From contig JAQBTX010000004.1 of the NCBI GenBank assembly GCA_027624795.1, forward strand, positions 1-36,450: a stretch of DNA of 36,450 bases, written 5' to 3'. A model generated the notes under the pieces. The model was not told the origin of the DNA and made no database searches. It was given only the letters and a program-made list of their open reading frames with translations. Of the stretch, positions 1-36,450 are shown piece by piece. The DNA comes from a bacterium (GTDB lineage Bacteria; Patescibacteriota; Microgenomatia; UBA1406; GWC2-37-13). The position numbers and the translations under genes were made by a program. Within the stretch, counting starts at the first letter, position 1. Every line of letters begins with the position of its first letter.

Positions 1-412
1 ATTGAGTTGAGCAAGTGACATTTACAAACATACTCATAACTGAATACCCTGTAGAAGAGGTACTAAATGCTGATCCTTTGGTAAACGCACTGTCTAAAAT
101 AGCATTATCTGTCACTTTTGCCGAAGCTGTTGCAGAAGCTTTAATATCATCATTTAATTGGTCAATGAGCGATTCTTGGTCTTCTACCTCTTCTTCAAGG
201 CTCGCTATAGCATCTTCCATTTCTTTCAAACGGTCTATGGTTAATGCGGTTCGATCCTCCTTTATTTCTTGCTGTTCTTGTACTTCTGGCGTATCTGGTA
301 CAAGGAGTTGTGCGGGTTCCTGCTTCATATCTGACCACAAAATATAAACAATGCCCATAAGCACCACGATCACTATAGCTATGATGATGCGGGCCAATAC
401 TTTGGTAGACAT
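1..412 (-). CDS. membrane-anchored coiled-coil protein, 3' end outside window
   Basis: The reading frame is open from ATG at 412 to the window edge (137 codons seen) and has no stop. Residues 7-24 are a hydrophobic membrane segment. A Pro/Gln/Glu-rich linker follows, then an acidic heptad-like stretch at about residues 58-90 that should form a coiled coil, then a Ser/Thr-rich segment. The layout is that of a bitopic envelope protein with its bulk outside the membrane. I recognise no family. The start is supported by a TATACT box at 420-425, 7 nt upstream, and by divergent pairing with the thermonuclease gene. The product could continue into a larger extracellular domain beyond the window. Confidence 0.65.
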   Translation of the reverse strand, partial: MSTKVLARIIIAIVIVVLMGIVYILWSDMKQEPAQLLVPDTPEVQEQQEIKEDRTALTIDRLKEMEDAIASLEEEVEDQESLIDQLNDDIKASATASAKVTDNAILDSAFTKGSAFSTSSTGYSVMSMFVNVTCSTQ

Positions 413-433
413 TAGTATTAGTATAATAGATAG
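413..433. promoter_or_regulatory. overlapping divergent -10 boxes
   Basis: Only 21 bp separate two divergent start codons. On the plus strand TATAAT (422-427) lies 6 nt before ATG 434. On the minus strand TATACT (420-425) lies 7 nt before ATG 412. The boxes overlap, so polymerase binding on one strand should compete with the other. Both transcripts would begin at or next to the start codon. No convincing -35 or ribosome binding site was seen. Confidence 0.5.
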
Positions 434-1009
434 ATGTTCCCAAAAACCAAGTTGTGGCAATTATATATTCTCCCCCTTATAGTAATCGGCGTTCTTCTTC
501 TGCAAGAGAACATTGGTTTTGTAATCGAAAAAAACGAGTCTTTTGAAACAATTGCAGCAGAAACTACTTCCGTTGAAGAGGTTGCTCCGAATCAATTTGA
601 GAAAGCATTTGTCAAAGAAGTAGTTGATGGAGATACTCTTATATTAGATTCAGATAAGCGTGTGCGATTTATTGGAGTAGATACCCCAGAAACCGTGCAT
701 CCAAAAAAGTCAGTCCAATGTTATGGACGTGAAGCTTCCAATAAAACAAAAGCGCTTCTCAATGATAAGTGGATTTATTTAGAAAAAGATGTTTCTGAGA
801 CCGACCGATATGCAAGACTCTTAAGGTATATCTATCTTCCTAATCCTAATAATCCCAACGAAGTACTTTTTGTAAATGAATATTTGATTGAACAGGGATA
901 TGGAACGGTGATTACTTACCCGCCTGATGTAAAGTATCATGATAGATTGGTAGATGCGCAGCGCATGGCTCAAGATGAAAAACGCGGCTTGTGGGGAGAG
1001 TGTAAGTGA
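434..1009 (+). CDS. membrane-anchored thermonuclease (SNase family)
   Basis: This is a micrococcal-nuclease-type phosphodiesterase of 191 residues that should cut nucleic acid outside the membrane. Residues 9-30 form an uncleaved signal anchor and a linker runs to about residue 55. The SNase fold follows with D65-G-D67-T, R78, D83-T-P-E86 and R128 (in the D-R-Y-A-R motif). These match the Ca-binding acids and the two catalytic arginines of Staphylococcus nuclease. It ends G-L-W-G, as the family commonly does. In an organism likely to lack de novo nucleotide synthesis it could supply nucleotides from external DNA; that role is inference. It converges on the YibE/F gene with no gap. Confidence 0.9.
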   Translation: MFPKTKLWQLYILPLIVIGVLLLQENIGFVIEKNESFETIAAETTSVEEVAPNQFEKAFVKEVVDGDTLILDSDKRVRFIGVDTPETVHPKKSVQCYGREASNKTKALLNDKWIYLEKDVSETDRYARLLRYIYLPNPNNPNEVLFVNEYLIEQGYGTVITYPPDVKYHDRLVDAQRMAQDEKRGLWGECK

Positions 1010-2044
1010 TCAGGCTTTTATAAATCGCGCTGCCAAAAAGGTGGTGATGGGGACGGCAGCTATAATACCAATGCTTGATACGAGGGTACGAATTACTTCT
1101 GTTGCAACAAGCTCCATGTTCAATATATGCCAATACGCTCCAAATTGATTTGAGTGAAATAGCACAAAGAGGGGCAACGATGCTCCGGCATATACCAGAA
1201 AAAGGGTATTTACAAGCGATGCAATATGATCACGTCCCACATCCATAGACTCAGTAAACAATTTCCAAAATGAATAATTCCTATTTGCTTGTTTCAATTT
1301 CTCTACAATTGCAGCTTGAGATATAGTAATATCATCCAAAACCCCCATGGCGCCAATTATGATTCCAGCAAGGAGCAAGCTCTGGAGGTGAATTTGTGAA
1401 TTATCAATTACCAAGAAAGTTACCTCGTCTGAAGAGTAGCCGGTAAGCTTTGAAAGATTCACAAATAATACCGCCAGTAAGCCAGTGAGAACTAAACTTA
1501 AAAAGGTACCCACAATAGCAACCGTGGTTTTGGTATTAATTCCATGTGATATATAAAATGAGAGAGGAATAAGGAAAAGCGCTGCCAAGAGAGAAATGAC
1601 GATCGGATTGGTTCCTAATAATATTTGAGGCACAATCATGTTGCCAATAAAACCAAACGTAATAATCATACCAATAAATGACATAACACCTTTTTTCTTT
1701 CCAATACCTATGACTACCAAAAAAAACAACAGAAATAGCCATATGAGCGATGGAACACGATATTTATCTACAATCATTACGCCAAGCTCCTTTGTATTTT
1801 GAGGGATACTTACAAGAACTGTTGAACCCTCTTCTAAAGAAAATCGCTCAATAAGTTGTTCATCAAAATATACTACCGGCATGATTGTTCCTGCCAACTC
1901 ACCCTCTTTTAATTCAACCTCAATAGTTTGCGTGGTAAACGTAGTAATCACTGCGCGCATCTGTTCTTCTTTTGCGTATACGGGGAAAGCAGTAGTAAAA
2001 ACTACCCCAACAAGGAGGAGAATACGAAAAATAAAAGAATACAT
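1010..2044 (-). CDS. YibE/F family membrane protein
   Basis: The 344-residue polytopic protein has a signal-like N-terminus (to about residue 24), a small extracytoplasmic beta-type region to about residue 95, then about seven or eight membrane segments. The family signature motifs are present: G-A-M-G-V-L-D-D-I-T in the middle and D-V-G-R-D-H-I shortly after. YibE/F proteins are widespread in Firmicutes and CPR and have no established function; transport is often guessed. The gene lies 9 bp downstream of the VKOR-DHODH fusion on the same strand and is probably cotranscribed with it. The family assignment is firm, the role unknown. Confidence 0.88.
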   Translation of the reverse strand: MYSFIFRILLLVGVVFTTAFPVYAKEEQMRAVITTFTTQTIEVELKEGELAGTIMPVVYFDEQLIERFSLEEGSTVLVSIPQNTKELGVMIVDKYRVPSLIWLFLLFFLVVIGIGKKKGVMSFIGMIITFGFIGNMIVPQILLGTNPIVISLLAALFLIPLSFYISHGINTKTTVAIVGTFLSLVLTGLLAVLFVNLSKLTGYSSDEVTFLVIDNSQIHLQSLLLAGIIIGAMGVLDDITISQAAIVEKLKQANRNYSFWKLFTESMDVGRDHIASLVNTLFLVYAGASLPLFVLFHSNQFGAYWHILNMELVATEVIRTLVSSIGIIAAVPITTFLAARFIKA

Positions 2045-2053
2045 AGATATAAA

Positions 2054-3607
2054 TTATTGAGTGTCGACTCCAATTGCTTCACTTATGGAATTAAAGCCAT
2101 CTTGCTTGAGGAGTTGCACAAGGCCTCGATTTATTTGAGTTATGATCTGAGGCCCTTCAAAGATCATCCCCGTAATCATTTGTATGAGCGATGCTCCCAA
2201 GCGAATTTTGCGATATGCATCCTCTGCACTAAATATACCACCACATCCTATGATGATAAGTTTTTTTCCGTACTCTCGGTAAGCGAGTCGGATGAGCTCG
2301 TTTGATCTTTTAAATGTCGGCTTGCCACTAAAATTTCCCTTTCCTGCTTTTTCAATTTCTTCTGGTATAAATGACGGGTACTTACGATCTTTTTGCAAGT
2401 TTCCAAATATGACCCCTTTGATCCATGTATGCTTCACGATTTCTTTGAGCATGAGTGATACTTCCCGATCACTTTTTTCTATGGGCATTTTTACGAATAC
2501 TGGTTTTGTAATAGTGAGAGTATCAAGCGCATTCAGAAGTTCCTTTAAATTCTTGGGTGGATAAAAGCTCACTCCCCCCTTTAAGTTTGGACAGCTGATA
2601 TTGAGTTCATAATATGAATTTTTGAGTGGTGATGCTAAAAATTTCTCAAATGCCACCACAACATCTTTCACCGCTTTTTGCTGCGTTCCTGCAATTTTGG
2701 TTGAATTGGTGCGTCCAATACTTATGCCCAGAGGAAATGAAAATGACATACCGGTGAGTTTTTTGACGATGGTATCGGCTCCTGGATTGCGAAATCCTTT
2801 ATTGACAAGAAGTGACTTTGATTTTACCAGTCTTCCCAGTCGTGGTTTTTTATTGCCTTCAAATGGGTAGTTACTTATAGTACCAATTGTTTCAAATCCG
2901 AACCCAATTGAGGGAAGAATTTGAGGAAACGCCGCTTCATAATCGTACCCAGCAGACAAACCAATAGGATTTAGAAATTTCATACCTGCAATCTTTTGGT
3001 TGAGAGACACATGACTATATGTGAAGTGCCGTGATGCTATAGTGCGAATAATACGCACCTTCCCCATCTTCTCCCCCCACCACATCGCCTGCTCGTGCAC
3101 CCATTCTGGAGAAAGGAGAAAGAGTATGGGTTTTACGGCAAGTTTATATACAAATTCGGTTTTTTCTAGCACAAACACACGATAATCGTCGTGATATTCG
3201 ATGCGAATTAGAATATAGAGTAGTGTACTAATAAGGGCAGAGAGCAAACAGTACTGACACAAAGATTTAATGACAAAAAATTGTAAATATACAAAATATA
3301 TCGATAATATAAGTCCGATGGCACTTTGAATAAAGAGGAATCGTTTATAAAATATGTCTCCCATAGCTCTGACTGTTTGGAGGAGTATTCCCAAAAACAA
3401 ATAGTGAATCAATCCCAGTAGTGCAAGCGATACACCAAAAATGATTGAATAACTGCTATGAAGAACCTTGCCACAATCACCAAATATGCTATTGGTGCAG
3501 AGTGCATACGGTTGAAAAAAATGGTTATATGAAAGATATGATGTGTCAAAGATTGCAACGAGAAGAAGTATGGTTAGAATGAGAGGAATGCGTTTACGTG
3601 GTTCCAT
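2054..3607 (-). CDS. pyrD: VKOR domain fused to dihydroorotate dehydrogenase
   Basis: One uninterrupted ORF encodes two quinone-linked enzymes (numbering from the upstream ATG at 3610). Residues 8-137 are a VKOR-like four-helix bundle with loop cysteines C38 and C46, S53 and a C118-Q-Y-C121 redox pair. Residues 155-518 are dihydroorotate dehydrogenase: the class-2 style entry segment (160-200), G-L-S-A-G-Y-D (217-223), N-I-S-C-P-N (337-342), K374 and a G-C-G-G-I phosphate-binding loop. The VKOR part should move electrons from thiols to quinone, and the DHODH part from dihydroorotate to FMN and then perhaps quinone. C340 occupies the catalytic-base position, where class 2 normally has Ser. I chose the second ATG (3607) because TACAAT at 3614-3619 lies exactly 6 nt before it; 3610 is the alternative. 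Probably first gene of an operon with the YibE/F gene. Confidence 0.85.
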   Translation of the reverse strand: MEPRKRIPLILTILLLVAIFDTSYLSYNHFFQPYALCTNSIFGDCGKVLHSSYSIIFGVSLALLGLIHYLFLGILLQTVRAMGDIFYKRFLFIQSAIGLILSIYFVYLQFFVIKSLCQYCLLSALISTLLYILIRIEYHDDYRVFVLEKTEFVYKLAVKPILFLLSPEWVHEQAMWWGEKMGKVRIIRTIASRHFTYSHVSLNQKIAGMKFLNPIGLSAGYDYEAAFPQILPSIGFGFETIGTISNYPFEGNKKPRLGRLVKSKSLLVNKGFRNPGADTIVKKLTGMSFSFPLGISIGRTNSTKIAGTQQKAVKDVVVAFEKFLASPLKNSYYELNISCPNLKGGVSFYPPKNLKELLNALDTLTITKPVFVKMPIEKSDREVSLMLKEIVKHTWIKGVIFGNLQKDRKYPSFIPEEIEKAGKGNFSGKPTFKRSNELIRLAYREYGKKLIIIGCGGIFSAEDAYRKIRLGASLIQMITGMIFEGPQIITQINRGLVQLLKQDGFNSISEAIGVDTQ

Positions 3608-3627
3608 CATGATATTGTACCACCAAC

Positions 3628-4450
3628 TTATTTTTTCGTTCTCATTAAATAAAATAGATAACCCAATGATGCTACCAATCCAACGGACAATATAATTGTC
3701 GCAATGTTCATGGTATTTTGGGTACTTTGAGCCCCAAGGACACGGGAATTATTGGATTGTTGACTCTTGTTTATTGCAAATATCGGCCCATCTTCAACAT
3801 TTTTTGGTGCCAACTGCTCTTGTATGGTAGAAATTATTTGTTGAATGATGGGCGGGAAAACAATGAGTTCTTGAGTTACTGAATCTGAAGCTCCTTGCAC
3901 TTCCCCCTCCGATGCCGGAGCCGTCGATGGTGGGGTTGGTGTTGGAGTTATGGTAGGAACAAAGTATCCAAAAAGCATGTCAAATTGAGTATATTGACCT
4001 TGATATTCGTTTCCCGCCTTTTTATTCATCGTTACGGTATATTCAAATGAATCAGTTTTACCTGGACCAAGTGTTCCAAGTACCGCCTCAGAGGTATCGT
4101 AAAATTCTCGAAGAGTACTTGTCCATATGGTCTTATTTACACTTTTTCGAACAATAGTTAAGTCAAGCACTTTTGCAATATCGGCATCTGGCGAGGATCG
4201 AACATTATATGCCCTATGCCCTATGCCCTACATATTGACTCGTATCTCCCCTGTTGGTAACAGTAACGGTATTTTTTGCTGAATAGGTAGGGTACCACAA
4301 TACCTGCCCATCAAAAAACGAGGTAATTGATGAGGGAGTACATTTATCTTCATCACACTTAAGTGAAAAGTCGGATGCAATAACAGATGGTACATAAAGG
4401 AAAAAATGCATCCCCGTAATAATGAGAAAGATTCCCAGATATCTTTTCAT
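3628..4450 (-). pseudogene. surface protein gene frameshifted by a 7-bp tandem repeat
   Basis: As written, translation from ATG 4450 stops at TAG 4214-4216 after 78 codons, and the rest of the gene is open in another frame from about 4200 to 3628. The stop lies inside three copies of a 7-bp unit. Removing one unit joins both halves into a 271-residue protein. That protein has a signal peptide (to about residue 25), a beta-sandwich domain with an A-G-N-E-Y-Q-G-Q motif reminiscent of TasA/camelysin-type proteins, a Thr-Pro linker, and a C-terminal membrane helix ending R-T-K-K. Its ATG overlaps the TGA of the upstream FAD oxidoreductase (ATGA), so translation is coupled. It may be phase-variable, decayed, or an assembly slip. 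The exact family is uncertain. Confidence 0.75.
4208..4230. repeat. TGCCCTA heptamer, three copies, in coding sequence
   Basis: Three perfect copies of TGCCCTA occupy 4210-4230, with two more matching bases (TA) to the left. Because 7 is not a multiple of 3, each gain or loss changes the frame of the surface protein gene. Two copies (or five) restore reading; the three copies present create an immediate TAG. This is the expected arrangement for slipped-strand phase variation, but three copies is short for a hypermutable tract. Confidence 0.85.
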
Positions 4451-5712
4451 ACTATTTGTCCTGCCACACGCTGTCCTAACTCAACAGCAAAATTGGTCCC
4501 CCGATCCCACGGGTATACTTGTTGCATATTGGCCAAATAGATACCAACAAGTGGAGTTTCAAAGGGTAGTATATTCTGAGAAAAATTCTTCGTTACGATG
4601 GGTTGAGCAAATGGTGCATGAAATATATGAGTTTTCAGAACGTGCTTGCTATAGCCTGGATGAAGTTTTTCTAAATAGGGATGATATTCTTTCAAGAGAT
4701 CTTCTTTGTTCATACGAAAATAGGGATGATCATGTGAAAGATAGTTTCCAACATAGAGTATATGAGTTCCATTGTAGTGCTCTTTTGGAATGAAGTTGGT
4801 GTGCTCTACTACTGCCAAAAATGGATACTCCCGATCACACATATTGAGCCAATATACATCATCTTTCAAAAAAGGAGCGTCAAGCTCTAATACCATATTA
4901 ACGGCACCAATTCCTTTAAACGATGTTAACTTTTTGATATATTCTCGAGGAAGGGTAGGAGTCATACGAGCAAATAGTCCATTTGGCACGGTTACAATCA
5001 CACGATCAAACAACTCTGTTTTTGATCCATGAGTAATGTGAATTGATGAATTGAGTTTTTCGATCTTAGTGACGATGCTGTTATAGTGAATAATCCCACC
5101 AGCTTGATTCACGGTATCAGCAAGTTTTTGTGAAAAATGTTGAAAACCACCTTCTGGGTACCCAAGCTGAGTTGTGCGTGCTTTGATACGCGCCCAAAAC
5201 CATGCTAAAGAAATATCTTTATAATATGATCCAAACTTTGCTTTCAGAAGTGGTTCCCATAAGGTACCGTACGGCACCTTGCCCACTGCTTTTTGCAACC
5301 AATCATGTGCAGTAAATTGTTCTAATTTCTGCCAGTTGGCAATATATTTAAGATACGCTAGCACTGCGCCCATGCGCACTCGATCAATAAAAGGTATCGC
5401 ATGAAACTGAAGAAGCTTAACTGGTGAATCAAGTTGGATAATTTCATCATCTATAAGAGATGACGTATTGGGCCGCATAAAATGAAACGGCACGCCAATT
5501 TCTTCAGACAGAGCGCGTATGGCTGTATCAGAGGTAAATATATGATGATAATGTTTTTCCAAAGACCAATCCCATTTGGGTTGTTGAAATCCAATAGCAA
5601 GTCCCCCAGGAATAGTTTCTTGCTCAAAAATTGTCACCATGTGTCCTTGTTTTTGAAGCGCAAATCCTGCAGATAATCCAGTGAATCCAGCCCCAACAAT
5701 AGCTATATGCAT
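4447..5712 (-). CDS. FAD-dependent amine-oxidase-like oxidoreductase
   Basis: The 421-residue protein starts with a dinucleotide-binding beta-alpha-beta unit (G7-A-G9-F-T-G12, then an acidic strand end and P-G-G-L), typical of the amine oxidase / protoporphyrinogen oxidase / UDP-galactopyranose mutase group. A C-terminal segment around P-W-D-R-G-T-N resembles the second FAD contact of this group. The substrate cannot be told from sequence; in CPR such proteins often sit in envelope glycan or lipid loci. It is divergent from the 40-residue membrane peptide gene. TACAAT at 5718-5723 lies 5 nt before the ATG. It overlaps the downstream surface protein gene by 4 bases. Confidence 0.82.
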   Translation of the reverse strand: MHIAIVGAGFTGLSAGFALQKQGHMVTIFEQETIPGGLAIGFQQPKWDWSLEKHYHHIFTSDTAIRALSEEIGVPFHFMRPNTSSLIDDEIIQLDSPVKLLQFHAIPFIDRVRMGAVLAYLKYIANWQKLEQFTAHDWLQKAVGKVPYGTLWEPLLKAKFGSYYKDISLAWFWARIKARTTQLGYPEGGFQHFSQKLADTVNQAGGIIHYNSIVTKIEKLNSSIHITHGSKTELFDRVIVTVPNGLFARMTPTLPREYIKKLTSFKGIGAVNMVLELDAPFLKDDVYWLNMCDREYPFLAVVEHTNFIPKEHYNGTHILYVGNYLSHDHPYFRMNKEDLLKEYHPYLEKLHPGYSKHVLKTHIFHAPFAQPIVTKNFSQNILPFETPLVGIYLANMQQVYPWDRGTNFAVELGQRVAGQIV

Positions 5713-5733
5713 TTCATATTGTACAAAACCCTC

Positions 5734-5763
5734 TTGACAATATGTTTTGATTCTAGGTATTAT
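5734..5763 (+). promoter_or_regulatory. sigma70-type promoter of small membrane peptide
   Basis: TTGACA (5734-5739) and TATTAT (5758-5763) are separated by 18 bp. The ATG at 5769 begins 5 nt after the -10 box, so the transcript would start at or just after the start codon. No Shine-Dalgarno sequence precedes it. The perfect -35 box is unusual in this window. Confidence 0.65.
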
Positions 5764-5768
5764 GAACT

Positions 5769-5891
5769 ATGTCATTAACAAAAAAACAAAAGAGCCGTCT
5801 GAAGAGACACTTAACTGAAATGGCTGCAATTGCTGCGGTTATTGTGATCGTGTGGATCGTGGTTGGTACACTTAAGTCACAAGGCTACTAG
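5769..5891 (+). CDS. 40-residue basic single-pass membrane peptide
   Basis: The peptide has a strongly basic N-terminus (K, R and H in residues 5-14) followed by a hydrophobic helix at about residues 18-34 and a short polar tail. This predicts one membrane pass with the N-terminus inside. A good promoter directly upstream and a clean stop 12 bp before the convergent VIT1 gene support it as a real gene. An overlapping ATG at 5762 opens a different frame that stops after 18 codons. I recognise no family; small membrane proteins of this shape often regulate or stabilise larger complexes, which here is only a guess. Confidence 0.6.
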   Translation: MSLTKKQKSRLKRHLTEMAAIAAVIVIVWIVVGTLKSQGY

Positions 5892-5903
5892 TTTCTCCCT
5901 CTG

Positions 5904-6647
5904 TTACACTCTAAAGAAGATACCTACTACATAGGCAATACTTGCTGAAATCCCGCCGATTAATATGGTTTGTCCGATAGATCGCATGATGGATTCTCCC
6001 GTAACTTTCCATCGCAGTAACCCTAATAGTAAAAGCGCTCCAATAGTTGCACCAATTGCATAGGTGAATGCTTGAGTGTTGGATGGATCGATAAAGTAAG
6101 GAATCAATGGGATCGATCCAAAAAATAAAAACGCTAAAAAGGTAGCGATAGCAGTAAATACAGGATTTTGACCAAATGGATCTGATATTTCTAATTCGTA
6201 TCTCATCATGAAATCTGCCCAGTAATTTTCATTCTGAGAATAAATTGCTACTAACTCTCCTGCTTGTTGTTTAGTGAACCCTTTTTGTTGCAAAAGTACA
6301 ATGCTTTCTGCTATTTCCATTTCGGTATTATTCTGGATTTCATGGCGCTCTTTTGCTAATTCCTTTTTGTACCTATCTTGTTCTGAACGGGTTGCCAAGA
6401 AATTACCCAGTCCCATAGATGATGCATCGGCAAACAAATTGGCTAACCCAAAAAGCATGACCGTGAGATACCCTAAACTTCCCAGTTGCACTCCAGCACT
6501 CGCTCCTGCAAACCCTGCAACTACTGCAAATGTGGTCACTATACCATCATTCCCCCCGTAGATAATTTCTTGTAAATATTCGGCAAAAGGAGACTGTTTG
6601 TGTTCTTTGGCAATGTGTTTTGCTAAATCTTGTTTGGTGTAGTGCAT
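5904..6647 (-). CDS. VIT1/CCC1 family iron/manganese transporter
   Basis: The 247-residue protein belongs to the vacuolar iron transporter family, which moves Fe2+ or Mn2+ out of the cytoplasm. The signature E-I-I-Y-G-G-N-D-G-I-V-T-T-F is in the first membrane segment. A charged cytoplasmic metal-binding loop with repeated E-x-x-E spacing follows (about residues 85-150), then three further helices. I set the start at 6647 because upstream codons lie over the divergent truB gene and have no membrane-protein character. TACAAT at 6654-6659, preceded by an extended TGT, lies 6 nt before this ATG. It belongs with the other metal genes of the region. Confidence 0.9.
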   Translation of the reverse strand: MHYTKQDLAKHIAKEHKQSPFAEYLQEIIYGGNDGIVTTFAVVAGFAGASAGVQLGSLGYLTVMLFGLANLFADASSMGLGNFLATRSEQDRYKKELAKERHEIQNNTEMEIAESIVLLQQKGFTKQQAGELVAIYSQNENYWADFMMRYELEISDPFGQNPVFTAIATFLAFLFFGSIPLIPYFIDPSNTQAFTYAIGATIGALLLLGLLRWKVTGESIMRSIGQTILIGGISASIAYVVGIFFRV

Positions 6648-6669
6648 GATTCTATTGTAACATTGGCCC

Positions 6670-7437
6670 ATGATACTTGTGAACAAACCAGTATCCTTAA
6701 GTCCATTACAAGCAATTGTCGCGCTTAAAGTGATGAAACCCGAACTGAAGGATACAATTATCGGATATGCGGGAAGGCTTGATCCTATGGCTGAAGGTCT
6801 TCTTTTGCTCTTGACTGGTGATGAGAACAAAGCACGAAAAGAGTATGAACTCCTTGATAAGGAATACAAATTTGAGGTGCTGTTGGGAATCAAGACAGAT
6901 AGTTATGATATTTTGGGATTGATAGATAATGTCAATAATAAGAAATTGGCAATGAGTGATTTGAAGTTAGAAATTCCTCACCTCTTCAAATCACTTGAAG
7001 GACAGCAGAACCAACCCTATCCTCCCTACTCTGCTGCGCGAGTAAAGGGCAAACCGCTGTATTATTGGGCTCGGGAGGGAAAAATTGATGAAGTTGCCAT
7101 TCCGAGTAAGCAGATTACGATTCAAGATCTGAGATTAGATAAGGTTGAAGAGGTCCGACTAACAGATCTGAAGGCTGCAATAATACAACGAATCAGTGAT
7201 GTTAAAGGAGAGTTTCGACAACATGAGATCATAGAGAGATGGAATGAAGTAATTTCTAAACAGGGAGACCATATATTTACAAAACTAATATGCACAATTG
7301 AATGCTCCAGTGGCACCTATGTTCGCTCGATAGCTAATGAATTAGGAACTCAATTGGGCACGGGCGCCATAGCCTATTCGATTAAACGAATCCGAATAGG
7401 CACCTATAAACTAGGAGATGCCATCAACTTTAAATGA
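6670..7437 (+). CDS. truB: tRNA pseudouridine-55 synthase TruB
   Basis: TruB isomerises U55 in the T-loop of tRNAs. The catalytic block reads G-Y-A-G-R-L-D38-P-M-A-E-G-L-L; the Asp is the nucleophile. Family hallmarks further on are Y-S-A-A-R-V-K-G-K-P-L-Y-x-x-A-R-x-G and C-S-S-G-T-Y-V-R-S-I-A-x-E-L-G. The usual G-T-L-D-P has Arg in place of Thr next to the nucleophile. Length (255) is near that of TruB proteins without a long C-terminal PUA domain. The gene is divergent from VIT1 and its last 8 bases overlap the convergent DUF1761 gene. Confidence 0.9.
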   Translation: MILVNKPVSLSPLQAIVALKVMKPELKDTIIGYAGRLDPMAEGLLLLLTGDENKARKEYELLDKEYKFEVLLGIKTDSYDILGLIDNVNNKKLAMSDLKLEIPHLFKSLEGQQNQPYPPYSAARVKGKPLYYWAREGKIDEVAIPSKQITIQDLRLDKVEEVRLTDLKAAIIQRISDVKGEFRQHEIIERWNEVISKQGDHIFTKLICTIECSSGTYVRSIANELGTQLGTGAIAYSIKRIRIGTYKLGDAINFK

Positions 7438-7825
7438 AATAATACAAAATTGCACTCATCGTAATGATGCTCACTAACTGGTAGCCTCCATCCACTACAT
7501 TGAGAAGTAATGGTTTTTGTTGATACAAATTATTGATAAAAATCGCAGGACCCATAAATCCGATCCAAAGTACCAAACCCAAGAGCATCGCTTGAGTTAT
7601 ATTTTCTACTTCAAGCAAAACGAGCGCATAGGACAATATACTTGCCATAATGAATGCAGCTCCAGCGCTTCCTACAAAGGCTCGAATCATCTTTTCTTTA
7701 TCTATATGATCAAAATTAAGACCAACGAGTTTCTGCCAGGTTTTGCCTAAAAAAGCTCCCGAATACCAAAATGAACCAATGATCATGAATGCGATTACGC
7801 TTAATACTATTCCTCCAATACCCAT
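7430..7825 (-). CDS. DUF1761 family membrane protein
   Basis: The 131-residue protein has four predicted membrane helices. The early motif G-S-F-W-Y-S-x-x-F-L-G-K-x-W matches the DUF1761 signature. The function of the family is unknown. Unlike most genes here it has a strong Shine-Dalgarno sequence (AGAGGAGG, about 7835-7842 on the minus strand), which fixes the start. It is divergent from the iron permease gene and overlaps the truB 3' end by 8 bp. Confidence 0.82.
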   Translation of the reverse strand: MGIGGIVLSVIAFMIIGSFWYSGAFLGKTWQKLVGLNFDHIDKEKMIRAFVGSAGAAFIMASILSYALVLLEVENITQAMLLGLVLWIGFMGPAIFINNLYQQKPLLLNVVDGGYQLVSIITMSAILYYFI

Positions 7826-7875
7826 ATGTTATACGCCTCCTCTAACTTATAACTGTTTATGCTATAGTAGTATAT

Positions 7876-8265
7876 ATGATTAATGATGTATTCCGATCAG
7901 TAGCTAAGTATATTTCTCGTATAACCGGTACGCCAAAAGCATTTATCTTTGCATTGCTTCTTATCATTGCTTGGCTGACCTCTGGACCAACTTTTCATTA
8001 TTCAGATACTTGGCAACTCGTAATTAATACGACTACTACTATTATTACATTTCTTATGGTATTTCTTATTCAAAATACTCAAAACAGAGATGCAAAAGCA
8101 ACACAACTTAAACTTGATGAGATTATTCACGTCATGAGTAAGGCTCGAAATAGTTTAGTAAATATTGAAGAGCGTGAAGATGAAGAGCTCGAAAAAGTAG
8201 CCCAAGAATTTAAAATAATTTCAGATAAAGGAATTAAGGACGAACTTAAAAAAGCTAAACTATAG
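7876..8265 (+). CDS. low-affinity iron permease family protein
   Basis: The 129-residue protein matches the low-affinity iron permease family: an N-terminal amphipathic segment, two membrane helices (about 24-38 and 50-68), the motif L-I-Q-N-T-Q-N-R-D, and a charged helical tail. Iron transport by the bacterial members is presumed from yeast Fet4-like homology and is not well proven. An extended -10 (TGC-TATAGT, box 7863-7868) lies 7 nt before the ATG. Its last 6 bases overlap the convergent pilin-like gene. Confidence 0.82.
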   Translation: MINDVFRSVAKYISRITGTPKAFIFALLLIIAWLTSGPTFHYSDTWQLVINTTTTIITFLMVFLIQNTQNRDAKATQLKLDEIIHVMSKARNSLVNIEEREDEELEKVAQEFKIISDKGIKDELKKAKL

Positions 8266-9183
8266 TTCTTGAATAAGTGAAGGAAGGGTAACGGGACAAG
8301 AAATGCCAAAACAAATAGCTTGTTTAAATATAACCTGCTCGAGCGTCCACACAATACCAAGTACAACTACCATAAGAATCATTCCCACTACTGCGGCTTG
8401 TATCTTACCTCGGGCTGTTGCAACAGAATCTTTATCTCCTCCGCTTGTTATCCATGCGAATGCACCAAGGAGCAAATAGAACATAGCAGTTAATCCTGCT
8501 ACCGCAAAAAAGGCGCGAATAGCAAAAGTGAGAACATCTCCAAGGGTAGGAATTTTAAATCCCAGCTCTTCTACTCTTACTATCAAATCTGACGCAAGTT
8601 CGTTGTCGGTACCAAGAGCACTAGCGATGATTGCAGATGATGTAATAATTTCTGTAAGCGTGGTGTTGTTCGGACTTGTTTGGGCACTAATAAGTACTTT
8701 TCCACCTTGAAGTGTAGCTGATTGTACCGGCCCATTTACTACTAAATCTGTCTTTACCAGCGTTCCTGATGGGAGTTCAAAAACTGCTAAATAAGATTTA
8801 TCAATGCCGTTAACTTGAGAAAAATCTCCACCAACATACAAGAGATTATTATCTACAAGAATAGTATTTACTTGACCATTTATTGTTGGATTCCACCCAT
8901 GTATCGCACGCGCATCGATATCAAAGACTGCAAAATTTTCTTTCTCGATAATCGAGTTTGAATCGATTTGAACTTTAGTGAAATCACCGCCAAGAAAAAA
9001 TAGATTTTCATATCTATCTTTATCTGAATATGAGTTATTGATGGTAATAACAACATCGGAATTCTCTATAAGCACTTGGGTATTAGAAGTGCTTCCATTT
9101 GTTCCCGCTGCATAGGACTTTGGCGCAATGGCAACAAACACGATGAGTGAAAGAATAATGATTATATTTCTGACTATATTCAT
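8260..9183 (-). CDS. secreted beta-propeller-like ectodomain fused to T4SS pilin-like domain
   Basis: The 307-residue protein begins with a signal peptide (cleavage likely near residue 25). Residues about 60-180 contain repeated blades with F-L-G-G-D-F and Y-V-G-G-D-F-S-Q-V-N-G, the hallmark of delta-60 / DUF5122-type repeats. The last 100 residues are a two-helix pilin-like unit (G-F-K-I-P-T-L-G-D, S-G-G-D-K-D, then a second helix ending W-T-L-E-Q-V-I-F) shared with the two genes at the window end. This is the TrbC/VirB2-like pilin domain common in CPR. The protein is probably displayed on or polymerised at the cell surface. Only two or three blades are seen, too few for a closed propeller alone. 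Confidence 0.82.
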   Translation of the reverse strand: MNIVRNIIIILSLIVFVAIAPKSYAAGTNGSTSNTQVLIENSDVVITINNSYSDKDRYENLFFLGGDFTKVQIDSNSIIEKENFAVFDIDARAIHGWNPTINGQVNTILVDNNLLYVGGDFSQVNGIDKSYLAVFELPSGTLVKTDLVVNGPVQSATLQGGKVLISAQTSPNNTTLTEIITSSAIIASALGTDNELASDLIVRVEELGFKIPTLGDVLTFAIRAFFAVAGLTAMFYLLLGAFAWITSGGDKDSVATARGKIQAAVVGMILMVVVLGIVWTLEQVIFKQAICFGISCPVTLPSLIQEL

Positions 9184-9274
9184 GATTGTGAGTGATAATG
9201 ATATATTCTGATATCTTATTGCATTATATCATATATGATACACTGACTATGGTTATTAATTTTCATAAATATTT

Positions 9275-9856
9275 ATGACACACCAACTTCCGCAACTAAC
9301 ATATGACTTTAACGCATTAGAACCACACATTGATGCACGGACTATGGAAATTCATCATGATAAACATCATGCAGCATACGTGGCAAAATTAAATGCAGTC
9401 GTTGAAAAAAATGGATCACTCCAAGAAAAAGATCTGATCGAACTTATGAAATCAGTTGATGGTTTAGGCTTATCTGATGCAGATAAATCTGCGTTTGTAA
9501 ACAATGGTGGTGGTCATTTGAACCATACATTATTTTGGGAAATCATGGGCCCGGAAAAACAAATTGATGAAGAGCTCACTTCAAAAATATCCTCGACATT
9601 TGGATCTGTTGATTCATTTAAAGAAGAGTTTAGTAATGCAGCAGTTACCCGATTTGGAAGTGGATGGGCATGGCTTGTGGACTCAAAGGGAGAATTGAAA
9701 GTGTATTCGACCGCAAATCAAGATTCACCCTATTTGCAAGGAGATACCCCGATTATTGGACTTGATGTGTGGGAACATGCATATTACTTGAAGTATCAAA
9801 ACCTCAGACCAGATTACATAAAGGCATTCTGGAATGTGTTGAAGTTACTGGAGTAA
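9275..9856 (+). CDS. sodA: superoxide dismutase, Mn-type features
   Basis: The 193-residue enzyme converts superoxide to oxygen and hydrogen peroxide. Metal ligands are H27 (M-E-I-H-H-D-K-H-H), H84 (N-H-T-L-F-W), and the Asp and His of D-V-W-E-H-A-Y-Y. The active-site Gln comes from S-T-A-N-Q-D-S-P in the C-terminal domain and the N-terminal helix carries Gly residues at the Fe-type Gln site; both favour a manganese or cambialistic enzyme. It has no signal peptide, so it acts in the cytoplasm. It implies exposure to oxygen, unusual for many CPR bacteria. The 3' end overlaps the convergent cyclase gene by 12 bp. Confidence 0.93.
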
Positions 9857-10471
9857 CACCACCCGTGCTGGCGCACCATCCATACCTACATATTTGAGAG
9901 GAAGAGCAACGAGCGTGTATTCACCCTCCTCCACTGATGAAAGATCAATTCCTTCTATGATGGGAATCTCTTTCTCTAAAAGGAGTGTGTGTGGCCTATT
10001 ATCAGGAGATCCTTTCTGTTTTATGGAAAAGTAATCAATACCAACCAGCACTATCTCAATATCAGATAGGTACTTCGCTCCTTCAGGGGAAAGATACACA
10101 AAATCCGGATAAAATACATCGTAACCTCGCTTTGAATTTGATGTTTTGAGAAGGATTCGCTCGCCTTTTTGTATATTCTTAGATTTTAAGGTTTCAGACG
10201 TTACTGCTCCTGTGTCTGAGGTGCAATCAAGCACTCGGCAGGGGCCGATGAATACTTCGAGTGGCAAGTCGGTTATACTTTTTCCGTTTTCGATTCCATG
10301 GCGTGGCGCATCGATGTGTGTGCCATTGTGCGAACCAGAAGTGATTTTGGAAATGATTGATTTACTTGCTTCACTTTTGATCTCCTCAATCTGTATCGGT
10401 GGATTTCCCGGATATACGATGGTTGAAGGAGAGAGTGGGATTGAGATGTCTATTATTTGATTAAATTGCAT
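9845..10471 (-). CDS. cyclase-family metal-dependent hydrolase
   Basis: The 208-residue protein has the metal-binding motif H48-N-G-T-H52-I-D54-A-P-R-H58 of the cyclase / kynurenine formamidase family. Members hydrolyse amides or lactones, such as N-formylkynurenine, using Zn or Mn. The rest of a tryptophan degradation pathway is not visible, so the substrate is open. The gene starts 27 bp from a TTTAGGA heptamer array and converges on sodA with overlap. Confidence 0.85.
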
Positions 10472-10497
10472 TGTTGTTATTTCAAACTTTAAATATT

Positions 10498-10573
10498 GGA
10501 TTTAGGATTTAGGATTTAGGATTTAGCATTTAGGATTTAGGATTTAGGATTTAGGATTTAGGATTTAGGATTT
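10498..10573. repeat. GGATTTA heptamer array, about 10 copies
   Basis: Ten consecutive 7-bp units of GGATTTA run from 10498 to 10567, the fifth being GCATTTA, followed by a partial unit that merges into a T run. The unit looks like the plant-type telomere repeat (TTTAGGG) with one change, but here it is internal. The last codons and TAA stop of gnd lie inside the array, so copy-number change would alter at most the C-terminal tail. Units are too short and unspaced for a CRISPR array. Confidence 0.95.
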
Positions 10574-11490
10574 TTTTTAACTGGGTGTCCTCCAAACTGC
10601 CCCCGAAGAGCAGATACAACTTGCCCTGTGTAGCTTGGATTGTCTGCCGATTTAACCCGGAATTCATATGACTCTTTGATTACCGGCACTTCTTGACCCA
10701 TATCTTCTGCCGCCTCTACAGTCCACTTCCCTTCCCCACTGTGGCTTATGGATCCAGAAATCGGATCAAGCTCCACACCCCACTCTTGGTAAGCCTTTTC
10801 AAGCCACCCAATAAGACGGGACTCTATCACACTTCCGGTGTTATAAATTCGTGAGACTTCTTTCAAATCCAATCCGTACTCTGATTTTTTCATTACATTA
10901 AATCCTTCCCCTATAGCCTGCATCATGCCATACTCAATGCCATTATGTACCATTTTTACAAAATGTCCGGCGCCAATACCCTCAAAATGAGCATAACCAC
11001 CTTCGATCGTAAGATCTTTATAGAGCTCTTCATATTCTTTAAAAAGCCGTTTTGATCCTCCAACCATTATGCAGGCACCATTCCGAGCACCATTTGGCCC
11101 ACCAGAAACTCCTGCATCGATAAATTGGATGCCTTTTTCTGCAAGTTTTTCAGCTCGTTTTGCATCGTCTTTATAAAAAGAATTTCCCGCCTCAATAACA
11201 ACATCACCATCTTGTAAATAGTGAGATGCACCATGATCTCCAAATAATGTTTCATCTACAACTGCGCCTGCTGGAACCATAACCCATATTATTTTTGGGG
11301 AGTTTGATATACCGGCAATCATAGATTCTATGGTGTCATATGCGCTCATCGATTCAAATTCAGCAGCAAGCTCGTGTGATTTTTCTACTGTGCGATTATA
11401 TACATGCACAATCCATCCTTTTTCTACAAGCTGTGATGCAATTCCTTTTCCCATTTTTCCTAATCCAATAATGCCAATTTCTTTATTCAT
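10558..11490 (-). CDS. gnd: 6-phosphogluconate dehydrogenase, decarboxylating (short form)
   Basis: This enzyme oxidises 6-phosphogluconate to ribulose 5-phosphate, CO2 and NAD(P)H. It has the N-terminal G-L-G-K-M-G nucleotide fold, the substrate signature G-V-S-G-G-P-N-G-A-R-N-G-A, and the catalytic K-M-V-H-N-G-I-E-Y. At about 310 residues it is the short form common in bacteria and archaea. I start it at ATG 11490, which gives M-N-K-E-I-G-I-I-G and a 7-bp gap to zwf; the longer frame to 11532 would overlap zwf with basic, non-conserved residues. It is cotranscribed with zwf. Its stop codon lies in the heptamer array. Confidence 0.93.
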   Translation of the reverse strand: MNKEIGIIGLGKMGKGIASQLVEKGWIVHVYNRTVEKSHELAAEFESMSAYDTIESMIAGISNSPKIIWVMVPAGAVVDETLFGDHGASHYLQDGDVVIEAGNSFYKDDAKRAEKLAEKGIQFIDAGVSGGPNGARNGACIMVGGSKRLFKEYEELYKDLTIEGGYAHFEGIGAGHFVKMVHNGIEYGMMQAIGEGFNVMKKSEYGLDLKEVSRIYNTGSVIESRLIGWLEKAYQEWGVELDPISGSISHSGEGKWTVEAAEDMGQEVPVIKESYEFRVKSADNPSYTGQVVSALRGQFGGHPVKKNPKS

Positions 11491-11497
11491 AATTCTT

Positions 11498-12901
11498 TTA
11501 GTATATCTCAAGCTCAGGCTTTTTTTCTTCATGCCATGTCTTTATAATCGGCTCGATAAATTTCCATTCGCTGATGATTTCTTCGGTCGATACAAAGAGT
11601 GTTTGATCTCCTTTTATAATATCGTATAAAAGACCCTCATAATCATCGACAAATTCTTCGGCATCATACGCTTCATGGTAATCAAATCCAAGTTCATGCT
11701 GTTCAACTTCATTAGCAAATCCTGGTTTTTTGGCCAAAAAACGCATGCTTATTTTCTCATCTGGCTTTAGGTGATAGTGAAGTTTGTTTCGCTGCGTGCC
11801 AGGGAAAGAATACAAACATAAATCTGACTCTTTGAATGAAACCACTACCTCAATACATGGTTCACTCTGGGCTTTACCACTCTCTAATATCAATGGAACT
11901 CCTCTAAACTCCGGAAGATTTGATGAAGCCTCTATGCGAAAATATGTTTCTGTTTGAGATTTTGGACCTACTCCCTTCTCGCTGGTATACCCCTTGTACT
12001 GACCGCGTTTGGTTTTAATGGCGACTTCCTCAGGAGTCATAATTTGAAGTGATTGGAGCGCTTTGCTTCGACTTGATTTGATATCTTGAGCATCAAGTGA
12101 CTTAGGTGCTTTCATAAGAAAAAGTGCCAACAACTGAAGCATGTGATTTTGACCCACATCGCGAAGTGTTCCTACTTTATCATAAAATGCACCTCGTGTC
12201 TCCACTTTAATATCCTCAAGCAATCGCACTTCGATTTTCTCAATATAATCTTTATTCCATATTGGATTAAGAAACGAATTGCTGAAACGAAACACGAGAA
12301 TATTTTTTACCGTTTCTTTACCTAAATAGTGATCAACACGATAGATCTGTTCCTCTTTAAAGAGTTCTCCGAGTTGCTTGTCTAAATCTATAGCAGTTTG
12401 CAGATCAGTTCCAAAAGGTTTTTCTAGAATAACCCGTGTCCATCCCTCTTCTGGAGAACATGGAATAGTCAAGCCAGTTACACTAAGGTTTGTGATGATA
12501 TCAGAATACGAACTGGGAGGAACAGCAAGATAAAATAATTTATTGGTGCATATCCTCCATTGACCGTCCACATGTCCGAGCGTTTTTGCCAAGTGGTCAT
12601 AGGCGCTTTTTTCAAAAAAATCACCCTTAACATAGAAAAATGCATTGAGAAATGAATCATATTTGTCTGGCTCTCCAAACGCCCCCTTGATCATAATGTC
12701 GCGCAAATACGACTTGAGTTTACTATCATCATAATCTCGACGAGAAAATCCATATACTCTAAACTTTTCGGGAAGGTGCTTTTTTATATATAAGTCATAG
12801 AGCGCCTTAAGAATTTTTTTCTTTACCAAATCTCCGGTTATGCCAAAGATTACAAATATAGTAGGCAGTTCAAATTTAGTATGTTCAATCGGAGATGACA
12901 T
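11498..12901 (-). CDS. zwf: glucose-6-phosphate 1-dehydrogenase
   Basis: Zwf makes 6-phosphogluconolactone and reduces NADP+. The 467-residue protein has the nucleotide site F-G-I-T-G-D-L (19-25), E-K-P-F-G (160-164) and the active-site signature R-V-D-H-Y-L-G-K-E (188-196). Length is near the family norm. It starts an operon with gnd; the 6-phosphogluconolactonase is not in the window. TATAAT on the minus strand (12909-12914) lies 7 nt before the ATG. It is divergent from the FTR1 gene. Confidence 0.95.
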   Translation of the reverse strand: MSSPIEHTKFELPTIFVIFGITGDLVKKKILKALYDLYIKKHLPEKFRVYGFSRRDYDDSKLKSYLRDIMIKGAFGEPDKYDSFLNAFFYVKGDFFEKSAYDHLAKTLGHVDGQWRICTNKLFYLAVPPSSYSDIITNLSVTGLTIPCSPEEGWTRVILEKPFGTDLQTAIDLDKQLGELFKEEQIYRVDHYLGKETVKNILVFRFSNSFLNPIWNKDYIEKIEVRLLEDIKVETRGAFYDKVGTLRDVGQNHMLQLLALFLMKAPKSLDAQDIKSSRSKALQSLQIMTPEEVAIKTKRGQYKGYTSEKGVGPKSQTETYFRIEASSNLPEFRGVPLILESGKAQSEPCIEVVVSFKESDLCLYSFPGTQRNKLHYHLKPDEKISMRFLAKKPGFANEVEQHELGFDYHEAYDAEEFVDDYEGLLYDIIKGDQTLFVSTEEIISEWKFIEPIIKTWHEEKKPELEIY

Positions 12902-12908
12902 GGCTTTT

Positions 12909-12933
12909 ATTATAACCGATTATCTATTATAAT
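12909..12933. promoter_or_regulatory. face-to-face -10 boxes between zwf and FTR1 genes
   Basis: The 38-bp space between the two start codons contains TATAAT on both strands: minus box 12909-12914 (7 nt to zwf ATG) and plus box 12928-12933 (6 nt to FTR1 ATG). The boxes form an inverted repeat, ATTATAA with TTATAAT, around 11 bp. Both mRNAs should start at the initiation codon. The two polymerases would collide, linking iron uptake and NADPH supply in opposition; that consequence is inference. Confidence 0.55.
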
Positions 12934-12939
12934 CCGAAT

Positions 12940-13764
12940 ATGATACCAGCATTTCTCATCACCTTTCGAGAAGTTATCGAGGCCACTCTTATAGTGGCAA
13001 CAATTCTGGGCATACTCTACAAGCTCGGGCACCATAAGAGTATTAAAACAGTGTGGCACGCCACTGGACTTGCAGTTCTGTTGAGCGTTGGGCTCCTTGT
13101 GGGAGGAAGCTTTTTTGGCGTAGCAATGCAAGAAGCATACTCAGGTGCAACTGAAGAGTTAATTGAAGGAATTCTTATGATCGTATCTGCGGTGTTTATC
13201 ACATGGGCGGTATTTTTCTTACATAATTATTTTGGTAGATATAAAGTTCAATTACTTCAAAAGGTAAAAGAGACCATGGAAAAACAAGAAAACAAGGGCT
13301 TGTTTTTACTCGTATTTACTGCAGTATTTCGTGAAGGATTTGAAATCGTTCTTTTTTTATCTACCATCTATTTTGCATCCAATCCCGTTCAAATCTTTAC
13401 AGGATTCAGTTTCGGAATTATTGCGGGCCTTTTAGTTTCGCTTGCATTCTTTAGCGCTACCTTAAAGATGCCGGTGTACTATGCTTTCCGGGTAACAAGC
13501 ATACTACTCATCCTCTTTGCAGCAGGACTCCTTGCACGAGGAGTGCATGAATTTGCCGAAATTGGGCTAGTACCAGAGATGGGCAGCCTTATATTTTCAT
13601 TTATTCCCGCTAAAGGAACAGTAGCTGGCGACATCATAAAATCCATGTTTGGCATAACACAAAAAATGGATTATATTCAAGCTTCTCTTTACGCATTGTA
13701 CACTGCAGCAATGACCTGGTATGTATTTTTCAATAAAGAATCTACAAAGAAAACCGATGCTTGA
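12940..13764 (+). CDS. FTR1 family iron permease
   Basis: The 274-residue, seven-helix protein carries both family iron motifs, R10-E-V-I-E14 and R131-E-G-F-E135, plus E-G-I-L-M between them. FTR1/EfeU permeases take up ferric iron, usually with an oxidase or periplasmic partner; no EfeO or EfeB homologue is seen. The next gene, convergent, is a ferric-reductase-like protein, and the two overlap by 23 bp. Start chosen at ATG 12940, 6 nt after TATAAT. Confidence 0.92.
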   Translation: MIPAFLITFREVIEATLIVATILGILYKLGHHKSIKTVWHATGLAVLLSVGLLVGGSFFGVAMQEAYSGATEELIEGILMIVSAVFITWAVFFLHNYFGRYKVQLLQKVKETMEKQENKGLFLLVFTAVFREGFEIVLFLSTIYFASNPVQIFTGFSFGIIAGLLVSLAFFSATLKMPVYYAFRVTSILLILFAAGLLARGVHEFAEIGLVPEMGSLIFSFIPAKGTVAGDIIKSMFGITQKMDYIQASLYALYTAAMTWYVFFNKESTKKTDA

Positions 13765-14338
13765 TGTGAGAGGTTACTTCGAGTAATGCAACTATTCCCA
13801 ATGATAGTGCCAGAATACTGATCTGTTGCAATGCTACATGAGAAAATATGAGCCAGACAGTAATATAGGCGATACGATGGATTCTTTTCCACCATTTACC
13901 AAGTTTTTTTACACTGAAGTCATTTGAGGTTATATATAAAGGAGCCAGAGAATAAAGTGTAAAGAAGCCAACTATTTCAAATAGAGGTGGATCTAAATCG
14001 AATGGCACTCCCCCAAATAATACAGGAAACAAACGGATCGCCGAGTAATGCAATAATCCAAAAAGAAACATACTCACTCCAAGTTGTCTGCGAAAGAGCA
14101 TGAGAACGGTGAAGGCGATATGTTGAATCTTAAACCTCCGCGCAATACCAGGAAGAAGAGTAAGTATAAAAAACCATGCAGCTATTGAACCGCATGTTAC
14201 CCCTACTTCATATATAACTCCTTTATGAATATCAAGGTTAATCCAATAAGCAAAAAGTGCCAATATCCCAAAAATAGATACATGCAATACTTGAAAGATA
14301 TTTATGAAATCTTTTTTATGCGTTAATAGTCTTTGCAT
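13742..14338 (-). CDS. ferric-reductase-like transmembrane protein (MsrQ/YedZ type)
   Basis: The 198-residue protein has about six membrane helices with histidines spaced as haem ligands: F-R-R-Q-L-G followed by L-L-H-Y, and later H-R-I-A-Y and S-H-V. This matches the ferric reductase-like transmembrane domain, which in bacteria includes the haem-binding MsrQ subunit. No NADPH-binding module or MsrP partner is visible, so the electron donor and acceptor are unknown. Its position against the FTR1 gene suggests iron reduction, which is inference. TATACT (14345-14350, minus) lies 6 nt before the ATG. Confidence 0.82.
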   Translation of the reverse strand: MQRLLTHKKDFINIFQVLHVSIFGILALFAYWINLDIHKGVIYEVGVTCGSIAAWFFILTLLPGIARRFKIQHIAFTVLMLFRRQLGVSMFLFGLLHYSAIRLFPVLFGGVPFDLDPPLFEIVGFFTLYSLAPLYITSNDFSVKKLGKWWKRIHRIAYITVWLIFSHVALQQISILALSLGIVALLEVTSHIKHRFSL

Positions 14339-14444
14339 GCGTATAGTATATACACTATCTCTTGCAATTTACTCATTAATCTGGGCATATTAATAATGTA
14401 AGGTGTTATTAATTATTTCATGTTACGGGGGAGGTGAGTTTGTT

Positions 14445-14573
14445 ATGGCAGTAAAAAAAGCAGCAAAAAAAGCAACGAAAAAAGTAGCAAAAAAAACAGT
14501 AAAAAAGACAGTAAAAGCTAAAAAACCAGCAGCAAAAAAACGCACTGTTAAAAAGGCTTCAAAAAAGAAGTAA
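14445..14573 (+). CDS. histone H1-like lysine-rich peptide
   Basis: The 42-residue peptide is nearly all Lys and Ala with some Val and Thr, in K-K-A/T/V repeats like the C-terminal tail of histone H1 and the bacterial HctB/AlgP-type proteins. It should bind DNA or RNA non-specifically through charge. The start is set by an exceptionally strong Shine-Dalgarno region (GGGGGAGGTGAG, about 14427-14438), rare in this window. A strong terminator follows 19 bp after the stop, so it is a monocistronic gene that is probably highly expressed. Confidence 0.82.
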   Translation: MAVKKAAKKATKKVAKKTVKKTVKAKKPAAKKRTVKKASKKK

Positions 14574-14592
14574 CTTATTTCAAAGCAAAAAC

Positions 14593-14626
14593 AAAAAACC
14601 ACAGATTTTTTGTCTGTGGTTTTTTT
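14593..14626 (+). terminator. rho-independent terminator after histone-like gene
   Basis: A stem AACCACAGA / TCTGTGGTT closes a T-rich 7-nt loop and is followed by a run of T. An A run precedes the stem, so the stem can extend and the element could work in both directions. It is the clearest intrinsic terminator in the window. Confidence 0.9.
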
Positions 14627-14742
14627 AAAGATCTCTAAAATATCCAATTAATACAAATTACTAATTTGTAGTCATAAATACTCATTTCAAATCGCTTCAT
14701 AATAATGCTTAAGATATTTAAAAGTGTATTATCAGAATCCTC

Positions 14743-14788
14743 TTGAATAAATGTACAAACTCATATATAATGCAAATGAGTTGCATTA
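14743..14788 (+). promoter_or_regulatory. fur-family gene promoter with 21-bp palindromic operator
   Basis: TTGAAT (14743-14748), a 17-bp spacer and TATAAT (14766-14771) form a near-consensus promoter. A perfect inverted repeat with arms TAATGCAA and TTGCATTA around ATGAG occupies 14768-14788, covering the -10 box and the predicted transcription start. Size and position fit a Fur-family operator and suggest autorepression, although the sequence is not the classic Fur box. Confidence 0.7.
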
Positions 14789-14793
14789 ATAAT

Positions 14794-15189
14794 ATGACAC
14801 GCCTCCCCCTAAATACCCGCATTACCCCTTCACGAAAGGCTATGATCGATATATTTGCATCAACTGATCATCCGCTCTCTGCAGTTCAAATGCATAAATT
14901 GCTCAAACGCCTCAATATAAACGCAAATATTACTACTGTGTATCGAGAACTCGAATTTTTACTTAATCACACCGTTATTCATAAGATAGATATTTCTGGC
15001 GCTACGACATATTATGAATCATCAGAAGGAGATCATCACCATCATGCAATATGCACTTCATGTGGAAATATCCAAGATGTCACGATATCAGATGAAGAAG
15101 CTTTTCTTACTAATGTTCGAAAACCTCACGATTTTACTATTAAGAGACACTCAGTAGAATTTTATGGTCACTGTGGGACCTGTAACTAA
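14794..15189 (+). CDS. Fur-family metal-responsive repressor
   Basis: The 131-residue protein has an N-terminal winged helix (T-P-S-R-K-A-M-I-D-I-F through N-I-T-T-V-Y-R-E-L) and a dimerisation domain with the His cluster 81-84, C87-T-S-C90 and C127-G-T-C130. The four Cys form the structural zinc site. Whether it senses Fe, Zn or peroxide is not clear; the ZIP gene immediately downstream (1-bp gap) favours Zn or Fe. I start it at ATG 14794 because upstream in-frame codons overlap the promoter and operator. It is probably autoregulated and cotranscribed with the ZIP gene. Confidence 0.88.
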   Translation: MTRLPLNTRITPSRKAMIDIFASTDHPLSAVQMHKLLKRLNINANITTVYRELEFLLNHTVIHKIDISGATTYYESSEGDHHHHAICTSCGNIQDVTISDEEAFLTNVRKPHDFTIKRHSVEFYGHCGTCN

Positions 15190-15190
15190 T

Positions 15191-15940
15191 ATGTCAATAC
15201 TCTTTTATACTGTTGTTGCTTCATTCATAACAAGCCTTGTCTCATTAGTTGGGATTGCATTCTTATTTAGATCTTCAGCCAGCTATGAATCAACATCTAA
15301 GCATATGGTGAGCTTTGCTGCAGGAGTTCTCATTGCAACAGCTTTTATGAATATTCTGAGCGAAGCCCTTCATGAAGGTGAAACCTCAGCAATACTTTTT
15401 ATTACGCTCATGGGGATTATTTTTTCTTTTTTGATGGAGCGTTTTGTGTTGTGGTATCACCATCACCATAACGATATGCACAATATTAAACCATCTGCCT
15501 ACTTGGTAATTGTCGGGGACACCATTCATAATTTTATTGATGGTATAGCAATTGCGGCGACCTTTTCTGTTAGTGTTCCCTTGGGGATTATCACAACACT
15601 AGCAATTATTTCTCACGAACTTCCCCAAGAAATAGCCGATTTTATGATATTAGTACGATCGGGATTTAGTAGACAAAAAGCACTTATGTACAATTTCCTT
15701 ACGGCACTGACTGCAGTAATTGGTGGAGTAATTGGAGTGTATATGGTAAACACATTTACTTCGGCCCTTCCCTTCGCGCTTGCATTAACCGCAGGTATAT
15801 TCATCTATATATCTGCTGCAGATCTTATTCCGGAGCTCCATGAAGATCACGATCGAAATAAACCAATTCAACAAGTTATCCCTTTTTTATTTGGTATAGC
15901 TCTTATTGTGCTTTTATCTCAAATTATTCCTCATACCTAA
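15191..15940 (+). CDS. ZIP family metal transporter
   Basis: The 249-residue protein has about eight membrane helices with the ZIP metal-site motifs H113-N-F-I-D117-G in helix IV and H142-E-L-P-Q-E147 in helix V. A His-rich loop (H-H-H-H, about 90-93) precedes helix IV. ZIP proteins import Zn2+ or Fe2+ into the cytoplasm. ATG 15191 follows the fur stop by one base, so expression is coupled to the regulator. An earlier in-frame start at 15164 would overlap the fur gene. Confidence 0.92.
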   Translation: MSILFYTVVASFITSLVSLVGIAFLFRSSASYESTSKHMVSFAAGVLIATAFMNILSEALHEGETSAILFITLMGIIFSFLMERFVLWYHHHHNDMHNIKPSAYLVIVGDTIHNFIDGIAIAATFSVSVPLGIITTLAIISHELPQEIADFMILVRSGFSRQKALMYNFLTALTAVIGGVIGVYMVNTFTSALPFALALTAGIFIYISAADLIPELHEDHDRNKPIQQVIPFLFGIALIVLLSQIIPHT

Positions 15941-15996
15941 CAATCAACGTCTTCTTTGCAAATCGACATAATGTTATCTACACTTAAGGTATATCT

Positions 15997-17343
15997 ATGT
16001 CTCAATCTAACCTTACCCGCAAATCGACAGTCATTTTGTTTGCTTACGCACCGGCTGGATTGGGTCATTTGCGAGTAACTGATGCGCTATATTATGGACT
16101 CCCTACCAATGCTGATCCACTACTTCTGGGGTCTCAAGACAAACGAATAACATATATTCACCGACTTATGAGTGTAAATGGTATTACTCGTGCCATATTT
16201 GAATGGCTCGAAAGAGGCATGGCAGAAGATATCACTACTTCATTGTATCGATGGTCTTTGCGCATTAATTCAGGCCTTATCTATCAACAGATTATTACTA
16301 TCATCGATCAACATATGGTAATTCCCGAAACAATCTTGATTATTGCAACGCACTTTGGGCTTGCTCATCAAGCTGCACACATTAAGGAGCGCCTTAAAAA
16401 GGAGCGGGGGCTCCATGTAAAAGTAGTTGTTCAAGTTACCGATGACTCACCACATCATATTTGGTATGTGCCAGGGGCAGATATTATTTTTGTGCCAAGC
16501 TCCCGAACAAAAGAACAATTATTACAGTACGGTAGATCTGCAGGTTTACCTGATGTTTCCATAGAAGTAAACCCGTACCCATTAAGTCCGCACCTAAATG
16601 AAGCTCTTTCTCATACTGACCAGCATGCAAGATCAATGCAATATGACCCTCATGCTCAGTCGCTCATTCATGTGGCAATTCCCGTATCGGGCGCTGCGGT
16701 GGGGACCAATTTTATGAAAGACATAATCGACGACTTGCATCAAAAATCACATCGATTTTTTGCTCATGTGGTATCTAAAAATGCCCCATTCACCCACGCG
16801 TTTATATTTGAAATGAATAATAGGTCGTATGCAGATGTACACACATCTAGTACTGATAAGCGCGTTATTGAAATGTATGAAAAATTATATTCCGAAGAAA
16901 TAATAGGGCTAGAAATTACCAAACCAAGCGAACAGGCATTCAAAGCACTTATTAGTCCCGACAAACGTGGTGGTTCTCTATTATTCTTCTCTGAGCCAGT
17001 TGGAAGGCAGGAATATGATAATTTAGATTTTTTACGAAGACATCATTTAATTCCCTCTAAAACAGATCAAAAAAAGATGTGGGAATATGCAGTAAATGAA
17101 GAATATACCAATGCTCAAGAGCTCAAATCCATCATTACTAAAGCTGGCCGATGGCGCGGGCTCATGTTGCCTAAAAAGCCAAAAGAGGCAGCACAGTATA
17201 TATGGTGGTGTATTCAAGTTGGGTTACTTCGTTCTATGCAATCATGTCGAGATATACATATTGTCGACAACAAGAATGAATACGAACTGAGACCTGATGG
17301 CGTTGATGAATTTTGGAAAAAAACCGCAGACCTATTGGTATAA
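15997..17343 (+). CDS. GT-B-fold glycosyltransferase-like protein
   Basis: The 448-residue protein opens with A-P-A-G-L-G-H-L-R-V-T-D-A-L, like the G-x-G-H loop of GT28 / MGDG-synthase-type enzymes, and has V-T-D-D-S-P-H-H-I-W-Y-V-P-G-A-D as in the acceptor domain of those enzymes. The C-terminal half is divergent and I cannot place a donor-sugar motif with confidence. It may glycosylate a lipid or another envelope acceptor. A candidate promoter is TTGCAA (15956-15961), 17 bp, TACACT (15979-15984). ung follows 12 bp after its stop. Confidence 0.6.
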   Translation: MSQSNLTRKSTVILFAYAPAGLGHLRVTDALYYGLPTNADPLLLGSQDKRITYIHRLMSVNGITRAIFEWLERGMAEDITTSLYRWSLRINSGLIYQQIITIIDQHMVIPETILIIATHFGLAHQAAHIKERLKKERGLHVKVVVQVTDDSPHHIWYVPGADIIFVPSSRTKEQLLQYGRSAGLPDVSIEVNPYPLSPHLNEALSHTDQHARSMQYDPHAQSLIHVAIPVSGAAVGTNFMKDIIDDLHQKSHRFFAHVVSKNAPFTHAFIFEMNNRSYADVHTSSTDKRVIEMYEKLYSEEIIGLEITKPSEQAFKALISPDKRGGSLLFFSEPVGRQEYDNLDFLRRHHLIPSKTDQKKMWEYAVNEEYTNAQELKSIITKAGRWRGLMLPKKPKEAAQYIWWCIQVGLLRSMQSCRDIHIVDNKNEYELRPDGVDEFWKKTADLLV

Positions 17344-17355
17344 TCACTCTCATAT

Positions 17356-18021
17356 ATGGCAGATGTAACTATTGAATCCTCATGGAAAAAGGTTCTTTCT
17401 CAAGAATTCAAACAGGACTACTTTCACAATCTTTCAAGCTTCATTCGAAATGAATATATTGCAACTCCAGTATTCCCTCCTCCAAAAAAAGTATTTCGCG
17501 CATTTGATTTATGTCCGTTTGATAAAGTACGCGTTGTTATAGTTGGGCAAGATCCCTATCATGGTAAAGGTCAGGCAAATGGACTTAGTTTTTCGGTAGA
17601 TGAGAATATGCGTATTCCTCCATCGCTACAAAATATATTCAAAGAAATAAAGGCTGATCTTGGAGTCGATCCAATACAGTCCGGGGATCTAAGTCGCTGG
17701 GCCAAACAAGGAGTTTTGATGTTGAATGCAGTTTTGACGGTGCGCGCTGCTTCTCCGGCATCACATCAAGGGAAGGGTTGGGAGCAATTTACCGATTCGG
17801 TGATCAATACATTAAATAAGGAGAAAAAAGGTATCGTATATATGCTCTGGGGAAAATATGCGAAGGAAAAAGGAGCGTCAATTGATGTGTTTGATAATCT
17901 GGTACTCACTTCTGGGCATCCTTCACCCTACTCTGTCAACCTGTTCCATGGCAATCACCACTTTAGTCAAGGTAATAATTATCTTAAGAAGCTTGGGTTT
18001 GATGCTATAGATTGGAGGTAG
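17356..18021 (+). CDS. ung: uracil-DNA glycosylase, family 1
   Basis: Ung removes uracil from DNA in base excision repair. The water-activating loop G-Q-D66-P-Y-H is intact, and the DNA-intercalating loop reads H188-P-S-P-Y192-S. In E. coli Ung the residue after H-P-S-P is Leu191, which wedges into the helix; here it is Tyr. Length (221) is standard. TATAAT overlaps the end of the preceding gene and lies 11 nt before the ATG, so ung may have its own promoter. Confidence 0.94.
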   Translation: MADVTIESSWKKVLSQEFKQDYFHNLSSFIRNEYIATPVFPPPKKVFRAFDLCPFDKVRVVIVGQDPYHGKGQANGLSFSVDENMRIPPSLQNIFKEIKADLGVDPIQSGDLSRWAKQGVLMLNAVLTVRAASPASHQGKGWEQFTDSVINTLNKEKKGIVYMLWGKYAKEKGASIDVFDNLVLTSGHPSPYSVNLFHGNHHFSQGNNYLKKLGFDAIDWR

Positions 18022-18064
18022 TTTTTTCTGTTCTGATCTGCTATACTTACTCTTTGCTCTTTAT

Positions 18065-19891
18065 ATGAAAATCAGAAATATCGCGATCATCGCGCACGTA
18101 GATCACGGAAAAACAACACTCGTAGACGGCCTTCTAAAGCAGTCTCATATCTTTCGAGATAACCAGAAAGAAATGCAACAAGAACTTCTCATGGATTCTA
18201 ATGATTTAGAGCGTGAAAAAGGCATAACAATACTTGCAAAAAATACCAGTATTGAATACAAAGAAGAGAAGATAAATATTATTGACACTCCTGGTCACGC
18301 GGACTTTGGAAGTGAGGTAGAACGAGTATTAAATATGGCAAGTGGCGCACTCCTTTTAGTAGATGCTGCTGAAGGACCTCTTCCTCAAACTCGATTTGTA
18401 CTTCGAAAGGCTCTTGAAGCAAAATTAAAAGTAATTCTTTTTATCAATAAAATCGACAAGCAAGATGCGCGACCTATAGAAGTGCTCCACGAAGTAGAAA
18501 GTTTGTTTTTAGAGCTTGCAGAAGATGAAAGTGCTCTGGATTTTACTACCCTTTATGGAGTAGGTCGAGATGGAAAAGCGTATACAAGTATCCCTGAAGA
18601 ATATACCAAAGATACTCCAGGCGACCTCACATCGCTTCTTGAAACTATCATTAATGAGGTTCCCAATAGTAATATAAATGTAGATAAACCATTTCAAATG
18701 CTCATTTCTACTATAGATCATGATCCGTATGTCGGCCGTTTATGTATTGGAAAGATTACTCGAGGAACACTTAAAAAAGGTCAAAAAGTCGCACTCATTC
18801 ATAATGAGAAAGCGATAGGCACCTATACTGCTACCAAGCTTTTTACCAGCCGTGGACTTCAAAAAAATGAAGTTGATGAGATTGTATCCGGAGACATTGC
18901 ATCGTTAGCTGGTATACCTGAGCTTACCATTGGTCAAACGGTAACCGATCCTGCCGCTCCAGAAAGCCTTCCCACTATTAAAGTAGAAGAACCAACGATA
19001 AAAATTAAAATTGGTCCAAACACCAGTCCTTTTGCTGGTCGCGAAGGTGTATTTGTTACATCCCGCCAGATCAGTGCTCGGTTGTACAAGGAACTTGAGA
19101 CCGATTTGGGTCTTCGGGTAGAAGATGCTGACGATTCAAATGGCTTTATGGTAAGTGGTCGGGGCGAACTTCATTTGGCTATGCTTATTGAATCCATGAG
19201 ACGTGAAGGGTTTGAACTGGAAGTATCTAAACCACAAGTAATTTATAAAAAAGTAGATGGCGTTACGTGTGAACCATATGAAGAGCTTACTATAGACGTG
19301 CATAAAAATTATATGGGAGCGGTAACCGAAGAAATTGGAAAGCGAAAAGGAAAACTCATAAATATGACTACCCATCAAGATTCCCAAATTCGACTTATTT
19401 ACCATATCTCTAGTCGCAATCTTATCGGAATTCGAAGTAACCTCATGACTAATACGCGAGGAACTGCTCTTATGAATACCTATCTTTTGGGGTATGAACC
19501 ATTGGGAAGCGCTATGGAAAGTATCCGAAATGGAGCCATAGTAAGTACTGAATCTGGCGAAACATTGAGTTATGGACTTGCAAATGCTCAACTTCGTGGA
19601 ACACTATTTTACGGTCCTGGTGAAAAAGTGTATGAAGGTATGATTGTAGGACTCGCAGCACAAGACCGTGATGTAGAAGTAAATATCTGTAAAAAAAAGA
19701 ACCTCACGAATAATCGCTCTTCTGGTGAAGGGGTAAAAATTCAACTTGAACCACCAACCATATTATCGCTTGAACAATACTTAGATGTCATTGTAGATGA
19801 TGAATATCTTGAAGTAACACCACAATCTCTTAGACTTCGCAAGATACAACTCACGCTTGCCCTCAGACGGATTGCAGATAGGAAAAAATAA
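18065..19891 (+). CDS. typA: translational GTPase TypA/BipA
   Basis: The 608-residue ribosome-binding GTPase has G1 A-H-V-D-H-G-K-T-T, G2 in R-E-K-G-I-T-I, G3 D-T-P-G-H and G4 N-K-I-D, followed by EF-G-like beta-barrel and alpha/beta domains and the BipA-specific C-terminal domain. TypA helps ribosome assembly and translation under stress and cold. Length matches the family. An extended -10 box (TGC-TATACT, box 18042-18047) lies 17 nt before the ATG, giving a leader of about 10 nt with no Shine-Dalgarno. It converges on the helicase gene with an 8-bp gap. Confidence 0.97.
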   Translation: MKIRNIAIIAHVDHGKTTLVDGLLKQSHIFRDNQKEMQQELLMDSNDLEREKGITILAKNTSIEYKEEKINIIDTPGHADFGSEVERVLNMASGALLLVDAAEGPLPQTRFVLRKALEAKLKVILFINKIDKQDARPIEVLHEVESLFLELAEDESALDFTTLYGVGRDGKAYTSIPEEYTKDTPGDLTSLLETIINEVPNSNINVDKPFQMLISTIDHDPYVGRLCIGKITRGTLKKGQKVALIHNEKAIGTYTATKLFTSRGLQKNEVDEIVSGDIASLAGIPELTIGQTVTDPAAPESLPTIKVEEPTIKIKIGPNTSPFAGREGVFVTSRQISARLYKELETDLGLRVEDADDSNGFMVSGRGELHLAMLIESMRREGFELEVSKPQVIYKKVDGVTCEPYEELTIDVHKNYMGAVTEEIGKRKGKLINMTTHQDSQIRLIYHISSRNLIGIRSNLMTNTRGTALMNTYLLGYEPLGSAMESIRNGAIVSTESGETLSYGLANAQLRGTLFYGPGEKVYEGMIVGLAAQDRDVEVNICKKKNLTNNRSSGEGVKIQLEPPTILSLEQYLDVIVDDEYLEVTPQSLRLRKIQLTLALRRIADRKK

Positions 19892-19899
19892 GCTAAGCG

Positions 19900-21087
19900 T
19901 TAATCAATAAACGTAAGTGCGATACCCATATTTCCTGCTCGGCCGGTTCGCCCAATACGATGAATATAATCTTCGTATGTTTCAGGTGGGTTGTAGTTTA
20001 TGACATGACTAATGTCATTTATGTCTATACCTCGTGATACTACATCAGTTGCCAAGAGGACTTGAACTTCATTGTTTTGCAGTTTGTTAAGCGATCGTTG
20101 TCGTTGTGCTTGGGTTTTATTTCCATGTATTGATGCGGCTTTAAATCCTCTATCAAGGAGATCTCTTTCCAACTTGCTCACTCCCCATTTGGTACGACCA
20201 AAAACAAGTACTTTTTTGAACTCTTTTTGAATAAGAAGATCATGAAGAACTTCTACTTTATCTTTTCCTCTTGTTTCTATAATACTTTGATCTACATTTT
20301 GAGAAGCTGCGCCTGTTTTAACCGACACGGTTACGGGGTTTTTAAGAAAACTATTCATAATAGCCCTAGTTGAATCTGGCATTGTTGCAGAAAAGAACAA
20401 TGATTGACGGTTTTCAGGTAACAATGAAATGATATATTTCATATCGCCTATAAATCCCATATCAAGCATACGGTCAACTTCATCAAGTACTACATTAGTG
20501 AACTCAGTCAAATTTAAAATTCTTCGCTTTTCCAAGTCCATGATGCGACCCGGAGTACCAATCACAAAATGTGGCCGTCTTGATAATTGCCTTGATTGTA
20601 CATGTATCGATGCACCTCCAATACAAACTGTTGAATATATTCCCATATTCTTTGTAAACGCCCTAAGCTCGTCTTGAATTTGAGAGGCAAGTTCGCGAGT
20701 AGGAGTTACAATTAATACTTTTTGATTTCGATCTTTGGATATTTTGGTTATAAGAGGAAGCAAGAACGCAGCGGTTTTACCGGTTCCTGTATCTGCAATA
20801 CCAACCAAATCGTTTCCTTCCAATATGGGTTTAATTACCTGATCTTGTATGGCAGTTGGCTTTGTATACCCTCGTGCAGCTATATTATTCTGAAGCAGCC
20901 CATTTAATGCAAAGTCAGTAAAAGCATTTTTAGGCTCATACTGTGTTTCAATCAAAGGAGCGGCTTTTTTCACAAACATGCGTGGATCAAGCGGCCGTTT
21001 ACTACCACGGTTATTAAATCTTCGACCACCTTGATGTCTGCTATTCCCGTTATATCCACGAGAAGGATTGTGTCTATTCTGATACAT
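19900..21087 (-). CDS. DEAD-box RNA helicase (RhlE/CsdA-like)
   Basis: The 395-residue helicase has motif Q, motif I T-G-T-G-K-T, P-T-R-E-L-A, T-P-G-R, motif II D-E-V-D (not D-E-A-D), S-A-T and H-R-I-G-R-T-G-R. An Arg/Asn/Gly-rich N-terminus of about 45 residues probably binds RNA. There is no long C-terminal extension. It should unwind short RNA duplexes in ribosome assembly or mRNA turnover. It is the only gene here with a consensus promoter and a long untranslated leader, as is common for cold-induced helicases. Confidence 0.94.
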   Translation of the reverse strand: MYQNRHNPSRGYNGNSRHQGGRRFNNRGSKRPLDPRMFVKKAAPLIETQYEPKNAFTDFALNGLLQNNIAARGYTKPTAIQDQVIKPILEGNDLVGIADTGTGKTAAFLLPLITKISKDRNQKVLIVTPTRELASQIQDELRAFTKNMGIYSTVCIGGASIHVQSRQLSRRPHFVIGTPGRIMDLEKRRILNLTEFTNVVLDEVDRMLDMGFIGDMKYIISLLPENRQSLFFSATMPDSTRAIMNSFLKNPVTVSVKTGAASQNVDQSIIETRGKDKVEVLHDLLIQKEFKKVLVFGRTKWGVSKLERDLLDRGFKAASIHGNKTQAQRQRSLNKLQNNEVQVLLATDVVSRGIDINDISHVINYNPPETYEDYIHRIGRTGRAGNMGIALTFID

Positions 21088-21234
21088 ATAAAAATTAAAT
21101 CGCCTTAAGGAGGAGACGATAATAAAAATGGTGAAGAAGTTCTTAACCAGTTACACCGACTCAATTCAGTATAAATACTGATTAATCATTAAAGCTAACA
21201 CTGTGAAGTATAACACATCTGCATGCATTGTCAA
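21088..21234 (-). promoter_or_regulatory. promoter and structured leader of helicase gene
   Basis: On the minus strand TTGACA (21229-21234), a 16-bp spacer and TATACT (21207-21212) form the strongest promoter in the window. Transcription should begin near 21200, leaving a leader of about 110 nt. The leader holds a hairpin with stem TCAGTAT / ATACTGA and a second hairpin with arms GGTTAAGA and TCTTCACC. Near the start codon is CTCCTCCTTAAGG, which resembles the 16S anti-Shine-Dalgarno sequence, while no Shine-Dalgarno precedes the ATG. This suggests post-transcriptional control, such as cold response or autoregulation by the helicase. Confidence 0.6.
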
Positions 21235-21249
21235 ACTATAGGATATATT

Positions 21250-22608
21250 TCACTTTTCAAGCTCAGGTGGAATAATAATCCCATAGAGGCCCTCAATGGG
21301 ATTTTCTTTATTGGAAACAATTTCTATCTGTATCAATGGAGCACCAATTTGAGGGATGAGATCATGATAATCTAACAGATAGGCAAATCCATGGTCAACG
21401 CTTATTCCAGCATACGAAATATTAAATGGTTTATCTTCTACTATCTCTTTAACTTGAAGAACTATATTATTTTTGTAATATAATCCACCATAATTATTTT
21501 TTACATTATGTAAGAGTGGTCCCCCATTGAAAACTAATAGAAGTGTCGCTACCAAGATAGGAGCTAGTTTTCTTTTGATTCGCATTAAATAATCAACAAA
21601 AACGATCAGTATGAGAGGTAATAAAAACATAAAGTAGTATTCGGATGGTCTTTGTGCATATACGGTGAAAAAAATTAAAACAGCAATCGCAGTAATGAGA
21701 ATTGATCCATACAATACTGATTTAAAACCCTTATGCACTTTCTTTAAAATGAGTGTAATCCAAATAAATATTCCATAGAACAATACTGCCAAAATGCTAT
21801 TGTTTGAAAGCGTGAATGGTTGGAAAAAATTTTTGAGAACAGGAATCCAACTGAAGTATTCATTATGTGCAGTAGTACTAGAAAAAAAGAATTTTATAAA
21901 TAACTGAGTATTGAGAAATTCATTACGAATATCAAATATTAAAAGTGGGACAAACATTATACTGAAAGCTCCAAAATACATTGCAATGTTAACCCATGGA
22001 ATACTCTTGGGTGAATATTTAAGTAGAATGAAGACGAAGGTGAGAAAAACGACAAACACAAATTGAAAGTGCATATTAATAAAAAACCCTTCAACAACAC
22101 CCAGCATAATCCACAGAAGAAAGTGTGGTCGATGATAGATGTAATAAAGGAGCCCCAATACAATCATGGTTCCCAATGGGATCATAAGCGGCCACCATGG
22201 AATGACGTCATAGTTCTGAGCTTGAGGATTAATAATCCATAAAAACAAAAACCAGTGTGCGTGAGTGGGAGTAAATATCTTCTTTAATAAAAAATATGAT
22301 GACAGGATAAATGTCATATCAATCAAAATCACAAATAATACAAGCGCATTTGGATGTAGCTTTGAAAAGAAATAAAATGGAACAAGAATATACGTAAAAT
22401 AGGGTGCCAAGAAAAATCCTAAATCATTATTCACTCGTGGGCCCAATAAAGTAAAATCTTGATAGAGAATAATATTTCGTAATTGTGTCGAAAATTGCTC
22501 CTGATCCCACCCAAAAATGATCCGATGTTCTAAATTGTAAAATCGTGTCAATGCAAAGAATGCAATAAGAATGATAGAAAGATAGTATTTTCTGAAGAAG
22601 TTCGACAT
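21250..22608 (-). CDS. GT-C-type membrane glycosyltransferase-like protein
   Basis: The 452-residue protein has about ten membrane helices. The first extracytoplasmic loop has G-W-D35-Q-E37, placed like the acidic catalytic motif of GT39/ArnT-type enzymes, and a soluble segment of about 70 residues ends the protein. Such enzymes move sugars from polyprenyl-phosphate donors onto proteins or lipids outside the membrane. The polyprenyl-phosphate glycosyltransferase at 33938 could make such a donor. TAGAAT (22615-22620) lies 6 nt before the ATG, although the gene also follows its neighbour by only 12 bp. Confidence 0.65.
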   Translation of the reverse strand: MSNFFRKYYLSIILIAFFALTRFYNLEHRIIFGWDQEQFSTQLRNIILYQDFTLLGPRVNNDLGFFLAPYFTYILVPFYFFSKLHPNALVLFVILIDMTFILSSYFLLKKIFTPTHAHWFLFLWIINPQAQNYDVIPWWPLMIPLGTMIVLGLLYYIYHRPHFLLWIMLGVVEGFFINMHFQFVFVVFLTFVFILLKYSPKSIPWVNIAMYFGAFSIMFVPLLIFDIRNEFLNTQLFIKFFFSSTTAHNEYFSWIPVLKNFFQPFTLSNNSILAVLFYGIFIWITLILKKVHKGFKSVLYGSILITAIAVLIFFTVYAQRPSEYYFMFLLPLILIVFVDYLMRIKRKLAPILVATLLLVFNGGPLLHNVKNNYGGLYYKNNIVLQVKEIVEDKPFNISYAGISVDHGFAYLLDYHDLIPQIGAPLIQIEIVSNKENPIEGLYGIIIPPELEK

Positions 22609-22620
22609 TATACTATTCTA

Positions 22621-23238
22621 TCAATTAAAATACGTTCCCAGCGGTATGAACGAATTGCTTGATACGTCAAACCAATACGTGAGTTTCTGATCTCCATCGA
22701 TTTGTTGAGTATTTACTAAAAGCAAGTAGGGAGCTGCCCAGCCCGTTACATCAATGATGTTATATCCCTCGACCTGTTGTGCAAATGCTTGTTGAATATT
22801 GAGATATTGCGTGTTTTCAGCAAACGGTGCGCCATTGGTATTGAATACATAATAATTAAGGTTGTCACCAACGAGTTCTTTCAGAAAAAAATGCGCATTG
22901 TCTGGTGACCATGTATTAAATGGGATAGAAAGTATATGAGTACTGAGAAGTTCGTTTGCAAATATGTCTTGAGTTGTTTCCCCCTCTTCATTTGTTGTTG
23001 ATACGACATAACGAATGGTCCCTTCATACTGTTTTGAGTCCATGGTCACGGTCATAATACCATCAGGAGAAACCATTGACTTATTCATTATCACTGGTGG
23101 TATATCTGCTGGAGAATTTGATTCATCTGCTCGTACTTGAGTGGTTTTTCGAGAATCTTGATACTTAAACAATAAAACACCGCCTACTATTAATACAACG
23201 ATGATAAATCCGTATACAATGGAGTTTAGATTTTTCAT
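22621..23238 (-). CDS. membrane-anchored hypothetical protein coupled to L,D-transpeptidase
   Basis: The 205-residue protein has an N-terminal membrane anchor (about residues 8-25) and an extracytoplasmic beta-rich domain with S-P-D-G and W-S-P-D-N-A-H-F segments that recall beta-propeller blades of TolB-like proteins. I do not recognise a family. Its ATG overlaps the stop of the upstream L,D-transpeptidase gene (ATGA), so the two are made together and it may act in cell-wall crosslinking or its monitoring. Confidence 0.7.
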   Translation of the reverse strand: MKNLNSIVYGFIIVVLIVGGVLLFKYQDSRKTTQVRADESNSPADIPPVIMNKSMVSPDGIMTVTMDSKQYEGTIRYVVSTTNEEGETTQDIFANELLSTHILSIPFNTWSPDNAHFFLKELVGDNLNYYVFNTNGAPFAENTQYLNIQQAFAQQVEGYNIIDVTGWAAPYLLLVNTQQIDGDQKLTYWFDVSSNSFIPLGTYFN

Positions 23239-23960
23239 AACGTTAATGAGCCATCATGAATAGTTAATTTGGTTCCCGGATTATCTGCACTGCTGTGAGT
23301 GGTATGCCCGGAAGATACCGGCGTAGCCCATTCGTAGAGCTTTGCCACGTCAATGGTTCGCATGTTAATACATCCATGACTCATGGGATGGCCAAAATTA
23401 TTGTGCCAATAGGTGCCATGAATCCCAAAACCACGGCTTGCCGCAACTTCTTGATTTGAAAAGAACATGACATAGGGAACATTAGGAAGATTGTAATAGT
23501 CATCTCCACTCCCTCCACTCATGGTGGTAGAGCGAAGCTTGACCCATATATCAAACTCACCAGTTGGCGTCTTTCCCCATAAGCCAGTTGAAACTGGTGT
23601 TTCCATAAAGAGCTCATCCCCATCATAGGCCGATAATGTTTGTGTTTCTAAATTGATATAGATATGTTTGTTCTGCGCTTTTTCAATGCTCTCTACATCT
23701 GCGCCAAGCACCACTTCTTCTTGTATTTCTTGATCCAAGTCAATTGATGGAGCATCGACCAATTGGTTAAGAAACACTGCCTGACTAGTATTATCTATTT
23801 TGAACGTTAAGGTCTCTTTACAATTTCGAGTGTTTGCACAAGGGAGAAAATATTTTTCAGATACGGTTAAGTATATGAGACTTACTAAACCCACCAAGAC
23901 AATGAGACTCATGATGAGCCGTCTCATGTGAAGATTCTGCTTTTTGTACCGTTTCTTCAT
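23235..23960 (-). CDS. L,D-transpeptidase (YkuD domain)
   Basis: The 241-residue protein has an N-terminal membrane helix (about 13-32), a linker, and a YkuD catalytic domain from about residue 98. The active-site pattern is H181-G-T and S194-H-G-C197-I-N, with Cys as nucleophile. These enzymes form 3-3 crosslinks in peptidoglycan or attach proteins to it, so the cell probably has a peptidoglycan wall. TACTAT (23968-23973) lies 7 nt before the ATG. It is first of a two-gene unit with the hypothetical protein. Confidence 0.93.
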   Translation of the reverse strand: MKKRYKKQNLHMRRLIMSLIVLVGLVSLIYLTVSEKYFLPCANTRNCKETLTFKIDNTSQAVFLNQLVDAPSIDLDQEIQEEVVLGADVESIEKAQNKHIYINLETQTLSAYDGDELFMETPVSTGLWGKTPTGEFDIWVKLRSTTMSGGSGDDYYNLPNVPYVMFFSNQEVAASRGFGIHGTYWHNNFGHPMSHGCINMRTIDVAKLYEWATPVSSGHTTHSSADNPGTKLTIHDGSLTL

Positions 23961-24028
23961 ACTGTTTATAGTAGATCAAAAGGAGATAATTGTAAAGAAT
24001 AGTATAAAAGAACCCCTCAAAATATTAT

Positions 24029-24214
24029 TTAACTCATAAAATATGCTCCATATCCTGTCTTTTTTATTTGCTCTATAATCTGATCTTCCGTTACTTTATG
24101 GGGTTCAAACTCAACCTCAGTTATCTGTTTAGTATAGTTAGTCTTCACTGATTTAATTCCTACTAAATCTTCAAGATCTAAGTCAATGAGCATCGCACAA
24201 GAATTACAATGCAT
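24029..24214 (-). CDS. small heavy-metal-associated (HMA) domain protein
   Basis: The reading frame contains the metal site M-H-C-N-S-C and the rest of an HMA fold, so it should be a copper chaperone or be related to the CopA N-terminal domain. From ATG 24214 the product has 61 residues and begins right at the metal loop, lacking the first beta strand. That strand is encoded in frame upstream (24215-24253, reading E-T-T-I-K-K-S-F-T-I-E-G), where the only plausible start is ATA at 24251-24253, overlapping the copA stop codon. The true N-terminus is therefore uncertain. It is last in the csoR operon. Confidence 0.78.
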   Translation of the reverse strand: MHCNSCAMLIDLDLEDLVGIKSVKTNYTKQITEVEFEPHKVTEDQIIEQIKKTGYGAYFMS

Positions 24215-24249
24215 ACCTTCTATGGTGAATGATTTTTTTATGGTGGTTT

Positions 24250-26505
24250 CTATATCTTAGCTTTTTTCAGAAGCAATGAATTGGTAACAACTGAGACCGA
24301 TGAGAATGCCATTGCGAGCCCCGCAAATACAGGATTAAGAAATACTCCAAATATAGGATACAATAATCCAGCCGCTAAGGGAATCCCCACCAGATTGTAG
24401 ATAAATGCCCAGAATAGATTCTGCTTGATAGTTCTTAAGGTTTTACGTGATAGATTAATAGCTTGTGGAATTTTTCCTATATCTCCATGAAGTAATGTGA
24501 TGTCTGAAGATTCAATTGCAACATCTGTTCCTGTTGCCATAGCAATACCAACATCGGCCTGAGTGAGAGCTGGTGCATCATTGATGCCATCTCCTGCCAT
24601 AGCTACAATTCTTCCTTCTTCTTGAAACTGTTTTATAACCTCAGATTTACGCTGTGGCAAAACTTCTGCCTTGACTACGTCAATGCCAACAAGTTTTGCT
24701 ATATATGTAGCTGCTCTTCTGTTGTCTCCGGTAAGCATGACTGTTTGTATACCCAATGTATGAAGTTTTGCAATTGCGTTCTTTGCAGATTCTTTTATGG
24801 TGTCACTTATGGCTAAAATACCTACATTCTCACCGTCAATTTCAATAACAATAACCGTCTTTCCTTCGGATTGTAGTTTTTCTATATCTGAATTGGTATG
24901 GTCATGATCATGGGGCTTTCTGATAATAACCTTCATTTTTTCTATAACACCTTCGACACCAACTCCTTCTGTTTCTTTAAAAGAAGAAACCTTTAATGCA
25001 TTTATTGATAGTTCTTTACCCTTTGTAACTATAGATAAGGCCAATGGATGCTGTGAATACTTCTCTATACTTGAAGCATATTGTATAAGCTTCTGATCTG
25101 AGAAATGGTTGTTAAATGAAATGATATTGGTAACAGAAGGTTTACCGCTGGTAATGGTTCCTGTTTTATCAAAAACCAATGTATTTACGGCATGTAATTT
25201 CTCTAAACTCTCTGCGTTTTTGATGAGGATACCATGTTCTGCACCCTTTCCCACTCCAACTATTATTGCTGTTGGCGTTGCCAATCCTAAAGCGCAAGGA
25301 CAGGCTATTACTAATATACCCACAAAAGCAAGGAGACCAAATGATAGAGCTGTTGAAAAGCCTAAATACAACGACCCTACAGTAAGCCAGAGAATGAGCG
25401 TTATACCCGCTATACCAAGAACAACGGGAACAAAAATTGACGAAATTTTATCTGCTAAGTTCTGTATTTGTGCCTTAGATCCCTGTGCTTGTTCAACTAA
25501 TCTAATGATCTGAGCAAGCACCGTATCTGAGCCTACTTTAGTTGCCCGAATGGTAACACTTCCTTGTTTGTTCATGGTAGATCCCACTACAGTGTCTCCT
25601 TCTTTCTTATCTACGGGCATTGACTCGCCTGTTAACATTGACTCGTCAACTGAAGTAAATCCTTCTAATATGAGACCGTCTACCGGAACTATTTGTCCGG
25701 GCTTTACCATGACTACATCACCAACAATAACTTCTGAAATAGGTATCTCTATTTCCTTCTCATTTCGTATAACAATTGCTGTTTTAGCTTGTAAGTTAAG
25801 AAGCTTTTCAATTGCTTCTCCCGTTTTTATTTTTGAGCGCGCCTCTAAATATTTTCCTAACGTTACGAATCCTATGACTACAATCGTTACATCAAAATAG
25901 GTATATTCAGGTGCTTTCAACAACTCTCTTATAGGAGGGAAAAGGAAAATAAGACTACTATATACAAATGCCGTTAACGTGCCTATGCCAATAAGAGAAT
26001 CCATATTTGCTACCCGGTAGGTAATGAATTTGACTACACCATCTAAAAACGGTCTTCCGATCCAGAACAAAACGACTGTTGAAAGTAAGAATGAGATTGT
26101 ATTAAATAAGGGCATGGGGATAGGGAGATTTGGTATTGAGGGAACTATTTTTGCCGCTATGTCCCACATCATTAAGATAAAAATAAGTAAGGTTATGGGT
26201 AGCACAAAATCAACCTTTGTTTTCATGCGTTCCAGCTCAATAAGTTTTTCTTTTTTAGTTTGATTGAGTTCTAACCCGTGATGAGCATGATTCTTTTCTT
26301 CTTCTAAAGAATATCCGAGCTTGTTAATTTCATGATTCATGGTATGTAATGTCACATCTGAAGAATGGTATGTGATAGAAGCCTTTTCTGTAGCAAAGTT
26401 CACATCACACGTTAAAACACCGGGTAATTTCTGCAGTTTTTTTGTGATTATATTGCTGCAACTTGCACAGCTCATTCCTTTAACCTGAAATGTTTGAGTC
26501 GTCAT
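24250..26505 (-). CDS. copA: Cu+-exporting P-type ATPase
   Basis: The 751-residue pump exports Cu+ at the cost of ATP. It has one N-terminal HMA domain (G-M-S-C13-A-S-C16), a His-rich linker (about 71-76), T-G-E-S (292-295), the transmembrane C402-P-C404 motif of copper-type ATPases, phosphorylation site D446-K-T-G-T, a H-P motif, and G-D-G-I-N-D. I start it at ATG 26505, which gives a normal HMA N-terminus and an 18-bp gap to the DUF305 gene. It is the core of the csoR operon. Confidence 0.96.
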   Translation of the reverse strand: MTTQTFQVKGMSCASCSNIITKKLQKLPGVLTCDVNFATEKASITYHSSDVTLHTMNHEINKLGYSLEEEKNHAHHGLELNQTKKEKLIELERMKTKVDFVLPITLLIFILMMWDIAAKIVPSIPNLPIPMPLFNTISFLLSTVVLFWIGRPFLDGVVKFITYRVANMDSLIGIGTLTAFVYSSLIFLFPPIRELLKAPEYTYFDVTIVVIGFVTLGKYLEARSKIKTGEAIEKLLNLQAKTAIVIRNEKEIEIPISEVIVGDVVMVKPGQIVPVDGLILEGFTSVDESMLTGESMPVDKKEGDTVVGSTMNKQGSVTIRATKVGSDTVLAQIIRLVEQAQGSKAQIQNLADKISSIFVPVVLGIAGITLILWLTVGSLYLGFSTALSFGLLAFVGILVIACPCALGLATPTAIIVGVGKGAEHGILIKNAESLEKLHAVNTLVFDKTGTITSGKPSVTNIISFNNHFSDQKLIQYASSIEKYSQHPLALSIVTKGKELSINALKVSSFKETEGVGVEGVIEKMKVIIRKPHDHDHTNSDIEKLQSEGKTVIVIEIDGENVGILAISDTIKESAKNAIAKLHTLGIQTVMLTGDNRRAATYIAKLVGIDVVKAEVLPQRKSEVIKQFQEEGRIVAMAGDGINDAPALTQADVGIAMATGTDVAIESSDITLLHGDIGKIPQAINLSRKTLRTIKQNLFWAFIYNLVGIPLAAGLLYPIFGVFLNPVFAGLAMAFSSVSVVTNSLLLKKAKI

Positions 26506-26522
26506 AGAGTTATTGCAAAATA

Positions 26523-27089
26523 TTATGTAACATTGAACCACTGCTCTCTCCACTTTTTAAGTGTCGTTATACTTCCTGTTAAAAATGTCTCTACCGCATC
26601 GGCATTGTCGAGTATTTCTTTCCTGCTGCTTTTTGTTCTTATTTCCCGAGTCATGACAATTCCCGCTTCATGATGAGCTATAAGTGCATTAAGAAATCGT
26701 AGATCTACTTTCTCATCAGGTGTCCCAAGATTTGCCACCTTTGGATCTGGTACCGTCCGCGCGTCTTTATACCAATCTTTTTTCCACCCATAGAGTTCTT
26801 CAATGAGTTTTGGTTCTCCTGCTTGAATGGCTATTGCCAACTCTTTTAGTTCATCTCTTTCCGTCTTTTCTGCAATTTGGTTTGAAAGCAGAATCGCTCC
26901 CTTATGATGAGTAGCCATTTGATTTATATATCTTAAATCAACAAATCTATCTGCTTGTCCAAATCCCATTTCTTCCTTTTCGTACATCGTTTGTTGATAT
27001 GAAGGTGATAAGTAATAGCCTCCAGCTAATCCAATTACTAACGAAACAATCATAAGTGAAAGGGTTAAAGGAACAGATAGTTTATTCAT
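26523..27089 (-). CDS. DUF305 family membrane-anchored protein
   Basis: The 188-residue protein has an N-terminal anchor (about 8-28) and a four-helix DUF305 domain with two related His motifs, M-A-T-H-H-K-G-A and L-I-A-H-H-E-A-G-I. The family is common in copper-resistance loci and may bind metal through the paired His; its exact function is not settled. It lies between csoR and copA with a 1-bp gap to csoR, which supports a role in copper handling outside the membrane. Confidence 0.9.
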   Translation of the reverse strand: MNKLSVPLTLSLMIVSLVIGLAGGYYLSPSYQQTMYEKEEMGFGQADRFVDLRYINQMATHHKGAILLSNQIAEKTERDELKELAIAIQAGEPKLIEELYGWKKDWYKDARTVPDPKVANLGTPDEKVDLRFLNALIAHHEAGIVMTREIRTKSSRKEILDNADAVETFLTGSITTLKKWREQWFNVT

Positions 27090-27090
27090 A

Positions 27091-27360
27091 TTAGGATTTT
27101 TTAAATATATTCATAACTTCTACAATTACTTCATCTTTTTTACCATTTTTGATTGCATCTACAACGCATCCTTTGAGGTGATTTTCTAATATCAGATTAT
27201 TTACCTCTTTTAATGCTTTCTGAATTGCTTGTGATTGGTGTATTACATCAATACAATACTCATCCTGCTCTACCATAGATATCACTTTATTCAAATGTCC
27301 ATGAGCTATCTTTAACCGATGAAGTAATCTTTCTTTTGTGTCTTTCGGTCTGTATGCCAT
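27091..27360 (-). CDS. csoR: CsoR-family copper-sensing repressor
   Basis: The 89-residue all-helical repressor has C36, H61 and C65, the same Cu+ ligand set and numbering as M. tuberculosis CsoR. Cu+ binding should release it from DNA. I start it at ATG 27360 because the codons upstream run through the operator and promoter. It is first in a minus-strand operon, csoR-DUF305-copA-HMA, and should repress its own operon through the palindrome at 27381-27401. Confidence 0.93.
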   Translation of the reverse strand: MAYRPKDTKERLLHRLKIAHGHLNKVISMVEQDEYCIDVIHQSQAIQKALKEVNNLILENHLKGCVVDAIKNGKKDEVIVEVMNIFKKS

Positions 27361-27380
27361 AGCTGTATAGGTAATTGCTA

Positions 27381-27429
27381 ATATCCCCCCACTGGGGATA
27401 TAGTACCATGAAAAGACTTCATCTGTCAA
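27381..27429 (-). promoter_or_regulatory. csoR operon promoter and CsoR operator
   Basis: On the minus strand TTGACA (27424-27429), an 18-bp spacer and TACTAT (27400-27405) form the promoter. A perfect inverted repeat with 8-bp arms ATATCCCC and GGGGATAT around 5 bp lies at 27381-27401, starting at the -10 box and covering the transcription start. This is the G/C-run dyad between A/T flanks known for CsoR operators. Repression by occlusion with derepression by Cu+ is expected. Confidence 0.85.
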
Positions 27430-27455
27430 GGACTATTTTGGGGAGTAGATGAATA

Positions 27456-27983
27456 CTAGGGATCGACTACTAGTTGGAGCTGATTTTGAATTTGTGCCTC
27501 TGATTCTTGACCATAGGTGATGAGAGCTTTATCTCCATTTCTTATTTCTTTTCCGAGGAGTTTTTCAACTCTATTACCATTTAAAAAGAACTTAAGAGTA
27601 TTGTTTCCTTCATTACAAAAAGTTTCACCGGTTCCTGTTATCAAACATTCTTCACTCAGAGAAAAGGGTAAAGTTTTAAAAAAATCATCCCAGGTTGTAC
27701 CAGCCTTGGTAACTTGAATACTATTTGGTTCATTAGCAGTTATAAAAGCGTCAGGTGATAATTCATGATACATCGGCGCCGTAAATACTCTAACCGTACC
27801 ATTGGTGACAATTGCAAAACTAGATCTTAAATTCACCCTTTCATCGATTGTCTCAATGTTCTCTTCTCTGTTTACTTCTGTAGAAATTTCTGATTTTTCA
27901 CGCGAAGTTGTAGTCGCTTTAAAGAAAACAAAAGCAACTCCCAGAATGAAAACCAATGAAATGTGCAGCAATATCTTCTTCAT
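27456..27983 (-). CDS. membrane-anchored hypothetical protein
   Basis: The protein has about 175 residues with an N-terminal membrane helix (about 3-21). The C-terminal half reads like a compact domain: E-C-L-I-T, C-N-E-G, F-L-N-G-N, then N-G-D-K-A-L-I-T-Y-G, suggesting a beta-grasp-like fold with a possible disulfide between the two Cys. I recognise no named family. The start is ATG 27983, because TACAAT (27990-27995, preceded by TGT) lies 6 nt upstream. It is next to the copper operon promoter but is read from its own promoter. Confidence 0.7.
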   Translation of the reverse strand: MKKILLHISLVFILGVAFVFFKATTTSREKSEISTEVNREENIETIDERVNLRSSFAIVTNGTVRVFTAPMYHELSPDAFITANEPNSIQVTKAGTTWDDFFKTLPFSLSEECLITGTGETFCNEGNNTLKFFLNGNRVEKLLGKEIRNGDKALITYGQESEAQIQNQLQLVVDP

Positions 27984-28132
27984 AGCTTTATTGTAACATT
28001 GCACTGCTTATCCTAAAGGGATTGTCCCAAATCAACACGAAGCGGCTCATATCATTTGTGTAATAATATGGGTGGGGTGTTTTTTTATTCGATCTTTAGA
28101 ACCTTACCTTTCTTGATATACTTTTGATACTC

Positions 28133-28495
28133 ATGAAACTACGTAAACTGTTCTTAGTACCAATTTTCATTCTTATTGGAATACCTGTATTTCTTTTTGG
28201 AACTCCACGGATCATTGAGAAACTCAATGAAAAATATTATATTGAGAAAAATGCTCTACAAAAACTTGAGATTATCGAATCGGTCTCAACAACCAGTACA
28301 TTAGAGGTGCAGAAAATAGCAAAAGATACGAGGGGAACATATCTTGAAACCTGGTTAGAATTATGTAGAAAACAGTATTTTAATTTAAAAACTGATTGTA
28401 AGCTATCTGACTTAAACAAGTCAAATTTACGTAAATTGAATCAAATACTGGAGACTGGAATTTTGGAGATTGTTGAGGTAGAAAAACAATATTGA
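28133..28495 (+). CDS. small membrane-anchored hypothetical protein
   Basis: The 120-residue protein has an N-terminal membrane helix (about 6-23) and a charged, mostly helical remainder with two Cys (about residues 78 and 89). No family recognised. ATG 28133 is preferred over an in-frame TTG at 28124; a TATACT box (28117-28122) lies 10 nt before it, with TTTAGA 16 bp further up. A stem-loop follows the stop. Confidence 0.6.
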   Translation: MKLRKLFLVPIFILIGIPVFLFGTPRIIEKLNEKYYIEKNALQKLEIIESVSTTSTLEVQKIAKDTRGTYLETWLELCRKQYFNLKTDCKLSDLNKSNLRKLNQILETGILEIVEVEKQY

Positions 28496-28501
28496 AATGT
28501 T

Positions 28502-28526
28502 TACTTTAACCTCATGGGTTAAAGTA
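28502..28526 (+). other. 10-bp stem-loop just after stop codon
   Basis: A perfect inverted repeat, TACTTTAACC and GGTTAAAGTA around a TCATG loop, begins 7 nt after the stop of the hypothetical gene. It lacks a T run, so it is not a classic intrinsic terminator. It may stabilise the mRNA 3' end or be a recombination-linked structure, given the direct repeat 19 bp further on. Confidence 0.55.
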
Positions 28527-28544
28527 TGAATGACTGACTGGGCT

Positions 28545-28568
28545 CCCCTGTTGGGATACTACTCGAAC
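28545..28568 (+). repeat. direct repeat flanking Fic gene, left copy
   Basis: This 24-bp sequence starts CCCCTGTTGGGATA and ends TACTCGAAC. It matches 30133-30156 at 23 of 24 positions in the same orientation. The two copies enclose the first Fic gene and its upstream inverted repeats, like attachment sites or insertion scars. The TGGGCTCCCC at its left also occurs at the 3' end of the tRNA-Asn gene. Confidence 0.75.
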
Positions 28569-28634
28569 TAAAATATTTATAAAAAAATACCTCTTTCTCT
28601 ATCAAACTTCAAACAATCACAATTATAAAATGAC

Positions 28635-29972
28635 TTAGATTACTTCTTTAATTTTATCAATGCAAGGAAGATAGACAATTTTTTTACCTTTAGTGGTTGA
28701 CATTAAATAGCCATTAGATTCTAAAATCATTAAATCCTTACGTGCGGTCTCATAAGATATTTGATTTACAATTTGATGATAACTAATTGAATACGTTTTA
28801 TTTGGTGATTTTAAAGAATTAGCCAATAATTTTACCTGTCGATTATTAAACTGTGGAACCAAATGGGTAAGTGCTCTTAATTTTTGACTCTCTTCCATCT
28901 TTTTTTTATAATAATCGATAAAATCATTAATAGATCTTTCGATGACTTTTAGCTTATAGAATAAAAAGTATGTTAGATCATCCTCATCATATTCACTATA
29001 AATATATGATCTATCATATTGAGCTTTAGAATCCAAAATTATTCTTGAAACTGAAAGATATTTAAAAAGCCAATAACCACGATTTAACAAGTACCAATAA
29101 AAGATTGCTCTCGCTGTTCTTCCATTTCCATCTACAAATGGATGCAAATATGCTAACCAAAAATGAATTATACTTGCTTTTATTACTGGATGTATAAAAT
29201 CAGTTTTCGATTCTTTTTCATTAGCAAAACTAATTAAATTTTTTAGTTCTTCTTTTACAAAATCTTCATCAGGTGGTACAAATACACTTTCTCCTGTAAG
29301 AGAATCTACAACATGTATATTGTCACTGTTTTTTCTAAACCGTCCTGAATCTGTTTGATCAGGCAATGTATTAGTAGTTATTATCTTTTGGATTTCTTGA
29401 ATCATTTCCATACTTAAAGGCAAATCTTTCCATTGTGAAATTTGTTGCATGACCTGAAAATTATTTATGATCATTTGCTCACCTTGAGTCCTTGGTTTCC
29501 TTTTGGATAGAATCATTTCTTTTGCTACCTTTCTAGATGTATTGGCTCCTTCAATTTGACTTGATGCAATAGCCTCTTCAGTTATTCCACTTAAAATCAG
29601 TTGATCTCTTTGTGCAGATACTTGTTTATTTTCCTCAGAAAGTATAAGTCCACTTGCGTAAGAATCTATAAAGCTTATTCTTTGAAACATTATTTTATTA
29701 ATCGTATAGTTAAATTTTCCTTTTAATTTAGACTTTATCGGTGTATTCTCTCTATTGGATAGTCTATTGAATTTAACGAATGTCCATAGTAGTTCGTGTG
29801 AATATTTTTCACTTAAGGGATAATGCCTTACTTTATCCCAGTAGTCGTAAGAATCTTGAGCCATATTAAGCTTCTCTCTTATTTCTTGTGAGTTAATCAA
29901 GTCTATAAGATTAGTACTCGCTTTTGTTATTTCTTCCCTCCATTTTGGCGGATGTGGTATTCTGTTTATCAT
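28635..29972 (-). CDS. Fic family protein with canonical motif and C-terminal winged helix
   Basis: The 445-residue protein has the intact Fic motif H277-P-F-V-D-G-N-G-R-T-A-R288, predicting AMP transfer from ATP to a target hydroxyl. An inhibitory-helix motif, S137-x-x-x-E141-G, lies N-terminal (class II), so activity should be self-restrained. The last 70 residues form a winged-helix DNA-binding segment (Y-E-T-A-R-K-D-L). It may be a regulator, a toxin-like enzyme or part of a mobile cassette: it sits alone between two 24-bp direct repeats. It is very AT-rich compared with its neighbours. Confidence 0.93.
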   Translation of the reverse strand: MINRIPHPPKWREEITKASTNLIDLINSQEIREKLNMAQDSYDYWDKVRHYPLSEKYSHELLWTFVKFNRLSNRENTPIKSKLKGKFNYTINKIMFQRISFIDSYASGLILSEENKQVSAQRDQLILSGITEEAIASSQIEGANTSRKVAKEMILSKRKPRTQGEQMIINNFQVMQQISQWKDLPLSMEMIQEIQKIITTNTLPDQTDSGRFRKNSDNIHVVDSLTGESVFVPPDEDFVKEELKNLISFANEKESKTDFIHPVIKASIIHFWLAYLHPFVDGNGRTARAIFYWYLLNRGYWLFKYLSVSRIILDSKAQYDRSYIYSEYDEDDLTYFLFYKLKVIERSINDFIDYYKKKMEESQKLRALTHLVPQFNNRQVKLLANSLKSPNKTYSISYHQIVNQISYETARKDLMILESNGYLMSTTKGKKIVYLPCIDKIKEVI

Positions 29973-29983
29973 ATTACTACTTT

Positions 29984-30062
29984 ATTACTAGTTTACTAGT
30001 AATTAGTAATAGTGTATCATACTTTTCTAGAAATTATTCCTAATTACTATCTAATTAGGAAT
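29984..30062. promoter_or_regulatory. two inverted repeats upstream of the first Fic gene
   Basis: Immediately upstream of the Fic start are two perfect inverted repeats: ATTACTAGT / ACTAGTAAT with a 2-bp centre (29984-30003), and ATTCCTAATTA / TAATTAGGAAT with a 5-bp centre (30036-30062). Position and symmetry suit operators for a dimeric regulator, possibly the winged helix of this Fic protein. They lie inside the flanking direct repeats, so they would travel with the gene. Confidence 0.6.
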
Positions 30063-30132
30063 ACACTAGTAATATAAATAAAAGTTAAGATTTAATATAT
30101 TTAGATTGTTATGAAGCTCTAATTATATGCCC

Positions 30133-30156
30133 CCCCTGTTGGGATAGTACTCGAAC
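30133..30156 (+). repeat. direct repeat flanking Fic gene, right copy
   Basis: This is the second copy of the 24-bp sequence at 28545-28568, differing at one base (G for C at position 15). The distance between copies is 1588 bp. It lies 39 bp beyond the end of the broken zinc-ribbon gene, in DNA with no other feature. Confidence 0.75.
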
Positions 30157-30195
30157 GGAAGGGTGGGTGAGGGGGTATTTATTTACACGAAACAA

Positions 30196-30426
30196 TCAAT
30201 GCGGCCTATGCTCTTCTCCAACTTTATCAACAAAAAATTCTACTACTCCGCAGTTTGGACAGTAATATACATCGTACTACTCTTTGTTTACAAAGAGCTC
30301 GCCTAATTCTCCCAGTGCTCCCCATCTTGTTCCTTCATGAAATGATTTTGTACCCTTATATTCTAGGTCAATAGTACACCTTGCACATTTTATCTTTTTT
30401 GCATTTTGATTATTGTTTTGTTCCAT
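30196..30426 (-). pseudogene. two-CxxC zinc-ribbon protein interrupted by TAG
   Basis: From ATG 30426 the frame reads 49 residues to an in-frame TAG (30277-30279), then continues open for 26 codons to TGA at 30196. The part before the stop has C14-A-R-C17 and an F-H-E-G-T-R-W-G segment; the part after has C56-P-N-C59. Both pairs are needed for a zinc ribbon, so the stop removes half the metal site. A single base change would restore a 76-residue protein. TAG ends other genes here, so recoding is unlikely; a recent nonsense mutation or a base-calling error is more likely. Confidence 0.8.
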
Positions 30427-30550
30427 AATTGATATTATCTATCAGATATCAAGTTTTTGCAAGATTGGATCAGTGTCTTTTGAGAATTGAGAGATTTAGA
30501 ATTTTGTGACAGTCTAAATAAGGGCTCGCTAAGATAGACGATTTTCGAAT
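30427..30550. promoter_or_regulatory. intergenic region with TTGATAT inverted repeat
   Basis: This gap lies upstream of the broken zinc-ribbon gene and downstream of the second Fic gene. It contains an inverted repeat TTGATAT / ATATCAA with a 10-bp centre (30429-30452) directly before the zinc-ribbon start. TAATAT on the minus strand is about 5 nt from that ATG. No other gene is seen. Confidence 0.4.
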
Positions 30551-31609
30551 TTATTTAATTTGAAAGTAATTATCTGCAGAAAATTGCATTTGCTCCATAA
30601 ATATTTTTTTTATGTGATAGAGATTATTTTGCTCATAAAAGATCACCATAGCTTTTACAAATTCATTCACATCTACATCACGATACGATAATGGAAAATA
30701 TCCGTGAGCTATCAAAATAGCATTTGAGAGCATCCGAGCAGTGCGTTTATTGCCATCGGCAAAAGGTTGTAAGTATGCAATCATGCATGCGGCAATGAGT
30801 GCTTTATCAGGTGGGTATGTGGTGCTATTTATATGGCTGATAATCTTTCGCAACTGAACATCCAATTCTTGTCGTATGGAAATTGGGTTATATAATGTTC
30901 CGGTTATTCTTACTGCTTGTGATCGGATGCCGGAAGGCACATTGAGATTTTTTATCATTAGCCCATGGAGTTGTGTTACATCGCCAAATCTAAGCTGTTT
31001 AAATGTTTGGGTATTATTCAAAATCGAATCAAATGCATACTTATGATTTAAGATCATTATTGCTTCTTCCTTAGTTCGTCCTTTTGCTTCAATCTTTTGC
31101 TTGATCAGTGTTTCTGTTTCCAAAAGATCATATGTGTTTCCCTCTATCTGAGACGACTTCCAAGAAAATTCGATAATAAACCGTTCAAGCTCTCTTTTAT
31201 AAATTGAGGGCTCAAGATCTTTCACGTTCCGTGCATATGATTTCTTGGCATTGTCTAAAATGATTTGCTCTTTTTGGGTAAATAGTGAGGAAAGATTTAC
31301 ATATATTTCATCGTTGAAATGAGCGTGAATGTTCCGCTCATTAAAATTAGTTTGAAAATAGGTACTGATATTTATTTCACGGAGTATGGGGTTTTTTTCA
31401 ATAATCTTATATGTTGTTGACTTTCCTTTTCCTTCTACAGAAACGTGTCCAAGTTCTACCAGTTTATTAAGATCTCTAATAAGAGTGATTCTAGATGTAG
31501 AGGTTGCATTCGAAAGCAGCGTTGCAATCTCTGCTCTGGAGAGCCCTCCTCTACTCTCAAGTAAATCAAGGATTGAAGTTTGCCTTTTGTTTAGATTCGT
31601 ATCATTCAT
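30551..31609 (-). CDS. Fic family protein with His-to-Gln motif and N-terminal winged helix
   Basis: The 352-residue protein has an N-terminal winged helix (about 8-65), an inhibitory motif S152-x-x-x-E156-G-N, and a Fic domain. The active-site motif reads Q281-P-F-A-D-G-N-K-R-T-A-R292, with Gln in place of the catalytic His and Lys in place of the second Gly as in Doc. The codon is CAA, one base from His. Without the general base, classic AMP transfer is doubtful; it may be a regulator or use different chemistry. Its start codon lies next to four ATGATACG elements, implying autoregulation. Confidence 0.9.
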   Translation of the reverse strand: MNDTNLNKRQTSILDLLESRGGLSRAEIATLLSNATSTSRITLIRDLNKLVELGHVSVEGKGKSTTYKIIEKNPILREINISTYFQTNFNERNIHAHFNDEIYVNLSSLFTQKEQIILDNAKKSYARNVKDLEPSIYKRELERFIIEFSWKSSQIEGNTYDLLETETLIKQKIEAKGRTKEEAIMILNHKYAFDSILNNTQTFKQLRFGDVTQLHGLMIKNLNVPSGIRSQAVRITGTLYNPISIRQELDVQLRKIISHINSTTYPPDKALIAACMIAYLQPFADGNKRTARMLSNAILIAHGYFPLSYRDVDVNEFVKAMVIFYEQNNLYHIKKIFMEQMQFSADNYFQIK

Positions 31610-31680
31610 TATTAATTAAAATTGAGTACAAAATGATACGTAAACATATTCGTATCATCAATATATAACAATCGTATCAT
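31598..31680. promoter_or_regulatory. four ATGATACG operator-like elements at Fic start
   Basis: CGTATCAT or its reverse complement occurs at 31598-31605 (inside the first codons of the Fic gene), 31633-31640, 31651-31658 and 31673-31680. The middle two form an inverted repeat with a 10-bp centre. A minus-strand promoter, TTGATG with TATCAT 17 bp on, overlaps them. The winged helix of the Fic protein is the obvious candidate binder. Confidence 0.65.
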
Positions 31681-31736
31681 ATATACTGAGGGAAGTAAAT
31701 AATATGAATTAGGTAGTTCGCATAAGAACGGATGGG

Positions 31737-31808
31737 CTCCCCGACGTGGATTCGAACCACGAACCTTATTCTTAACAGGAATCTGCTCTACCGTTGAGCT
31801 ATCGGGGA
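31737..31808 (-). tRNA. tRNA-Asn (GTT)
   Basis: The minus strand folds as a 72-nt cloverleaf: acceptor TCCCCGA / TCGGGGA, D arm AGCTC...GAGC, anticodon loop CTGTTAA (anticodon GTT, Asn), T arm CGTGG-TTCGAAT-CCACG, discriminator G. The anticodon stem has one mismatch at its outer pair. The full CCA end is not encoded. Confidence 0.95.
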
Positions 31809-31871
31809 TTCAATAGGGACTATTATAACATTCCGACCTGCCAAATCTCAATTACAATGAGATTTTATGCC

Positions 31872-32450
31872 TTAGAACGGCAATGTCATGGGTGCTTGAC
31901 TGGAGCCACTATCTTCCAAATATTTCTTCCATGCCACCGGAATCATAACTTTACCCATCTCGTTCATATAATAAATCTCTTTATTCTCTACTCCATAATC
32001 AAACAGTCGCTTGGTAACCATCACATCATCCATACAATATTTTTTGAGCTCATCCCATTTTCCCTCTTTATAATAATCTATCGCCATAAGTCCGTGCCCT
32101 GTTTTTTTCTCTCCCAGTGTGGCAGAAGCTACATCATTAAGCCCAATGCGACGGCCAATTTTTCCTCGAATATCTTCGAGTATGTCAAAAAGTGAAAGAT
32201 CTTCTATATTGCCCGGGTAATATGGTTGAAGCACGGGAAGGTCAAATGAAGCAATGTTGTACCCAATTATATATGAGGCATTTTCAAGAAGGGGGAATAC
32301 TGAGCGCACGTTGTCTTCGGTATATATATGTTGTTTTTCGGTAGCGTAATCATAGAGTGCAAGCACGGTAATGCCGAGATTTTGTGGGTCACTGAATTCT
32401 CGAAACGTGTGCTTGGTTTCAAGATCTATTACAACCGGACGTTGTCTCAT
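31872..32450 (-). CDS. DEDDy 3'-5' exonuclease-like protein
   Basis: The 192-residue protein has the three exonuclease motifs of the ribonuclease H-like superfamily: D9-L-E11, G-Y-N-I-A-S-F-D70 and Y138-C-M-D-D142. The Tyr in motif III places it in the DEDDy group, like the proofreading domain of family B polymerases and related predicted nucleases. It has no polymerase part. It probably trims DNA or RNA 3' ends in the cytoplasm. It follows the hypothetical gene by 2 bp on the same strand. Confidence 0.83.
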   Translation of the reverse strand: MRQRPVVIDLETKHTFREFSDPQNLGITVLALYDYATEKQHIYTEDNVRSVFPLLENASYIIGYNIASFDLPVLQPYYPGNIEDLSLFDILEDIRGKIGRRIGLNDVASATLGEKKTGHGLMAIDYYKEGKWDELKKYCMDDVMVTKRLFDYGVENKEIYYMNEMGKVMIPVAWKKYLEDSGSSQAPMTLPF

Positions 32451-32452
32451 GA

Positions 32453-32854
32453 TTAGTGCACAGAAGAATTGTGCTCTTTGATAATCTCTACTTCAAATAC
32501 CGATCGTTTTTCCTCTCCAATCTTTGGTGATGTGATATTTGCTTTATTGAGTTGAAGTTGAAAATTTTTACGCATCTCATCAACCAGATCAAAAAATACT
32601 TTCTTTTCATCTTTTGATATGCGCTCTATCTCTATTCGGAAAAATTCATCCAACTTTCCTATGCTCCAAAGGGCGTCAATAAATTCGGTATTACCAAAAT
32701 CAAGCTGACTTATGTCTCCTACTACTGGTCTGACCTTAAAATTCATCATGCGAACTTCATGATACATATCTTGACGTGCCGGTCTTTTAGTGAGGATTTC
32801 CTGCTGAAATAAGTGGATTCTCTCATATAGGTCACCTTCGCTTGGATTATTCAT
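32453..32854 (-). CDS. hypothetical cytoplasmic protein
   Basis: The 133-residue protein has no signal peptide or membrane helix; the centre is helical and the C-terminal strand-rich tail ends N-S-S-V-H. I do not recognise it. It is directly upstream of the exonuclease gene (2-bp gap) and divergent from the YqeY gene with 24 bp between start codons, so it may be a partner or regulator of the exonuclease. Confidence 0.65.
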   Translation of the reverse strand: MNNPSEGDLYERIHLFQQEILTKRPARQDMYHEVRMMNFKVRPVVGDISQLDFGNTEFIDALWSIGKLDEFFRIEIERISKDEKKVFFDLVDEMRKNFQLQLNKANITSPKIGEEKRSVFEVEIIKEHNSSVH

Positions 32855-32878
32855 AAAGTATTAAGGTATAATGAGAAA

Positions 32879-33316
32879 ATGATAAAACAATCTATTCAGT
32901 CTGAGCTTATAACAGCCATGAAGGCTAAAGACACAGAAAAAACTCAAACTCTACGATACATTTTAGCACAAATTAAAAATAAAGAAATTGAAAAACGCAC
33001 TGAACTTACTGATGAAGAAGTGACCGATACTCTTCGGAAAGAGGCAAAAAAACTGCAAGAATCGATTGACTCATTTACCGCTGGCGGACGAAGCGATCTT
33101 GGGGACGAATCACAAGTACAACTCGATATTCTAAGTACCTATTTGCCCAAAGAGCTCGGGGATGAAGAACTTGCCGCAAAAGTCCAAATAATTATAGATG
33201 CAAACAATGAATTGTTTCAAAAAAATCCTGTCGCGCTTATTGGCCTATGCATAAAAGAGCTCAAATCTGAAGCAGATTCTAGTCGCATTGCCGCCGCAGT
33301 AAAAAAACATATGTAA
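32879..33316 (+). CDS. GatB/YqeY domain protein
   Basis: The 145-residue protein matches the YqeY family throughout: the N-terminal helical half (M-K-A-K-D-T-E-K-T-Q-T-L-R) and the C-terminal GatB-like domain ending A-A-A-V-K-K. YqeY resembles the tRNA-binding tail of the GatB amidotransferase subunit, but its function is unproven. TATAAT (32867-32872) lies 6 nt before the ATG. Confidence 0.93.
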   Translation: MIKQSIQSELITAMKAKDTEKTQTLRYILAQIKNKEIEKRTELTDEEVTDTLRKEAKKLQESIDSFTAGGRSDLGDESQVQLDILSTYLPKELGDEELAAKVQIIIDANNELFQKNPVALIGLCIKELKSEADSSRIAAAVKKHM

Positions 33317-33324
33317 TGCTCGAC

Positions 33325-33350
33325 TGTCATCCTGAACTTGATTCAGGATC
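33325..33350. repeat. single REP-like palindrome
   Basis: The sequence GTCATCCTGAA, a short loop and TTCAGGAT form an 8-bp stem. It resembles half of the larger palindromes at 33744, 35031 and 35974. It sits between the YqeY stop and the FtsB-like gene -10 box, where it may also end YqeY transcription. Confidence 0.7.
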
Positions 33351-33367
33351 TATGCTATAGTATCCAT

Positions 33368-33706
33368 ATGGCACGACTCAAACGTATATTCTTATATTTA
33401 TTGGCGATCTTTTTTATATCTTCATTAACCAAAACTATATTTGAATATCGTAAAAACGTTCAGTTTTACTATAACTTCACAGAGGAATATGCCAAAGAAA
33501 AAAAGCGCAATACCGAACTTCGAACTCAATTAGTCAAAACCCAAGATATCGCTGAATTTGAAAAAACGGCACGAAACAAATTAAACCTTCATAAAAAAGA
33601 TGAATATGTGATGGTGCTTCCGCAACCTACTCCTACCGTTATAACACCAACCCCAACCGTGGCTCCTAACTATGCACAATGGATTGAACTATTCTTCTAT
33701 AATTGA
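33368..33706 (+). CDS. FtsB/DivIC-like septum protein
   Basis: The 112-residue bitopic protein has a short basic N-terminus, one membrane helix (about 6-21), a coiled coil (about 35-70) with the FtsB-like A-R-N-K-L-N-L-H-K-K-D-E-Y-V ending, and a Thr-Pro tail. FtsB and DivIC link early and late division proteins. The start is ATG 33368; earlier in-frame codons fall inside the REP palindrome, and an extended -10 (TGC-TATAGT, box 33356-33361) lies 6 nt before this ATG. Confidence 0.78.
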   Translation: MARLKRIFLYLLAIFFISSLTKTIFEYRKNVQFYYNFTEEYAKEKKRNTELRTQLVKTQDIAEFEKTARNKLNLHKKDEYVMVLPQPTPTVITPTPTVAPNYAQWIELFFYN

Positions 33707-33743
33707 CTGTAGAGCTCTTTTCCCCTATAATATAAGTTCTCTA

Positions 33744-33812
33744 TGTCATTCCCGACCTGATCGGGAATCTAGACATAATAGAACTGGATCCCGCATCAAG
33801 TGCGGGATGACA
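33744..33812. repeat. REPIN-like palindromic element
   Basis: Two hairpins in opposite orientation (TTCCCGA...TCGGGAA and ATCCCGC...GCGGGAT) are bounded by TGTCAT and ATGACA. The same structure occurs at 35031-35089 and 35974-36032 with a shorter centre. No transposase of the RAYT type is in the window. It ends 4 nt before tRNA-Met. Confidence 0.88.
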
Positions 33813-33816
33813 ACTT

Positions 33817-33886
33817 TCCGGGGTAGTGTAGGGCTGCACAGGAGGCTCATAATCTCCTAGACTAGGTTCAACTCCTAGCTCCGGAA
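33817..33886 (+). tRNA. tRNA-Met (CAT), elongator or Ile2 type
   Basis: The 70-nt cloverleaf has acceptor TCCGGGG / CTCCGGA (one G-T pair), a short D arm GTGT...GCAC, anticodon stem GGAGG / TCTCC with loop CTCATAA (anticodon CAT), T arm CTAGG-TTCAACT-CCTAG, discriminator A. The first pair is T-A, so it is not a typical initiator. Whether C34 is modified to lysidine (Ile) cannot be told. Confidence 0.9.
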
Positions 33887-33937
33887 CACGCAAAGACTCA
33901 CGGGTTTCTTATTTCTATTTTTGGTATCATAAAACAT

Positions 33938-34873
33938 ATGTCACAAGACCTTATATCTGTTGTAATACCGGTATTTAATGAGCAAGATAACATATCTCCC
34001 CTTATAAATCGCCTTCTCCCGATCTTAAATCACTATGATTTCGAGCTTATTTTGGTGGATGACGGCTCAAAAGACAATACAGCTTCCGAGATTCGCAAAC
34101 ATGCAGAAGTTAATAAAAACATCAAACTCCTTTCATTTAATAGAAACTTTGGTCATCAGATTGCCCTTACTGCAGGTCATCGCAGTGCAAAAGGCGCATG
34201 TGTTATAAGTATGGATGCCGACTTGCAAGATCCCCCTGAAGTCATTCCCGAAATGATTGCCAAATGGAAAAATGGAGCAAAAGTAGTATATGCAAAACGT
34301 AAAAAGCGCGATGTAGACAGTATATTTAAGAAGAAAACTGCTGAAATGTTTTACCGATTTATCAACTCACTTTCAGATACTGTTATTCCAGAAAATGTAG
34401 GGGACTTTCGACTTATAGACCGCGAGGTAGTAGATTATTTAAATAATCTTCCTGAGCATTCACCGTTTTTGCGCGGATTGGTAGCTTGGAGCGGTTATAA
34501 GGAAGATTTTGTGTATTTCGACAGACAAGAGCGGCATTCTGGAAAAACGCATTATTCTGTCTCTAAAATGTTTAATTTTGCCCTTGATGGCATAACCTCT
34601 TTTTCCATAAAGCCGCTTCGCGTAGCAACCTATATGGGATTTGGTGCAGCTAGTTTTGGATTTTTAGGCATACTCTACGCAATCATTGGAAAGTTCATAT
34701 CGCCTGCTACTTTTATAATCGGCTGGACCGGGCTGTTTGTAGGAATCATGTTTATAGGCGGTGTACAGCTTATAACTATAGGAATCATAGGAGAATATAT
34801 AAGCAAAATTTATATTGAAGTTCTGCGAAGACCTCACTACATTGTAAAAGAAAAGGTCAATATAGAATCATGA
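33938..34873 (+). CDS. family 2 polyprenyl-phosphate glycosyltransferase (GtrB/DPMS-like)
   Basis: The 311-residue protein has the GT-A motifs V-V-I-P-V-F-N-E, V-D-D-G-S (40-44) and D93-A-D95-L-Q-D-P-P-E, then two C-terminal membrane helices (about 230-255 and 265-290). This is the layout of enzymes that load a sugar onto polyprenyl phosphate. The product could serve the GT-C-like protein at 21250. TATCAT (33925-33930) lies 7 nt before the ATG. Its stop overlaps the next start (ATGA). Confidence 0.92.
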   Translation: MSQDLISVVIPVFNEQDNISPLINRLLPILNHYDFELILVDDGSKDNTASEIRKHAEVNKNIKLLSFNRNFGHQIALTAGHRSAKGACVISMDADLQDPPEVIPEMIAKWKNGAKVVYAKRKKRDVDSIFKKKTAEMFYRFINSLSDTVIPENVGDFRLIDREVVDYLNNLPEHSPFLRGLVAWSGYKEDFVYFDRQERHSGKTHYSVSKMFNFALDGITSFSIKPLRVATYMGFGAASFGFLGILYAIIGKFISPATFIIGWTGLFVGIMFIGGVQLITIGIIGEYISKIYIEVLRRPHYIVKEKVNIES

Positions 34874-35022
34874 AATCAATACGTATAGTCATGCTTGCAG
34901 CAGTACTAGCACTTATGGTGTATGGGGTATATGTGTGGATTCAAAGCAGAAACGTGTCGCTTTCTCCAGTGCCAGAAGAAGGAGTGCGTGTCATACAACT
35001 GTCTCCAGAGGCTTCTCCATAG
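34870..35022 (+). CDS. 50-residue membrane peptide coupled to glycosyltransferase
   Basis: The peptide has a basic N-terminus, a membrane helix (about 5-24) and a polar tail ending Q-L-S-P-E-A-S-P. Its ATG overlaps the TGA of the glycosyltransferase, so the two are coupled. A decayed copy of its 3' end occurs at about 35935-35965, one duplication unit away. No family recognised; it could anchor or regulate the glycosyltransferase. Confidence 0.62.
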   Translation: MKSIRIVMLAAVLALMVYGVYVWIQSRNVSLSPVPEEGVRVIQLSPEASP

Positions 35023-35137
35023 AGATACGTGTCATTCCCGACCCCGATCGGGAATCCAGACTGGATCCCGCATCAAGTGCGGGATGACAATGCGCTCACA
35101 GCCCCTGCCCAACGCCATCTACGCATTTGGCAAAGCG
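35013..35137. repeat. 125-bp perfect direct repeat, copy 1 (with REPIN)
   Basis: This segment is identical, as far as I can read, to 35956-36080, 943 bp away. It covers the last codons of the 50-residue peptide gene, a REPIN-like palindrome (35031-35089) and the last 14 codons of the first pilin-like gene. Identity ends abruptly within the pilin gene. Confidence 0.9.
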
Positions 35138-35767
35138 GGCGTTTATACGATCTTCAAAGCCTCCAGTGTCGTTCAAGCAAACACAGCAGAAAGCATCTTC
35201 AGTAGAGGAAGATGGAAACAAGAGTGGATTCCCAAAAGTATCTACCAACACACTTTCGCCCGTACTCTCAATAAGCCCTGGCAAGGTCACAGAACAAGAT
35301 AAGCCAAGACAAATTCTTCTTTTGAATATGACTTGTTCCAGTGTCCATATGACAGCAAGTACTGCAACTAGTAAGATCATTCCTACTACAGCAGCTTGTA
35401 TCTTTTCTCTGGCTGCTGTTATAGCATCTTTATCTCCACCACTGGTTACCCATGCAAATGCACCAAGGAGCATGTAAAAGAGTGCTGCAAGACCAGCTAT
35501 AGCAAAGAATGCACGGATAGCAAATGTGAGTATGTCACCAAGGGTGGGGATTTGGAAACCTAAATTTCCCACATCGACAGATATACATGTGGGGAGGGAA
35601 GCTTTAGCTATACTATTAGCTCCTATAGGAAGGCTTAAAGCTCCTGCACTAATTATTCGATTATCAGCACACTCTAAGGATTCTACTGCGTAAGTAGTTT
35701 GCGCAAAAAAGGAAATAAGGGCAATTAATATAAACATGGAAAATAGTGCGCTTATATATTTTTTCAT
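35096..35767 (-). CDS. T4SS pilin-like surface protein, copy A
   Basis: The 223-residue protein has a signal peptide (to about 27), a short Cys-containing head, and the two-helix pilin-like unit (G-F-Q-I-P-T-L-G-D, helix 80-107, S-G-G-D-K-D, helix 123-147). A Cys-rich tail follows (C152, C158, C194, C195, C197, C215). The pilin unit matches the genes at 8260 and 36039. The tail end is nearly the same as copy B, but residues about 168-186 differ in sequence and length. An AGGAG Shine-Dalgarno precedes the ATG. Likely exported and perhaps assembled into a filament. Confidence 0.85.
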   Translation of the reverse strand: MKKYISALFSMFILIALISFFAQTTYAVESLECADNRIISAGALSLPIGANSIAKASLPTCISVDVGNLGFQIPTLGDILTFAIRAFFAIAGLAALFYMLLGAFAWVTSGGDKDAITAAREKIQAAVVGMILLVAVLAVIWTLEQVIFKRRICLGLSCSVTLPGLIESTGESVLVDTFGNPLLFPSSSTEDAFCCVCLNDTGGFEDRINARFAKCVDGVGQGL

Positions 35768-35955
35768 ATTATTCTCCTATATTAAATTGAAATATTTTTC
35801 CTTGACCATCCAGAAATAACACATCTATAGTAAAGAGTATGACATAGGCGCTTATGTAAATCAATAGTGCTACCTTTTTTATCGGTAGACCGGATTTTTT
35901 GTAGGAATTATTTTATATAAATGATTTCGATTCATATAAAACTCTCTCCTGAAGT
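35768..35955. other. intergenic segment with decayed 3' end of small membrane gene
   Basis: Between the two pilin-like genes no intact ORF is seen. The end (about 35935-35964) aligns with the tail of the 50-residue peptide gene, reading L-S-P-E-V-S-P and stop, but has no start or helix. This marks the edge of a tandem duplication. The rest is AT-rich with no clear signal except the Shine-Dalgarno of copy A. Confidence 0.6.
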
Positions 35956-36080
35956 TTCTCCATAGAGATACGTGTCATTCCCGACCCCGATCGGGAATCC
36001 AGACTGGATCCCGCATCAAGTGCGGGATGACAATGCGCTCACAGCCCCTGCCCAACGCCATCTACGCATTTGGCAAAGCG
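35956..36080. repeat. 125-bp perfect direct repeat, copy 2 (with REPIN)
   Basis: This is the second copy of the segment at 35013-35137, including a REPIN-like palindrome at 35974-36032 and the 3' end of the second pilin-like gene. Perfect identity implies recent duplication or continuing gene conversion. Confidence 0.9.
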
Positions 36081-36450
36081 CGCATTGATGCGATCGCCAA
36101 AGCCACCTGCGTCTTTTACACATACGCAACAGAAGGCGTCTTCAGTAGAGGAAGAAGTGAAGCCACCTGGTATTGGCATTGTTCCTAGTGATGGAATGTA
36201 CATGGCCGTGTACGTGGCCGTTGTCTTTTCACTACTCTCAATAAGCCCCGGCAAGGTAACACTACATGAAAGACCTAAACAGATTCTTCTTTTAAATATG
36301 ACTTGTTCCAGTGTCCATATGACTGCAAGTACTGCAACAAGAAGGATCATACCTACTACTGCTGCTTGTATCTTATCTCTGGCTGCTGTTATAGCATCTT
36401 TATCTCCACCAGATGTTACCCATGCAAATGCACCAAGGAGCATGTAAAAC
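36039..36450 (-). CDS. T4SS pilin-like surface protein, copy B, 5' end outside window
   Basis: The C-terminal 136 or so codons are present; the frame stays open to the window edge (F-Y-M-L-L-G-A-F-A-W), so the signal peptide and first helix lie outside. The second helix and Cys-rich tail match copy A closely, while the central stretch between L-I-E-S and S-S-S-T-E-D differs in sequence and is about 9 residues longer. It is the next unit of a tandem array that may continue beyond the window. Confidence 0.85.
   Translation of the reverse strand, partial: FYMLLGAFAWVTSGGDKDAITAARDKIQAAVVGMILLVAVLAVIWTLEQVIFKRRICLGLSCSVTLPGLIESSEKTTATYTAMYIPSLGTMPIPGGFTSSSTEDAFCCVCVKDAGGFGDRINARFAKCVDGVGQGL

Follow-up and report, generated by a model that had tools for sequence, protein, structure and literature searches.

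Within the window, the 36,450-nucleotide stretch of contig JAQBTX010000004.1 (assembly GCA_027624795.1) that we analysed, one open reading frame encodes both a VKOR domain and a dihydroorotate dehydrogenase (DHODH)-like flavin domain (Table 1). The Pfam VKOR model (PF07884) matched residues 11–134 (E 4.8e-20, 72.5 bits against a cut-off of 27.5), and DHO_dh matched residues 203–501 (E 2.3e-49, far over its gathering score). The NCBIfam model for quinone DHODHs, TIGR01036, scored 226 bits, over its cut-off of 200, beginning at residue 159. The two folds are therefore joined in one polypeptide, as the original prediction, made from the sequence alone, had proposed.

Table 1. Features of the fusion gene, its neighbours and one other gene of the window (E. 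coli positions refer to PyrD).
Feature	Coordinates	Strand	Basis
VKOR-DHODH-like fusion gene	2054..3610	-	ATG start, 518 aa + stop, single frame
VKOR domain, residues 1–138, four predicted transmembrane helices	3197..3610	-	Pfam VKOR 11–134; model
Loop Cys pair C38 + C46 (shuttle pair)	3473..3499	-	Alignment of fused proteins
C118-Q-Y-C121, CxxC beside quinone site	3248..3259	-	Kept in 23/23 fused proteins
Link and N-terminal class-2-type helices, residues 140–200, including H172 (E. coli H19)	3011..3193	-	Model; alignment
FMN barrel, class 2 DHODH type, residues 203–518	2057..3004	-	Pfam DHO_dh 203–501; Foldseek
Y224, E. coli K66 position	2939..2941	-	58-member alignment
R260, E. coli R102 position (quinone tunnel)	2831..2833	-	58/58 in alignment
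V269-N270-K271, E. coli N111-R112-M113 positions	2798..2806	-	58-member alignment
C340, catalytic serine S175 position	2591..2593	-	Cys in 58/58
L405, E. coli T247 position	2396..2398	-	Leu in 58/58
YibE/F-like membrane protein, 9 bases downstream of fusion	1010..2044	-	Pfam YibE_F
Exported-protein gene, directly upstream of fusion	3628..4480	-	Signal peptide, CDEDKC pair, C-terminal membrane helix
FAD-dependent amine-oxidase-like gene, upstream of fusion	4447..5712	-	Pfam Amino_oxidase
Ferric-reductase/MsrQ-like haem membrane protein	13742..14338	-	PF01794; MsrQ match below cut-off; adjoins FTR1 iron permease

In an AlphaFold2 model of the protein (pLDDT 92.8, pTM 0.89), both halves were predicted with confidence. 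The VKOR half was modelled as four helices (residues 4–32, 62–83, 86–114 and 119–138), and three more (140–163, 168–184 and 186–196) make up the link and the N-terminal helices of the flavin half. The four-helix VKOR domain and its cysteines, C38, C46 and C118xxC121, lie where they had been placed from the sequence. Class 2 DHODHs were the top structural matches found by Foldseek (for example 8ofw, TM score 0.94 by target), and the class-2-type DHODH fold spans residues ~154–517.

Homologues of the amine-oxidase-like gene lie upstream of the fusion at loci L002/L021, L003, L005/L022, L006/L023 and L019, and further off in L058. The YibE/F-like gene occupies the same place in L004/L058 and L005/L022. 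Both neighbours, the FAD oxidoreductase and YibE/F, are kept only among near relatives and vary elsewhere, so the gene context gives no substrate, and we set aside gene order as a guide to function. The exported-protein gene between the fusion and the amine-oxidase-like gene is interrupted by a frameshift where the 7-base repeat TAGGGCA occurs three times (~4207–4230), which could reflect either phase variation or an assembly error; its relative in L003 is intact, at 292 aa.

The host genome (1.07 Mb in 80 contigs, 98% complete) is closest to genomes named Candidatus Roizmanbacteria. The full-length fusion frame is also present in many near genomes and on contigs named Roizmanbacteria (many of them) and Gottesmanbacteria, and it recurs uninterrupted in independent assemblies at 46–68% identity over its full length. 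Across the class, the fusion was found in 41 of 373 sampled genomes, distributed over eight families, and a member of the flavin family in 91 of the 373. Counting as fused those proteins whose match starts at or before residue 15, VKOR fusions account for 41 of the 86 family members tallied. The draft genome behind the window is fragmented, and one might suppose that an assembly or annotation artefact had joined two genes. We found no positive evidence for this; the uninterrupted frame appears in dozens of independent assemblies, some on contigs of several hundred kb, and we put the probability of an artefact close to nil. The same recurrence excludes a chimera or frameshift in the stretch from residue 137 to residue 160, one of two outcomes that the original prediction had named as fatal. 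The other, that homologues always carry the domains as separate genes, is contradicted by the taxonomic spread of the fused form. The fusion is a genuine, conserved architecture.

Its history is less simple. The tree of the family requires several gains or losses of the fusion, with no resolution at the root of the fused clade. The protein of L018 has probably lost its VKOR domain, because it is unfused yet nested within the fused clade. One fusion (G391:C15:14650-16172) is carried in two open frames of 262 and 302 aa, consistent with a pseudogene, a sequencing error or a fission. Another, at L035 (39% identity), lies on a contig titled Candidatus Methylomirabilis (DYJS01000006.1) in a bin of ~0.7 Mb; this title may reflect misbinning or misnaming of a CPR genome. 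Unfused members of the flavin family are spread over many CPR phyla and also appear under the record names Lampropedia, Saprospirales and Thiotrichales.

We aligned 58 members of the family to E. coli PyrD, using a reference sequence checked against 1f76. Because the members were gathered by similarity to the query, the invariance of any residue among the 58 is conditional on that choice. In class 2 structures, positions 66, 111, 113, 175 and 247 (E. coli numbering) line the dihydroorotate/FMN site, where N111 and T247 contact the substrate directly, and H19 and R102 form part of the quinone tunnel. A published active-site list that includes human Lys100, Asn145, Tyr147 and Ser215 agrees with the assignment of the equivalent positions (PMC12197698). 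The equivalents of H19 and R102 are kept in all 58 proteins, as are the FMN/active-site residues N172, N177, K217 and N246. The substrate side differs: the catalytic serine S175 is Cys and T247 is Leu in every member, so that neither class 2 residue is kept, and N111 is replaced by V in 54, I in 3 and A in 1. Positions 66 and 113 are Y/K in 31 members and K/Y in 27, with no mixed pairs; the fused proteins aligned at position 66 are of the Y/K type, and K66 is retained in 27 unfused relatives. Judged by these residues, the enzyme has kept its membrane side and altered its substrate side. The canonical class 2 PyrD of the same host genome keeps N111, S175 and T247, along with K66. The flavin domain is thus probably a paralogue of class 2 DHODH whose substrate is not dihydroorotate. 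The earlier description of a complete dihydroorotate dehydrogenase is right for the fold, which is complete, but not for the pocket, which is unlike that of a typical DHODH in the 58-member alignment. With the VKOR cysteines intact and the H19 and R102 equivalents invariant, the description of two quinone-type enzymes in one polypeptide holds.

That the second domain oxidises dihydroorotate had also been proposed, and we consider it unlikely that the protein is a working DHODH with Cys as its base, both domains feeding a single quinone pool that something else empties. The class 2 fold and the TIGR01036 score over cut-off are as expected of such an enzyme, and some fungi that grow anaerobically have active class II DHODHs with Cys for Ser (PMC8520639). 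The family-wide loss of N111 and T247 and the loss of K66 in the fused clade count against it. It would also be redundant in the host, which has two other DHODHs: the canonical class 2 PyrD and, beside it, a class 1B PyrD together with its electron-transfer subunit. Of 23 genomes in the class that bear the family, 17 have an additional DHODH-family protein (over the PF01180 cut-off), as do most of the fused genomes, and several of these additional proteins share a contig with pyrF.

The pyrimidine pathway itself points both ways on such a role. Family searches of the draft genomes found no ATCase in the genus of the window (five genomes at least 91% complete and one less complete), and none over cut-off in 11 of 18 fused genomes. 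ATCase was over cut-off in 7/18 fused genomes versus 2/14 family-negative relatives (p = 0.23, in a small sample of related genomes), and we therefore rejected the idea that presence of the family tracks pyrimidine synthesis. No link to pyr genes was seen in the gene neighbourhoods of the fusion. A search of the window genome did not recover pyrF, but the contig stops beside pyrK and the gene may have fallen in an assembly gap. Two genomes, G025 and G036, do fit a DHODH role, having ATCase and PyrF and no other DHODH over cut-off. In the first, however, the pyrimidine cluster (L079, G025:C2:168000-184000) lacks a DHODH and includes a fumarate-reductase-like FrdA and FrdB pair, and in the second an FrdA-like gene lies near ATCase (G036:C43); it is possible that this flavoprotein substitutes for DHODH in both. 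On these sequence comparisons the fusion does not appear to track the pathway, though it may act as a DHODH in a few genomes. Another divergent family with a DHO_dh domain lies near pyrE and pyrF (L081:9192-11111 and L083:3740-4879); the C-terminal part of the L081 protein has a weak PRTase-CE match, below cut-off.

A single pool filled by both domains also lacks an evident exit. Family searches of the draft genomes for COX1 and cytochrome bd, both positive in control genomes, found neither in 25 genomes. FrdA/SdhA-type proteins were found in 4 of the 25. The shared quinone pool of the original prediction is on this account incomplete by itself: the normal direction of each domain would only fill it. 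The host bacterium apparently has no respiratory chain. Its UbiA homologue scored best, slightly below cut-offs, to decaprenyl-phosphate phosphoribosyltransferase, and we discarded the UbiE matches as uninformative about quinone synthesis, since they resemble general methyltransferases. This suggests, and does not prove, that the host makes no quinone. It may use scavenged quinone, by analogy with Clostridia, for which scavenged quinones or small thiols have been discussed as takers of the electrons from disulfide formation (PMC12453122). The MsrQ-like haem protein of the window is possibly a quinol-linked enzyme.

In the VKOR half, equivalents of C38, C46, C118 and C121 are all present in the 23 fused proteins aligned, although in L035 the first loop Cys is displaced by two alignment columns. 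The fusion is the sole VKOR over cut-off in nearly all fused genomes, and DsbA-like Thioredoxin_4 proteins were found by family search in 24 of 25 genomes. In CPR genomes VKOR frequently adjoins an MdbA/DsbA-like gene (PMC6744442), and characterised bacterial VKORs re-oxidise DsbA or MdbA (PMC5478893; PMC12453122).

The two halves might nevertheless be functionally independent, with VKOR doing its own job and serving the flavin domain mainly as an anchor at the bilayer. This is suggested by Peregrinibacteria, in which the flavin family has gained an unrelated membrane partner, PAP2 (L045:5443-7092, L052:1032-2684 and L070:5443-7095), that would there be the anchor. In the nearest unfused relative, at L044:486-2878, a DedA/UptA-PAP2 gene overlaps the flavin gene. 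By sequence, then, the family has gained a membrane partner on two or more occasions. This is consistent with a flavin domain that acts at the membrane, and it also supports the anchor. The probable loss of VKOR from L018 points the same way, as do the unfused members in genomes without any VKOR (G017, G021, G052, G059, G060 and G063), which imply that the flavin domain has a VKOR-independent job. A mere anchor, however, needs no redox cysteines, and all four are kept in every fused protein aligned; the status of the fusion as sole VKOR indicates that VKOR activity itself is selected; and a class-2 flavin domain already has membrane-binding helices of its own. We regard functional independence as rather unlikely, and coupling of the two halves as plausible.

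How the halves might be coupled depends on their placement. Positive charges occur in three places: the N-terminus, the helix 2–3 loop and the segment following helix 4. Because there are four predicted helices and positive charges mark the inside, both Cys pairs would lie outside, with the FMN domain on the inner face. Rather than sharing one side, the active sites are thus most likely on opposite sides of the membrane.

Our preferred reading, which we advance tentatively, is that the fusion is a transmembrane thiol/quinone/flavin oxidoreductase in which the flavin domain is the outlet of disulfide formation; its orientation, quinone coupling, direction of flow and acceptor are all inferred. 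The VKOR domain would re-oxidise DsbA-like proteins at the outer face and hand two electrons to a membrane quinone, and the cytosolic FMN domain would exchange electrons between that same quinone and some cytosolic small molecule, probably other than dihydroorotate. Net flow would run from thiol to VKOR, quinone, FMN and finally a cytosolic acceptor. This direction seems the most likely one, given that neither COX1 nor cytochrome bd was detected and that both normal directions reduce the pool. There is a real objection. Published FMN potentials of DHODHs are about -240 to -330 mV (PMC8520639), below those of quinones, so that transfer from quinol to a DHODH-type FMN would be uphill if the FMN of the fusion has a similar potential. 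There may also be other quinol sinks, such as the MsrQ-like protein of the window or the FrdA-type proteins. A stronger version we hold to be doubtful: a self-contained disulfide machine for bacteria that do not respire, in which thiol oxidation outside is coupled within one polypeptide, through quinone, to a repurposed DHODH flavin domain that reduces a cytosolic metabolite as its new substrate.

Electrons could also move outward, the FMN domain oxidising a cytosolic metabolite to make quinol and a reversed VKOR reducing the disulfides of exported proteins in a DsbD-like manner. By the same potentials (PMC8520639), this would keep the normal class 2 direction, presumably downhill from FMN to quinone, and would require no external sink. 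It runs against the behaviour of the characterised bacterial VKORs; the partner thioredoxins are of the DsbA-like Thioredoxin_4 kind, and nearly all fused genomes lack a second VKOR that could carry out oxidation. We judge outward flow very improbable.

A conserved disulfide oxidant joined to a flavin domain across the membrane offers a concrete candidate answer to how anaerobes and reduced-genome bacteria that lack a respiratory chain get rid of the electrons that disulfide formation releases. If the outlet reading is true, disulfide formation would have its own electron outlet in cells apparently without a respiratory chain. The naming of the family matters as well: profile libraries call it a quinone-dependent DHODH though its pocket misfits dihydroorotate, which bears on reconstructions of the CPR pyrimidine pathway.

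We found no report of a VKOR-DHODH-like fusion in the open-access literature, in agreement with the earlier remark that no characterised protein of such design is known, and as far as those papers show the architecture is new. Its parts are familiar. It shares with class 2 DHODH (PyrD) the fold, the N-terminal helices, the FMN residues and the quinone-tunnel His and Arg, but differs in the replacement of N111, T247 and S175 throughout the family, in the Y/K pair that stands for K66/M113 in the fused clade and in its N-terminal VKOR. Cys in place of the catalytic Ser on a class 2 fold is also seen in ArUra9, SjUra9 and DbUra9 of anaerobically growing fungi; these are functional DHODHs, and the available part of the report mentions no VKOR (PMC8520639). 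The dihydrouracil oxidases of moulds, once annotated as class 1A DHODHs, are likewise DHODH paralogues with a different substrate that exist beside a canonical DHODH, but they belong to the class 1A branch and use oxygen as acceptor, again with no VKOR mentioned in the portion of the paper available (PMC10395836). On the other side, the four-helix VKOR with its loop pair and CxxC is that of bacterial VKORs, and fusions of VKOR to redox partners are known, such as VKOR-DsbA in Clostridia (PMC12453122); there the partner is an extracytoplasmic thioredoxin-fold protein, whereas here it would be a cytosolic flavin enzyme. The PAP2-DHODH-like fusion of Peregrinibacteria likewise has the same flavin family behind an N-terminal polytopic membrane domain, but there that domain is a lipid-phosphate phosphatase and the flavin domain is of the K66/Y113 type.
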